Assembly (NCBI RefSeq): GCF_020697055.1
Contig: NZ_JAJFBP010000011.1
Span: 1-64,000 of the forward strand
DNA length: 64,000 nt
Source: Panacagrimonas sp.
Lineage (GTDB): Bacteria; Pseudomonadota; Gammaproteobacteria; Nevskiales; Nevskiaceae
Reading direction: 5' to 3'
Shown here: positions 1-64,000 of the stretch, piece by piece
Layout: each line of letters starts with the position of its first letter
Position numbering within the stretch: position 1 is the stretch's first letter
Program-made: the position numbers and the translations under genes
Notes under the pieces: generated by a model
The model's database searches: none
What the model was told of the DNA's origin: nothing
What the model saw: the letters and a program-made list of their open reading frames with translations, nothing else

Positions 1-863
1 TTGGCGTCGCCGATCGGACCGAGGATGGAGGCGGCGATGCCCGGCTTGTCGGGGACGCCGGCCACGGTGAGCTGGGCCTCATCGCGCGAGAACGCGATGC
101 CGGAGACGAGGGGAGCTTCCACGTTGTTTTCTTCCTCAAGCGTGATCAGGGTGCCGGGGCCGTCCACGAAGGTGGAAACCACGCGCAGCGGAACCTTGTA
201 CTTGCCGGCGAATTCGACGGCGCGAATCTGCAGGACCTTGGAGCCGAGGGACGCCATTTCCAGCATCTCCTCGAACGTGATCTTGTCGAGGCGTCGCGCC
301 TTGGGCTCGACGCGCGGATCGGTGGTGTAGACCCCGTCGACGTCGGTGTAGATCTGGCACTCGTCGGCCTTCATCGCCGCGGCGATGGCGACGCCCGTGG
401 TGTCCGATCCGCCGCGACCGAGCGTCGCGGTCGAGCCGTCCGGGGCGATCCCCTGGAAGCCCGCCACCACCGGCACGATGCCGGCGGTGCAGTCGGCCAG
501 CAGCTTGGCGCCGTCGATGCCCTGGATGCGCGCCTTCATGAACGCGTCGTCCGTCTTGATCGCGACCTGCGGGCCGGTGTACGAACGACTCTTCACGCCC
601 TGCTTCTGCAGCGCAAGCGCCAGCAATCCGATCGTCACCTGCTCGCCGGTCGAGGCGATCTGGTCGAACTCTCGCGTGCTGCCCTTGGGATCGATGCTCT
701 TGGCGAGCTTGAGCAGGCGATCGGTCTCGCCCGACATCGCCGAGACGACGACGACGACCTGGTCGCCGCGATCGACGAACGATTTGACCTTGCTGGCGAC
801 GTGCTCGATGCGCTCCACCGAGCCCATCGACGTGCCGCCGTACTTCTGAACGATCAGCGCCAT
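1..863 (-). CDS. lysC: Aspartate kinase, C-terminus beyond window
   Basis: Aspartokinase phosphorylates L-aspartate at the entry to lysine, threonine and methionine synthesis. The visible 287 residues begin with the KYGGTS substrate motif (residues 7-12), followed by the amino-acid-kinase fold (VVVVVSAMSGETD; GFQGIAPDGSTATLGRGGSD; YTDVDGVYTTDPR). They then enter the first ACT region (LTVAGVPDKPGIAA), where the window ends. The layout fits the single-function type of about 410 residues rather than a fusion with homoserine dehydrogenase. The ATG at 863 lies only 5 nt after the alaS stop, so the two genes are probably cotranscribed. In many gammaproteobacteria csrA follows, which would lie outside this window. 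Confidence 0.95.
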   Translation of the reverse strand, partial: MALIVQKYGGTSMGSVERIEHVASKVKSFVDRGDQVVVVVSAMSGETDRLLKLAKSIDPKGSTREFDQIASTGEQVTIGLLALALQKQGVKSRSYTGPQVAIKTDDAFMKARIQGIDGAKLLADCTAGIVPVVAGFQGIAPDGSTATLGRGGSDTTGVAIAAAMKADECQIYTDVDGVYTTDPRVEPKARRLDKITFEEMLEMASLGSKVLQIRAVEFAGKYKVPLRVVSTFVDGPGTLITLEEENNVEAPLVSGIAFSRDEAQLTVAGVPDKPGIAASILGPIGDA

Positions 864-868
864 GAGAC

Positions 869-3490
869 CTAGAGTTTCCCTTCCAACCAATCAAATGCCG
901 ATTCGATCGCCGCCGGCAGCTTCTCCGGCTGCGTGCCGCCCGCCTGCGCCATCTCGGGCTTGCCGCCGCCCTTGCCGCCGACCTGGCCCGCGGCCCAGCT
1001 GACGAGTTCGCCGGCCTTGACCTTGCCGGTGAGGTCGGTGGTGACGCCGGCGATCAAGCTCACCTTGGGGCCGTTGGCGCTGCCCAGCAGCACGATCCCG
1101 CTCTTGAGCTTGTCCTTGAGCTGGTCCATCAGCGTGCGCAGTTCGTTGCCGTCGACGCCGTCGACCTTGGCCGCGATCACCTTCACGCCCTTGATGTCGC
1201 GCGCCTGGCTGGCGAGGTCGCCGCCGGCGCTCGATGCGAGCTTGGCCTTCAGCGCGGCCAATTCCTTCTCCAGTGCCTTGCTGCGATCCAGCGCCTGCTG
1301 GATCTTGTCCGACAGATCGTCGCGACCGGCGCGCACCAGGTCGCCCGCCGCTTTGAGCTTGCCTTCGGTGTCGCGCAGGTAGGCCAGTGCGTTCTCGCCG
1401 GTGATCGCCTCGACGCGGCGCACGCCGGCCGCCACGCCCGATTCACTGACGATCTTGAACAGGCCGATGTCGCCGGTGCGGCTCACGTGCGTGCCGCCGC
1501 AGAGCTCGGTGCTGTAGTCGCCCATCGCAAGCACGCGCACCTCGTCGCCGTACTTTTCGCCGAACAGCGCCATCGCGCCGCTCTTGATGGCGTCGTCGTA
1601 CTTCATCACCTTGACGCCGACCTCGACGTTGGCGAGCACCGCGCGATTGACGCGGTCCTCGATGTCGGCGATCTCGGCCGCCGTCACCGGCTGGCCGTGG
1701 CTGAAGTCGAAGCGTGTGCGCTGCTCGTCGACCAGCGATCCCTTCTGCGCCACGTGCGTGCCGAGCACGTCGCGCAGCGCCTTGTGCATCAGGTGCGTGG
1801 CCGAGTGGTTGCGCATCGTGGCGCGACGCACGCTGTCGGTGACTTCGGCACGCACGCTGTCGCCCTTGCGCAGGGTGCCGGACTCGAGCGTGCCGTGATG
1901 GCCGAACACGCTGCCCTTGATCTTCTGGGTGTCCTTGACGACGAAGTCGCCGATGCGACCGCGATCGCCGACCTGGCCGCCGGACTCGGCGTAGAACGGC
2001 GTGTGGTCGAGCACGACCACGCCCGACTCGCCCGCCTTGAGCGAATCCACGGCCTGCCCGTCGCGATACAGCGCCAGCACCTTGGCCTGCTCGTGGACCA
2101 TGCCGTCGTAACCGACGAAGCACGTGTCGTCGCCGTCGTACGCGAGCGTGCCGCCGGCCTTGAAGCTCGAGGCCGCGCGCGCACGCGTGCGCTGCTCTTC
2201 CATCGCGGCCTCGTAGCCGGCTTCGTCGAGCTTGAGATCCTTCTCGCGCGCGATGTCCGCGGTCAGGTCGAACGGGAATCCGTAGGTGTCGTACAGCTTG
2301 AAGACGACATCGCCCGGGATCACGCCGTCCTTGATCCTGCCGATGGCCTCGTCGAGCAGCTTCATGCCCTTGTCGAGCGTGGTTGCGAACGCCTCTTCCT
2401 CGGTGCGGATCGCCTTTTCGATGCGCGACTGCTGTTGCACCAGTTCCGGAAAGGCCTTGCCCATCTCGCCTGCGAGCGGTGCCACGAGCTTGCTGAAGAA
2501 CGGCTCGGTGATGCCGAGCTTGTGACCGTGGCGCAGCGCGCGACGCATGATCCGGCGCAGCACGTAGCCGCGGCCTTCGTTCGACGGCAGCACGCCGTCG
2601 GCGATCAGGAAGCTCGTCGCGCGGATGTGATCGGCGATGACCTTCTGCGACGGGCTCGCGTACGCCTTCTGCCGCGCCAGGTCCGCGACCGCACCGACCA
2701 GCACCTTGAAGGTGTCGGTCTGGTAATTGTCGTTGCTGCCCTGCATCAGCGCGGCGACGCGCTCCAGGCCCATGCCGGTGTCGACGCTCGGCGCCGGCAG
2801 CGGCGTCATCGTGCCGTCGGGCGCGCGCTCGAACTGCATGAATACGTGGTTCCAGATCTCGATCCAGCGATCGCCGTCTTCCTCCGGCGACCCCGGTGGG
2901 CCGCCGTAGATGCCCTTCGAACCATCGGGATCGTGGTCGTAGAACATCTCGGTGCACGGGCCGCAGGGGCCGGTGTCGCCCATCGCCCAGAAATTGTCCG
3001 AGGCGAACTTCGCGCCCTTGTTGTCGCCGATGCGGATGATCCGGCTCTCCGGGACGCCGACCTTCTTCCAGATGCCGAAGGCCTCGTCGTCGGTGTGATA
3101 GACGGTGACGAGCAGGCGCTTGGGGTCGATACCGAGCCACTGTTTGCCGGTGACGAACTCCCAGCCGAAGCGGATCGCGTCGTCCTTGAAGTAGTCGCCG
3201 AACGAGAAGTTGCCCAGCATCTCGAAGAACGTGTGGTGGCGGGCGGTGTAGCCCACGTTCTCGAGATCGTTGTGCTTGCCGCCGGCGCGGACGCACTTCT
3301 GGCTCGAGGTCGCGCGCACGTAAGGGCGCTTGTCCTGGCCGGTGAACACGTCCTTGAACTGCACCATGCCCGCGTTGGTGAACAGCAGGGTCGGATCGTT
3401 CCCGGGCACGAGCGGCGACGAGGGCACCACGGTGTGGCCGTTGACCCGGAAGAACTCCAGGAACCGGGCGCGCAGCTCGTTGCTGTTCAT
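869..3490 (-). CDS. alaS: Alanyl-tRNA synthetase
   Basis: Cytosolic class II synthetase that charges tRNA-Ala; 873 residues, close to the 876 of E. coli AlaS. The start was placed at the ATG giving [14 protein letters not shown], the usual N-terminus; an upstream in-frame ATG would add 11 proline-rich residues. Visible parts are the class II core ([20 protein letters not shown]), the editing-domain zinc motif ([12 protein letters not shown], HxxxH, together with [15 protein letters not shown], CxxxH) and the C-terminal C-Ala domain ending near [22 protein letters not shown]. It is followed 5 nt later by lysC. Upstream, an intergenic inverted repeat separates it from putA. Confidence 0.98.
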
Positions 3491-3590
3491 AAAGCCGGGG
3501 GCAGGGGGACCAAAGGCAGGCAAAGGGGCGCAATTTTAGCCAGACGGGGCAGGGCTTGCCATGCGACAGCGCAGCCGATCTCGGCTTTTC

Positions 3591-3658
3591 CCCGGGGAGA
3601 GGGCAGGGTGAGGGGCGGCCCGCGGGTTCAGGCGCCCCTCACCCCAACCCTCTCCTCG
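3591..3658. repeat. Intergenic inverted repeat between putA and alaS
   Basis: The left arm (about 3592-3617, cggggagagggcagggtgag...) and right arm (about 3633-3658, ...ctcaccccaaccctctcctcg) are near-perfect inverted copies around a short GC-rich loop. This looks like the dispersed gagaggGTGAGGggcg-type palindromes common in intergenic regions of Xanthomonadales. It lies between the 3' end of putA and the start of alaS (both minus strand), where it could form a strong RNA hairpin and act as a transcription end or mRNA stabiliser. Its family assignment comes from memory of similar sequences and was not searched. Confidence 0.7.
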
Positions 3659-3685
3659 TGCAAGAAGCGCACGGGGAGACGGAGC

Positions 3686-6600
3686 TCAATTGGTACCAAC
3701 ACCCGCCAGCAGGGTCGCGTTGCCGCCCATCGCCGCGGTGTTGATGCACAGCGCCTGTTCGGAGACGAACCGCGGCAGGTAGTGAGGCCCTCCGGCCTTG
3801 GGCCCGGTGCCCGACCAGCCTTCGCCGCCGAAGGGCTGCGAGCCCACGACCGCGCCGATGATCGGCCGGTTGACGTACACGTTGCCGACGCGCGCCCGCT
3901 CGGCGATGCGCCGCCAGGTCGACTCGATCCGCGAGTGGATGCCCAGCGTTAGTCCGAAGCCGCTGGCATTGAGATCGTCGACGACGGCATCGAGGTCGTC
4001 GGCGCGGTAGCGCACCACGTGCAGGATCGGACCGAAATGCTCGTGCTTGAGGAAGCCGACGCCCGGGATCTCCGCGAGCACCGGCCCGACGAACGTTCCG
4101 GGCGGGCCATCGGCCGCCACGGCGACGCGCTCCAGGATGCGCCGGTCCTGGTCCAGCTCCTCGATGTGCGCGCGCAGCGCGCGCTGCGCGCCCTCGTCGA
4201 TCACCGGGCCGACGTCGGTTTCGAGCAGGCCCGGATCGCCGATCCGCAGTTCGTGCATCGCGCCGCGCAGCAGTTCGATCACGCGATCGGCGATGTCGTC
4301 CTGCACGTACAGCACGCGCAGCGCCGAGCAGCGCTGCCCGGCGCTGCCGAAGGCCGAACGCAGCACGTCGCGCACCAGCTGCTCGGGCAAGGCCGACGAA
4401 TCCGCGACCAGCGCGTTCTGGCCGCCGGTCTCGGCGATCAGCGTGGCCAGCGGGGCGCGGCGCGCAGCGAGTGATTGCGCGATCGCGCGCGCCACTTCGA
4501 ACGAGCCGGTGAACGCGACGCCGGCGGTCGCCTCGTGGCGCACGATCGCTGCGCCCAGGTCTCCGTCGCCCGGCAGCACCTGGAGCACGTGTGCCGGCAG
4601 TCCCACCTGCTGCCACAGCCGCGCCATGCGCAACGCCACGCGCGGAGTCTGTTCGGCCGGCTTGGCGATCACCGCGTTGCCGGCGACCAGCGCTGCGGCG
4701 ACCTGGCCGGTGAAGATCGACAGCGGAAAATTCCACGGCGAGATGCAGGCGAAGACGCCGCGCCCGCGCAGGCGTAGCTCGTTGCGCTCGCCGGCGGGGC
4801 CCGGCAGCACGCGCGTCGCGCCCATCAGCTCACGCGCCTGTTGCGCGTAGTAGCGCAGGAAATCAACGGTCTCGCGCAGCTCGCCGACCGCGTCGGGAAT
4901 CGTCTTCCCCGCTTCGCGGATCAGCAGGTGCAGGAATTCGGATGATTGCGCTTGCAGCGCGTCGGCCGCGTCCTCCAGCAAGGAGGCGCGTTCGGTCACG
5001 GGCAGCGCGTTCCAGTCGCGTTGCGCGTCGATGGCGGCGCGCATCGCAACCGGGATCGCGCCGGGATCGGCGGCTGTCCACGACAGCGGCGTCGGCGTTG
5101 CGTCCGTCAGCGCCTGCGCCAGTTCGCGCTGGACCCGGCGATCGGTCAGCTGCAGTCCGCGCGAATTGCGCCGATCCGGGTAGAGCTCGGCGGGCAGGGG
5201 AAGAAGCGTCGCGTTTTCGGCGGCGGCGAGCGCGCGCACGGGATCGGCGGTCAAGGCCTCGGGCGCCACCGTTGCATCGAAGATGCGATGCACGAAGCCG
5301 GTATTGGCGCCGTTTTCCAGCAGCCGCCGCACGAGGTAGGGCAGCAGCGCCTCGTGCGACCCGACCGGTGCGTAGACGCGCACCGGCGTCCGCAGTCCGT
5401 GTTGTTCGCGCAGCAGCGTGTAGAGCGCCTCGCCCATGCCGTGCAGTCGCTGGAATTCCCAGGCCGGATGCGCGCGGGCGGCTTCGGCGATCCACGCGAT
5501 CGTGTGCGCGTTGTGCGTGGCGAACATCGGGTAGGCGCGAGCGACACCGGCATCGAGCAGCTTGCGTGCACAGGCCAGGTACGCGACGTCGGTCGCAACC
5601 TTGCGCGTCCACACCGGGTAAGCCGGAAGGCCGCGCTCCTGCGCCCATTGGATCTCGCTGTCCCAGTACGCGCCCTTGACCAGTCGCACCGCCAGGGGTC
5701 GCCCGACACGACCTGCCAGCGCGACGAGCCAGTCGATCACGGCCGGTGTGCGTTTCTGCACTGCCTGCACCGCCAGGCCAAGGCCGGTCCAGCCTGCCAG
5801 CGCGTCGTCGTCGAACACCGATTCGACCAGATCCAGCGACAGCTCCAGCCGATCGGCTTCCTCGGCATCCACGGTGAGTCCGATGTTGCGTGCGCGCGCT
5901 TCGATCGCCAGCTGCAGCAATCGCGGTCGCAGTTCGCGCAGTACGCGCCCGCGCTGGAACTCCTCGTAGCGCGGATGCAGCGCGGAGAGCTTCACCGAGA
6001 TGCCGGGCCGCGATTCGACCGGATCGTTGGCGCGCTGCGTCGAGGCGGCTCCGATCGCGGCGACGGCATCGCGATAGCGCTGCAGGTAGAGGTCGGCGTC
6101 GGCCTGCGTCAGCGCGCCTTCGCCGAGCATGTCGAACGAATGGCGCTCGGTGCCGGCGGCTTCGTCTCGCGCGCGGCGCAATGCCGATCCGATGTCCGGG
6201 CCCATCACGAACTGTTCGCCCATCAGGCGCATCGCCTGCCGCAGCGCCAGCCGCACGAGCGGTTCGCTGGTGCGCGTGACCAGCCGACCGAGCAGCGTGT
6301 CGAGGCCGACATCGTCCTCGAGCCGCACCAGCCGTCCCGTCAGCAGCAGGCCCCAGGTCGAGGCGTTCACCAGCAGCGATTCGGAACGGCCCAGGTGTCG
6401 TGCCCAGTCGGCGCCGCCGACGATGTCGGCGATCAGCTTCTCCGCGGTGGGCGCGTCGGGCACGCGCAGCAGCGCCTCGGCCAGGCACATCAGCAGCACG
6501 CCTTCGCGCGACGACAGACCGTATTCGCGCAGAAACGCGTCGAGGATCGAGCCCTGCTGTGGACGGTTTCGCAGTTCACGGATCCACGTGGCCGCCTGCG

Positions 6601-6757
6601 CGCTGATCGCGGCGGCCGTGGCGTCGTCGCGGGCGGCGAGCGGCGCGAGCGCCTCCAGCAGCAACGCCTCGTCCGCAAGCCAGGTGCGCGTGATGGTCTG
6701 GCGAAGCGGATCGCCGGCGGGCGGCAGGTCGGTGGCGACGAACGGGGCGTCGGTCAT
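3686..6757 (-). CDS. putA: Bifunctional proline dehydrogenase / L-glutamate-gamma-semialdehyde dehydrogenase (short PutA)
   Basis: Oxidises proline to glutamate in two steps: FAD-dependent proline dehydrogenase, then NAD-dependent aldehyde dehydrogenase with channelling of the intermediate. The protein has 1023 residues. The PRODH barrel carries RLVKGAYWDSEIQ (about 355-367) and YPMFATHNAHT. The ALDH half carries the NAD loop (SPWNFPLSIFTGQ), general-base Glu (AETGGQNALVADSSAL) and catalytic Cys (SAGQRCSALRV, Cys about 807). The N-terminus (MTDAPFVATDLPP) leads straight into the PRODH part, so the ribbon-helix-helix DNA-binding domain of E. coli PutA (1320 residues) is missing, and so is the long C-terminal domain. 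It therefore resembles the minimal type-A PutA, which does not repress its own gene. It stands between recX and alaS with inverted repeats on both sides. The ATG at 6757 is the only reasonable start. Confidence 0.96.
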   Translation of the reverse strand: MTDAPFVATDLPPAGDPLRQTITRTWLADEALLLEALAPLAARDDATAAAISAQAATWIRELRNRPQQGSILDAFLREYGLSSREGVLLMCLAEALLRVPDAPTAEKLIADIVGGADWARHLGRSESLLVNASTWGLLLTGRLVRLEDDVGLDTLLGRLVTRTSEPLVRLALRQAMRLMGEQFVMGPDIGSALRRARDEAAGTERHSFDMLGEGALTQADADLYLQRYRDAVAAIGAASTQRANDPVESRPGISVKLSALHPRYEEFQRGRVLRELRPRLLQLAIEARARNIGLTVDAEEADRLELSLDLVESVFDDDALAGWTGLGLAVQAVQKRTPAVIDWLVALAGRVGRPLAVRLVKGAYWDSEIQWAQERGLPAYPVWTRKVATDVAYLACARKLLDAGVARAYPMFATHNAHTIAWIAEAARAHPAWEFQRLHGMGEALYTLLREQHGLRTPVRVYAPVGSHEALLPYLVRRLLENGANTGFVHRIFDATVAPEALTADPVRALAAAENATLLPLPAELYPDRRNSRGLQLTDRRVQRELAQALTDATPTPLSWTAADPGAIPVAMRAAIDAQRDWNALPVTERASLLEDAADALQAQSSEFLHLLIREAGKTIPDAVGELRETVDFLRYYAQQARELMGATRVLPGPAGERNELRLRGRGVFACISPWNFPLSIFTGQVAAALVAGNAVIAKPAEQTPRVALRMARLWQQVGLPAHVLQVLPGDGDLGAAIVRHEATAGVAFTGSFEVARAIAQSLAARRAPLATLIAETGGQNALVADSSALPEQLVRDVLRSAFGSAGQRCSALRVLYVQDDIADRVIELLRGAMHELRIGDPGLLETDVGPVIDEGAQRALRAHIEELDQDRRILERVAVAADGPPGTFVGPVLAEIPGVGFLKHEHFGPILHVVRYRADDLDAVVDDLNASGFGLTLGIHSRIESTWRRIAERARVGNVYVNRPIIGAVVGSQPFGGEGWSGTGPKAGGPHYLPRFVSEQALCINTAAMGGNATLLAGVGTN

Positions 6758-6768
6758 GGCCCTCGCAT

Positions 6769-6823
6769 CGTAGCCCGGGTGAAACCCGGGGCTTTTCCCG
6801 CGCTCGGGTTCACCCGGGCTACG
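6769..6823. repeat. Inverted repeat between recX and putA
   Basis: Arms 6769-6788 (cgtagcccgggtgaaacccg) and 6805-6823 are reverse complements except for one missing T, around a 16-nt loop. The element begins with the GTAGCCCGGGTG signature seen in many dispersed gammaproteobacterial palindromes. It fills the 75-nt gap between recX and putA on the minus strand and probably ends recA-recX transcripts or folds at the 5' side of the putA message. Confidence 0.75.
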
Positions 6824-6832
6824 GAGCCGTGA

Positions 6833-7295
6833 TCAATCCTCGGGGTCGCCCTTCAGTACCGCGCGAATCTGTGCGGAGTCGAAGCCGCGCTGCGCGAGAA
6901 ATCGGTACTGCTTCTGGAACTCCGCTCCACGGGCCGGCACGTTGCCGAAGCGGCGCGCGTGCAGCTGTTGAGCGACCTCGGTGAAGTCGCACGCCAGCGC
7001 CTCGAACGCTTCGCGGATGCGCGCTTCGGGAACGCGCGCTTCCTTGAGCTCGGCGCGGATGCGCAGCGGACCGTAACCCTGACCGGCGCGCGAGCGCGCC
7101 AGGGTTTCGGCGAATCGCTCGTCCGACTGCCAGCCCGCCTCGGTCATGTCCGCGACGACGTCGGCCGCGACGGTCTCGTCGTGGCCGCGCGCGGTGAGCT
7201 TGCGTTTGAGCTGGACGACCGAATGCTCGCGCTTGGCGAGCATTCGCATCGCGGACACCCGCGCGTCGGCGGGTGTCCGCTCCTTCTCCGGACGA

Positions 7296-7318
<23 letters not shown>
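6833..7318 (-). CDS. recX: RecA regulatory protein RecX
   Basis: Small helical protein that binds RecA filaments and restrains their activity. The RecX repeats are visible from [24 protein letters not shown] through [16 protein letters not shown] to [23 protein letters not shown]. The start is uncertain. A GTG at 7318 gives 161 residues, matching the usual 150-166, but overlaps the recA 3' end by 23 nt. A GTG at 7258 or ATG at 7249 gives about 138-141 residues and would lack most of the usual N-terminal leader. A strong Shine-Dalgarno (gagaaggag) lies near 7273 but is too far from the latter starts to decide. It is cotranscribed with recA and hence probably LexA-controlled. Confidence 0.9.
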
Positions 7319-8312
<994 letters not shown>

Positions 8313-8425
8313 GCTTTTCTCTCAAATGAAGGGTTTACGCGTCGGCGACGGATGCTGCGGCGCGAAAGACGGCAAGTGTCCCACAGTCGCCTGCGACCTC
8401 AACTGGTCGTTTGCGCAGGAGACTA

Positions 8426-8441
8426 CTGTATATAAATACAG
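8426..8441. promoter_or_regulatory. LexA (SOS) operator of recA
   Basis: The 16-mer ctgtatataaatacag matches the E. coli-type SOS box CTGT-N8-ACAG with an AT-rich centre. It is flanked by ta on both sides, so the dyad extends outward (tactgt...acagta). It lies in the only sizeable gap upstream of recA, about 115 nt before the start codon on the minus strand. Its TATACA-like core read on that strand could coincide with the -10 region, so LexA binding would block RNA polymerase. Confidence 0.9.
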
Positions 8442-8458
8442 TATCACGTTTCGTAGCG

Positions 8459-9178
8459 TCACGAACCCCAGAGGTCCCCCTGGGCGGGCGCAGACGGCGC
8501 TTCCGGCTCGATCAGCGTGGCGTCGTCGGCGTGCGGTCGATTGACCCGCTCGCTCACGCGGTGCGCCTTGACCGGGACCATGGGACCTTTCAGTGCTCGC
8601 TCGACGAGTCGTTCGCACAGGTGCTCGGGCGTATCCAGCCAGTCGATCTGGCCGGCCTCGTCGAGCAGCACCGGCATGCGGTCGTGGACGGATGCGGTGT
8701 CCTCGTTGGCGGGACGCGTCAGGATCGAGACCGATTCGAGCGCGTCGACGGCGCTCTCCTGGCGTTTTTCCCAGATCGCCGCGAACGCAAGCAGCCGGCC
8801 ATCGCGCGAGGACATGTACCAGGGCTGCTTGCGCCTGGAACCGAGCACCTGCCACTCGTACCAGCCCATCGCAGGCACCAGGCAGCGGCGCTTCCTGAAG
8901 GCCTGGCGATACGCGCCGCTGGTGGCGACGGTTTCGCTGCGCGCGTTGATGGTCTTGAGGCCGGATTCGGCATTGCCGGCCCATGACGGCACCAGTCCCC
9001 AGCGCAGGTCGCACAGCTCGAAGCCGCCGTCGCCGTCGCGCCGCAGCGCGGGGACGTAGCTGCCCGGCGTCACGTTGTAGCGGATGGCATCGATGAAGTG
9101 GCGCGTGACGTTGTGGCGGCCGATGTGCCAGGCACGCTCGATGGCGGCGACGTCGGGTTGCACGTAGCGGCCGCACAT
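8459..9178 (-). CDS. SOS response-associated peptidase (SRAP/YedK/HMCES family)
   Basis: SRAP-domain protein of 239 residues. Family members crosslink to abasic sites in single-stranded DNA through the amino-terminal cysteine and so protect the lesion. After Met removal the sequence begins CGRY, giving the required Cys2. The other active-site elements are present: INARSE (Asn78, Arg80), WYEW (Glu108) and VHDRMP (His165). The start was chosen for MCGRY; upstream in-frame ATGs would bury the cysteine. It lies 4 nt after the cinA-like gene and directly before the recA promoter region, in a run of DNA-repair genes. No LexA box is visible directly upstream of this gene itself. Confidence 0.93.
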   Translation of the reverse strand: MCGRYVQPDVAAIERAWHIGRHNVTRHFIDAIRYNVTPGSYVPALRRDGDGGFELCDLRWGLVPSWAGNAESGLKTINARSETVATSGAYRQAFRKRRCLVPAMGWYEWQVLGSRRKQPWYMSSRDGRLLAFAAIWEKRQESAVDALESVSILTRPANEDTASVHDRMPVLLDEAGQIDWLDTPEHLCERLVERALKGPMVPVKAHRVSERVNRPHADDATLIEPEAPSAPAQGDLWGS

Positions 9179-9182
9179 GGGT

Positions 9183-9671
9183 TCAGGCCGCGTGCAGGCG
9201 ATCGAGCAAGCCTTCGAGCGCGCGGCAAGCGGCGGCTTCGCGAATCGCTGCGCGATCACCATCGAAGTGATGGCAGACCGGCTGCGGTTCGTGCCCACGT
9301 CGGATCCACGCGATCCACACGGTGCCGACCGGACGTCCCGGATTGCCGCCGCCGGGACCGGCAATGCCGGTCACCGCCACGCCCCAGTCCGCCGGCGTGC
9401 GCGACATCAGTCCGGCTGCCATGGCATGCGCGCAGGCCTCGCTCACGGCGCCGTCGCTCTGGAACAGCGCCATCGGCACGCCGAGCAGGTCGTGCTTGGC
9501 GTCGTTGGTGTAGGTCACCAGGCCGCGCTCGAACCAGGCCGATGATCCCGCGAGGTCGGTCGCGAGCTTGGAGAGCAGGCCACCGGTGCAGGATTCGGCG
9601 AAGGCCAGCCGCTCACCGCGTTCGATCAGGCGCTGGGCCAGCGCCTCGACCAGCGCCGCGCAGGAATCCAT
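9183..9671 (-). CDS. pncC: CinA-type nicotinamide-nucleotide amidohydrolase (PncC)
   Basis: A 162-residue protein consisting only of the CinA C-terminal amidase domain, which deamidates NMN to NaMN in pyridine nucleotide recycling. Family signatures are LAFAESCTGGLLSKLATDLAGSS, the YTNDAKHDLLGVP stretch and VTGIAGPGGGNPGRPVGTVWIAW. The N-terminal molybdopterin-binding-like domain of full CinA is absent, as in E. coli PncC (YgaD), which is also encoded next to recA. It is tightly packed between the DUF3597 gene (18 nt) and the SRAP gene (4 nt), suggesting one transcription unit. Confidence 0.93.
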   Translation of the reverse strand: MDSCAALVEALAQRLIERGERLAFAESCTGGLLSKLATDLAGSSAWFERGLVTYTNDAKHDLLGVPMALFQSDGAVSEACAHAMAAGLMSRTPADWGVAVTGIAGPGGGNPGRPVGTVWIAWIRRGHEPQPVCHHFDGDRAAIREAAACRALEGLLDRLHAA

Positions 9672-9689
9672 CTGGGATCCAGGCCGCTT

Positions 9690-10121
9690 CTAGTCCAGGA
9701 GATCCTTGGGGATGTTGCCGCCGTTGGCCGCGAGCTTCTGCAGCACCGTCTTGTGCAGCCAGATGTTCATCGACGCGGAGTCGCCCATCTTCTCGGCCGG
9801 ACAGCCCAGTTCGGTGGCCAGTTCCTTGCGCGAGGCGAGGCTGCTGTCGAGGTCGAGCAGCTTGAGCAGATCGACGATCGAGGTCTTCCAGTTCAGCTTC
9901 TGCGAATTGCCGGCCGCAAGGCCTTCCAGCTTGGCCACCACGTCGACCGCCGAGATCGCCACCACGGGCGGAGCCGCCGGCGCGGTCGGCGCCGCAGAAG
10001 CGGTGGCCGCGGGAGGAGCCGCGGTGGGTGCGGGCGCTGCCGGGCGGACCGGCGGCGCGGACGGGGCTGCCTGCGCGGTTCCAAGGCCGAGCTTGCCGAG
10101 AATCTTGCTGAAGAAGCTCAT
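9690..10121 (-). CDS. DUF3597 domain protein
   Basis: A 143-residue protein of unknown function. The N-terminus MSFFSKILGKLGLG is short and amphipathic. An Ala/Pro-rich linker (about residues 15-55) follows, then a compact conserved domain from VDVVAKLEGLAAGNSQKLNWKTS through LLDLDSSLASRKELATELG to MNIWLHKTVLQKLAANGGN. This pattern is that of the DUF3597 family, small proteins found across proteobacteria. The start was set at the ATG preceded by aaggag; an earlier ATG adds 14 unlikely residues. It lies between ssb and pncC on the same strand, which does not reveal its role. The name is from recognition of the domain, not a search. Confidence 0.85.
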   Translation of the reverse strand: MSFFSKILGKLGLGTAQAAPSAPPVRPAAPAPTAAPPAATASAAPTAPAAPPVVAISAVDVVAKLEGLAAGNSQKLNWKTSIVDLLKLLDLDSSLASRKELATELGCPAEKMGDSASMNIWLHKTVLQKLAANGGNIPKDLLD

Positions 10122-10219
10122 GGTGGATCTCCTTGTCGGGAACGACGATGGGGCGGACACCATAGCCGATGCACGGTGTCGGGCCGTGTCTCGCCGATCA
10201 CCGCCGAGGCGCTCGTTGT

Positions 10220-10726
10220 TCAGAACGGAATGTCGTCGTCCGGGCCACCGAAGCCGGCGTCGGCCGGCGTCGATGCCGGCGCCTGGCGACCCCCGCCGCC
10301 GCCCGACCCGCCGCCCGACGAACCGCCACCGGACGAACGCGACGAGCCGCCGCCGTAGCTGCTCGTGCCCATCTCGTCGCCCGAGCCGCCCTGGCGTCCA
10401 TCGAGCATCTGCATCTCGTTGACGCGGATCTCCATGAAGCGCGCTTCCTTGCCTTCCTTGTCCTGGTACTTGCGCGTACGGATCGAGCCTTCGACGTAGA
10501 TCTTGCTGCCCTTGCGCAGGTACTTCTGGACGATCTCACCGAGCTTGTCGTTGAAGACGAGGTTGTGCCATTCGGTGTGCTCCTGAAGCTGGCCATCGCG
10601 GCCCTTCCAGGATTCGGACGTTGCCAGGGTGGCGTTGGTGACCGAGCCGCCGTTGGCGAAGGACTTGGTCTCCGGATCCTTGCCCAGATTGCCGATGAGA
10701 ATGACTTTGTTGATGCCGCGGGCCAT
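10220..10726 (-). CDS. ssb: Single-stranded DNA-binding protein
   Basis: Protein of 168 residues that coats single-stranded DNA during replication and repair. The OB fold covers about residues 1-112 (MARGINKVILIGNLGKDPE; ESWKGRDGQLQEHTEWHNLVF; YLRKGSKIYVEGSIRTRKYQD). A Gly/Ser-rich flexible linker (about 118-148) follows, and the acidic tip DDDIPF at the very end recruits partner proteins. The gene follows the MFS gene by 24 nt on the minus strand, with divergent uvrA beyond. In E. coli uvrA and ssb are also divergent neighbours. Confidence 0.98.
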   Translation of the reverse strand: MARGINKVILIGNLGKDPETKSFANGGSVTNATLATSESWKGRDGQLQEHTEWHNLVFNDKLGEIVQKYLRKGSKIYVEGSIRTRKYQDKEGKEARFMEIRVNEMQMLDGRQGGSGDEMGTSSYGGGSSRSSGGGSSGGGSGGGGGRQAPASTPADAGFGGPDDDIPF

Positions 10727-10750
10727 GGGCGGTCTCCGTAGAAGAGAAAT

Positions 10751-11935
10751 TCAGGAATTGGTTTTCAGTGCAGCGGGCGCGGCGAGCTTCTCGAACGATG
10801 CGCCGGCGGGGATGAGCAGCCAGATCATAGGCAGGAGCGCGCAGGCGATGAAAGCACCGCCGAGTCCGAAGTGCGACTGCGTGAACCCGCCGAGCGCGCC
10901 GCCGGCCGATGCGCCGAGGAACTGCGAGGTCGCGTAGACGCCCAGCGCGGCGCCGCGACGCGCCGCCGGTGCGCGGCGCGAGATCATCGACGGCAGCGCG
11001 CCTTCCAGGTAGTTGAAGCCGATGAAGAACACCAGCAGCGACGCCAGCAGCAGCGCGCTCTGCGTGTGACCCAGGCCGGCGAGCAGCATCGAGGCACCCA
11101 GCAGCGCGACCGCGCCGCGGAACACCAGGCCCGCGTGTCCGCCGCGTTCAGCCGAACGGATCAGCGGAAACACGGGCAGGATCGAGAGCAGCAGGATCGG
11201 CAGGTACACGCGCCAGTGCTGCTCGCTGCTCAGGCCCAGCGTCGCCTCGATCGCCAGCGGTGCCGCGGTGAACAGCGCGGTCATCAGGGCGTGTAGCAGG
11301 AAGATTCCCGCGTTCAGGCGCAGCAGCACCGGGTTGCGCAGCACTTCGCTGAACCCGCCCGCGGGCGCCGCCTGCAGGTCGGGCGTCGGAACGCCGAACG
11401 CGACCACCGGCAAGGTCAGCAACGCCAGGCCCGCGGTCAGATAGAAAATGCCGTGCACGCCGATCCAGCCCGCCACGATCGGGCCGGCGACGATCGCCAG
11501 GATGAAGGCCAGGCCCATGCCGGCGCCCAGGATCGCCATCGCCGTCGTCCGGACCTGGTCGCGGGTGACGTCGGCCAGCAGCGCCGCGACCGCCGACGAC
11601 ACCGCGCCAGCACCCTGCAGCAGGCGTCCCAGCGTGATCATCTCGATGGTCTGCGCCCAACCGGCCACGACGCTGCCGAACGCGAAGATCGCCATGCCGA
11701 TGAAGATCACCGGTTTGCGGCCGATGCGGTCGGACAGCAGCCCCAGCGGTACCTGCAGCAAGGCCTGCGCCAGGCCGTAGGCGCCGATCGCCAGGCCGAT
11801 CTGCCACGGTGTGGCGCCGCCCGGCAGGTCGCGCGCATAGATCGCGAACACCGGCAGCACCATGAACATGCCGACCATGCGCAATGCGTAGACCAGTCCC
11901 AGGCCGATGACGGCGCGCCATTCGAGAGCGTTCAT
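10751..11935 (-). CDS. MFS transporter (YajR-like)
   Basis: Inner-membrane major facilitator of 394 residues with about 12 hydrophobic helices. The loop between helices 2 and 3 has the MFS signature [17 protein letters not shown], and helix 4 begins [20 protein letters not shown]. Substrate is unknown. It resembles YajR-type drug/proton antiporters but ends at [19 protein letters not shown] without the C-terminal YAM domain of YajR. It is divergent from uvrA and 24 nt upstream of ssb, an arrangement also seen in Xanthomonadales. Function beyond the family level is not resolved. Confidence 0.9.
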
Positions 11936-12042
11936 GGAGGCGTCGACGAAATAACCGGTGCGGCGAGCGAGAAGCAGGATTACATGGGGTTGTGGGGCCG
12001 GTCGCGAGGCTCGCCTGGGCGAGAACGCGGGTGCTCAACACT

Positions 12043-12072
12043 TTGAAGCGCGGCGAACCGGCTACATATAGT
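12043..12072 (+). promoter_or_regulatory. Candidate sigma-70 promoter of uvrA
   Basis: TTGAAG (12043-12048) and TATAGT (12067-12072) are separated by 18 nt and lie about 70 nt upstream of the uvrA ATG, in the divergent gap with the MFS gene. Both boxes are one or two bases from consensus. No convincing LexA box overlaps it. Confidence 0.45.
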
Positions 12073-12138
12073 ACCCAGTTCCCGGGCCCCACCCCTGTCC
12101 GGATCCCCCTCGATTTTCGATTCCTGTTCGTCTGGACC

Positions 12139-15044
<2,906 letters not shown>

Positions 15045-15048
<4 letters not shown>

Positions 15049-16151
15049 GCACCCCCCCGTTCCGCTGGTTTGCGGCCTTCACCACCACCGCCGCGGCGGC
15101 GTTGTGCGCGTTGGCCGTCTCCGGTTCGGCATCGGCGGGCGTTCCGGTCGATCGCAAGCTCTCGGTGCACATCACCGTCGACGGCAAGCAGGACTGGAAG
15201 AACGTGCTGCAGTGGTCCAAGGCCACGACGACGCAGTCGTACGACTTCTCGACGGTGCTGCGCTCGGACGGCCGGCTGTTCGCGGCCAACCTGCTCGACC
15301 CCGACGTGAACATGCGAATGGCGATCAAGACCGAGTACCTGCGCCAGCAGGGCATGGCGCGGCTCAAGGCGATGGGCGTCGATCCGAAGTCGCCCACGCT
15401 GATGCAGGACCTCTCGACCAAGGCGCAGAAGGCCAACTACGACTGCAAGGGTGAATCGATCTGCCTTTCCAACACCGGCACGAAGTTCGCCGAGCTGATG
15501 GCCGCCGCGGTGGAACCGGACAACAGCGCACTGTTCGAGGGCGACCCCCGGTACCAGTTCTTCTTCGGCTTTCCGAGCTGCGCGAACACGATCCACGCCC
15601 GGCATCAGTACTCGGCGACCGGCGAGACCGCGTACGGACGCAAAAAGGACCACATCTATCCGTTCGCGCTGACCTATTCGGGCGACTCGACCGGCACGCC
15701 GGACGAGAAGCAGTCGATGTGCCTGTTCTTCACGGTCGTCGTCGACACGCTCGAGAACAAGATGTTCGTGGAGAACGTCTATCTTCCGGCAGCGTGGGGC
15801 AAGGTCTCGCGCACCGAGTTCGAAAAGACGCGCGTCGAGGACAACAAGGAGCTCGCGGTGCCGGGTCCGCTGCAGGGCTTCGTCAACGAAAACATGCGCC
15901 ACTCCAATTTCACCGGTGACACCAGCGGCGTGCTCAAGCTCAACCTGCCGCTGGACGGCAACGCCACCGTGCTCGGCGCCTGGACCGGCGAGGCCAAGAC
16001 CACGCTGAAATGGGCCTGGACGGATGTGAACGGCAATCCCGTGGGTCCGACGCCCGCCGCGGCTGCCAAGCCGGCACCGGTCGCGGCTCCGGCCAAACCG
16101 GCCGAAACCAGGTCCGCTCCGGCCAAGCCGGCCGCGCAGAAGAAGAACTGA
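15045..16151 (+). CDS. Secreted protein of unknown function, coupled to uvrA
   Basis: A 368-residue protein not recognised from any named family. A Sec signal peptide is evident (basic FRW start, hydrophobic [13 protein letters not shown], probable cleavage after ASA at residue 31). The mature part has a [16 protein letters not shown] start and cysteines in [16 protein letters not shown] and QSMCLFF that could form two disulfides. It ends in an Ala/Pro/Lys-rich tail ([15 protein letters not shown]...) that looks disordered or wall-associated. The ATG overlaps the uvrA stop in an ATGA arrangement and is preceded by aggaga, so translation is probably coupled to uvrA. A functional link with UvrA is not apparent, as the product leaves the cytoplasm. 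It converges with radC 10 nt later. Confidence 0.85.
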
Positions 16152-16161
16152 GTCGCGCGGT

Positions 16162-16839
16162 CTACAGCCAGCCGCGCTCGGCGAAGCTGGTCGGCGCGCC
16201 TTCGCCGACGACGAAGTGATCGAGCACGCGCACGTCGACCAGCGCCAGGGCCTGCTTCAACCGCTCGGTGAGCAGGCGGTCCGCCGATGAAGGCTCGCTC
16301 ACGCCGCTGGGATGGTTGTGCGCGAAGATCACCGCGGCGGCGCGCACGGCCAGCGCGCGCTTGACCACCTCGCGTGGATACACGCTCGCCGCGTCCAGCG
16401 TGCCGAGACTGAGTTCCTCGGCGGCGATCACGCGGTGCTGGCTGTCGAGGAATAGCGCCGCGAACACTTCGCGATCGCGATCACGCAGCCAGGCGCTCAG
16501 GTAACGCCGCGTCGCGGCGGGATCGCTGAGCGCGTGACGCGAAGGAAGACCTTCGGCGAGGACGCGGCGTGCGATCTCCAGCGCCGCCTGCAGCTGCGCC
16601 CACTTGGCCGGGCCCAGTCCGCGGGTCCCGCAGAACCTCTCGACTCCGGTCGAGGCCAGCGCGCGAAGCGAGCCATGATCGCGCAGCAGATCGCGGCCGA
16701 GATCCACGGCGCTGCGTCCCGGAATTCCGGTGCGAAGGAAGATCGCGAGCAGTTCGGCGTCGGACAGCGCGCCGGCGCCGCGCGCGAGCAGCTTCTCGCG
16801 CGGCCGTTCGTTCTCAGGCCAGTCCAGGATGGTCGACAC
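16162..16839 (-). CDS. radC: RadC family JAB/MPN-domain protein
   Basis: A 225-residue RadC protein. A helix-hairpin-helix part ([20 protein letters not shown]) precedes a JAMM metalloprotease-like domain with [17 protein letters not shown], supplying His-x-His and the distal Asp. The N-terminus [37 protein letters not shown] is typical of the family. The start is a GTG at 16839, which gives the usual 222-230 residues; an ATG farther upstream would add 25 residues unlike other RadC proteins. The cellular role of RadC is unsettled despite its name. It is divergent from maeB and converges on the uvrA-linked secreted protein. Confidence 0.92.
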
Positions 16840-16975
16840 GGACCAGAGTCTGAACGCGCGCGCCGCGGGTTTCGGCGTGCAATCGCACGTGACGCGCTGC
16901 GGTGCGCCGGGCATTGCATGGCAGGATACGCGCCCCCGTTTTCGACCGACCGGCCCGGCAACCCGGGTGCATCCG

Positions 16976-19288
16976 ATGAAACTCCGAGAAGAACTGCGCG
17001 AAGCCGCCCTGCTGTACCACGAGCGTCCGACTCCCGGAAAGATCTCGATCGCGCCGACCAAGAGCCTGCTGACGCAGCGCGACCTGGCGCTGGCCTACTC
17101 GCCCGGCGTGGCGGCGGCCTGCGAGGAGATCGTGGCGGATCCGGTGAACGCGTTTCGCTACACCGCGCGAGGAAATCTGGTGGCGGTGATCACCAATGGC
17201 ACCGCGGTGCTGGGCCTGGGCGCGATCGGGCCGCTCGCGGCCAAGCCGGTGATGGAAGGCAAGGGCGTGCTGTTCAAGAAATTCGCCGGCATCGACGTGT
17301 TCGACATCGAGATCAACGAGCGCGATCCGGACAAGCTGGTGGAGATCATCGCGGCGCTGGAGCCGACCTTCGGCGGCGTGAACCTCGAGGACATCAAGGC
17401 GCCTGAGTGCTTCTACATCGAGCGCGCGCTGCGCAAGCGGATGAAGATCCCGGTCTTCCACGACGACCAGCACGGCACCGCGATCATCGTGGGCGCGGCC
17501 ACGCTCAACGGCCTCAAGGTCGTGGGCAAGGACATCACGAAGATCAAGCTGGTGGTCAGCGGCGCGGGCGCCGCGGCGCTGGCGTGCGTCGACCTTCTGC
17601 TGGATCTGGGCCTGCCGCGTGAGAACATCTGGCTGACCGATCTGGCGGGCGTGGTCTACGAAGGTCGCACCGAGCTGATGGATCCGGACAAGGCGCAGTT
17701 TGCGCAAAGGACCTCGCAGCGCACGCTGGCCGAGGTGATCGAGGGCGCCGACATGTTCCTGGGCCTGTCGGCGGGCAAGGTGCTCAAGCCCGAGATGGTG
17801 GCGAAGATGAACGCGTCGCCGCTGATCTTCGCGCTCGCCAATCCGACGCCGGAAATCCTGCCGGAGGAAGTCCAGTCGGTCCGCAGCGACGCGGTGATCG
17901 CCACCGGCCGCACCGACTATCCGAACCAGGTCAACAACGTCCTGTGCTTTCCTTTCATCTTTCGCGGCGCGCTGGACGTGGGCGCCACGACCATCACGCG
18001 GCAGATGGAGATCGCGACGGTGCACGCGATCGCCGATCTTGCGCGCATGGAACAGAGCGACGTGGTGGCCTCGGCCTACGGCGTCGAGGACCTGCAGTTC
18101 GGGCCGCAGTACCTGATCCCGAAGCCCTTCGATCCGCGTCTGATCGTCAGCATTGCTCCGGCGGTGGCCAAGGCGGCGATCGATTCGGGCGTGGCGACGC
18201 GACCCATCGCGGACTTCGATTCGTATCACGAGCAGCTGCAGCGCTTCACCACGCACAGCGGCACGATGATGAAGCCGATCACCGAAGCCGCGCGCAAGGC
18301 GCCCATCGAGAAGAAGCGCGTGGTCTTCGCCGAGGGCGAGGAGGAGCGCGTGCTGCGCGCGGTGCAGATCGTGGTCGACGACAAGCTCGCCGTGCCCATC
18401 CTGGTGGGTCGGCCGGCGGTGATCGAGAAGCGCATCAAGAAGTTCGGCCTGCGCCTGAAGGCCGGTGTGAACTTCAGCATCGTCAATCCCGAGAACGACC
18501 TGCGCTTCCACGAGTACTGGCAGGACTATCACCAGACGATGGCGCGCCGCGGCGTGACCGCGCAGTACGCCAAGCTGGAGATGCGGCGGCGTCCGACGCT
18601 GATCGCCTCGATGCTGCTCAAGAAGGGCGAGGCCGACGGGATGGTCTGCGGCACGGTCAGCAACTACGGCCGCCACCTGCAGTACGTGCATCGGGTCATC
18701 GGCCTGGAGCCGGGTGCCAGCTGCTACGGCGCGATGAACGCGTTGATCCTGCCCAATCGCCAAGTGTTCATCGTCGACACGCACGTGAACCTGGATCCGA
18801 CCGCCGAACAGCTCACCGAGATCACGATCCTGGCGGCCGAGAACATCCGCCGCTTCGGCCTGGAGCCCAAGGCCGCGCTGCTTTCGCATTCGAACTTCGG
18901 CAGCTACGACTCGCCGTCGGCGGAGAAGATGCGCGAGGTCCTGAAGCTGCTGCGCCTGCGCGCGCCGGAGCTCGAGGTCGATGGCGAGATGCACGGAGAC
19001 ACCGCGCTGGACGCCAAGCTGCGCGATTCGATCGTGTCGGATTCGACGCTCAAGGGCTCGGCCAATCTGCTGGTGATGCCCAACCTCGAGGCGGCCAACA
19101 TCTCGTACAACCTGCTCAAGACCGCGGCGGGCAACAACGTCGCGATCGGGCCGGTGCTGCTCGGCTGCAGGGCCCCGGTCCACATCCTGACGCCGAGCGC
19201 GACCGTGCGACGGATCGTCAACATGGTGTCGCTGGCGGTGGTCGAGGCGAACTACGCGCCGGTGCTGGTCCACCCGCTGGCGCGGTGA
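16976..19288 (+). CDS. maeB: NADP-dependent malic enzyme (MaeB type, with phosphotransacetylase-like domain)
   Basis: Oxidative decarboxylation of malate to pyruvate with NADPH formation; 770 residues versus 759 for E. coli MaeB. The N-terminal half holds the malic enzyme domains ([12 protein letters not shown]; the [20 protein letters not shown] segment; [37 protein letters not shown] for the nucleotide). The C-terminal third (from about residue 430) is a phosphate acetyltransferase-like domain ([43 protein letters not shown]) thought to be regulatory, binding acetyl-CoA. The start is the ATG giving [23 protein letters not shown]. The coaBC start follows 40 nt after its stop. Confidence 0.97.
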
Positions 19289-19327
19289 ACGCCTGGGAAA
19301 ACCGGCGGGTGCCCTAAACTTCGATCC

Positions 19328-20584
19328 ATGACCCCGTCCGCGCCCATGCCCACCTTGCCCGGTCGCCGCATCCTGCTCGGCGTCACCGGAGGAATCGCCG
19401 CGTACAAGGCGGCCGACCTGACGCGACGCCTGATCGAGATCGGAGCCGAGGTGCAGGTGGTGATGAGCGAAGGCGCCAAGCGCTTCGTCGGCGTTGCGAC
19501 CTTCCAGGCCCTGTCCGGCAGGCCGGTGCGGGACTCGCTGTGGGACGCGCAGGCCGAAGGGCACATGGGCCACATCGAACTGGCGCGCTGGCCCGACCTG
19601 ATCCTGATCGCGCCGGCCACGGCCGACGTGATCGCGCGACTGGCCCACGGCCGCGCGGACGACCTGCTCACCACGCTGGTGCTGGCCTCCGACAAGCCGG
19701 TGGCGATCGCGCCGGCGATGAACCGCCTGATGTGGGCCAAGGCGGTGACGCAGGACAACGTCGCCAAGCTGGTTGCGCGCGGCGTGCACGTGCTCGGACC
19801 GGGCGCCGGATTCCAGGCCTGCGGCGAAGTCGGCGAAGGCCGCATGCGCGAGCCGCTCGAGATCCGCGACGACGTCGTTCGACTGCTCGCGGCCGGACCG
19901 ATGCGCGGACGTCACGCGGTGGTCACGGCCGGCCCCACGCGCGAACCGATCGATCCGGTGCGCTTCATCACCAATCGTTCGTCGGGCAAGCAGGGCTATG
20001 CGCTGGCATCGGCGCTGGCCCAGCTCGGGGCACGCGTGACCCTGGTGTCGGGCCCGACGAATCTCGCGGTGCCGGCCGGCGTCATGCGCGTCGACGTCGA
20101 GACGGCGCAGCAGATGTGCGATGCCGCGTTGAAGGCGGCGGCGGACGCCGATGTTTTCGTCGGCGCCGCGGCGGTGGCGGATTACCGCGCGGCCGAAGTC
20201 GCCCGCGAAAAGATCAAGAAGAAGGCCGATCGCCTGTCGCTGGACCTGACGCGCAACGACGACATCCTGGTGCGCGTGCGTGGCGCGCGGCCGGATCTGT
20301 TCATGGTGGGGTTCGCGGCCGAGACCGAAAAGCTCGAGCAGCACGCGCGGGAGAAGCTCGAGAAGAAGAAACTGGATCTGATCGCCGCCAACTGGGTCGG
20401 CGGCGGGCGCGCGTTCGATCGCGACGACAACCAGCTCAACGTTTTCTGGTCCGCGGGCGGCGTGCGCGAACTGGCGCATGCCGGCAAGGAACAGCTCGCA
20501 CGCGAACTGGCGGCGCTGATCGTCGAGCGGTTCCAGGCGCGTGCGGTGCCCGCAAAAGCGAAGTCTCCCCAAAAAACGAAGTGA
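19328..20584 (+). CDS. coaBC: Bifunctional phosphopantothenoylcysteine decarboxylase / phosphopantothenate-cysteine ligase
   Basis: Two consecutive steps of coenzyme A synthesis in one polypeptide of 418 residues. The CoaC flavoprotein half (about 1-195) shows [20 protein letters not shown], the [18 protein letters not shown] stretch, APAMNRLMW and the catalytic [10 protein letters not shown]. The CoaB half begins [26 protein letters not shown] and contains [21 protein letters not shown], the lysine-rich nucleotide-binding segment. The product ends in a Lys-rich tail ([11 protein letters not shown]). Its stop lies 7 nt before dut, the conserved neighbour in many proteobacteria. Confidence 0.97.
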
Positions 20585-20591
20585 ACAACCG

Positions 20592-21047
20592 ATGACCCGC
20601 ATCCAGCTCAAGATCCTCGATACGCGCCTGGGCCGCGAACTGCCGCTGCCGGCCTACGCCACCGACGGATCGGCCGGCATGGACCTGCGAGCGTTGCTCG
20701 ACGCACCGCTGGAACTCGTCCCGGGCGCAACGACGCTGCTGCGCACGGGCATTTCGATCCACATCGCGGATCCGGGGCTGGCGGCGGTGATCCTTCCGCG
20801 CTCGGGGCTGGGTCACAAGCACGGCATCGTGCTCGGCAATCTCGTCGGGTTGATCGACTCCGACTACCAGGGCGAGCTGATGGTCAGCTGCTGGAACCGC
20901 GGGCAGACGGCGTTCACGATCAATCCGGGAGAGCGCATCGCGCAGCTGGTGATCGTGCCGGTCGTGCGGGCGGAGTTCGAGATGGTGTCGGAGTTCGAAA
21001 GCAGTCAGCGCGGTGCGGGCGGGTTCGGGCACACCGGTCGGCACTGA
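20592..21047 (+). CDS. dut: dUTP diphosphatase
   Basis: Hydrolyses dUTP to dUMP and pyrophosphate, limiting uracil in DNA and supplying the thymidylate pathway. The trimeric dUTPase motifs appear in order in 151 residues: GSAGMDLRA (1), [10 protein letters not shown] (2), [11 protein letters not shown] (3), [13 protein letters not shown] (4) and the C-terminal [12 protein letters not shown] (5). The start is the ATG giving [10 protein letters not shown]; an earlier in-frame ATG lies inside coaBC. It is in an operon with coaBC and converges with the zinc-ribbon gene, the gap holding only a small CCGG-type hairpin near 21059-21071. Confidence 0.98.
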
Positions 21048-21074
21048 AAAGCCATTTCCCGGCCTCCGGGCGGG

Positions 21075-21425
21075 CTACGGGTCCTTGGTGACGCCGGCGA
21101 GGTGCGTTGCGCGCGCGGCGTCGCGGCGCCGACGTTCGTTTGCACGGCACGATCGGCAGCGCGTCGCCGTGGTCCAGATGCCGCCCTTGGCGATCTCGTA
21201 CCACCACTGCTGCTGCGTCGCGCGCCAGATCTCGTCGACACCGCAATCGATGCAGGTGAAGGGCAGATCGACATAGGTGCCGCGCCGCAGGAAATCGGGC
21301 GTGCTGTAGCTGCCGTCGGGAGCCAGGCGCTCCGGGTGCACCGTGACGGGTCCGGTCGCGCGGCGCGCGTGGCGTTCTCGTTGACGCAGGCGTCGCCGTA
21401 CCGCGGGCTTCGGTTTGCTCGTCAC
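21075..21425 (-). CDS. Zinc-ribbon domain protein
   Basis: A 116-residue protein with a very basic N-terminal third (KPKPAVRRRLRQRERHARR) and a four-cysteine zinc ribbon: CIDC at residues 58-61 and CRSC at 90-93. Between them lies the aromatic segment EIWRATQQQWWYEIAKGGIW typical of a family of probable zinc-ribbon proteins. The start is a GTG at 21425 that overlaps the upstream NRDE gene's stop (GTGA), so the two are translationally coupled. The Arg-rich flanks suggest nucleic-acid contact, but no function is established. Confidence 0.82.
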   Translation of the reverse strand: MTSKPKPAVRRRLRQRERHARRATGPVTVHPERLAPDGSYSTPDFLRRGTYVDLPFTCIDCGVDEIWRATQQQWWYEIAKGGIWTTATRCRSCRANERRRRDAARATHLAGVTKDP

Positions 21426-22216
21426 GACGCGTTCTCGATCGAAAATTTCAGGCGCGTGTCGCCCAGGCTCCGGCCGGTGGAATCGAAGCGACGCTCGAGG
21501 AACGAGACCTGGCCGTCGACGCCGATGCGGATCAGGCTGGTGCAGCGCGTTCCATAGGCGGGCGAATGGATGAAGGGCGGCGACAGCAGGCGCTCCATTT
21601 CCAGGCTCACGCCGGTGAGCGGAAGGGCTTCGTCGGGCGCCGGCGCGCGGCCGGCCATCACCGCCATCAGCGCGGACTCGTCGTCGGCCTCGTCGGTACC
21701 GGATTTCGCAACGATGCGATCCATCGCGGCGTGGGCGGCGCGTGCCTTGGGCCACGGCGTATCGAGCTGCGCGTTGCTCAGCGCGTGCACGCCGGGTGCG
21801 ACGTCTTCGGACAACAAGCGCGGCCGATTCGTCAGGTATCGAAGCTCGTCACCGTCGTACAGCAACAGGTTGAATCCGCCGTAGGCCTGCGCCTCGTGCT
21901 CGATCCGTTCCGCGAAGGCCGCGGTGCTTTCCGCGCCGCGCAGGAAATCCGCGACGAGCTGTCCTCGCGACAACGGTTTGCGTACGGCCACGTCCGGGCC
22001 GCGCACATTGGTCACCGCCGCCAGTCGTCCAGAGCGCGAAACGCCCAGCCAGGCGCCGCCTTCCTGCAGATCGCGGCCCGCGAGTACGTGTGGAGCGTGG
22101 TGATCGGTCCACCAACCCAGCGGTGTTGCCTCGCGCGCGTAGAACTCGTCGCGATTGGCCACCAGCAGCAGCCGGTGCGCGGGATGGGCATTCCAGGCGA
22201 AAGCGAGCAGGCACAT
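21422..22216 (-). CDS. NRDE family (TANGO2-like) protein
   Basis: A 264-residue member of the NRDE/TANGO2 family, widely conserved from bacteria to man and of unsettled biochemical role; eukaryotic members have been linked to haem and lipid handling. It starts MCLLAFAWNAHP with Cys2 and shows the diagnostic LLLVANRDEFYAREATPLGWW, followed by VLAGRDLQEGGAWLGVSRSGRLAAVTNVR. The start was chosen for this MCLL N-terminus, typical of the family. It is coupled by a 4-nt overlap to the downstream zinc-ribbon gene and is divergent from the EcsC-family gene. Confidence 0.9.
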   Translation of the reverse strand: MCLLAFAWNAHPAHRLLLVANRDEFYAREATPLGWWTDHHAPHVLAGRDLQEGGAWLGVSRSGRLAAVTNVRGPDVAVRKPLSRGQLVADFLRGAESTAAFAERIEHEAQAYGGFNLLLYDGDELRYLTNRPRLLSEDVAPGVHALSNAQLDTPWPKARAAHAAMDRIVAKSGTDEADDESALMAVMAGRAPAPDEALPLTGVSLEMERLLSPPFIHSPAYGTRCTSLIRIGVDGQVSFLERRFDSTGRSLGDTRLKFSIENAS

Positions 22217-22298
22217 GGGCGGATGATCGCCGGCACGCACGGATCGCGACAAATGCGCCGTTTTCGTTCAGCGGCCGGCCGCCGGCGGGGTCTCTACA

Positions 22299-23192
22299 AT
22301 GCAGCGCATGAGCGTCCTGACCGAATACGAAAAGCGCCAACTCCGCCTGATCCGCGACTGGCAGGCCGAATCTCCGGGCTGGGGCACGCGTCTGCTCGCC
22401 AAGCCCGGCAGCAAGATCGCAGGTGCGGTCCAGGCCCTGGTTCCGGAAGATGCGATTCGCGCCGCGCTGGAAGGGGTCAATCGCGTGGCGGAAAAGCTGT
22501 CGGACGAACGTTCGATCCTCAAGCGCGGCGGGGTCACCGAACTCGAGGCGCTGCGCCATCTGAAGCTCGAGGACTGCGACGAACTGATGCGCGGCGAGCA
22601 GCGTCGCGCGATGGCGATGGCGGGATTCGGAGGGGCGGCGTTCGGCATCGCGGGCGCAGCGGGCATGGTGGCCGACGTGCCGGCGCTCATTGCGTTGGCG
22701 CTGCGCACGATCCATCGAGTTGGCCTGTGCTACGGCGAGGATCTGCGCCAGGCCGGGCAACGGCGTCTGGCGATCGGCGTGTTCGCATTGGCATCGGCCA
22801 ACAGCCTGGAAGAGAAGCATTCGGCCGTGCTCGCATTGCGCGACTTCAATGTCGATGGCCTCAACGACGCCGCATGGCGCGACGGCGTGGAGCGCGCGGC
22901 GGAGCGCGAGATGGCCAAGGAAGCGGCGGTGTTCTCGCTCAACAACCTGGCGTCGCGACTCGGCATCAATCTGGGCAAGCGCAAGGCGGCCGGCGTGATG
23001 CCGGTCATCGGCGCGCTGGTGGGAGGTTCGGTCAACGCCTGGTACCTGTACGACGTGGCGCAGGTGTCGCGCTACGTGTTCCAGGAACGCTGGATGGCCA
23101 ACAAGCATTCGATGCCCAAGCTGCTGCCGATCCTCGAAGGCGTACCCAAGGCCGGGACCGGCGGCGCGCGTCGTCGCACGTCCGCCGAGTGA
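22299..23192 (+). CDS. EcsC family protein
   Basis: A 297-residue protein of the EcsC family, named after the third gene of the Bacillus ecs locus; its role is unknown. Helix-rich segments include YEKRQLRLIRDWQ, a hydrophobic glycine-rich stretch AMAGFGGAAFGIAGAAGMVADVPALIALALRTIHRVGLCYG (about residues 107-147), and GVMPVIGALVGGSVNAWYLYDVAQVSRYVFQERW near the C-terminus, so it is probably membrane-associated. The start could be 22299 or three codons later at 22308 (MSVLTEYEK). It is divergent from the NRDE gene. Confidence 0.85.
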   Translation: MQRMSVLTEYEKRQLRLIRDWQAESPGWGTRLLAKPGSKIAGAVQALVPEDAIRAALEGVNRVAEKLSDERSILKRGGVTELEALRHLKLEDCDELMRGEQRRAMAMAGFGGAAFGIAGAAGMVADVPALIALALRTIHRVGLCYGEDLRQAGQRRLAIGVFALASANSLEEKHSAVLALRDFNVDGLNDAAWRDGVERAAEREMAKEAAVFSLNNLASRLGINLGKRKAAGVMPVIGALVGGSVNAWYLYDVAQVSRYVFQERWMANKHSMPKLLPILEGVPKAGTGGARRRTSAE

Positions 23193-23328
23193 AATGGGCA
23201 CTCACATCCAACCGGTGATCTAACACCGTCGCGACGCCCGATCGCGCTGTCGGACGAGCTAAGGGGTTCGCGAGCGCCGTATCGGAGAATCGGGTCGCCT
23301 CGAGCTTCCGATGCGCTGATCCGAATCC

Positions 23329-24672
23329 ATGAAAACGTCCTCTTCCGCCGCGCCGCACCACGTCGTCATCGTCGGCGGCGGTTTCGGCGGTCTGAATGCC
23401 GCCAAGGTCCTGGGCAAGGCGGGCTGTCGCGTGACGCTGCTGGACAAGCGCAATTTCCAGCTGTTCCAGCCGCTGCTGTACCAGGTCGCCACCGGGTCGC
23501 TCACCACCGGCGACATCGCGGTCCCGCAGCGCGTGGTGCTGCGCAAGTTTCCGCAGGTGCAGTGCCTCACATCCACCGCGTACGACGTCGATCCGCAGAC
23601 GCGCACGCTGACGCACGAGTTCGGCGAACTGGTGTACGACACGCTGATCGTCGCCACGGGCGTGAAACACCACTACTTCGGGCACGACGAATGGCGCGAA
23701 TTCGCGCCGGGACTCAAGACCGTCGAACACGCCATCGAGATCCGCCGCAAGATCTTCGGCGCGTTCGAACTCGCCGAGGTGGAGCGCGATCCCGCGGTAC
23801 GCGAAGCGCTGATGACGTTCGTCGTTGCCGGCGGTGGGCCCACCGGTGTCGAGCTCGCCGGCGCGATCGGCGAGCTCGCGCACAAGACCATGGTGCACGA
23901 CTTCCGCGCGATCGATCCGCGCCGGTCGCGCGTGATCCTGGCCGAAGGCGGCCCCGAAATCCTGCCGAGCTTCGCGCCCAGGCTGCGGATCGCGGCCAAG
24001 CGCCATCTCGAGCAGCTCGGCGTCACGGTGCGGACCCATACGCGCGTCGAGGACGTCACCGCCGATCATGTCCAGACCCGCAGCGGCGATGTCGTCGAAC
24101 ACATCCCGACGCGCACGGTGCTGTGGGCCGCGGGCGTTACCGCATCGTTGTTCGGTCGCATCCTGGTGGAGAAGGCCGGAGGCAGCCTGGACAGAAGCGG
24201 GCGTGTGCAGGTGCAGTCCGATTGTTCGCTGCCAGGGCATGCCGAGATCTTCGTGATCGGCGATCTCGCGCGGCTCACCGATGCGGCCGGCGTCGAAGTG
24301 CCGGGCCTGGCCCCCGCGGCGATCCAGCAGGGCCGGTACGTTGCGCGCGTCGTGCGCGCGAGGCTGGACGGGAAAACGCCGCCCAAGGCGTTTCGCTACA
24401 CCGACATGGGCACGATGGCCGTGATCGGCATGAACAAGGCGGTCGGCGATCTCAAGCTGGTCAAGCTCAGCGGAATCATCGGCTGGTTCATGTGGGCCTT
24501 CGTCCACATCATGGCGCTGGTCGACGGCGCGCAGCGTCTGCGCGTGTTCGTGCTGTGGAGCTGGAAGTACTTCACGCGACGCATCGGCGATCGGCTGGTG
24601 ACCGGGGTGCCGACCAAGACGCGCGAGCTGCGAGCCGCGCGCGACGCATCGGATTCGCCGCCGCCGGGGTGA
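23329..24672 (+). CDS. ndh: NDH-2 type NADH:quinone oxidoreductase
   Basis: Single-subunit FAD enzyme that passes electrons from NADH to membrane quinone without pumping protons; 447 residues. The FAD-binding Rossmann motif GGGFGG is at residues 16-21 and the NADH-binding motif is in FVVAGGGPTGVELAGAIGEL. NFQLFQPLLYQVATGSL is an NDH-2 family signature near the quinone site. The C-terminus (GIIGWFMWAFVHIMALVDGAQRLRVFVLWSWKYFTRR) supplies amphipathic membrane-binding helices. It sits alone: no obvious operon partner upstream, and a 461-nt largely non-coding stretch follows. Confidence 0.93.
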   Translation: MKTSSSAAPHHVVIVGGGFGGLNAAKVLGKAGCRVTLLDKRNFQLFQPLLYQVATGSLTTGDIAVPQRVVLRKFPQVQCLTSTAYDVDPQTRTLTHEFGELVYDTLIVATGVKHHYFGHDEWREFAPGLKTVEHAIEIRRKIFGAFELAEVERDPAVREALMTFVVAGGGPTGVELAGAIGELAHKTMVHDFRAIDPRRSRVILAEGGPEILPSFAPRLRIAAKRHLEQLGVTVRTHTRVEDVTADHVQTRSGDVVEHIPTRTVLWAAGVTASLFGRILVEKAGGSLDRSGRVQVQSDCSLPGHAEIFVIGDLARLTDAAGVEVPGLAPAAIQQGRYVARVVRARLDGKTPPKAFRYTDMGTMAVIGMNKAVGDLKLVKLSGIIGWFMWAFVHIMALVDGAQRLRVFVLWSWKYFTRRIGDRLVTGVPTKTRELRAARDASDSPPPG

Positions 24673-24849
24673 TCCGCTCATCCCCGCCGGACGACCGATC
24701 GTCCCTTTCGCCGGCAGGTTCTGACCGTTCGTTCCAAGGCCCGATCCGCCGCGCCCGGCGGCGGGTATGAATGACCCATCACGTCGCGACGCGCGACGGA
24801 ATCGGTTCCTCAACAACGAACGCGGCCGCGGGCCGCAGGGTGGGCGACG

Positions 24850-24975
24850 ATGGAAATGCTTCTGGTGCCGGTGGGCGTGCTGATCGTGGCGGGCTTCTTT
24901 GCGGCGGCCTGGTTCCGCCACAGCAATCCGGTTCGCCTGATGGATGGCCGGCGCCGTATCGCGCCGACGGTCTGA
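24850..24975 (+). CDS. Possible small single-span membrane protein, 41 residues
   Basis: The frame from ATG 24850 to TGA 24975 encodes MEMLLVPVGVLIVAGFFAA followed by AWFRHSNPVRLMDGRRRIAPTV. One continuous hydrophobic helix (residues 3-21) is followed by an Arg-rich tail, so the positive-inside rule would place the C-terminus in the cytoplasm. The composition is what a real small membrane protein would show and is unlike a random GC-rich frame. There is no strong Shine-Dalgarno: upstream is gcagggtgggcgacg, with gggtggg about 9 nt away. A hairpin with a T-rich 3' side follows 40 nt downstream. Function unknown; it could be spurious. Confidence 0.45.
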   Translation: MEMLLVPVGVLIVAGFFAAAWFRHSNPVRLMDGRRRIAPTV

Positions 24976-25016
24976 TCGCAGGGGTCGGCCCTGGTCGCCG
25001 GTCCGAGACGTAAAGG

Positions 25017-25055
25017 CACCCGGTCGCCGTCCTGGCGGTCGGGTGTCGTCGTTTT
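25017..25055 (+). terminator. Possible intrinsic terminator
   Basis: cacccggtcgcc and ggcggtcgggtg form an imperfect stem around gtcct, followed by tcgtcgtttt. The stem has a two-base mismatch in the middle, so this is only moderately convincing. It would end transcription from ndh or the small gene before rpmE2. Confidence 0.4.
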
Positions 25056-25133
25056 GGGGACAGGCCGGGCGCTTGCGCGGTCGGCCGTCCAACCCTACAC
25101 TTCGCGCCCTTTTTTGCGGCTGCGGGCTTCATC

Positions 25134-25385
25134 ATGAAAGAAGGTATCCACCCCAAGTACGACTACGTTGTCTTCAAGGACAACGCGGCCGGCCACACCT
25201 TCCGGATCCGTTCCACGCTGACCAGCAAGGAAAAGATCAAGTGGGAGGACGGCCACGAGTACCCGCTGGTCAATCTCGATACCTCGTCGCGCTCGCATCC
25301 GTTCTATACGGGCAAGCAGCGTGTGGTCGAGGCCGGCGGCCGCGTCGACAAGTTCAAGAAGCGCTTCGGGACCGGCAAGGCCTGA
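25134..25385 (+). CDS. rpmE2: Ribosomal protein L31, type B (zinc-independent)
   Basis: An 83-residue L31 with the N-terminus [16 protein letters not shown] and the conserved [27 protein letters not shown]. It contains no cysteine, so it is the C-minus paralogue that does not bind zinc. In many bacteria this form is made when zinc is scarce, under Zur control, and replaces the zinc-binding form; in others it is the only L31. No Zur box was identified upstream. A good intrinsic terminator follows 22 nt after the stop. Confidence 0.96.
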
Positions 25386-25407
25386 TCGCCGCTCCACGCA
25401 AGACCAG

Positions 25408-25433
25408 AAGACCGCGCTCCGGCGCGGTCTTTT
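25408..25433 (+). terminator. Rho-independent terminator of rpmE2
   Basis: agaccgcgc (25409-25417) pairs perfectly with gcgcggtct (25422-25430) around a tccg loop, followed by a T-run (tttcgttt). Confidence 0.85.
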
Positions 25434-25689
25434 CGTTTCTGCGCTGGCACGTCGCGTGCGATCGAAACGGGAGTTGGGAAGCGCTCCTGGCTGGCGGCAC
25501 GGACGTGAAAATCGCTAAGCTTGCCGTCCGTCGTCGCCATTCCGGATCGTCCCGGTCACCGGCCACGGAAATCCGGTGCTATCCGATTCGCCTTGCTGCC
25601 ATCTCGCGCAGGCGCCGAGGTTCCGCCCGCAGGGGCGCGGCAGTTGCCGGTGTGCTTCAGACCCATCAAGACAAAGCAGGGAGCAGCGG
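25434..25689 (+). other. gltA leader/promoter region
   Basis: The 304-nt gap from rpmE2 to gltA contains the rpmE2 terminator and then about 255 nt of leader. An imperfect inverted repeat pairs ggcacggac near 25495 with gtccgtc near 25529 and could be a regulatory hairpin. Otherwise I see no gene. The Shine-Dalgarno for gltA is the gcagggagc just before 25690. Confidence 0.4.
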
Positions 25690-26982
25690 ATGAGCAGCGA
25701 CACCTATAGCCTCGTCAACAACGCCACAGGCGAAAAGACCGAACTGCCGGGCGTGAGCGGCACCCTGGGACCTGTGGGTCTGGACGTGGGCAAGGTGTAC
25801 GACAAGCTCGGCGTCTTCACTTTCGACCCCGGCTTCACGTCGACCTGCTCGACCAAGTCCGCCATCACCTACATCGATGGAGACGAGGGCATCCTGCTGT
25901 ATCGCGGATATCCCGTGGCGCAGCTGGCCGAGCACTGCAACTTCGTCGAGGTGGCGTACCTGATTCTCAACGGCGAGCTGCCCAACAAGACGCAGCTCGA
26001 GCAGTTCGACGTCAGCATCCGAAAGCACACGATGATCAACGAGTCGCTGAAGAATCTGTTCAGCGGCTTCAACTACGACGCGCATCCGATGGCGATGCTG
26101 ACCGGCGTCGTCGGTTCGTTGTCGGCGTTCTATCACGACACCACCAACAACAAGGATCCGCGTCACCGCGAGATCTTCGCGCATCGCATGATCGCGAAGA
26201 TCCCGACGATCGCGGCGGCGGCCTACAAGAAGTATTACGGCCAGCCGTTCATGTACCCGCAGAACTCGCTCGACTACTGTTCGAACCTGCTGCACATGAT
26301 GTTCGCGGTTCCGGCCGAGCCTTACGTCGTCAATCCGATCGCCGCCAAGGCGCTGGACGTCCTGTTCATCCTGCACGCCGATCACGAGCAGAACGCCAGC
26401 ACGTCCACGGTGCGCCTGGCCGGTTCCACCGGCACCAACCCTTACGCGGCGATTTCCTCGGGTATCGCGGCGCTTTGGGGGCCATCGCACGGTGGCGCCA
26501 ACGAAGCCGTCCTCAAGATGCTCGAGGAGATCGGCGACGTGAAGAAGGTGCAGGGCTTCATGGACAAGGTGAAGGACAAGAACTCGGGCGTGCGCCTGAT
26601 GGGCTTCGGGCACCGCGTCTACAAGAACTTCGACCCGCGCGCGACGATCATTCGCGAGCAGTGCTACAAGGTCCTCAAGGCGCTGAACGTGAGCGACCCG
26701 CAGCTAGAACTGGCGATGAAGCTCGAAGAGATCGCGCTGAGCGACGATTACTTCAAGCAGCGCAAGCTCTACCCGAACGTCGATTTCTACTCGGGCATCA
26801 TCTACAAGGCGCTCGGCATCCCGGTGAACATGTTCACGCCGATGTTCGCCGTGGCACGCACCGTAGGCTGGGTCGCGCACTGGATCGAGATGATCTCGGA
26901 TCCGGGCATGCGCATCGGCCGTCCGCGCCAGGTCTACACCGGACCTGCTACGCGCGACGTGCCGGAAATCGGCAAGCGCTGA
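25690..26982 (+). CDS. gltA: Citrate synthase (type II hexameric)
   Basis: Condenses oxaloacetate and acetyl-CoA to citrate at the entry to the TCA cycle; 430 residues, the usual size of Gram-negative GltA. Visible are the N-terminal [33 protein letters not shown] and the active-site regions [35 protein letters not shown] (His) and [14 protein letters not shown] (His). The C-terminus is [21 protein letters not shown]. The start is the ATG at 25690, giving [10 protein letters not shown]; in-frame codons upstream encode Cys/Pro/Arg-rich sequence unlike the family. It is monocistronic, with a strong terminator downstream. Confidence 0.98.
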
Positions 26983-27009
26983 AGCGGAGCAGTCCGCATC
27001 GCGTCGATC

Positions 27010-27034
27010 GGCCCCGCCTCGTGCGGGGCCTTTT
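27010..27034 (+). terminator. Rho-independent terminator of gltA
   Basis: ggccccgc (27010-27017) pairs with gcggggcc (27023-27030) around ctcgt, followed directly by tttt. Confidence 0.9.
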
Positions 27035-27045
27035 CGTTGGAAATC

Positions 27046-27651
27046 TCAGGTGGCGTCGGGGCCGAGCAAGGCGCGCAGCTGCTCCGGCGTGAGTCTGCGC
27101 GCGGGCTTGTTGTCCACCTGGGATAGCGGCGGATGTCGCAGGCTGCCGGCGTCGAACACCGCGAGGTCGACGCCGACGCGGTCGGCCTCGAATCGCAGCA
27201 AGGGCACCTGGGCTTCGCGGCCGTCGGCGAGCCGATAACGGCGCTCGTCCTGTTCGAAGGGGATGTGGCGATCGTGCAGCAGCATTTCGACCGTCTCGGG
27301 CTGGTCGGCGATCAGGTGCAGCTGGACGCGATGTCCTTGGCCAATGGCGCCGCTGACGCTGCTCCCCGACAGGCGCGGATCGAATGCGCTCAACAAGCGC
27401 ATTGCGCGCAGCGCGGTGCGGCGCATGTCCAGCAGCTGCGCCCGATACGTGTCGCCGCCGAACAGCTTCTGCCGGTCGAGCACGGCCGCCTCGATGCGGG
27501 TGTTGTCGGACAGCGCCACGCCGCGTGAGATGCCGAGTCGTTCGGCCGCCTTCTGCTTGGCCACGCGATAGTCGGCGTAGCCCTCGTCGCAGATGAGTCG
27601 CGCCGCTTCCTCGATCAGTTCGACGGAGGCGGCTTGGGAGCGGCGGGACAC
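27046..27651 (-). CDS. Conserved protein of unknown function downstream of mrcA
   Basis: A 201-residue protein, probably starting at the GTG at 27651 (preceded by gaggaag) 22 nt after the mrcA stop, so it is likely translated from the mrcA message. Helical N-terminus: ASVELIEEAARLICDEGYADYRVAKQKAAERLG. A central stretch FDPRLSGSSVSGAIGQGHRVQLHLIADQPETVEMLLHDRHIPFE loosely resembles the GS-x10-D pattern of nucleotidyltransferases but lacks the clear catalytic Asp pair, so any such activity is speculative. Similar proteins occur in gammaproteobacteria without an assigned function. The C-terminal KPARRLTPEQLRALLG may be a short linear motif. Confidence 0.8.
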   Translation of the reverse strand: MSRRSQAASVELIEEAARLICDEGYADYRVAKQKAAERLGISRGVALSDNTRIEAAVLDRQKLFGGDTYRAQLLDMRRTALRAMRLLSAFDPRLSGSSVSGAIGQGHRVQLHLIADQPETVEMLLHDRHIPFEQDERRYRLADGREAQVPLLRFEADRVGVDLAVFDAGSLRHPPLSQVDNKPARRLTPEQLRALLGPDAT

Positions 27652-27673
27652 GGCGGCTTCCTCGTGGTCCGGA

Positions 27674-30088
27674 TCAGAACAATTCCTCGAGCGGCACCGC
27701 GTCGCCGTAACCGCTCTCGTCACCCGCGCCCGGAATGTGGTCGTCCTGGACGATCTCGATGATGGCGTTCGGGTCTCCGCCAGCGGCGAGCATGCCGCTG
27801 GTGCGATCGATGCGGACTTCCACCAGACCCGGCGGGCGCGGGCGTTCGACTTCCGGAGAATCCCCGAGCGCCGCGCGCATGAAATCCATCCACATCGGCA
27901 GCGCTGCGCGGCCGCCGACTTCGCCGCGGCCGAGTGGCGACGGCTGGTCGAATCCGACCCAGACGACCGACACCAGTTCGCCGTTGTAGCCGCTGAACCA
28001 TGCGTCCGTCTCGTCGTTGGTGGTGCCGGTCTTGCCGGCGATGTCGCTGCGGCCGAGTTTTCGCGCCTGGGCGGCAGTTCCGCGCACCGTGACTTCGCGC
28101 AGAACATCGTCCACCAGCCACGCGACGCGCGCATCGATCACTCGCGGAGCATGTGCGGGCGCCGCGGGGTCCGAGGGCTCGACATCCAGCACCGCGCCTT
28201 GCGCCGGCGCCGCCGCCAGCTTCTGCGGCTCCGGTTGCTCGCACTCCGCACAGACGACGGTCGGCGCCGCCTGGTAGACGACCTTGCCGGTCGAATCGGC
28301 GATCGACTCGATGACGTAGGGCTTGACCTGAAATCCGCCGTTGGCCAAAACCGCATACGCAGTGGCCATTTCCATCGGGCTGTACGACCCGGTGCCCAGG
28401 GCCATCGACAGGTCTCGCGGAATCCGGTCCTTGGACAGGCCGAAACGCGCGATGTAGTTGCGCGCGGTGTCCAGTCCGACCGCCTGGAGGAGACGGATGG
28501 TGACCAGGTTGCGCGAGTGCACCAGCGCCTCGCGCAGACGCATCGGGCCCTTGAAGTCGCCATCGTAGTTCTCGGGCCGCCAAGCGCCTTCGAGTTCGGA
28601 GTCGCGATACACGATCGGCGCATCGAGGAGCACCGAAGCGGGCGTGAAACCCTGATCGAACGCGGCGGCATACAGGAACGGCTTGAAGCCGCTGCCCGGC
28701 TGACGGCGCGCCTGCGTCGCACGGTTGTATTTGTTCAGCAAAAAATCGTAGCCACCGACCACCGCCTGGATGGCGCCGCTTCGCGGGTCGACGGCGGCCA
28801 AGGCGCCCTGGACTTCCGGGATCTGCGCCAGGCGCCATCGATCCTCGACCGAGCGGACGCGCACGATGTCGCCGCGCTGCAAGGCGTTCCGAGGGCCGAT
28901 TCGGGCCCATTTCAGGTCGTCGGCGGCGACTTCGGCCAGACGGAGTCCTTGCATCAGCACCGTGAGTTTGTCCGGGCTGGAGCGCACGACCGCGGCCGCC
29001 CTCAAGCCCGAGACGATAGGACGCTGCGAGAGGATCTCTTCGATGGCCTCGCGCTGTTCGCCACCTTCGGTCAGCAGTTCCGGCGGTAGCCGCGCTTCAG
29101 GTCCGCGCCATCCATGGCGCTCGTCGTAGGCGAGCAGCGCGGCGCGCAACGCCACGTTCGCGGCCTCCTGCCGCGTCGATTGCACGGTGGCGGTGGCCTT
29201 GAATCCAGAGGTGTACGCGGCCTCGCCGTAGCGCGACACCATGTCCGCGCGAACCATCTCGGCAACGAAGTGCGCGTCGGTCTCCACCTGTGGAGGGGCG
29301 AGCTTGACGAGGATCGGCTCGGCCAGCGCGGCCTGGTAGTCCAGTTCGGAGATCTTGTTGAGTTCGCGCAGACGCCGCAGGACGTAATCGCGTCGATCCT
29401 TGGCCCGTTGCGGTGCGATGACGGGGTTGTCGCGCGACGGCGCCTTGGGCAGGCCAGCCAGCAGGGCGGTCTGCGACCAGGACAGGTCAGCGGGTTCACG
29501 GGCGAAATACACGCGGCTCGCCGCGCCGACACCATAGGCGCGCTGACCCAGGAAGATGGCGTTGAGATACGTCGTCAGGATCTCCTGCTTGCTCATCTCG
29601 CGTTCGATGCGCAGCGCCAGCAGGATTTCGCGGATCTTGCGCTCGTAGCTGCGCTCCGAACTCAAGAAGACATTGCGCGCCAACTGCATCGTGATGGTGC
29701 TGCCCCCTTGGCTCTTCTCGCCGGTTATCAGCAGCTTGAGCGAGGCACGGAGCAAACCTTGCCAATCGACTCCCGGATGTTCGAAGAATCGGTCATCCTC
29801 GGCCGCCAGGAAGGCATCGACCAGATGGGGCGGGAGTTGATCGTAGGCCAGGGGGGCGCGGCGCTCAGCGCCGTATTCGCCGATCAGTTTTCCGTCGTGA
29901 CTGTAGACGCGCAGGGGGATTCCCAGCTTGAGCTCTCGCAGCGTCGCGACGGGGGGTAGCGTGGGCTCGTAGTACCAGCGCGCGCCATAGAACAGGATGA
30001 ACGGGGCGGCCGCGGCGAGCGCCAGCAGGCCGCCGAGCAGGGATAGGGAGATGATGAGCGGTCGGGACACGATGGATGCTTTCGGCAC
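27674..30088 (-). CDS. mrcA: Penicillin-binding protein 1A
   Basis: Bifunctional class A PBP that polymerises and crosslinks peptidoglycan at the inner membrane; 804 residues. One N-terminal membrane helix (LIISLSLLGGLLALAAAAPFILF) is followed by the GT51 glycosyltransferase domain, with the catalytic Glu in AAEDDRFFEHPGVD and QGGSTITMQLARNVFL. An OB-like insert comes next, then the transpeptidase domain with SxxK in QPGSGFKPFLYA, SRN in VHSRNLVTIRL and KTG in AGKTGTTNDETDAWF. It is divergent from pilM, the usual arrangement in pseudomonads and xanthomonads, and is followed by the unknown gene at 27046. Confidence 0.97.
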   Translation of the reverse strand: MPKASIVSRPLIISLSLLGGLLALAAAAPFILFYGARWYYEPTLPPVATLRELKLGIPLRVYSHDGKLIGEYGAERRAPLAYDQLPPHLVDAFLAAEDDRFFEHPGVDWQGLLRASLKLLITGEKSQGGSTITMQLARNVFLSSERSYERKIREILLALRIEREMSKQEILTTYLNAIFLGQRAYGVGAASRVYFAREPADLSWSQTALLAGLPKAPSRDNPVIAPQRAKDRRDYVLRRLRELNKISELDYQAALAEPILVKLAPPQVETDAHFVAEMVRADMVSRYGEAAYTSGFKATATVQSTRQEAANVALRAALLAYDERHGWRGPEARLPPELLTEGGEQREAIEEILSQRPIVSGLRAAAVVRSSPDKLTVLMQGLRLAEVAADDLKWARIGPRNALQRGDIVRVRSVEDRWRLAQIPEVQGALAAVDPRSGAIQAVVGGYDFLLNKYNRATQARRQPGSGFKPFLYAAAFDQGFTPASVLLDAPIVYRDSELEGAWRPENYDGDFKGPMRLREALVHSRNLVTIRLLQAVGLDTARNYIARFGLSKDRIPRDLSMALGTGSYSPMEMATAYAVLANGGFQVKPYVIESIADSTGKVVYQAAPTVVCAECEQPEPQKLAAAPAQGAVLDVEPSDPAAPAHAPRVIDARVAWLVDDVLREVTVRGTAAQARKLGRSDIAGKTGTTNDETDAWFSGYNGELVSVVWVGFDQPSPLGRGEVGGRAALPMWMDFMRAALGDSPEVERPRPPGLVEVRIDRTSGMLAAGGDPNAIIEIVQDDHIPGAGDESGYGDAVPLEELF

Positions 30089-30137
30089 GTTCCCCGGATC
30101 GCGGAATCGCGCTCCGGCTTATGAAGCAACATCAGAT

Positions 30138-30153
30138 AGTTGTTGACACAACT
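30138..30153. promoter_or_regulatory. Inverted repeat in the mrcA-pilM divergent region
   Basis: agttgt (30138-30143) and acaact (30148-30153) are perfect inverted copies around tgac. The region is noticeably AT-richer than its surroundings. The position fits an operator or an activator site about 30 nt upstream of the candidate pilM -10. The binding protein is unknown. Confidence 0.4.
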
Positions 30154-30158
30154 TATTG

Positions 30159-30186
30159 TTGCTTGGGAGAACGTCTGGGGTATATT
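30159..30186 (+). promoter_or_regulatory. Candidate promoter of pilMNOPQ
   Basis: TTGCTT (30159-30164) and TATATT (30181-30186) are separated by 16 nt, about 75 nt before the pilM ATG. A TTGACA at 30143-30148 is better as a hexamer but is too far (32 nt) from this -10 to pair with it. Confidence 0.45.
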
Positions 30187-30260
30187 ACGGCCCAATGGGG
30201 GCGGAGTCATTCGCCCTCGGGGGATAAAAAAATTGGGGCCGCGCGAGCGGAAGAGGCGCA

Positions 30261-31346
30261 ATGTCGATCATGCAATCGCTGTTCGGCGGGGGGAGCCAGG
30301 AACTTGTCGGTCTCGACATCAGTTCCAGCGCCGTCAAGCTACTTGAGCTGTCTCGCCGGGGCGACCGTTTCCACGTCGAGACATACGCCGTGGAGCCGCT
30401 GCCCCCCAATGCGGTCAACGAGAAGCAGATCGCCGATCCCAAGCTGGTCGCCGACTCGATTCAGCGCGCCATCAATCGTGCCGGGACCCGGACGCGTAAC
30501 GCCGCCATGGCGGTCGCCGGCGCTTCAGTCATCACCAAGGTCGTCCAGATGTCGTCTTCGCTCTCCGAGCACGACATGGAGGAGCAGATCAAGGCGCAGG
30601 CCGACCAGTACATCCCGTACCCGATCGAGGAAGTGAATCTCGATTTCCAGGTCATGGGTGCCAGTGAAAAAGGAGCGGGCAATTCGGACGTGCTGCTGGC
30701 GGCCTGCCGCAAGGAGCAGGTCGAGAGCCGGTGCGCCGCCGCGGAGATGGCAGGTCTGACTCCCAAGGTCATGGACATCGAGGCCTATGCCCTCGAGAAC
30801 GCATGCCAGTTCTTGCGCCATCAGATGCCGTCCAAGGGCGTCAAGAAGACGGTGGCAGTGGTCGACATCGGCGCCAACGCCACGTCGCTGTTGGTCCTGC
30901 ACGATCTTCAGACCATCTATACGCGTGATCAGACGTTCGGGGGCAAGCAGCTCACCGAGGAGATCATGCGGCAGTACGGGATGAGCTTCGAAGAGGCGGG
31001 GAAGGCCAAGAAGTTCGGCAACCTGCCCGACACGTACGAGATAGAAGTGCTGCCGGCGTTCGTGGCAGACATGGGCCAGCAGATCGACCGGTCACTGCAG
31101 TTCTTCTTTGCCGCATCGGGAAAGCACAGCAACATCGATCAGGTCATTCTCGCGGGTGGGTGCGCTCACATCCCCAACGTCGACGTGCTGATCCAGGAGC
31201 GGCTGCGAATCCCGACCGTGATCGCGCGCCCGTTCTCGTCGATGAGCGTGTCCGCCAAGGCGCGTCCCTCGGTCCTGGCGAAAGACGAAGCATCGATGTT
31301 GATCGCGGCCGGCCTGGCTTATCGCGCCTTCGACGCGGAGGCCTGA
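30261..31346 (+). CDS. pilM: Type IV pilus assembly ATPase-fold protein PilM
   Basis: Cytoplasmic actin-like (FtsA-fold) protein of 361 residues that binds the N-terminal tail of PilN and links the inner-membrane alignment complex to the pilus motors. Family landmarks are LVGLDISSSAVKLLELSR at the N-terminus, the KAQADQYIPYPIEEVNLDFQV stretch, TVAVVDIGANATSLLVLHD (phosphate-binding region) and VILAGGCAHIPNVDVLIQERL. It is the first gene of pilMNOPQ and is divergent from mrcA. One nucleotide separates its stop from pilN. Confidence 0.97.
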   Translation: MSIMQSLFGGGSQELVGLDISSSAVKLLELSRRGDRFHVETYAVEPLPPNAVNEKQIADPKLVADSIQRAINRAGTRTRNAAMAVAGASVITKVVQMSSSLSEHDMEEQIKAQADQYIPYPIEEVNLDFQVMGASEKGAGNSDVLLAACRKEQVESRCAAAEMAGLTPKVMDIEAYALENACQFLRHQMPSKGVKKTVAVVDIGANATSLLVLHDLQTIYTRDQTFGGKQLTEEIMRQYGMSFEEAGKAKKFGNLPDTYEIEVLPAFVADMGQQIDRSLQFFFAASGKHSNIDQVILAGGCAHIPNVDVLIQERLRIPTVIARPFSSMSVSAKARPSVLAKDEASMLIAAGLAYRAFDAEA

Positions 31347-31347
31347 C

Positions 31348-31935
31348 ATGACCAAGATCAACCTACTCGACTGGCGCGCGCAACGCCGCGAACAGATCAA
31401 GCAGCGGTTCATCGCGATGATGGGAGTCGCGGTCGCCGTGGCAGCCGTGATCTTCGGTGCGACGTACCTGATGATGAAGAACGCGATCGACCTGCAGAAC
31501 GATCGCAACGAGTATCTCAAGCAGCAGATCGCGGAAGTCGACCAGAAGATCAAGGAGATTCAGGAGCTCGAAAAGGTCAAGAACAACCTTCTGGCCCGAA
31601 TGCGCGTGATCGAAGAGCTTCAGGCGTCGCGCAATGCGACGGTGCATTTCTTCGATGAGCTGGTTAATACGCTGCCCGAGGGCGTGACGCTGACCTCGAT
31701 CAAGCAGGCTGCGAATCAAGTGACGCTCGAAGGGGCGGCCGAATCCAATGGCCGCGTGTCGACCTACATGAAGAACCTCGAGGCCTCCGCCTGGTTCGAT
31801 GATCCGAAGCTGGTGGTGATCAAGACATCGGAGACCGGCAGTACGAGGCGCAGCAATTTCACGCTCCAGGTGACCAACCTGACCAAGGCCACGACCGGCC
31901 CGGTACCGGCTGACAACGGGGAGATCGTGGAATGA
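31348..31935 (+). CDS. pilN: Type IV pilus inner-membrane protein PilN
   Basis: Bitopic inner-membrane protein of 195 residues. The N-terminal INLLDWR is the conserved peptide that docks in PilM. One transmembrane helix (MMGVAVAVAAVIFGATYLMM, about 23-42) leads to a coiled coil (about 48-85) and a periplasmic ferredoxin-like domain that pairs with PilO. The stop overlaps the pilO start (ATGA), favouring coupled, equimolar synthesis. Confidence 0.96.
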   Translation: MTKINLLDWRAQRREQIKQRFIAMMGVAVAVAAVIFGATYLMMKNAIDLQNDRNEYLKQQIAEVDQKIKEIQELEKVKNNLLARMRVIEELQASRNATVHFFDELVNTLPEGVTLTSIKQAANQVTLEGAAESNGRVSTYMKNLEASAWFDDPKLVVIKTSETGSTRRSNFTLQVTNLTKATTGPVPADNGEIVE

Positions 31936-32615
31936 ACTTTCAGGACGCGATCAATGATCTGCAGACGCTGGATATCCAGCGTCCTGGTACCTGGCCCACC
32001 TGGGTTCACGTCGCCACGGCGGTCTTGACGACGGTGCTGCTCGTCGGAGCAGGTGTGTATTTCAAGATCCTGGACATGCGCGACGAACTTCGCGCGGCAC
32101 GAGATCAGGAGACGGCCCTGTTTTCGGAGTTCGAGCAAAAGCAGAAGAAAGTGGTTGCCCTGGATGCCTACAAGGCGCAGTTGCAGGACATGGAGCGCAG
32201 TTTCGGCGCCATGCTCAAGCAGCTCCCAAGTCGCAGCGAGGTGGCGAACCTTCTCAACGACATCTCGCAAACGCGCGTGGCGAGTAGCCTGGATGAAGAG
32301 CTATTCCAGCCGCAGGCTGAGCAGCCCAAGGATTTCTACGCCGAAATCCCGAACAAGATCATCGTGACCGGCTCGTATCACGAGATGGGTACGTTCGTCA
32401 GCGGCGTTGCCAGCTTGCCTCGCATCGTCACAATCGACGAGGTGGAAATCAAACCCGGTAGCTCGGGGCCGGGTGGAAAGAGCGCAGGTCCGCTGAATCC
32501 GGAATTCCTGCGCATGACGGCCACTGCGAAGACCTACCGCTACCTGGATGAGGACGAACTGGCTGCGCAGGACGACGCGAAGAAGGCGGCGGTTCGGGCT
32601 GGAGGCAAGCCATGA
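31932..32615 (+). CDS. pilO: Type IV pilus inner-membrane protein PilO
   Basis: Partner of PilN in the periplasmic alignment complex, 227 residues. One membrane helix (VHVATAVLTTVLLVGAGVYF, about 29-48) is followed by a coiled coil (RDQETALFSEFEQKQKKVVALDAYK) and the conserved LKQLPSRSEVANLLNDIS and ITGSYHEMGTFVSGVASLPRIV-type region (here IVTGSYHEMG). Four-nucleotide overlaps with both pilN and pilP show tight operon coupling. Confidence 0.96.
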   Translation: MNFQDAINDLQTLDIQRPGTWPTWVHVATAVLTTVLLVGAGVYFKILDMRDELRAARDQETALFSEFEQKQKKVVALDAYKAQLQDMERSFGAMLKQLPSRSEVANLLNDISQTRVASSLDEELFQPQAEQPKDFYAEIPNKIIVTGSYHEMGTFVSGVASLPRIVTIDEVEIKPGSSGPGGKSAGPLNPEFLRMTATAKTYRYLDEDELAAQDDAKKAAVRAGGKP

Positions 32616-33124
32616 GGCGCGCGCTTCGGTTGGGGTGTGGCTGCCTGGTCCTGTTCGGGTTGGCGGCGTGCAGCAGCGGCATGGAGGATCTCGAGCAGAA
32701 AGTGGCCGAGGTCAAGAGCCGCAAGTCGCAGCAGATCGAGCCGGTGCCTCAGATCAAGCAGTTCGAAGCGTTTGCCTATCTGCCCGGGGAGCGGCGCGAT
32801 CCCTTCCAGCAGGCACAGCCTGAACAGGATGGATCGACTGCCGGCGGCCCACGGCCCGATCTGAATCGTCCTCGCGAGCCGCTGGAGGAATTCCCGCTCG
32901 ACGCACTTCGCATGCAGGGGGTTATCGAGACGCCCACGGCGGTCTTTGCGTTGGTCAAGGCACCCGATGGTGTCATCCACCGCGTCGGCTTGGGGAATCA
33001 CATGGGGCAGAACTACGGCCAGATCAAGGCCATTCAAGAATCTGAAATCTCACTGGCGGAGATCGTTCCAGACGGTTTCGGCGGCTGGGTTTCGCGTCCG
33101 GCCATTTTGGCCCTCGCGGAATAG
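32612..33124 (+). CDS. pilP: Type IV pilus lipoprotein PilP
   Basis: Inner-membrane lipoprotein of 170 residues bridging PilNO to the PilQ secretin. The signal peptide ends in the lipobox LAAC with acylated Cys20. A disordered region (residues about 25-75, including SRKSQQIEPVPQIKQFEAFAY) follows, then a beta-sandwich domain: PLEEFPLDALRMQGVIETPT, AFALVKAPDGVIHRVGLGNHMGQNYGQIKAI (AVFALVK in this protein). It overlaps pilO by four nucleotides and lies 22 nt upstream of pilQ. Confidence 0.96.
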   Translation: MRRALRLGCGCLVLFGLAACSSGMEDLEQKVAEVKSRKSQQIEPVPQIKQFEAFAYLPGERRDPFQQAQPEQDGSTAGGPRPDLNRPREPLEEFPLDALRMQGVIETPTAVFALVKAPDGVIHRVGLGNHMGQNYGQIKAIQESEISLAEIVPDGFGGWVSRPAILALAE

Positions 33125-33146
33125 CATCGAAGGGAGCGCGCAATCC

Positions 33147-35297
33147 ATGACGAACCATCCCCAAGTCGCAAGCATCGCAGGCCGCGTTCGCGCGGGCTGG
33201 CGCGCGACCCTGTGTGGAGTGGCCACCCTTCTCGGGCTCGCCCTGACCACGCCAGTGGTGATGGCGCAAGGCGGGACTCGAGCGCTGCAGTCCATCGACG
33301 CGGTGGCGCTCGACGGGGATCGGCTACTGTTGACGCTGACACTCTCGGAACCCGCGCCGGATCCGGTCGTTTTCACGGTCGACCAGCCTGCGCGCCTGTC
33401 GCTCGACCTGCCGGACACGAGACTCGCCGTTGCCGAGCGCTACAAGAAGATCAACATCGGCGCCGCACGCGCGATCGCAGCTGCCGAGGCCGAGGGACGG
33501 ACTCGCCTCGTGGTCGAACTCAGTCAGCTCACGACGCACGCCATTCGCATCGACGGCAACAAGGTGTTTCTCACACTCGATGGCCCTGCGGGTGCAGGGC
33601 CGGCCTACGTGCCTCCGACGGCGGTTTCAGCGGCTGCTGCCGGCGGTGCGCCGAGAGTCCAGGCGGGCATCAGTTCAATCGACTTCCGTCGCGGTGATCG
33701 GGGCGAGGGTCGCGTGGTCATCACGCTGGCCGACGCTGCGACCCCGGTCGACGTCGTCGAGGAAGGCGGCAAGGTGATCGCCCGCTTCAAGAACGCGTCC
33801 GTGCCGGACGCCCTGATTCGCCGGCTCGATGTGCTCGATTTTGCGACGCCGGTGAAGTTCATCGACACGAGCCGGCTCGGCATCAATGCCGAAGTCGCGG
33901 TGACACCGATTGCCGGCAGCGACTTCGAACAGGTGGCCTATCAGTCGGGCAACCTCTTCACGATCGAACTGCAGCCGTTGACGCAGGAGAAGATCGACGA
34001 GCGCAAGCTGCGCGAACCGGAGTACACCGGAGAGAAGATTTCGCTTTCGTTCCAGAGCGTCGACATCCGATCGCTTCTGCAGATCATCGCGGATGTCGCC
34101 GGGACCAACATGGTGGTCTCCGACGCCGTCACCGGCGAGATCGCGATCCGCCTGCAGAACGTTCCGTGGGACCAGGCCCTGGACATCATCCTGCGCACCA
34201 AGGGATTGGGCATGCGGCAGCAAGGCAACGTGATGCTCGTCGCGCCGCTCACCGAACTGGCGGAGCGCGACAAGATCGAGCTCGAGGCTCAGAAACAGCT
34301 GTCTGAACTGGCGCCGCTGCGAACGGAACTCATCCAGATCAATTACGCCAAGGCGTCGGACATCGCGGCTTTGTTAAAGGCAGGCGAAGGGTCGCTGATG
34401 TCGGAACGTGGGCGCGTGAATATCGACGAACGGACGAACACGTTGCTCATTCTCGAAACACGAGAAGTGATCTCCGAAATCCGATCGTTGATCGCGAGCC
34501 TCGATATCCCGATCAAGCAGGTCCTGATCGAGTCCCGCGTGGTGATCGCCAACAACGACTTCTCCAAGGAGCTCGGGGCGCGATTCGGCGTGAGCCACGT
34601 GAACACCTTGAACAATTCGACGATCGGAATCGGAGGCACCGCCGAAGGGGCACGAACGGCCCGAGGCGGCGTCGTACCCGGCCTTGCGAGCGGCGGGTTG
34701 AACTGGGATCTGCCGGCGGCGACCAATGCCGGAAGCATCGGCCTGGCCATCCTGGGTTCGGACTACGCGGTCGATCTGGAGCTGTCCGCACTCCAGGCGG
34801 AAGGACGTGGCGAGGTGATTTCCAGCCCGCGCGTGCTGACGTCGAATGCCAAGCAGGCTTCGATCGAACAGGGCGTCGAAATCCCGTACCAGCAAAACTC
34901 CGGTGGCGGCGGTGGTTCGACCAACATCACGTTCAAGAAAGCGGTGCTCAGCATGACGGTGACGCCCCAGATCACACCGGACAGCCGTGTGATCATGGAT
35001 CTCAACGTCACGCAGGACACGGTCGGCGACATCGTGCCCACGGGCGACGGTGGAACGGCGCCGGCAATCAATACGCGAGAGGTCAACACGCAAGCTCTCG
35101 TCGACAACGGCGCTACCGTGGTCCTCGGCGGCATCTTCGTGACGGAAAATCGCAACGATGTGAGCAAGGTTCCGCTGCTCGGCGACGTGCCGATCCTGGG
35201 TGCGCTGTTCCGCAATCGCCTGACCGTTGCCAACAAGGACGAACTGCTCATCTTCGTCACGCCGAAGATCCTGCAGGAAGGTCTGGCAATCAAGTAG
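33147..35297 (+). CDS. pilQ: Type IV pilus secretin PilQ
   Basis: Outer-membrane secretin through which the pilus leaves the cell; 716 residues. Signal peptide (TLCGVATLLGLALTTPVVMAQ) and two peptidoglycan-binding AMIN domains (about 40-130 and 165-265). The N0/STN domain covers about 293-371 (KISLSFQSVDIRSLLQIIAD) and N1 about 390-450 (INYAKASDIAALLKAGEG). The secretin core is about 460-712, with VLTSNAKQASIEQGVEIPYQ and VPLLGDVPILGALFRN near the C-terminus. The start is the ATG at 33147 after aaggga; a longer frame upstream overlaps pilP and lacks signal character. Confidence 0.96.
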   Translation: MTNHPQVASIAGRVRAGWRATLCGVATLLGLALTTPVVMAQGGTRALQSIDAVALDGDRLLLTLTLSEPAPDPVVFTVDQPARLSLDLPDTRLAVAERYKKINIGAARAIAAAEAEGRTRLVVELSQLTTHAIRIDGNKVFLTLDGPAGAGPAYVPPTAVSAAAAGGAPRVQAGISSIDFRRGDRGEGRVVITLADAATPVDVVEEGGKVIARFKNASVPDALIRRLDVLDFATPVKFIDTSRLGINAEVAVTPIAGSDFEQVAYQSGNLFTIELQPLTQEKIDERKLREPEYTGEKISLSFQSVDIRSLLQIIADVAGTNMVVSDAVTGEIAIRLQNVPWDQALDIILRTKGLGMRQQGNVMLVAPLTELAERDKIELEAQKQLSELAPLRTELIQINYAKASDIAALLKAGEGSLMSERGRVNIDERTNTLLILETREVISEIRSLIASLDIPIKQVLIESRVVIANNDFSKELGARFGVSHVNTLNNSTIGIGGTAEGARTARGGVVPGLASGGLNWDLPAATNAGSIGLAILGSDYAVDLELSALQAEGRGEVISSPRVLTSNAKQASIEQGVEIPYQQNSGGGGGSTNITFKKAVLSMTVTPQITPDSRVIMDLNVTQDTVGDIVPTGDGGTAPAINTREVNTQALVDNGATVVLGGIFVTENRNDVSKVPLLGDVPILGALFRNRLTVANKDELLIFVTPKILQEGLAIK

Positions 35298-35308
35298 ACC
35301 CTCGATGA

Positions 35309-35335
35309 GGCTGCCGGGCTGCCGGCCCGGCAGCC
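35309..35335 (+). terminator. Hairpin after pilQ
   Basis: ggctgccggg (35309-35318) pairs perfectly with cccggcagcc (35326-35335). No T-run follows (ctgtcatcc), so it may stabilise the pilQ 3' end or act with Rho rather than terminate by itself. Confidence 0.55.
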
Positions 35336-35350
35336 CTGTCATCCCGCCGC

Positions 35351-35356
35351 TATAAT
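35351..35356 (+). promoter_or_regulatory. Candidate -10 box of an aroK promoter
   Basis: A perfect TATAAT stands 110 nt before the aroK start in otherwise GC-rich sequence. No good -35 is visible at 16-18 nt upstream, where the pilQ hairpin ends. aroK-aroB-dgt could thus be transcribed apart from the pil operon. Confidence 0.45.
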
Positions 35357-35465
35357 CGCGCTCTTTGGGGGCGCGACTTATCGCGTCCTGTCATCAATGG
35401 ATGGACGACGGACGGCCGGGACGCGCGGTATCGCCCGGCCCTGATATCCCCGGCAGGCGACGATC

Positions 35466-35996
35466 GTGCGCGGCAACATCTTTCTCGTGGGACCCATGGG
35501 CGCGGGCAAGTCCACCGTGGGGAAGCGGCTGGCCGAGTCCCGCGCGATGGAATTCATCGACAGCGACAACGAGATCGAAGCGCGGACGGGCGTCGACATC
35601 GCCTACATCTTCGAAAAGGAAGGCGAGAGCGGTTTTCGCAAGCGCGAAAGGGCCGTCCTTGCCGATCTGACCCAGCGCAATGGCATCGTCTTGGCGACCG
35701 GCGGCGGGGCGATCCTGGATCCCGACAATCGCCATTGGCTCGCCTCCCGCGGCTTCGTGGTCTACCTGCACGCGAGTCTGGAGCAGCAGGTCCACCGTAC
35801 GGGTCGCACCGACAATCGTCCGCTGCTCCAGACGGGCGGCGAACGGCGCGACATTCTCGAGCGGCTTTTCGAGATGCGCGATCCGCTCTATCGTGAGATC
35901 GCCGATTTCGTGCTGCCCACTGACGGACGCAATGCGCGTGCGCTGGTGCGAGAGATCGAGGAACACCTGGAACATCGTCCCGCTGGAACCGTATGA
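35466..35996 (+). CDS. aroK: Shikimate kinase
   Basis: Phosphorylates shikimate in chorismate synthesis; 176 residues. Walker A GPMGAGKSTVGKRLAE (about 9-24), shikimate-binding DSDNEIEARTG and GFRKRE, the GGG motif ATGGGAILD (about 77-85) and the lid region RTGRTDNRPLL are present. The start is a GTG at 35466, with ggcagg upstream as a weak Shine-Dalgarno. Its stop overlaps the aroB start (ATGA), the standard aroKB pair. The position directly after pilQ is conserved across many gammaproteobacteria. Confidence 0.97.
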   Translation: MRGNIFLVGPMGAGKSTVGKRLAESRAMEFIDSDNEIEARTGVDIAYIFEKEGESGFRKRERAVLADLTQRNGIVLATGGGAILDPDNRHWLASRGFVVYLHASLEQQVHRTGRTDNRPLLQTGGERRDILERLFEMRDPLYREIADFVLPTDGRNARALVREIEEHLEHRPAGTV

Positions 35997-37117
35997 GTTC
36001 ACGCATTCTCAACGTCGAGCTCGGAAGCCGGAGCTATCCGATCCGGATCGGCTCGCGTCTGCTGCCGGATCCCGTCAGCTATCAGCTCCTTCGCGGGCGC
36101 CGAACGCTACTCCTGACCGATGAGAACGTTGCGCGACATCACCTCGAACCTGTTGTCGCGGCGCTGAAACTCACTTCCGAACAGGCGCTCGTGCTGAAGG
36201 CTGGCGAATCCCAGAAGAGCTGGGAGCGCGCAGGAGAAGTGCTCGACTGGATGCTATCCGCCCGCATCGGTCGCGATGCGGCGTTGGTCGCACTGGGCGG
36301 CGGCGTGATCGGGGACCTCGCCGGCTTCTGCGCCGCCGTTTACCAGCGTGGAATCGACTTCGTTCAGCTGCCGACCACGCTGCTTGCGCAGGTGGATTCA
36401 TCGGTTGGCGGAAAGACCGCGGTGAACCATGAGCGCGGCAAGAACCTGATCGGGGCGTTCCACCAGCCGATCGCCGTCGTCGTCGATACCGATACGCTGA
36501 CGACGTTGCCGCCGCGGGAACTCCGTGCCGGACTGGCCGAAGTGATCAAGTACGGGCTGCTCGCCGATCCGATCCTGTTCACCTGGCTGGAAAAGAATCT
36601 CGAACGGATCATCGGACTCGAACCGCAGTTCATCGCCGAGACCATCGAACGCTGTTGTGCGATCAAGGCTCGTATCGTCGGACTCGACGAGCGGGAGAAC
36701 ATTGCCGGCGGTCCTCGTGCGCTGCTGAATCTGGGCCACACGTTCGGTCACGCGATCGAGACGTACACCGGCTATGGTGAATGGCTGCATGGAGAGGCCG
36801 TCGCCACCGGCATGTGCATGGCGGCCGATCTGTCGCATCGGCTCGGATGGATCAAGTCGGTGGAGCTCGAACGCGCAACGCGTCTGCTGGGACGGGTCGG
36901 TCTTCCCACCAGCGTTCCCGCCGGTATGACGCCGAAGGACTTCCGCGACCTGATGGGTCTGGACAAGAAAGTGAAGGCCGGCAAGCTGCGCCTGGTTCTG
37001 TTGCGCAGCATCGGCGAGGCGGTGCTGACATCGGAGTTCGACGAGGGCGCCCTGATGGCGACACTCGAGAAGTACTGCAGCGCAGGCCCCGCCCACGCCT
37101 TCGCGGTGTCGATCTGA
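35993..37117 (+). CDS. aroB: 3-Dehydroquinate synthase
   Basis: Converts DAHP to 3-dehydroquinate, the second step of the shikimate pathway; NAD- and metal-dependent; 374 residues. Landmarks are LLLTDENVARHHLEPV, KAGESQKSWERAGEVLD, ALGGGVIGDLAGFCAAVYQRG, the LPTTLLAQVDSSVGGKTAVNH metal/phosphate site, GLAEVIKYGLL and LLNLGHTFGHAIET. The N-terminus (MSSRILNVELGSRSYPIRIGS) is standard. It overlaps aroK by 4 nt and dgt by 1 nt (TGATG). Confidence 0.98.
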   Translation: MSSRILNVELGSRSYPIRIGSRLLPDPVSYQLLRGRRTLLLTDENVARHHLEPVVAALKLTSEQALVLKAGESQKSWERAGEVLDWMLSARIGRDAALVALGGGVIGDLAGFCAAVYQRGIDFVQLPTTLLAQVDSSVGGKTAVNHERGKNLIGAFHQPIAVVVDTDTLTTLPPRELRAGLAEVIKYGLLADPILFTWLEKNLERIIGLEPQFIAETIERCCAIKARIVGLDERENIAGGPRALLNLGHTFGHAIETYTGYGEWLHGEAVATGMCMAADLSHRLGWIKSVELERATRLLGRVGLPTSVPAGMTPKDFRDLMGLDKKVKAGKLRLVLLRSIGEAVLTSEFDEGALMATLEKYCSAGPAHAFAVSI

Positions 37118-38265
37118 TGAAATTGGCCCCCTGCGCTGCCGATCCGGCTCGCAGCCGAGGCCGAAGATACGACGAGCCCGCGCCCTCTTTGCGCAGCGAG
37201 TTCCAGCGCGATCGCGATCGCATCGTCCATTCGGCGGCTTTTCGCAGGCTCGAGTACAAGACGCAGGTCTTCGTCAATCACGAAGGCGATCTGTTCCGCA
37301 CGCGGCTCACCCATTCGATCGAGGTTGCGCAGATCGCGCGCAACGTCGCCCGTACGTTGGATTTGAACGAGGATCTCGCCGAGACGATCTCTCTGGCGCA
37401 CGATCTCGGCCATACACCGTTCGGGCATGCGGGGCAGGACGCGCTCGACGACTGCATGAAGGAGTACGGCGGGTTCGAGCACAATCTGCAGTCTCTGCGA
37501 GTCGTCGACGAACTCGAGGACAAGTACGCGAATTTCCGCGGGCTGAACCTGTGTTTCGAGACGCGCGAAGGCATTCTCAAGCATTGCTCGCCCCGAAACG
37601 CGAAGCTGCTCGGCGAGATCGGGCAGCGGTTCCTGGATCACACGCAGCCGGGTCTCGAAGCGCAGATCGCGAATGTCGCGGATGAAATCGCGTACAACAA
37701 TCACGACATCGACGATGGGTTGCGTGCCGGCCTGCTAGGCATTGATCAGCTACGAACCGTGCCGCTTTTCGCGCGCCATCACGACGCGGCGCGCGCAGCG
37801 CATCCCGGGATGAATCCCAAGCAGGAACGTCACGAGACCATCCGGCGCATCATCACCACGCTGGTCAGCGACCTCGTCGAATCCAGCCGCGAGCGCATCG
37901 TCAGTGCCGCTCCTACGAGCATCGACGACGTGCGACGTCATAGCGGCGCGCTGATCGGCTACAGCGACGGAGTCCGCGAAGAGAACCGCCAGATGAAGCG
38001 GTTCCTGCGCGACAACCTGTACATGCACCATCAGGTGTACCGGGTGATGACCAAGGCCCGCGGCGTCGTGCGAGATCTCTTCGCGGCACTTTTTCCGGAC
38101 CCTCGGCTGCTCCCGCCTGAATTCTTCGCCGAATCCCAGCGCCTCGAGCAGGAGCATGGTCCGTCCGGCCGTGCCCGGGTCGTCGCGGACTACATCGCCG
38201 GGATGACCGATCGTTACGCGTTGGACGAGCACGAGCGGCTGTTCGACCCTCGTCGGCTGCGCTGA
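37117..38265 (+). CDS. dgt: dGTPase-like HD-domain triphosphohydrolase
   Basis: Predicted deoxynucleoside triphosphate triphosphohydrolase (short, type 2 dGTPase-like; 382 residues against about 505 for E. coli Dgt). The HD-domain metal ligands are visible: FRTRLTHSIEVAQIARNVAR (His) and ISLAHDLGHTPFGHAGQDAL (HD), with the distal Asp in ANVADEIAYNNHDIDDGL. It cleaves dNTPs to the nucleoside and tripolyphosphate, balancing pools. Its ATG overlaps the aroB stop by one base, so it is translationally coupled to the aromatic operon, a common but unexplained association. Confidence 0.93.
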   Translation: MKLAPCAADPARSRGRRYDEPAPSLRSEFQRDRDRIVHSAAFRRLEYKTQVFVNHEGDLFRTRLTHSIEVAQIARNVARTLDLNEDLAETISLAHDLGHTPFGHAGQDALDDCMKEYGGFEHNLQSLRVVDELEDKYANFRGLNLCFETREGILKHCSPRNAKLLGEIGQRFLDHTQPGLEAQIANVADEIAYNNHDIDDGLRAGLLGIDQLRTVPLFARHHDAARAAHPGMNPKQERHETIRRIITTLVSDLVESSRERIVSAAPTSIDDVRRHSGALIGYSDGVREENRQMKRFLRDNLYMHHQVYRVMTKARGVVRDLFAALFPDPRLLPPEFFAESQRLEQEHGPSGRARVVADYIAGMTDRYALDEHERLFDPRRLR

Positions 38266-38277
38266 GCGGGTTCAGCC

Positions 38278-38970
38278 ATGGCTCGCCTGCCTCGTCTGAC
38301 GGTCGCGGAATTCCCGCATCACGTCATCCAGCGTGGAAACGACCGGCAGGCCATTTTTCGGGACGAGGTCGATTTCGAGCGCATGATCGAGTTGCTCATC
38401 GAACACGCCTCGCGCGAAAAGGTGGCGGTTCACAGCTACGTGCTGATGACCAACCACCTGCACTTGTTGGTGACGCCGCAGACCGTCACCGGTCTGCCGC
38501 GAATGATGCAGGCGGTGGGCCGGCGCTATGTCCAGTACTTCAATCGCCGGCACGGCCGTACCGGCACGCTGTGGGAAGGCCGATATCGCGCGACCGCGAT
38601 CCAGACCGAGCGGTACTGTCTGGCGTGCATGACCTATATCGATCTCAATCCGGTGCGAGCGGGGATGGTGAAGCGACCGGAGGACTACCGATGGTCCAGC
38701 CATGATCACTATCGGGGCCTGCGCAGCGACAAGCTGATCACCGTACCGCCGGTGTACTGGGCGCTCGGTAATACCCCCTTCGAACGCGAGGCCCGGTACG
38801 GCGAACTCGTGGCGCAGGGGCCGACCGCCGAGGTACAGCGGTCGCTGACCGACTCGACGCTCAAAGGCTGGGCTCTGGGCGATCCCGATTTTCTGGCGCT
38901 GTTACAGACGCGTACAACCCGACGATTGGCGCAGGGGCGGCCTGGGCGGCGTCCCGCCAAGACTAAATAG
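38278..38970 (+). CDS. REP-associated tyrosine transposase (RAYT, IS200/Y1 family)
   Basis: A 230-residue Y1-transposase-domain protein. The HUH motif is His60-Leu-His62 in MTNHLHLLVTP; the likely catalytic tyrosine is Tyr120 in CMTYIDLNPVRAGMV. The conserved RYVQYFNRRHGRTGTLWEGRY stretch identifies the RAYT group, single-copy enzymes associated with REP palindromes rather than with mobile IS ends. The C-terminus is basic (RTTRRLAQGRPGRRPAKTK). It begins 12 nt after dgt, so it may be read from the same transcript. A short palindrome follows at 39021, and other palindromes occur elsewhere in the window. It appears intact. Confidence 0.9.
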   Translation: MARLPRLTVAEFPHHVIQRGNDRQAIFRDEVDFERMIELLIEHASREKVAVHSYVLMTNHLHLLVTPQTVTGLPRMMQAVGRRYVQYFNRRHGRTGTLWEGRYRATAIQTERYCLACMTYIDLNPVRAGMVKRPEDYRWSSHDHYRGLRSDKLITVPPVYWALGNTPFEREARYGELVAQGPTAEVQRSLTDSTLKGWALGDPDFLALLQTRTTRRLAQGRPGRRPAKTK

Positions 38971-39020
38971 CTGGGATATCTGATCTGTCCCTAGAAAAAC
39001 GAGAGGGAAGAATGGGTCTA

Positions 39021-39047
39021 TTAAATCGGAATCTGACCCCGATTTTA
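39021..39047. repeat. Palindrome downstream of the RAYT gene
   Basis: aaatcgg (39023-39029) pairs with ccgattt (39039-39045) around aatctgacc; the outer t...a pair adds one base across a mismatch. Together with the gggtcta/gtccctag words nearby (38980-39020) it resembles the aaatcgg-tctgacccc palindromes that flank RAYT genes in Xanthomonadales. It may be a REP-like substrate or the transcript end. Confidence 0.55.
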
Positions 39048-39117
39048 GTGCTTGGCACTGATGTTGCGCCGCCATATGCTCCGCGGTCCCGATTGCCCGA
39101 CATCCGCAGGTCAGTCC

Positions 39118-43857
<4,740 letters not shown>

Positions 43858-43865
43858 TTGATCTA

Positions 43866-43883
43866 CGGGGCCGGAAGGCCCCG
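43866..43883 (+). other. Hairpin between gltB and gltD
   Basis: cggggcc (43866-43872) and ggccccg (43877-43883) form a perfect 7-bp stem around ggaa, a GNRA-like tetraloop, in the 48-nt gap. No T-run follows, so it is more likely an mRNA processing or stability element than a full terminator. Confidence 0.6.
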
Positions 43884-43905
43884 CTTGAACGCAATAGAGA
43901 TCCAC

Positions 43906-45369
43906 ATGGGCAAGATCACCGGATTCCTCGAGTTCGAACGGCAGAAAGAGGCCTACCTGCCGGTTCCGCAGCGCGTGAAGAACAACAAGGAGTTCGTTCT
44001 CACGCTCGAGAACGACAAGGCCAAGACGCAGGCGGCGCGCTGCATGAACTGCGGCACGCCGTTCTGCATGACCGGCTGTCCGGTGAACAACATCATCCCG
44101 GACTGGAACGACCTGGTTTACACGCAGGACTACCGCACCGCGCTGGATACGCTCCACAGCACGAACAACTTTCCGGAGTTCACCGGACGCGTGTGCCCCG
44201 CGCCCTGCGAGGCGGCGTGCACGCTCAACGTCAACAACGATCCGGTCGGCATCAAGTCGATCGAACTGTTCATCGTCGAAAAGGGCTGGGAGAACGGCTG
44301 GATCCAGCCGCAGCCTGCCGCGACGAAGACCGGAAAGTCGGTGGCCGTGGTCGGCTCGGGGCCGGCGGGTCTGGCCGCCGCGCAGCAGCTCTCGCGCGCC
44401 GGGCACAGCGTCACGGTGTTTGAGAAGAACGATCGCATCGGCGGCCTGCTGCGTTACGGCATTCCGGGCTTCAAGCTCGACAAAGGCTTCGTCGACCGCC
44501 GCCTCGAGCAGATGAAGGGTGAGGGCGTGACGTTCCGCACCGGCGTGTTCGTCGGCAAGGAGCCGTTGAAGGAAATCACCAACTGGGCGAAGGAGACGCG
44601 CTCGGCCGAGCAGCTCCTCAAGGACTTCGACGCCGTGTTGCTCACCGGCGGCTCGGAACAGGGTCGTGATCTGCCGGTGCCGGGGCGTGAGCTCAAGGGA
44701 ATCCACTTCGCGATGGAGTTCCTGCCGCAGCAGAACAAGATCGACGCCGGCGACAAGGTCAAGGATCAGCTGCGCGCCGATGGCAAGCACGTGGTGGTCA
44801 TCGGCGGTGGCGACACCGGCTCCGATTGCGTCGGCACCAGCCGCCGCCACGGCGCCGAGACCATCACGCAGTTCGAATTGCTGCCGCAGCCGCCGGAGCA
44901 GGAGAACAAGCCGCTGGTGTGGCCCTACTGGCCCATCAAGCTGCGCACCTCGTCGTCGCACGAGGAAGGCTGCGAACGCGACTGGTCGGTGGCGACCAAG
45001 CGCTTCGAAGGCAGGAACGGCAAGGTCGAGAAGCTCGTCGGTGCCCGTCTCGAGTGGAAGGACGGAAAGATGAGCGAGGTCCCGAACTCCGAGTTCGAGC
45101 TCAAGGCCGATCTCGTGCTGCTTGCGATGGGGTTCGTTGCGCCGGCGGCGCAGGTGCTCGGTGCGTTCGGCGTCGAGAAGGACGCGCGCGGCAACGCCAA
45201 GGCCACGACCGACGGCGAAGGTTGCTACAAGACCAACGTCGACAAGGTGTTCGCCGCCGGCGACATGCGCCGCGGCCAGTCGCTGGTGGTGTGGGCGATC
45301 CGCGAAGGCCGTCAAGCCGCCCGAGCGGTCGACGAGTTCCTGATGGGCGCGTCCGACCTGCCGCGCTGA
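43906..45369 (+). CDS. gltD: Glutamate synthase (NADPH) small subunit
   Basis: Takes electrons from NADPH and passes them through FAD and Fe-S clusters to GltB; 487 residues. The N-terminal Fe-S domain has [22 protein letters not shown] and [11 protein letters not shown]. The FAD motif is [21 protein letters not shown] (split by one residue from the consensus) and the NADPH motif [13 protein letters not shown]. The C-terminal [26 protein letters not shown] closes the FAD site. The start is the ATG giving [12 protein letters not shown], the usual N-terminus. The GH5 lipoprotein gene follows after 14 nt. Confidence 0.97.
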
Positions 45370-45383
45370 AAACGAGGGCGCGC

Positions 45384-46535
45384 GTGATTCGCCGCGCCCT
45401 GTTGTTGTCGCTTGCCACGATGCTGGTGGCGGCCTGCGGTGAACGGCAATCCGGCGCGTCGTCGACATCCGCGGCGCGGCGCGAACCTGCGCGAGTCCAG
45501 CAAGGACTCTGGAGCGGATTTCCCCAAGGCGTTCCCGAGTCCTTCGCGCGCGGCGTGACCGCGGCCAACTGGTTCACCCATCGCAGCGACGTGCGTCTGG
45601 CGCCCGGCTGGCCCGACGCCTCGGACTTCGCGCGCATGCACGAGCTCGGCCTGGGCCACCTGCGCGTGCTGCTCGACCCGGATTGGCTGCAGTTGAACGC
45701 GGCGCACCCGCGCTATCTCGATGCCGGTGTGCGGCAGGCGGCCGCTGCAGGGCTGATGGTGGTGCTCGCGATGCAACCTTCGCCCGAACACAAGCAGCAG
45801 ATGGGACGTGACGATGCCGCCATCGAGACGCTCGCGGCGCAGTGGACGCAGATCGCGACGGCGTTTGCCTCGATCCCGGTGGACCGTCTCGTGTTCGAGG
45901 TGCTCAACGAGCCCGAGATCGAGGACATCGAACGCGCGCTGCGCATCCAGCAGCGCCTGATCGAGGCGGTGCGCGGCGTCACTCCCGATCGCGTCGTCGT
46001 GGTCGGCGGAGCGCACTTTTCCGACGTCGCGGATCTCGTCGCGCTGCGACCGCTGCCGCTACGCGGTGTGGTCTACAGCTTCCACTTCTACGAACCGCAC
46101 AACTTCACCCACCAGGGCGCGACCTGGGGCTGGCCGATGTGGATGCTGCTGCGAAACATGCCATATCCGTCGAGTCCCGAAGCGTTGGCGCCCGTGGTGC
46201 CGACGTTGGCCGAGGTCGCGCGCGAGCACGCGGCCTGGTACGGCCAGCAGAACTGGAACAAGGCCAAGCTCGCGACGTTCGTGGAACAGGCAGCGAACTG
46301 GTCGCAGCGACACCGCGTGCCGGTGTGGTGCAGTGAATTTGGCGTCCTGCGCGACGCGGTGCCGCCGGAGTCGCGACGGGCCTGGCTCGGCGATGCACGC
46401 AGCCTCTTCGAATCCAGTTCGATCGCCTGGACCTACTTCGACTGGTGGGGCCATTTCGGCCTCGTGGCCGGGCCGCCCGGAGCGCGGACGCTGGACGCGG
46501 ACGTCGTTGCAGGGCTGAGCCTGGGCGCGAACTGA
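45384..46535 (+). CDS. Glycoside hydrolase family 5 (cellulase-like) lipoprotein
   Basis: A 383-residue exported protein. It starts at GTG 45384, giving MIRRALLLSLATMLVAAC, a signal peptide with lipobox and acylated Cys18, so it is anchored in a membrane facing the periplasm or outside. The catalytic domain has the GH5 pattern: LNEPEIEDIE (acid/base Glu, about 176), GVVYSFHFYEPHNF (His/Tyr) and VWCSEFGVL (nucleophile Glu, about 317), with a WTYFDWWGHFG end. The substrate cannot be told from sequence; beta-1,4- or beta-1,3-glucans are typical. It lies 14 nt after gltD, so it may be read through from gltBD, though a metabolic link is not obvious. Confidence 0.88.
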   Translation: MIRRALLLSLATMLVAACGERQSGASSTSAARREPARVQQGLWSGFPQGVPESFARGVTAANWFTHRSDVRLAPGWPDASDFARMHELGLGHLRVLLDPDWLQLNAAHPRYLDAGVRQAAAAGLMVVLAMQPSPEHKQQMGRDDAAIETLAAQWTQIATAFASIPVDRLVFEVLNEPEIEDIERALRIQQRLIEAVRGVTPDRVVVVGGAHFSDVADLVALRPLPLRGVVYSFHFYEPHNFTHQGATWGWPMWMLLRNMPYPSSPEALAPVVPTLAEVAREHAAWYGQQNWNKAKLATFVEQAANWSQRHRVPVWCSEFGVLRDAVPPESRRAWLGDARSLFESSSIAWTYFDWWGHFGLVAGPPGARTLDADVVAGLSLGAN

Positions 46536-46545
46536 GGCGCGCGGG

Positions 46546-46818
46546 CTAGCTGGCGTCCTTGCCCCTGAGCAGCGTGCGGGCGACCTCGCCGGCGCGTTCG
46601 TTGAGCAGCCGGATCGTCTCGTAGATGTTGCCGACGGTCTGATCGTGGATCTCGCGTGCCTTGCCGACCGGCTTCTGCAGCGCATCGACCTTCTCCAGCA
46701 TGTCGAACGGCATGCTGGCGATCGACAGATGCACCTGTTCGACGGTCGTTGCGCCCTCTTCGATGGCCTTTTGGACGATTTCCTGGACGCTCAGCAGTTT
46801 TTCCTTGCGGTCATTCAT
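46546..46818 (-). CDS. Small conserved helical protein
   Basis: A 90-residue cytoplasmic protein with no recognised domain name. The start MNDRKEKLLSVQEIVQKAIEEGATTVEQVHLSIASMPFDMLEK, followed by TVGNIYETIRLLNERAGEVARTLL, is almost wholly helical and amphipathic; it might be phasin- or chaperone-like, but that is only a guess. It is 25 nt downstream of the periplasmic unknown on the same strand (stop 46844), so they probably form a two-gene operon. It converges with the GH5 gene 10 nt away. Confidence 0.75.
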   Translation of the reverse strand: MNDRKEKLLSVQEIVQKAIEEGATTVEQVHLSIASMPFDMLEKVDALQKPVGKAREIHDQTVGNIYETIRLLNERAGEVARTLLRGKDAS

Positions 46819-46843
46819 CGCGGCATCTCCGGTGGTAGGCGAA

Positions 46844-47587
46844 TCAGCGGCACTGGACCGGCCGACGTTCCGGATCGTCCTCCAGTTCCTGCAGCCGCGC
46901 CAGGATCGCCGGACGCACCGGGGTGTTCGGGAAGCGCGTGACAAATTCGCTCAGTTCCTGTTCGACCGCATCCTCGTTGCCGCACGCGCATCCGCCCTGG
47001 GCGACGGTCTGTTCGATCTCGCCGAGCATCAGGCGCACGTAGTCGATGTACGCGCCGGGATAATCCCGCGCAAACCCCTGCCAGCCCTCGTACAGGTCGC
47101 TGATGACGCCCTCGCCGTAGCGGATGCAGGGCAGTACGCGCGACGTGCGACGCAGCCATGCCGGCATCGGGTCGAGGCCCCAGCTCTGGCGATAGACGCG
47201 GAAGAACCGGCGGTCTTCCGGCCGGCCCTGTCGCTGCGCGAGTTCCGAAAGAAACAGTGCATCCGGCAGCGCATACGGGATCGGCGAACGCGCCAGACGC
47301 ATTCCACGAAGCGATTCGGACAATGCCGCGAAGTCGTCGCCAGCCAGATCCTGCAGCCAGACGCGTCCGGTGAGCGGATCGCTTTGCATCAGCGCCTGCT
47401 GCAGAGCGGCGGACGTCGTGAACAGCGACTCCATCTCGACCGGCGGATCGGCGGATTCGACCGCATCGAGGGCGTCGCGGAACGCGCCGGCCTCGGGCGG
47501 CCAGCCGGCGCGTGCGCCGAGCGGGAGCGCAAGTGCGACGACCAGGGCAGTGAGACGAATCGTCAGCCGACGGCGGAGTGATCGCAC
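46844..47587 (-). CDS. Predicted periplasmic protein of unknown function
   Basis: A 247-residue protein, probably starting at GTG 47587 so that an Arg-rich n-region (RSLRRRLTIRL) and hydrophobic core (TALVVALALPLGARA) form a signal peptide; an ATG at 47650 would add 21 residues. The mature part shows ESLFTTSAALQQALMQSDP, DRRFFRVYRQSWGLDPMPAWLRRTSRVLPCIRYGEG and a cysteine cluster GGCACGNEDAVEQELSEF near the C-terminus, with a last Cys in PVQCR. I do not recognise the family. It is divergent from the MBL-fold gene and is followed by the small helical protein. Confidence 0.75.
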   Translation of the reverse strand: MRSLRRRLTIRLTALVVALALPLGARAGWPPEAGAFRDALDAVESADPPVEMESLFTTSAALQQALMQSDPLTGRVWLQDLAGDDFAALSESLRGMRLARSPIPYALPDALFLSELAQRQGRPEDRRFFRVYRQSWGLDPMPAWLRRTSRVLPCIRYGEGVISDLYEGWQGFARDYPGAYIDYVRLMLGEIEQTVAQGGCACGNEDAVEQELSEFVTRFPNTPVRPAILARLQELEDDPERRPVQCR

Positions 47588-47694
47588 AGCGCGAGGAGAG
47601 GAGGCGGGCCGGATCGTGAAGGTCACAGCGTGGCGGCTCAAGCGTAACATCGGTCCGGAGCCGGACGGTCGAGCCGGCCGGGGGAGCCTCGAAG

Positions 47695-48675
47695 ATGAAG
47701 AAGGTGCTTACTGCGCTGGGTGTCGTGACGCTCGCGCTGCTGATCCTGCTGGGCATGAGTTTCCGCGGCGCCACGCTGCCGGTCACGGAGGACGTGCCGA
47801 TCGCGCTGGCCAATCCACCGCGCATCGCGGGCGTGCGGATCAGCGCCATCTATGCGGGCCGCATGGAGTCGATCGCGGCGTTTGCCTACCGCGGCGGCGG
47901 CTTCGGCGACAAACGCGAGTTCGGGATGGGCGCGATCCTGGTGAAGCATCCGCAGGGCAACCTGCTGTTCGACACCGGATTCGGCAAGGACGTCGACGCG
48001 CACGTGAAGAGCATGCCGTTCCTGCTGCGCGCGACCACCTCCTACACCAAGGAGCAGACGGTCGCCGAACAGCTCGCCGCCGCCCAGGTTCCGCTCGAGG
48101 ACATCTCGCGAATCGTGCTCACGCATGCGCACTGGGATCACGTGAGCGGCATTCCGGATCTCGATGGCGTGCAGATCATGGTCAGCCAGGAGGAGGCGGC
48201 GTTCATCGAAAGCGACGATCCGATGGCCGCGCTCATCCACGGCTTCGGCCAGCTGCCGATCGCGCCGCTGAACTACCGCGAAGGACCGTACCTGGGCTTT
48301 CCCAACAGCTTCGACGTGTTCGGCGACGGCAGCGTCGTGATGGTGCCCGCGCCCGGTCACACGCCGGGATCGACGATCACGTTCGTGCACACCGAGGACG
48401 GCAAGCACTACGCGCTGGTCGGCGATCTCGTGTGGCAGAAGGAGGCGATCGAACTGCCGGCCGAGCGTCCGTGGCTGCCGCGCGTGCTCGTGGACAAGGA
48501 TCCCGCGGCGGTGCGCGGCCAGATCGTGCACATGCATCGCCTGCAGAGGATGTGGCCCGAACTGGTGATCGTGCCCGCGCACGATCGGCGAGTGTGGGAC
48601 ACGTTGCCGCGCTTCCCGCAGGGGTTCGCGGATCCGCTTCCGGCAACGCCCGAAGACGAAGGGCCGGGAGCCTAG
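47695..48675 (+). CDS. Membrane-anchored MBL-fold metallo-hydrolase
   Basis: A 326-residue metallo-beta-lactamase-fold protein. An N-terminal hydrophobic helix (VLTALGVVTLALLILLGMSF) serves as anchor or signal. The metal motif HAHWDH is near residues 144-149; further ligands are the His in APGHTPGSTITF, the Asp in ALVGDLVWQKEAIE and the His in VIVPAHDRRVWD. The overall pattern fits lactonase-like members such as quorum-quenching AHL lactonases, but the substrate is not determined by these residues. It converges with nadE, 7 nt away, and is divergent from the unknown periplasmic gene. Confidence 0.88.
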   Translation: MKKVLTALGVVTLALLILLGMSFRGATLPVTEDVPIALANPPRIAGVRISAIYAGRMESIAAFAYRGGGFGDKREFGMGAILVKHPQGNLLFDTGFGKDVDAHVKSMPFLLRATTSYTKEQTVAEQLAAAQVPLEDISRIVLTHAHWDHVSGIPDLDGVQIMVSQEEAAFIESDDPMAALIHGFGQLPIAPLNYREGPYLGFPNSFDVFGDGSVVMVPAPGHTPGSTITFVHTEDGKHYALVGDLVWQKEAIELPAERPWLPRVLVDKDPAAVRGQIVHMHRLQRMWPELVIVPAHDRRVWDTLPRFPQGFADPLPATPEDEGPGA

Positions 48676-48682
48676 AGGTTGC

Positions 48683-50296
48683 CTACAGGTCGCCGTAGAC
48701 CGCGGTGATCGGATAACGCCGCTCGCGACCAAACGCACAGCGCGTGACCTTGGGTCCGGGCGGCGCCTGCCGGCGCTTGTACTCGGAGCGTCGCACCAAT
48801 CCGGCGACGCGTTTGACGATCGCTTCCTCGAACCCCGCGGCGACGATCTCGGAGATCGAGCGGCTGTCCTCGACATAGGCTTCGAGGATCGGATCGAGCA
48901 CTTCGTAGGGCGGCAGCGAATCCGAATCCTTCTGGTCGGGGCGCAGCTCGGCCGAGGGCGGCCGCGTGAGCACGCGCTCCGGGATCACCGGCGAGATCGA
49001 ATTGCGGTAGCGCGCCAGCTGGAACACCAGCGTCTTGTAGACATCCTTGATCGGCGCGAATCCGCCGCACATGTCGCCGTAGAGCGTCGCGTAACCCACC
49101 GCCATCTCGGACTTGTTGCCGGTGGTCAGCACCACGTGTCCGAACTTGTTGGACAGCGCCATCAACAGCACGCCGCGCGCACGCGACTGCATGTTCTCCT
49201 CCGTGATGTCGATCGCGCGACCGCGGAACGTCTCGGCCAGCGTCTGGCCGAGGGACAGCACCGTGGGTTCGATCGGCAGCACCGAATAGCGGATGCCCAG
49301 CGCCTCGGCCTCGATGCGCGCGTCGTCGTTGGACATGTCGAGCGTGTAGCGCGAGGGCAGGGAGACGCCCCACACGCGATCGGCGCCCAGCGCATCGGCC
49401 GCGATCGCCGCCACCAGCGCCGAGTCGATGCCGCCGGAAAGCCCGATCAGCGCGCCTGGAAAACCGTTGCGATTGACGTAGTCGCGCACCGATTGCACCA
49501 GGCCGCGATACACCACCGCTTCCGGAGGCGATGGCTCGTGCACCGGACCGCGCAGTTCGCCGTCTCCGAATTCGACCAGGTACAGATCTTCCTCGAACGT
49601 CGGCGCGCGGAACGACACCGAGCCGTCGGCGCGAACGGCGTGCGAGTCGCCGTCGAACAGCAGATCGTCCTGGCCGCCGACCATGTTGACGTACAGGATC
49701 GGCAGGCGCGTCTCGGTCGCCCGCGCGCGCAGGACGTCGGCGCGTTGCTTCGACTTGCCGATGGCGAAGGGCGACGCATTGATGTTGATCATCAGCCGCG
49801 CGCCCTGGTCGCGGCTCTCGTCGGCCGGTCGCGTGCCCCAGATGTCCTCGCAGATGCACAACCCCACCGGCACGCCCTTGAGATCGAAGACGCAGGCGCT
49901 GCGCCCCGCAAGGAAATGGCGCTTCTCGTCGAACACGCCGTAGTTGGGCAGCAGGCGCTTGCGATAGCGCCGCACGAGCTGGCCGTCGCGGAAGATCGCG
50001 GCCGCGTTGTAGATGCCTTCCTCGTCGTACTCGGGATGTCCGACCACGACGTGGATGCCGTTGGTCTCGCGGCGGATCCGCTCGAGCCCGGCCTCGACCG
50101 CGGGTGGCAGACCGGAACGCAGCAGCAGATCGTCCGGCGGATAGCCGAGCAGCGCGAGCTCGGGGAAGGCGATCAGATCCGCGCGCAGCTCGTCGCGCGC
50201 ACGCACGGCGGCGGCGATGATCTTCTCGACGTTGCCTTCGATATCGCCGACCCAGAAGTTCAGCTGGGCCGCGACCAGACGCAAAGTGTCCGACAT
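48683..50296 (-). CDS. nadE: Glutamine-dependent NAD+ synthetase
   Basis: Final step of NAD synthesis: amidates nicotinate adenine dinucleotide, using ammonia from its own glutaminase domain. 537 residues. The N-terminal nitrilase-like glutaminase has the triad Glu (FPELALLGYPPDD), Lys (RKRLLPNYGVFDE) and Cys (GLCICEDIWG). The C-terminal synthetase has the ATP-binding LIGLSGGIDSALVAAIAADAL, LTTGNKSEMAVGYATLYGDMCGGFAPIKDVYKT and the ELRPDQKDSDSLPPYEVLD region. The start is the ATG giving MSDTLRLVAAQLN. It is divergent from the asmA-like gene. Confidence 0.97.
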   Translation of the reverse strand: MSDTLRLVAAQLNFWVGDIEGNVEKIIAAAVRARDELRADLIAFPELALLGYPPDDLLLRSGLPPAVEAGLERIRRETNGIHVVVGHPEYDEEGIYNAAAIFRDGQLVRRYRKRLLPNYGVFDEKRHFLAGRSACVFDLKGVPVGLCICEDIWGTRPADESRDQGARLMININASPFAIGKSKQRADVLRARATETRLPILYVNMVGGQDDLLFDGDSHAVRADGSVSFRAPTFEEDLYLVEFGDGELRGPVHEPSPPEAVVYRGLVQSVRDYVNRNGFPGALIGLSGGIDSALVAAIAADALGADRVWGVSLPSRYTLDMSNDDARIEAEALGIRYSVLPIEPTVLSLGQTLAETFRGRAIDITEENMQSRARGVLLMALSNKFGHVVLTTGNKSEMAVGYATLYGDMCGGFAPIKDVYKTLVFQLARYRNSISPVIPERVLTRPPSAELRPDQKDSDSLPPYEVLDPILEAYVEDSRSISEIVAAGFEEAIVKRVAGLVRRSEYKRRQAPPGPKVTRCAFGRERRYPITAVYGDL

Positions 50297-50390
50297 ATGT
50301 CGCGATTCTCGGCCATCGACGCGCGTGCCGTCGAGAACCCGGGTCGCGCCCGGGCGGTCACAATGACGGCCCGGTCGGCGGGACGATCCC

Positions 50391-52466
50391 ATGAGGCAGG
50401 CGATTCGACGGTGGGCGTGGTGGACCAACGAGCTCGGTGGCGTGCTCGTGGTCGTCGCCGCGCTTATCGCGCTGGTGTGGATGTGGGACTGGAACTGGTT
50501 CCGGCCGATGGTCGAGAGCCAGGCCAGCACCGCGCTCGGGCGCACGGTGCGCATCGGATCCTTCGGCGTGCACGGCTGGCGCTACCCGACGATCGTGCTG
50601 GAGCAGATCCGCATCGACAATCCGGCGGAATTTCCGCGGGACTCCGGCTTTGGCCGCGTCGAGCGCCTGGAGGTCACGTTCGATCCGCGCGCGCTGCTCG
50701 ATCGCCAGTTGTCGCTGACGGCGATCCACCTCGAGCGACCGCAGTTCGCGCTGTACGCGCCGCCCGATACGCCGCCGAACTGGACGTTCCCTTCCTCGCC
50801 GGATGCCGACGAGCAGAAGAAGGCGCCGCCGCTGGAACTGCGAATCGGCCGGTTGAGCATCTCCGGTGGTGACGTCCGCGTCGAAGCGCCTCCGTTCAAG
50901 TCCGACTTCCGCGCGATCATCGAGACCCTGCCGGGAGACGATCCCGACGCCCCCGAGCTGCACCTGCGCGCAAGCGGCCGCTATTCGGGGCAGCCGCTGT
51001 TCGCGAGTTTCATCGGCGGCGCGCTGCTGTCGTTGCGTGATGCTTCGCACCCGTACCCAGTGCTGCTGACCGTCAGCAACGGCGCCACGCGCCTGCGGCT
51101 GCACGGCACGCTGCTCGATCCGGTCCGCCTGGGCGGCGCCGACCTCGCGCTGCAGTTCGAAGGCGCCGACCTCGCGGCGCTGTACCCGCTCACCGGCGTG
51201 CCGCTGCCGCCGACGGCGCCCTATCGCATCGCCGGGCAGTTCGACTTCCACCAGGACGATCGGGGGCCGCAGTTCCGGTTTCGCAAGTTCACGGGGACGG
51301 TCGGCAAGTCGGATCTGTCGGGCGATCTGGCGGTGCGCACCGGCGGGCCGCGCTTGCGAATCGAAGGGGACCTGCGCTCCAGGCAGATCCTGTTCGCGGA
51401 CCTGGGCGGCTTCGTCGGCAGCGCGCCGGGGGAAGCCGACGCCGCGGGCCAGACGGCGGCGCAGAAGCGCGAACACGCCGAGCAGGCGGCGAGCCCGCGC
51501 CTTTTGCCGGACACGCCGATCAACCTGCCCAAGATCCGCACAGCGGATTTCGACATCCGCTACGCGGCGCAGCACATCCAGACGAAGGACACGCCATTCG
51601 ACGACCTGGCGGTGCATCTGCGCATCGACGACGGTGTGCTGTCGCTGCGGCCGGTACGCTTCGGCATCGGCGGCGGCTCGATCGCGGCCAACGTGCTGCT
51701 CGACGGGACGCAGGAACGTGCGCACGTCCAGGCGGACGCGGATTTCCGCGCGGTCGATTTCTCCAAGGTGATGGGCGCGCTCGAGTACCGCGGCAGCGGC
51801 AAGGTCGACGGCCGCGCCAGCCTCGATGCGCGCGGCAACACCGTGGCCGACCTGCTCGCCGCCGGTAACGGGCGGCTACGACTGTCGATGGAGGGCGGCG
51901 ACGTCAGCGCGCTGCTGATCAATCTCGCCGGGTTGGACTTCGGCAACGCCCTGCTGTCGGCCATCGGGATTCCCAGCCGCGCCAAGCTGCGCTGCATGAT
52001 CGCGGACCTCGACATGAAGAAAGGCCTGGTCTCGACCGACACGCTGCTGCTCGACACCACCGAGGCCAACGTGGTCGGAGACGGCACGGTGAATCTCGCC
52101 GACGAGCGCATCGACTACCGCGTTCGCACCCAGCCCAAGACCTTCAACATCGGTTCGATCTCCGCCCCGATCCGCATCGGCGGGACGCTCAAGCAGCCGC
52201 GTGTGCGACCGGAAGCCCGATCGCTCGGCCTGCGGGGTGGTGCCGCCGTGGCCTTGGGCATCGTGGCGACGCCCTTGGCCGCGCTGCTCGCCACGATCCA
52301 GCCGGGTACCGGCAAGGATCAGGACTGCCAGGGATTGCTGCGCAGCGTGCGGCGTGAAGCGGACAAGCTTCCGCGCGTGCCCAATCCGGTACCGGCGACC
52401 GAGCCGTCTGCCGGGCCGCCGGCATCGTCGCCGCCATTGCGCTCGGCGACGTCCACCGCGCGCTAG
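50391..52466 (+). CDS. AsmA family protein
   Basis: A 691-residue AsmA-like protein: one N-terminal membrane helix (GGVLVVVAALIALVWMW) followed by a long periplasmic region rich in beta-strands (ALGRTVRIGSFGVHGWRYPTIVLEQIRIDNP; DFRAVDFSKVMGALEYRGSGKVDGRASLDARGNT). It has the characteristic AsmA C-terminal segment with LLLDTTEANVVGDGTVNLADERIDYRV and ISAPIRIGGTLKQPRVRPE. Members are thought to be bridge-like proteins affecting phospholipid transport to the outer membrane. A Pro/Ser-rich tail ends the protein. Its transcript and that of sucD share a bidirectional terminator. Confidence 0.9.
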   Translation: MRQAIRRWAWWTNELGGVLVVVAALIALVWMWDWNWFRPMVESQASTALGRTVRIGSFGVHGWRYPTIVLEQIRIDNPAEFPRDSGFGRVERLEVTFDPRALLDRQLSLTAIHLERPQFALYAPPDTPPNWTFPSSPDADEQKKAPPLELRIGRLSISGGDVRVEAPPFKSDFRAIIETLPGDDPDAPELHLRASGRYSGQPLFASFIGGALLSLRDASHPYPVLLTVSNGATRLRLHGTLLDPVRLGGADLALQFEGADLAALYPLTGVPLPPTAPYRIAGQFDFHQDDRGPQFRFRKFTGTVGKSDLSGDLAVRTGGPRLRIEGDLRSRQILFADLGGFVGSAPGEADAAGQTAAQKREHAEQAASPRLLPDTPINLPKIRTADFDIRYAAQHIQTKDTPFDDLAVHLRIDDGVLSLRPVRFGIGGGSIAANVLLDGTQERAHVQADADFRAVDFSKVMGALEYRGSGKVDGRASLDARGNTVADLLAAGNGRLRLSMEGGDVSALLINLAGLDFGNALLSAIGIPSRAKLRCMIADLDMKKGLVSTDTLLLDTTEANVVGDGTVNLADERIDYRVRTQPKTFNIGSISAPIRIGGTLKQPRVRPEARSLGLRGGAAVALGIVATPLAALLATIQPGTGKDQDCQGLLRSVRREADKLPRVPNPVPATEPSAGPPASSPPLRSATSTAR

Positions 52467-52474
52467 ATCCGAAA

Positions 52475-52506
52475 AAGACGAAGCCCGCCGGAGCGGGCTT
52501 CGTCTT
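52475..52506. terminator. Bidirectional terminator between asmA-like gene and sucD
   Basis: aagacgaagcccgc (52475-52488) pairs perfectly with gcgggcttcgtctt (52493-52506) around cgga. An A-run precedes it (gaaaaa) and T-rich sequence follows (cttcctg), so it can serve both strands. Confidence 0.85.
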
Positions 52507-52524
52507 CCTGCGTTGCAGCGTCTA

Positions 52525-53400
52525 TCAGCCGAGCAGCGCTTTCATCGCGGCGCCCAGGTCGGCCGGCGAACGCACCGTCTTCACGCCTGCGTCTTCGAGC
52601 GCCTTGAACTTCTCGTCGGCCGTGCCCTTGCCACCGGCGATGATCGCGCCGGCATGCCCCATGCGCTTGCCGGCCGGCGCGGTGACACCGGCGATGTAGG
52701 CGACCACCGGCTTCTTGACGTTCTTCTGGATGTACTCGGCCGCCTCTTCCTCGGACGAACCGCCGATCTCGCCGACCATGATGATGCCTTCGGTCTTGGG
52801 ATCCTTCTCGAACAGCGCAAGCACGTCGATGAAGCCCAGGCCGCGCACCGGATCACCACCGATGCCGACGCAGGTCGACTGGCCCAGTCCGTTCTGCGTG
52901 GTCTGGTGGACCGTCTCGTACGTCAGCGTGCCGGAGCGCGAAATCACGCCCACGCGACCGGGCTTGTGGATGTGGCCCGGCATGATGCCGATCTTGCACT
53001 CGCCCGGCGTGATCACGCCCGGGCAGTTCGGTCCGATCAGCACGCTGTTCGGATACTGCGCGCGCAAGGTGGCCTTGGCCTTGATCATATCGTTCACGGG
53101 AATGCCTTCCGTGATGCAGATGATCACCTTGATGCCTGCATCAGCCGCCTCGAGGATCGCGTCCGCGGCGCCCGGCGCCGGCACGTAGATCATCGTGGCG
53201 TCCGCGCCGGTGGCCTTCACCGCGTCGTGTGCGGTGTTGAAGACCGGCAGGTTCAGGTGCTTGCCGCCGCCTTTGCCCGGGGAGACGCCGCCGACCATCT
53301 TGGTGCCGTACGCGATGGCCTGCTCGGAGTGGAAGGTGCCCTGCTTGCCGGTGAAGCCCTGACAGATGACCTTGGTGTTCTTGTCGATCAGGATGGACAT
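52525..53400 (-). CDS. sucD: Succinyl-CoA synthetase alpha subunit
   Basis: ADP-forming subunit of the TCA-cycle enzyme, 291 residues. It binds CoA ([45 protein letters not shown]) and carries the phospho-histidine in [20 protein letters not shown]. The ATG follows the sucC stop with no gap (TAAATG), so translation is coupled and the subunits should be made in equal amounts. The operon ends at the bidirectional hairpin at 52475. Confidence 0.98.
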
Positions 53401-54570
53401 TTACTTGCCCCCCTTGGCGAGCTTGACCACCGTCTGTGCCGCTTCGGTGAGATCGGAAACGGGAGTGATCGCAAATCCGGACTCGCGCAGCATCGCCTGA
53501 CCTTTCTCCATGTTGGTGCCCTGCAGCCGCGCCACGACCGGCAGCTTCAGGCCCGTCTGCTTGACCGCGGTGATGATGCCTTCGGCGATCAGGTCGCACT
53601 TCACGATGCCGCCGAAAATGTTGATGAAGATCGCTTTGACTTCCGGCGAGGCGGTGATCAGCTTGAACGCCTCCGTCACCTTCTCCGGCGTGGTGCCGCC
53701 GCCGACGTCGAGGAAGTTGGCCGGCTTGCCGCCGTGGAGCTGCACGATGTCCATGGTCGCCATGGCCAGGCCCGCGCCGTTGACCATGCACCCGATCTCG
53801 CCGTCCAGCGTCACGTAGTTGAGGTCGTACTTGGACGCGATGCGCTCGCGCTCGTCTTCCTGCGCCGGATCGCGCTGGCTGGCGATCTCCTTCTGGCGGA
53901 ACAGCGCGTTGTCGTCGAAGTTGAGCTTGCCGTCGAGGGCGACGACGTTGCCTTCCTTGGTCACGATCAGCGGGTTGATCTCGACCAGCGACGCGTCGCA
54001 CTCCATGAAGATGCGATAGAGGCCGGTCAGCACCCGGGTGAACTGGTCGGTCTGGTCCTTGCTCAGGCCCATGAAGAAGCCCAGCTCGCGCGCCTGGTAG
54101 GGCTGCAGGCCGGCGGTGGGCGACACGAACACGTGCTTGATGCGCTCGGGCGTGTCATGCGCGACTTTCTCGATGTCCATGCCGCCATCGGGCGAGGCCA
54201 TGAACACGATCTTTTCGTGCGTACGGTCGACCAGCGCCGAGAGGTACAGCTCGCGCTCGATGTTGGAGGGCTTCTCGACATAGACCGAGTTCACCGGCAG
54301 ACCCTTGGCGTCGGTCTGGATGGTGACGAGGTTCTTTCCGAGCATGCCCTTGGCGGCTTCCTCGGCGGCATCCGGACCCGTCACCAACTTCACACCGCCG
54401 GCCTTGCCACGCGCACCCGCATGCACCTGGGCCTTGACCACGACCTTCTCGGTGCCGAGCTGCTTGGCCGCGGCACGCGCCGCTTCCGGGCTTTCGGCGA
54501 GGATGCCTTCCGGCACCGGGATGCCGTAGCGCGCGAACAGCGCCTTGGCCTGGTATTCGTGGAGATTCAT
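53401..54570 (-). CDS. sucC: Succinyl-CoA synthetase beta subunit
   Basis: ATP-grasp nucleotide-binding subunit, 389 residues. N-terminus [28 protein letters not shown]-grasp [20 protein letters not shown]; active-site loops [26 protein letters not shown]; Mg2+-binding [31 protein letters not shown]; and the contact stretch [30 protein letters not shown]. It starts the sucCD operon and is divergent from the PP0621-like/pilSR cluster, the arrangement known in Xanthomonas and Xylella. Confidence 0.98.
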
Positions 54571-54740
54571 TCTGTCTGGCCTCTAAGGGGGACTTGGTGA
54601 TGTCCCGAGCCCGCGGCGTTGCGTTCGGGGGCGCGATTCTCCCCCAGTTCCATGCGGGGCTGCAAAAGGGCCGAATGCACGGTATCGGCGCAAGTGGCGG
54701 GCCGACCCCGGTATCATCCACGGCTGTTCCAGGAATCGAC

Positions 54741-54959
54741 ATGACGAACCTTCTTCGCCTGCTGCTGATCGGCGCCGCCATCTGGTTCGGCCTGCGGCTG
54801 TACCGGCAGTGGAAGCTCAACCAGCAAGCCAACTCGCGCGTCGACCAGCAGCGCGGTCCCGAGGCCTTCGAGCCGATGGTGCGGTGCCGATCCTGCGGCG
54901 TGCACCTGCCGGCTTCGGCCGTGTCCAGCACGGGGCTCTGCGGCAAGTGCAACAGCTGA
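54741..54959 (+). CDS. PP0621 family protein (membrane-anchored zinc ribbon)
   Basis: A 72-residue protein: MTNLLRLLLIGAAIWFGLRL forms one N-terminal helix, then a short linker, then a zinc-ribbon with two CxxC knuckles (CRSCGVHLPASAVSS...LCGKC). Small proteins of this type (PP0621 family) lie upstream of pilS in pseudomonads and relatives; the function is unknown. The start was placed at 54741 because the preceding in-frame residues overlap the sucC upstream region and do not resemble the family. Its 3' end overlaps the likely pilS start by 13 nt. Confidence 0.82.
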   Translation: MTNLLRLLLIGAAIWFGLRLYRQWKLNQQANSRVDQQRGPEAFEPMVRCRSCGVHLPASAVSSTGLCGKCNS

Positions 54960-56578
54960 CCGGCGGCGCGACGCCAGGGCAGCGGCGCCCCATCGAGTTG
55001 GAGATCGCAACGCCGGAGGACTGGCGCGTCCTGCGCCTGCTTTCGTTCTATCGCCTGGCATTGGTCGGCATCCTGCTGGGGCTGCTGGCGGCCGAATACA
55101 CGCCGCAGGTGCTGTCGGCGATCAAGCCCGCCTGGTATCGCTGGACCTGCCAGGGCTACGCGGCGGCCGCGCTGCTGCTGACCTGGCTGGTCCAGACCCA
55201 GCGGCCCGAGATCAGCTGGCAGGCCTATCTCAATTTCCTGGTCGACCTGGCCGCGACCGCCACGCTGGTCTACGCCAGCGGCGGCGTCGACGACGGCCTG
55301 GGTACGTTGCTGCTGATCCCCGCGGTGGTATGCGCGCTGGTGCTCACGCCGCGCATGGCGGTGACGCTCGCGGCAATCGGCACGCTGGGCATGTTCGGCG
55401 AAGAGCTCGTGCGCCAGGCCGGAAATCCGATCGATGCCGCCGCCTATACCTCCACCGGCGTGCTCGGACTGATCCTGTTCGGCACCTCGATCGCGGCCAA
55501 TACGGTCGCGCAGCGCGCGCGCAAGTCCGAAGCGCTGGCCGTGCGCATGGGCAGCGAGTTCGCCAACCTGTCGCGCCTCAACGAGGTGATCCTCGAATCG
55601 ATGCACACCGGCGTGCTGGTGCTGGATGACAGCCTGCGCATCGCCAACCTCAACGCCGCTGCGCGCGAGTTGCTGCGCACCACCAGCCGCGCCGAAGGCC
55701 GTTCACTGGAGCTCGAATCCGCGCCGCTGGCCGAGCGCCTGCGATGGTGGCTGGTGTCCAAGGAGACCAGTGACGAGCCGATCTCTCTGGGCGTGAACAT
55801 GCCCGAGGTCAACGTGCGACTCTCGCGCCTGGGAGCGGGTCCGCAGGCGCCGATCCTGGTGGTGATCGAGGATGCCTCGCGCCTGCGTGAACAGGCCCAG
55901 CAGATCAAGCTGGCGGCGCTGGGGCGGTTGTCGGCGAGCATCGCGCACGAGATCCGCAATCCGCTGGCGGCGATCAGCCATGCGGGCCAGCTGATGTACG
56001 AGGCGCCCGAGATCAGCGCCGACAATCGGCGCCTGCTGGCGATGATCCATCGCCACAGCGATCGCATCGACAAGATCATCACCGACATCATGGCGCTGTC
56101 GCGACGCGAGGCGGCGCAGCCGGTCGCGATACCCCTGGCGCTATGGCTGGAAGACACCGTCGCGCTGTACCGCGAAGGTCATGCCACGGCGCAGCGGCCG
56201 GTCGATCTGGCCGACATCCCGAAGTCCGTGCGTGTGCACTTCGATCCGCGCCACCTGCAGCAGCTGATGTTCAATCTGTGGGACAACGCCTTTCGCCACG
56301 GCGCCCGCGACGGCCAGGCGATCAACGTGCGCGTCAGTGTCGGCGTCGAGCGCAGTGGTCGTCCCTGGCTCGACGTGTCGGACAACGGGCCGGGCATCGC
56401 GCCCGAGGTGGTCGACAAGATCTTCGAGCCGTTCTTCACCACGTCGCACGGCGGAACGGGGCTGGGGCTTTACCTCGCGCGCGAATTGTGCGAATTCAAC
56501 CAGGCGCGTATGAGTTACCAGCGCCGCCCGGTCGGCGCCTGCTTCCGCATCAGCTTCACCCCGGGAGGAATCGAATGA
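54947..56578 (+). CDS. pilS: Sensor histidine kinase PilS
   Basis: Inner-membrane sensor kinase of the PilSR system controlling pilin transcription; about 543 residues. Six hydrophobic helices lie in the first 190 residues (LSFYRLALVGILLGLLAAEY through TGVLGLILFGTSIAAN), followed by a PAS domain (NEVILESMHTGVLVLDDSLRIANLNAAA). The kinase has H-box LSASIAHEIRNPLAAISHAGQLM, N-box LWDNAFRHG, and G-boxes DNGPGIAPEVVDKIF and GGTGLGLYLARELCE. The start is uncertain: GTG 54947 gives the length closest to Pseudomonas PilS (530) and overlaps the preceding gene; no ATG is available before the first helix. The stop overlaps the pilR ATG. Confidence 0.93.
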   Translation: MQQLTGGATPGQRRPIELEIATPEDWRVLRLLSFYRLALVGILLGLLAAEYTPQVLSAIKPAWYRWTCQGYAAAALLLTWLVQTQRPEISWQAYLNFLVDLAATATLVYASGGVDDGLGTLLLIPAVVCALVLTPRMAVTLAAIGTLGMFGEELVRQAGNPIDAAAYTSTGVLGLILFGTSIAANTVAQRARKSEALAVRMGSEFANLSRLNEVILESMHTGVLVLDDSLRIANLNAAARELLRTTSRAEGRSLELESAPLAERLRWWLVSKETSDEPISLGVNMPEVNVRLSRLGAGPQAPILVVIEDASRLREQAQQIKLAALGRLSASIAHEIRNPLAAISHAGQLMYEAPEISADNRRLLAMIHRHSDRIDKIITDIMALSRREAAQPVAIPLALWLEDTVALYREGHATAQRPVDLADIPKSVRVHFDPRHLQQLMFNLWDNAFRHGARDGQAINVRVSVGVERSGRPWLDVSDNGPGIAPEVVDKIFEPFFTTSHGGTGLGLYLARELCEFNQARMSYQRRPVGACFRISFTPGGIE

Positions 56579-57978
56579 ACAAGGCGGCGCCCGGAACTGC
56601 CTCCAAGCTGGCCCTGATCGTCGATGACGAGGCCGATATCCGCGAACTGCTCGAGATCACGCTCTCGCGCATGGGCGTGAAGTGCTGTGCGGCCGCCGAC
56701 CTCGGCGAAGCGCGCCAGTGGCTGCAGGAGAAGACGTTCGACTTCGCCATCACCGACATGCGCCTGCCCGACGGCAACGGCATCGACCTGGTGCGCCTGG
56801 TGCAGTCCGAATACAGCCGTCTGCCGATCGCGGTGATCACGGCGCACGGCAACGCCCAGGCGGCGGTCGAGAGCCTCAAGGCGGGCGCGTTCGACTTCGT
56901 GTCCAAGCCGGTCGACCTGAAGGTGCTGCGCAAGCTGGTCGAGACCGCGCTGCAGATGGGCGACGAGGCGGCCGCCGAGGAGGACAACGGCGGCCTGCTC
57001 GGCTCGCACGAATCGGTCGTGAAGCTGCGCCAGCTGGTCGATCGTCTCGCGCGCAGCCAGGCGCCGGTGCACATCCATGGCGAGTCGGGCACCGGCAAGG
57101 AGCTCGTGGCGCGCCTGATCCACGACAAGTCGCCGCGCGCATCCGCGCCGTTCGTGCCGGTCAACTGCGGCGCGATCCCGTCGGAGCTGATGGAGAGCGA
57201 GTTCTTCGGGCATCTGAAGGGCTCGTTCACCGGCGCGGTGCGCGACAAGGGCGGGCTGTTCCAGGCGGCCGAGGGCGGCACGCTGTTCCTCGACGAGATC
57301 GCCGACCTGCCGCTGCACATGCAGGTCAAGCTGCTGCGCGCGATACAGGAGCGCGCGATCCGGCCGGTCGGCGCGGAGGCCGAGATCTCGGTCAATGTTC
57401 GGCTGATCTCGGCCACCCACAAGAATCTCGTCGACCTGGTCAACAAAGGCGCGTTCCGCCAGGACCTCTACTACCGCGTGAACGTCATCGAGGTGCGAAC
57501 GCCGCCGCTGCGTTCACGCGGCGCCGATATCCCGATGCTGGCGGACCACATGCTGGTCCGACTGTCGCGCGCGGCGGGGATGACCAAGGTGCCCCGGCTC
57601 GACGAGTCGGCGCAACGCACGCTGCTGAACTACGAGTTCCCGGGCAACGTGCGCGAACTCGAGAACATCCTCGAGCGCGCGCTGACGCTGTGCGATGGCT
57701 CGACCATCAGCAACGAGGATCTGCAGCTGCGGGGGGGCGAAGCGTCCGAACCGGCGCCCGAACATGGCGCCGCGCGTCCGACCGTGGCACCTGCGCCCGC
57801 CGCCAATGGCAACGGATCGTCGGGCGCCGGACTGGATGATCGCGTCGAGGAGCTCGAGCGCCAGGCGATCCGCGATGCGCTGGAGAAGACGCGTTACAAC
57901 AAGACCAAGGCGGCGGCGCTGCTCGGACTCACGTTCCGGCAGCTGCGCTACAAGGTGAAGAAGCTCAATCTCGAATGA
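56575..57978 (+). CDS. pilR: Sigma-54-dependent response regulator PilR
   Basis: NtrC-type activator, 467 residues. The receiver domain has the acidic pair in VDDEADIRE, the phospho-Asp in ITDMRLPDGNG and Lys in DFVSKPVDL. The AAA+ domain has Walker A GESGTGKE, the sigma-54 contact loop GSFTGA (the PilR variant of GAFTGA), Walker B TLFLDEIADLP and the sensor FPGNVRELENIL. After an Ala/Pro/Gly linker (about residues 385-420), the Fis-type HTH is NKTKAAALLGLTFRQLRYKVKKL. Its target in relatives is the pilA promoter, which is not in this window. The gene overlaps pilS at ATGA and the DUF885 gene at its 3' end. Confidence 0.96.
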   Translation: MNKAAPGTASKLALIVDDEADIRELLEITLSRMGVKCCAAADLGEARQWLQEKTFDFAITDMRLPDGNGIDLVRLVQSEYSRLPIAVITAHGNAQAAVESLKAGAFDFVSKPVDLKVLRKLVETALQMGDEAAAEEDNGGLLGSHESVVKLRQLVDRLARSQAPVHIHGESGTGKELVARLIHDKSPRASAPFVPVNCGAIPSELMESEFFGHLKGSFTGAVRDKGGLFQAAEGGTLFLDEIADLPLHMQVKLLRAIQERAIRPVGAEAEISVNVRLISATHKNLVDLVNKGAFRQDLYYRVNVIEVRTPPLRSRGADIPMLADHMLVRLSRAAGMTKVPRLDESAQRTLLNYEFPGNVRELENILERALTLCDGSTISNEDLQLRGGEASEPAPEHGAARPTVAPAPAANGNGSSGAGLDDRVEELERQAIRDALEKTRYNKTKAAALLGLTFRQLRYKVKKLNLE

Positions 57979-59825
57979 GCGGGTCGGCCGACGTTCGCAT
58001 TCGACTCGCGTCGCTGCTCATCGCCGCGATGCTGGCCTCGTGTGGCGATCCCACGCCCCGGTCCGGCGCAGACGGGACGGCCGGGTCGGATGCACCTGCC
58101 GCCGGTGACGCCGCGAAGGGTGGGGCGGCCGAGCGCCAGCGCGCGCTGTTCGACAGGTCGTGGCAGCGGCGGCTGGAGCGAAGTCCGATCACCGCCACGT
58201 TCCTTGGCGATGCGCGCTACAACGATCGATTGGACGATTTGTCGATCGCCGCGTTCGAGGCCGATCACGCCGCCGACGTCGCCGACCTGGAGGCGCTCAA
58301 GGCGATCGATCGCGATCAGCTGCCGCCGGCCGAGCAGACCAACCACGACCTGTTCCGCCGCGATCTCGAGGATCGCATCGAGGGCTACGCGTTCCAGGGC
58401 CACCTGATGGCGGTGAGCCAGCTCGATGGGCCGCAGCTGCTGGCGCAGATCATCGAGTTCACGCCTTACGCGACGGTCAAGGACTACGAGCGCTGGCTGT
58501 CGCGGCTGCAGGGCCTGGATCGCTATATCGACCAGACCATCATGCTGCTGCGAGCGGGCATGGCCGAGAAGCGCGTGCGACCGCGCATCGTGATGCAGCG
58601 CGTGCTGCCGCAGATCGCGTCGCAGCTGGTCACTCGCGCCGAAGACAGCCCGTATTACGAGCCGTTCAAGCGCTTCCCCGAGTCGGTGCCGGCCAACGTG
58701 CGCACACAGCTCGACCTGGCGGGGCAGTCGACGATCATCGACGTCGTGGTGCCGGCCCTGCAGCGCCTGCACGATTTCCTGGAAAAGGAGTACCTGCCGG
58801 CCTGTCCCGAGAACGAGATGGGCCTGATGTTCCAGCCGCGCGGCGCCGAGTTCTACGCCTGGCTGGTCCGGCACCACACCAGCACCAATCTGACGCCCGA
58901 CCAGATCCACGAGATCGGCGTGGCCGAGGTCGCCCGGATCCGCGAGGAGATGGTGACGGTGATGCGCCAGGCCGGACACACCGGCAGCATCCAGCGTTTC
59001 AAGGAGAAGCTCAGCTGGAACCCGCGCTACAGCTACAGCGACCGCGCGGCGCTGCTGGAGGCCTATCGCGCGGTCGGCAAACGCATCGATCCGGAACTGC
59101 CGCGCCTGTTCGGCAAGCTGCCGCGAACGCCCTACGGCGTGCGCGCGATTCCCGATATCGCGGCCCCTTCGGCGCCGGCGGCCTACTACTACCCGCCTTC
59201 GGCGGACGGCAGTCGCGCCGGCTATTTCTACGCCAACACCTGGCATCCCGAATCGCGCCCGGGCTGGGAGATGGAGGCGCTCACCGCGCACGAAGCGGTG
59301 CCCGGCCATCACCTGCAGATCGCGCTCGCCAACGAGCTGCCGGACGTCCCCGAGTTCCGGCGCCACGGACTGGAGCTCACGGCCTTCGTCGAGGGCTGGG
59401 GCCTGTATGCGGAGTCGCTGGGTTCGGAACTCGGGCTGTACCAGGACGCCGGCTCGCGGTTCGGGCGGCTGAACTTCGAGATGTGGCGCGCGGTGCGGTT
59501 GGTGGTCGACACCGGCCTGCACGCCAAGGGCTGGACCCGCAAGCGTGCGCGCGAGTACGCGCGGGACAACGCGCCCAAGTCGGAGGAGGAGATCGCCGTC
59601 GAGGTCGATCGGTATCTGGCGATGCCGGGACAGGCGCTGGCATACAAGATCGGCGAGATGCGGATCCAGGCCTTGCGCAAGCGGGCCCAGGACAAGCTCG
59701 GAGATCGCTTCGACGTGCGCAGATTCCACGACACGGTGCTGGGCAGCGGGGCGTTGCCGCTGGATCTGCTGGAGCAGAACGTGGACGCCTGGATAGATGC
59801 CGCGGCGGGTCAGAGCGGGAGTTAG
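57975..59825 (+). CDS. DUF885 family metallohydrolase-like lipoprotein
   Basis: A 616-residue exported protein. The lipobox LASC gives acylated Cys23 after a signal peptide (LASLLIAAMLAS), followed by an Ala/Gly/Asp-rich linker to about residue 52. The domain from RALFDRSWQRRLERSPITATFLGDARYND to PGQALAYKIGEMRIQALRKRAQ is DUF885. The motif HEAVPGHH (about residue 439) resembles an HExxH-type zinc site and, with the downstream Glu in FVEGWGLYAESLG, suggests a gluzincin-like peptidase. The activity is not established here. The ATG overlaps the pilR stop (ATGA), so it is coupled to pilSR. Confidence 0.88.
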   Translation: MSGSADVRIRLASLLIAAMLASCGDPTPRSGADGTAGSDAPAAGDAAKGGAAERQRALFDRSWQRRLERSPITATFLGDARYNDRLDDLSIAAFEADHAADVADLEALKAIDRDQLPPAEQTNHDLFRRDLEDRIEGYAFQGHLMAVSQLDGPQLLAQIIEFTPYATVKDYERWLSRLQGLDRYIDQTIMLLRAGMAEKRVRPRIVMQRVLPQIASQLVTRAEDSPYYEPFKRFPESVPANVRTQLDLAGQSTIIDVVVPALQRLHDFLEKEYLPACPENEMGLMFQPRGAEFYAWLVRHHTSTNLTPDQIHEIGVAEVARIREEMVTVMRQAGHTGSIQRFKEKLSWNPRYSYSDRAALLEAYRAVGKRIDPELPRLFGKLPRTPYGVRAIPDIAAPSAPAAYYYPPSADGSRAGYFYANTWHPESRPGWEMEALTAHEAVPGHHLQIALANELPDVPEFRRHGLELTAFVEGWGLYAESLGSELGLYQDAGSRFGRLNFEMWRAVRLVVDTGLHAKGWTRKRAREYARDNAPKSEEEIAVEVDRYLAMPGQALAYKIGEMRIQALRKRAQDKLGDRFDVRRFHDTVLGSGALPLDLLEQNVDAWIDAAAGQSGS

Positions 59826-59901
59826 GCGGTAGGCGTTAGGCGGTAGGGTGCTCGCTTCGGGCGTCAGAACAGCGGACTTGACGCCTAACGCCTGACGCCT
59901 A
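59823..59901. repeat. Long inverted repeat between DUF885 and clp/vfr genes
   Basis: Left arm (59823-59846, taggcggtaggcgttaggcggtag) and right arm (59880-59901) are inverted copies of about 22 nt with four mismatches around a 33-nt loop. Each arm is itself a tandem of the hexamer taggcg separated by one or two bases. It begins inside the stop codon of the DUF885 gene and ends two bases before the stop of the convergent regulator, so it is placed as a bidirectional terminator. Similar aggcgttaggcg elements recur in Xanthomonadales genomes, from memory only. Confidence 0.75.
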
Positions 59902-59902
59902 T

Positions 59903-60517
59903 TCAGGCCGGATTGAACACCAGGATCGATCGGCCCTGGCTCGCGATCATGCCGTCTTCTTCGAGCTTCTTGAGCACGCGCCCGGCCATCTCGCGCGAGC
60001 AGCCGACGATCCGGGCGAGCTCCTGGCGACTGGTCTTGATCACCGTGCCCCGCGCGTTCAGCACGGCGTCCGGCTTGCGGCAGAGTTCGAGCAGTTCGTG
60101 GGCCAGGCGCCCCGCCACGTCCAGGAATGCCAGATCGCGCAGGCGGCGGCTGGTGTCGCGCAGGCGGGCGGCCAGCTGCCCCGCGACCTCGAACATGATG
60201 TCGGGCTGCTTGCGGACGAACTCGCGAAACATCGCCAGCTCCATCTCGGCCACCAGGATGGGCGTGCGCGAGCGCACGATCGCCGTGCGCGTGCGCTGTT
60301 CGGGGAAAAGGCACATCTCGCCGAAGAATTCGCCTGGATTCAGGTAGGCCAGGACCATCTCGCGTTCGCCTTCCTTGGTCAGCACGCTGACCGAGCCCTC
60401 GACGATCAGGTACAGCGAGCGGGGCTCGTCGCCGGAATTGAGGATGTTGTGCTTGGGTCCGAAGCTCCGCTTTCGCGAAAAGTCGATGAACTCTTTCACT
60501 GCGGGTTTATGGAACAT
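59903..60517 (-). CDS. CRP family transcription regulator (Vfr/Clp-like)
   Basis: A 204-residue CRP-type regulator. The cyclic-nucleotide-binding cassette reads LNPGEFFGEMCLFPEQRTRTAIV: the E. coli cAMP contact Arg82 is kept and Ser83 is replaced by Thr. RDTSRRLRDLAFLDV keeps the C-helix Thr-Ser. The HTH SRQELARIVGCSREMAGRVLKKLEEDG keeps the DNA-contacting Arg, Glu and Arg of CRP. It is therefore expected to bind cAMP and a TGTGA-type site, unlike Xanthomonas Clp, where the cassette is altered and c-di-GMP acts. The N-terminus is short relative to Clp. It is divergent from osmC-speD, the same order as vfr in Pseudomonas. Confidence 0.92.
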   Translation of the reverse strand: MFHKPAVKEFIDFSRKRSFGPKHNILNSGDEPRSLYLIVEGSVSVLTKEGEREMVLAYLNPGEFFGEMCLFPEQRTRTAIVRSRTPILVAEMELAMFREFVRKQPDIMFEVAGQLAARLRDTSRRLRDLAFLDVAGRLAHELLELCRKPDAVLNARGTVIKTSRQELARIVGCSREMAGRVLKKLEEDGMIASQGRSILVFNPA

Positions 60518-60540
60518 CCCCTCGCTCCGTGGTCGTGAGC

Positions 60541-60575
60541 TTGTGCCTTGTTTTCACTGAAAGTAGCACAATTGT
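60541..60575. promoter_or_regulatory. Inverted repeats in the regulator-osmC divergent region
   Basis: ttgtgc (60541-60546) and gcacaa (60566-60571) are exact inverted hexamers 19 nt apart, and the second overlaps an 8-nt palindrome acaattgt (60568-60575). They lie 24 to 58 nt upstream of the regulator's start and could be an autoregulatory site, though they do not form a proper TGTGA-N6-TCACA CRP box. Confidence 0.35.
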
Positions 60576-60612
60576 CACGGGCCTTAGGCAACCTGACGAT
60601 CCGGACGAGCGC

Positions 60613-61059
60613 ATGCAGGCACGAGTGAAGTGGGTGGAGAACGCGGCGTTCGTCGGCGAGACCGGCAGCAGCCACGCGGTGGTGATCGACGGTCCCGCGG
60701 AGATCGGCGGGCGCAATCTCGGGGCGCGGCCGATGGAACTGATGCTGCTCTCCGTCGGCGCGTGTTCGGCGGTGGACGTCGTGCACATCCTCAAAAAAGC
60801 GCGACAGCCGGTGAAGGACTGCTTCGTCGAGGTCGAGGGCAAGCGTGCCGAGACCGAGCCCAAGGTCTTCACCGACATCCACCTCCAGTTCGTGGTCAGC
60901 GGCGAGGGGCTGAGCGAAAACCAGGTGAAGCGGGCGGTGGAGCTGTCGGCCGACAAGTACTGCTCGGCCTCGATCATGCTCAAGCGCGGCGGCGTCAACG
61001 TCACGCACGGGTACGAGATCCGGGCCAGTGGCGCGGCGGCGGCCGCCGGCGGCGCCTGA
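60613..61059 (+). CDS. OsmC family protein (YhfA-like)
   Basis: A 148-residue OsmC-fold protein. The paired redox cysteines are present: LLSVGACSAVDVVHILKKAR and ADKYCSASIMLKR, with the Arg/Glu usual in the family near the N-terminus. OsmC/Ohr proteins reduce organic peroxides by a thiol mechanism, but the YhfA branch that this resembles has not been given a clear role. The start is the ATG at 60613 (MQARVKWVENAAF). The gene stands between the CRP-like regulator and speD, as in Pseudomonas. Confidence 0.9.
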   Translation: MQARVKWVENAAFVGETGSSHAVVIDGPAEIGGRNLGARPMELMLLSVGACSAVDVVHILKKARQPVKDCFVEVEGKRAETEPKVFTDIHLQFVVSGEGLSENQVKRAVELSADKYCSASIMLKRGGVNVTHGYEIRASGAAAAAGGA

Positions 61060-61105
61060 GTCGCCCACGCGCCCGGCTTCCTCCCGCATAATTCGCGGTT
61101 AGTGA

Positions 61106-61125
61106 GCGCCCTCGGCGGGGGGCGC
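61106..61125 (+). other. Hairpin upstream of speD
   Basis: gcgccc (61106-61111) pairs with gggcgc (61120-61125) in the 98-nt gap between osmC and speD, downstream of a cataat -10-like word at 61087. It could shape the speD leader. Confidence 0.35.
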
Positions 61126-61157
61126 ATGATTCGCGGCGCAGTTCGACGGAGACCCGA

Positions 61158-61955
61158 TTGGCCAAGCCCACCAGCAACCCGAAACTCAAGCTGCTCGGGT
61201 TCAACAACCTGACGAAGTCGCTGTCGTTCAATATTTACGACATCTGCTACGCGCGCACGGCAGAGCACAAGCGCGAATACATCGAGTACATCGACGAGGC
61301 CTACAACGCCGAGCGTCTGACCGCGGTGCTGACCGAAGTGGCCGACATCATCGGCGCGAACATCCTCAATGTCGCGAGCCAGGACTACGATCCCCAGGGC
61401 GCGAGCGTGACGATGCTGATCTCGGAAGGCCACCACGACGGTCTGCCGACACCGACGACGGCCAAGAAAAAGTCGATCGTGAATCACCTCGACAAGAGCC
61501 ACATCACCGTCCACACCTATCCCGAGACCCACCCGGACTCGGGCATCAGCACTTTCCGCGCGGATATCGACGTTTCGACCTGCGGCAAGATCTCGCCGCT
61601 CAAGGCGTTGAACTTCCTGATCAAGAGTTTCGAGAGCGACATCGTGGTGATGGACTACCGCGTGCGCGGCTTCACCCGCAACGTGCGCGGGATGAAGCAT
61701 TTCATCGATCACCAGATCGACTCGATCCAGAACTTCATCTCGCGCGGTATCCGCGACCGTTACGACATGGTCGACGTGAACGTGTATCAGGAGAGCATCT
61801 TCCATACGAAGATGCGCCTGAAGGAACTCGACCTGGACACCTATCTCTTCGGCGAGGGTGTGTCGGAGTTGCCGCCGCGCGAAGCCAAGCGCATCCGCGA
61901 TCGCGTCAATCACGAGATCATGGAAGTGTTCTACGGCCGGAACATCCAGCGCTGA
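61158..61955 (+). CDS. speD: S-adenosylmethionine decarboxylase proenzyme
   Basis: Makes decarboxylated AdoMet, the aminopropyl donor for spermidine. The 265-residue proenzyme (264 in E. coli) cleaves itself at Lys113-Ser114 in [16 protein letters not shown]; Ser114 becomes the pyruvoyl cofactor of the alpha chain. The E. coli-type signature [28 protein letters not shown] follows. The start is a TTG at 61158 preceded by cggaga at 7 nt, giving [32 protein letters not shown]; no ATG or GTG upstream fits. A GC-rich hairpin ends the gene. Confidence 0.96.
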
Positions 61956-61964
61956 GTCCCGTGT

Positions 61965-61987
61965 GACCGGCCGCCCATTGGCCGGTC
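61965..61987 (+). terminator. Hairpin after speD
   Basis: gaccggcc (61965-61972) pairs perfectly with ggccggtc (61980-61987) around gcccatt; only weak T-content follows, so termination is likely but unproven. Confidence 0.6.
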
Positions 61988-62038
61988 GCCTCGCGTGGGG
62001 CGTTTCCCTATGATCGGCGCTGGGGTCAGGGAGGCGGG

Positions 62039-62743
62039 ATGGGCAAGTTCCTGCGGGTGCTGCAGAAAGCCGGGCTGGTCGAGGCCGACGCGGACGACGC
62101 GTCCGCTGCGCTCGAGGCCGAGGCGCTCGCCTCGGTTCCGTCGATGCCGGACGCCGAACCGGCCGCACCCGCCACCGGGATCCTGAGCGAAGCCGAAAGC
62201 CGCATCGAGGAAAGCCGCTCGTTCGACGTGCTGTACGCCGAGCGTGGCGTGCCTGCTTCGCCGTTCCCCGCCGAAAAGCTGCTCAAGCTGGTCGACGGCC
62301 TGCGCGCGATGGAGCCGGCGGTTCGCAAGGCCGCGGTGCTCGCGATGGATTCGGCCGACGACAACTGGACGATCGACGACGCCGCGCTGGACGCGAGCCG
62401 CAAGATCAAGGCACTGAACGAGACCAAGGCGCTGCTGGTGCAGCAGGCCGCCAGCCAGGCGGCGCACGCGCAGGAGCGGCTGCAGGCCCGCGAGCAGCGC
62501 CAGAGCGAATCCCTCGCCGCCATCCGCCAGCAGATCGGCGATCTCGAGGCGTTGATGCAGCGCGAGGTCGAAAAGGCGACGGCCGAGAAGGCCTCCCTGG
62601 GCGCCGAAGCGAAATCCGCACATGAGGCGAGCCTGCGCGAGTCCGCGCGACTGGACCTCGAGATCGCGCGTCTGCAGGAAGTGCTCGATACCTTCGTCCC
62701 GCCGGCCGTGGTGCCGAGCGGCACGCCCGCGTCCCGTTCCTGA
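62039..62743 (+). CDS. Coiled-coil protein of unknown function
   Basis: A 234-residue cytoplasmic protein not recognised as a named family. MGKFLRVLQKAGLVEADADD is followed by an acidic Ala/Pro-rich segment, a compact helical part (FDVLYAERGVPASPFPAEKLLKLVDGLRAMEPAVRKAAVLAMDSADDNW, about 60-115), and a long coiled coil (about 125-225, Gln/Glu/Ala-rich, with QERLQAREQRQSESLAAIRQQIGDLEALMQREVEKA). No signal peptide or membrane helix is visible. It lies 41 nt upstream of the binding-protein gene on the same strand, so the two are likely cotranscribed. A scaffold or vesicle/stress-related role is possible, but nothing in the sequence proves it. Confidence 0.8.
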   Translation: MGKFLRVLQKAGLVEADADDASAALEAEALASVPSMPDAEPAAPATGILSEAESRIEESRSFDVLYAERGVPASPFPAEKLLKLVDGLRAMEPAVRKAAVLAMDSADDNWTIDDAALDASRKIKALNETKALLVQQAASQAAHAQERLQAREQRQSESLAAIRQQIGDLEALMQREVEKATAEKASLGAEAKSAHEASLRESARLDLEIARLQEVLDTFVPPAVVPSGTPASRS

Positions 62744-62784
62744 CGACGCGGTCGCTTTTCCTATTCAATCTCGAGGAGCCGTAC

Positions 62785-64000
62785 ATGGCACGACTCACCC
62801 CGCTCGCCAAAGGCCTGATCACGATCACCATCCTGGGCGGCGCCGCTGCGGCGGTCTGGCATCTGGGGCTGAAGGACATGTTGGGCCAGGGCGGTGCGGA
62901 CCCGGCCCACGAGGAAGCCTCGTCGGGCGGCCTGTTCGGCTCGCGCGACGACGACGACGGCGGATCGGGCGACTCCGCCAGTTCCAGCGCCGGCGGCAGC
63001 GCATCCTCGTCCTCGTCGGCCAGGTCCTCGAGCCAGGGCTCGGGATCGCTGGGATCCTCCGGCAATCCGCTGAAGGTCAGCATCGTCAGCTTCCACGGCT
63101 ACGCGCCGGCGATCGTCGCCAACGGCAAGTCGCTGACGACGCAGCCCGGCTCGATCTTCGCCAAGCAGGGCGTGAACGTGGAACTGATCATCCAGGACGA
63201 CATCCCGACGCTGACCACGATCTTCGAGTCGGGCGCCGCGCACTGCGCGTGGCGCACGTCCGATTTCTGGGCGCAGGAGCAGCCGAACCTGCGCAACTCC
63301 GGGCATGACGGTCGCGCCATCGTGATCGTCGACAACACGCAGGGCGGTGACGCGATCATCGCGCGCGATCCGTCGATCCAGAAGGTCGAAGACCTCGCCG
63401 GAAAGAGCATCGCGCTGCTGCAGTACACGCCCAGCGACGGCATGACGATCGATGCGATAGACAACTCCTCGCTGACCGCGCGCAAGAAACAGTCGGTGCG
63501 CTACGTCTACATCAACGCCGAGGAAGGCACCGCCGGCGTGCGCGCGGCCCTCGAGAGCGGCAACGTCGATGCCGCCGCGCTGTGGGATCCGGATCTCGCG
63601 CTGGCGCTGAAGAACATCAAGGGCGCGCACGTCGTCTACTCGACCAAGACGGCGACCAACCTGATCTACGACGTGATGGTGTGCGATCAGCGCCTGCTGA
63701 CGCAGCCGGCCAACCAGCCCGCGTTCCAGGGCTTCGTCGCCGGCTGGCTGAAGGGCGTCGACGCCGCCAAGAGCAATCCCGACGAGGCGGTGGACGCGCT
63801 GGTCAAGACCGAAGAGTTCTTCGGCCTGCTGGCCAAGGACGAAGGCAAGCCGTTCGTGAAGTCGCTGTTCAAGAACATCGTGTGGACCGGCCTCGAGGAC
63901 AACGCCCGCATCCTGGGCCTGGCCGGCGGCACCAACCACTACGAGCGCGTGTATCGCCGATTCGACGGCATCTACCGTACGGCCGGTGCGCTGGCCAATC
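62785..64000 (+). CDS. Membrane-anchored periplasmic-binding-protein-like protein, 3' end beyond window
   Basis: The first 405 residues are visible and the frame is open at the window edge. An N-terminal helix (LITITILGGAAAAVWHLGL) without lipobox or good cleavage site suggests an uncleaved anchor. It is followed by a Ser/Gly/Asp-rich linker (about 36-93, with a run of four Asp). A type II solute-binding (NMT1/SsuA-like) domain begins at PLKVSIVSFHGYAPAIV and includes FESGAAHCAWRTSDFWAQE, GDAIIARDPSIQKVEDLAGKSIALL and AALESGNVDAAALWDPDLALAL. From memory, similar proteins carry an OmpA-like C-terminal domain and are annotated as phosphate ABC/OmpA proteins; the present window does not reach that far. 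The start is ATG 62785 after gaggag. Confidence 0.85.
   Translation, partial: MARLTPLAKGLITITILGGAAAAVWHLGLKDMLGQGGADPAHEEASSGGLFGSRDDDDGGSGDSASSSAGGSASSSSSARSSSQGSGSLGSSGNPLKVSIVSFHGYAPAIVANGKSLTTQPGSIFAKQGVNVELIIQDDIPTLTTIFESGAAHCAWRTSDFWAQEQPNLRNSGHDGRAIVIVDNTQGGDAIIARDPSIQKVEDLAGKSIALLQYTPSDGMTIDAIDNSSLTARKKQSVRYVYINAEEGTAGVRAALESGNVDAAALWDPDLALALKNIKGAHVVYSTKTATNLIYDVMVCDQRLLTQPANQPAFQGFVAGWLKGVDAAKSNPDEAVDALVKTEEFFGLLAKDEGKPFVKSLFKNIVWTGLEDNARILGLAGGTNHYERVYRRFDGIYRTAGALAN

Follow-up and report, generated by a model that had tools for sequence, protein, structure and literature searches.

A Conserved Operon of Panacagrimonas and Other Bacteria Encoding a Predicted Wall-Anchored Receptor, an ABC Transporter and a PspA/AAA+ Pair

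At the end of the window analyzed here (the whole stretch of 64,000 nucleotides, G000:C69:1-64000, from a Panacagrimonas genome), a gene for a helical protein (A) is followed by a gene for a solute-binding protein (B) that runs past the last position. The original prediction, made from the window, regarded this pair as the front of an undescribed system and left it to the genes further downstream whether that system would be a transporter, an envelope sensor or a stress system. The contig continues to position 105523, and seven further genes (C to I) were found after B, all on the + strand and closely spaced, which gives a nine-gene operon with intergenic gaps from A to I of 41, 26, 28, 1, 11, 28, 124 and 24 nt. 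After I, from 71150 onward, the genes lie on the opposite strand. The features are as follows.

61158-61955: speD (TIGR03331 adenosylmethionine decarboxylase), ending 83 nt upstream of A
61967-61989, between speD and A: perfect inverted repeat of 8 bp, GACCGGCC-GCCCATT-GGCCGGTC, read directly
62039-62743, + strand: gene A, 234 aa, predicted cytoplasmic helical/coiled-coil protein
62785-64000 in the window (ending at 64524), + strand: gene B, 579 aa, fusion of a solute-binding and an OmpA domain, predicted to be membrane-tethered
62803-62859, + strand: N-terminal membrane helix of B (aa 7-25, from hydropathy)
62872-63063, + strand: Ser/Gly/Asp-rich linker of B (about aa 30-93)
63064-64000 (running on to about 64074), + strand: NMT1/SsuA-type solute-binding domain of B
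64180-64455, + strand, past the window end: OmpA domain of B (aa 466-557; PF00691, E = 1.8e-13)
64551-65363, + strand: C, ABC permease of the NitT/TauT type
65392-66216, + strand: D, ABC ATPase
66218-67078, + strand: E, two-helix membrane protein with long helices
67090-67962, + strand: F, predicted heme-oxygenase fold, without a sequence family
67991-68701, + strand: G, PspA/IM30 (PF04012)
68826-70667, + strand: H, AAA+ ATPase (PF00004)
70692-71147, + strand: I, TerB-domain protein

Third-position GC is strong in both A and B (0.88 and 0.91, respectively), and their placement 41 nt apart on the same strand was confirmed. Protein A has no transmembrane helix and fits no named family. Its conserved N-terminal motif, FPAEKLLRLLDGLRAMD...AMDAADD.W, had been missed in the original prediction; 36 aligned relatives give the consensus FPAEKLLRLLDGLRAMDxxTRKAAVxAMDAADDxWxIxD, after which a variable region follows. 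Judging from sequence, this variable region is probably a coiled coil. A shows weak matches to many coiled-coil families, and its heptad signal is modest (38 of 500 shuffles score as high), so that the earlier description of A as a cytoplasmic coiled coil holds for the lack of a membrane helix and is plausible for the coil.

The architecture proposed for B was recovered in full: a basic start precedes the hydrophobic helix, the linker varies in sequence among relatives, the receptor domain matches NMT1/SsuA-like proteins, and the guess that the C-terminus would carry an OmpA-like domain was borne out beyond the window. The helix is kept in all 53 full-length relatives, only two of which have a Cys in the first 40 residues; this makes lipoproteins improbable in nearly every case, and we infer that the helix is uncleaved. 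In the OmpA part, which also has a Cys pair, D504 and R519 are conserved in at least 97% of the 53 relatives and correspond to the Asp and Arg expected at a peptidoglycan site, and the domain is predicted to bind peptidoglycan.

As for the borders of the operon, the 8-bp inverted repeat lacks a T run and may mark a transcript boundary. Sigma-54 (PspF-like) promoter patterns occurred 71 times versus 70 expected, the 83 nt between speD and A containing no such pattern, and sigma-70 promoters were found 0 times versus 0.7 expected. Among the loci examined, only those of this genus have speD close to the operon, and it is probably outside the system.

To what extent do these genes belong together? 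Using B, we scanned 84,980 species genomes and obtained 57 loci, in each of which A to I were located by BLAST and profile search (counts include this genome). A was counted in the 50 loci with room upstream and C to I in the 43 loci with 9 kb downstream. A directly precedes B in 49/50 loci, indicating that the pairing, as originally expected, is not due to chance, and C, D and E follow B in all 43 loci. G and H are present in 38 of these, I in 29 and F in 13. Gaps between the operon genes are short or overlapping across loci. The most frequent arrangement, ABCDEGHI, occurs in 24 loci, and ABCDEFGHI was observed in six, this genome among them. In Propionivibrio aalborgensis (L036), A has been relocated behind I and has kept its link to the operon. 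Upstream DNA is shared by close relatives only (62/946 pairs), which argues that either selection or transfer as one block has preserved the gene order.

The hosts are Gamma- and Betaproteobacteria, Myxococcota and Desulfuromonadales. The same-genus relative G001 is Panacagrimonas perspica, which belongs to the order Nevskiales rather than to the Lysobacterales assumed originally. The operon is rare in both its order, where full-length B was detected in this genome and one congener only (41 genomes), and its phylum, where E was found in 2 of 398 genomes, one of the matches being weak. The tree of B largely follows the host groups; the Desulfuromonadales loci L055 and L057 group with the betaproteobacterial (Rhodocyclaceae) loci L036 and L084 (98/92 support), which suggests horizontal transfer of the operon.

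In protein D the motif set of an active importer ATPase is complete, and C is an ordinary permease. The solute-binding domain of B, C and D are all of the NitT/TauT/Ssu type, and the domain of B is nearly invariant (79% mean column identity in 25 relatives), which points to one fixed ligand. A fair rival, which we nevertheless think somewhat unlikely, is therefore an ordinary importer of a small molecule, sulfonate-like or similar; the OmpA tether would then merely keep the receptor local, PspA, AAA+ and TerB would guard the membrane from side effects, and F, whose predicted fold is used by oxidative enzymes, would oxidize the imported compound. However, no known substrate family reaches its cut-off: the B receptor scores 67 bits against SsuA_fam (cut-off 163.5) and the permease scores 147 against TauC (cut-off 342). 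All curated scores being this far below their cut-offs, import of a known substrate was rejected. The closest solved structures to the receptor domain are sulfonate- and nitrate-family receptors that cover only part of it, so the ligand of B cannot be named. Moreover, the operon has no recognizable catabolic pathway genes, and A and E, both helical, are retained as consistently as the transporter. The original prediction would have been refuted by an ordinary permease and ATPase for a known substrate; both kinds of gene do follow B, but with these low scores, and the operon runs on with PspA, AAA+ and TerB.

The latter genes form the second part of the operon. Structure matches link G to Vipp1/PspA and H to CDC48-type AAA proteins. 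The AAA domain of H contains Walker A, Walker B and a GR-D motif, whereas residues 1-320 of H lack a P-loop (an inactive N-terminal half). A second PspA-family gene is present in the host outside the operon (G000:C40:588-1238, L098), on a 3.4-kb contig. The AlphaFold2 model of E (pLDDT 80.9) gave no informative fold match. Homology of E to ESCRT-III/Snf7 was considered and rejected: hhalign gave a probability of 1% against G, no Snf7 Pfam match was seen for 38 members among the matches listed, and ESCRT-III was not among the 50 best PDB fold matches.

In a PDB fold search with the AlphaFold2 model of F (pLDDT 89.8), the 48 best hits were heme-oxygenase-like dimetal enzymes and TenA proteins, headed by PolF, UndA, CADD and TenA (probability near 1.00, E-value only about 1e-3, TM 0.5-0.6), while a sequence search against solved structures gave no match. 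Known heme-oxygenase-like dimetal oxidases usually have an HxxxDxxH spacing (a His-x3-Asp-x2-His helix); F shares the predicted fold of PolF, UndA and CADD, but this helix was not seen in it, and enzyme activity can thus only be proposed for F. Nine residues are invariant (D100, E101, H181, E185, D189, H222, H231, E239 and H242), and these acidic and His residues would fit a metal site. The usual ligand set of these oxidases is three His and three carboxylates (review, PMC13108848).

The most reasonable hypothesis, to which we assign a probability of roughly 0.5, is that the genes form an ATP-driven envelope-maintenance operon of two parts coupled to a wall-anchored receptor. The gene order, domains, intact catalytic motifs and co-conservation on which it builds are observed directly. 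The first part would be a NitT/TauT-type ABC transporter with its receptor held in place, the inner-membrane helix and the OmpA-peptidoglycan anchor keeping the solute-binding domain near the permease. The second would be a cytoplasmic membrane-remodeling pair, PspA (an ESCRT-III-like polymer) and its own AAA+ ATPase, joined by TerB and, in some species, by the heme-oxygenase-fold enzyme. Ligand capture, or the mechanical state at the wall, might be relayed by the ABC complex and by A and E, the helical proteins, so that PspA polymers are recruited to the inner membrane or taken apart there. In this way, ATP-driven repair might be coupled to a damage-related small molecule being imported or sensed; the topology and the physical coupling are inferred. 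Support for this hypothesis comes from the domains of the nine genes, their conserved order, the link of A to the operon kept in L036, the conserved OmpA Asp/Arg, the ABC and AAA motifs and the Vipp1/PspA and CDC48-type structure matches. The second PspA of the host and the lack of detectable ESCRT-III homology in E count against it.

The distribution of the two parts bears on this hypothesis in both directions. Four long loci (L045, L061, L064 and L075) contain A to E without adjacent G and H. In two of these (genomes G784 and G787, Myxococcota), homologs of G and H are encoded elsewhere in the genome, which favors envelope maintenance by both parts. Three genomes carrying A to E (G785, G786 and G788, representing the other two long loci and L054) have no G match, these being metagenome bins that may be incomplete, and G404 contains F-G-H-I alone (L090:9004-13015), with A to E not nearby and no B match elsewhere in the genome beyond a plain OmpA domain. 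Both cases count against the hypothesis: the transporter front and the remodeling part are separable, yet tend to travel together.

Related clusters with SBP-OmpA receptors, a vWA protein and a TM-plus-coil protein were identified in three other genomes (G020, G222 and G259):

L092:1676-10879: two SBP-OmpA receptors, TelA-type protein, NitT/TauT permease and ATPase
L091:7678-15741: two SBP-OmpA receptors, TelA-type protein, NitT/TauT permease and ATPase
L024:6152-12870: two SBP-OmpA receptors, with an AAA+ ATPase beside them on the opposite strand

The TelA-type protein, permease and ATPase belong to the G222 and G259 clusters (PF05816 was confirmed in G259 only, whose cluster has a further soluble SBP), and the AAA+ ATPase to that of G020. 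L091 and L092, and in part L024, thus resemble the present operon in their receptors and TM-plus-coil protein, and the first two also in their NitT/TauT-type permease and ATPase, but have TelA and vWA in place of PspA, AAA+ and TerB. Proteins of the TelA, TerB and vWA kinds are part of the tellurite/Ter stress repertoire. The receptors of these clusters match B only partially, at 25-29% identity, and E matches the corresponding protein of the TelA clusters with only 15% probability, which leaves homology between E and the TM proteins uncertain. These clusters suggest a common front of wall-tethered receptor and ABC transporter with exchangeable cytoplasmic stress modules.

The occurrence of this receptor design alongside TelA and vWA in the related clusters, together with the unusual double tether of B, would also suit an ABC complex that acts as a sensor. 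BceAB-type transporters signal to their kinases; by analogy, the wall-anchored receptor might report a ligand or the membrane-wall distance, and D might signal to A/E and the PspA module. We consider this unlikely, given the full set of active-importer motifs in the ATPase D and the normal character of the permease C. A role in anti-phage defense is very improbable. H is weakly similar to IetA, and the OmpA part of B to ZorB, but these matches rest on shared AAA and OmpA domains; PADLOC gave one weak partial match for E and none for the other four proteins, and a search for plasmid-borne copies of B found none. With generic domain matches only, defense was rejected.

A bolder form of the envelope-maintenance hypothesis is that an ESCRT-III-like PspA/AAA+ machine takes its gating signal directly from the wall-anchored receptor and its ABC complex, that stress modules (PspA/AAA+/TerB or TelA/vWA) are exchanged by lineage, and that an O2-using enzyme treats a captured damage-derived molecule. 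We regard it as quite unlikely; if true, a signal would be turned into repair across the bacterial envelope. The operon, in which PspA is accompanied by its own AAA+ ATPase, a transporter and a putatively wall-fixed receptor, bears on how PspA-type ESCRT-III polymers of bacteria are turned on and off. The main text of Ravi et al. (2024) calls it unknown how PspA homologs without an AAA partner regulate assembly (PMC11237479). Because the operon is present in named isolates (Panacagrimonas perspica, Tahibacter aquaticus and Acidovorax soli), the proposed link between sensing, transport and remodeling is directly testable.

Compared with known systems, the operon shares its receptor domain, permease and ATPase family with the TauABC/SsuABC (NitT/TauT family) importers, but differs in its OmpA-fused receptor with a predicted membrane tether and in the absence of sulfonate enzymes. 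With the classical pspABC envelope-stress system it has a PspA/IM30 protein in common, but it lacks PspB, PspC and PspF, and G scores 22.8 versus 242.95 bits for the PspA equivalog. OmpA, TerB and substrate-binding partners are not mentioned in Popp et al. 2022 (PMC9239133), and literature searches found no further papers on the operon besides Ravi et al. The claim of an undescribed system must be narrowed accordingly: the core (PspA, AAA+, ABC ATPase, permease and PBPB/OmpA protein) has been known as a gene neighborhood since 2024 (Ravi et al. 2024, PMC11237479), whereas gene A, the heme-oxygenase-fold protein F and TerB were not found in the main text of that paper, nor were co-conservation counts, module separation or the TelA counterpart. 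There, the core is treated in a few sentences, with OGG56892.1 as the named example, and membrane remodeling linked to transport is suggested, in line with our preferred hypothesis of coupled envelope maintenance. The "Snf7 homolog with a TM segment" described in the main text may or may not correspond to E, which shows no ESCRT-III similarity here. Two features of the published core recur in the present operon: the PspA-family protein with an AAA+ partner of inactive N-terminal half corresponds to G and H, and an ABC ATPase, a permease and a solute-binding protein with an OmpA domain stand together in both.
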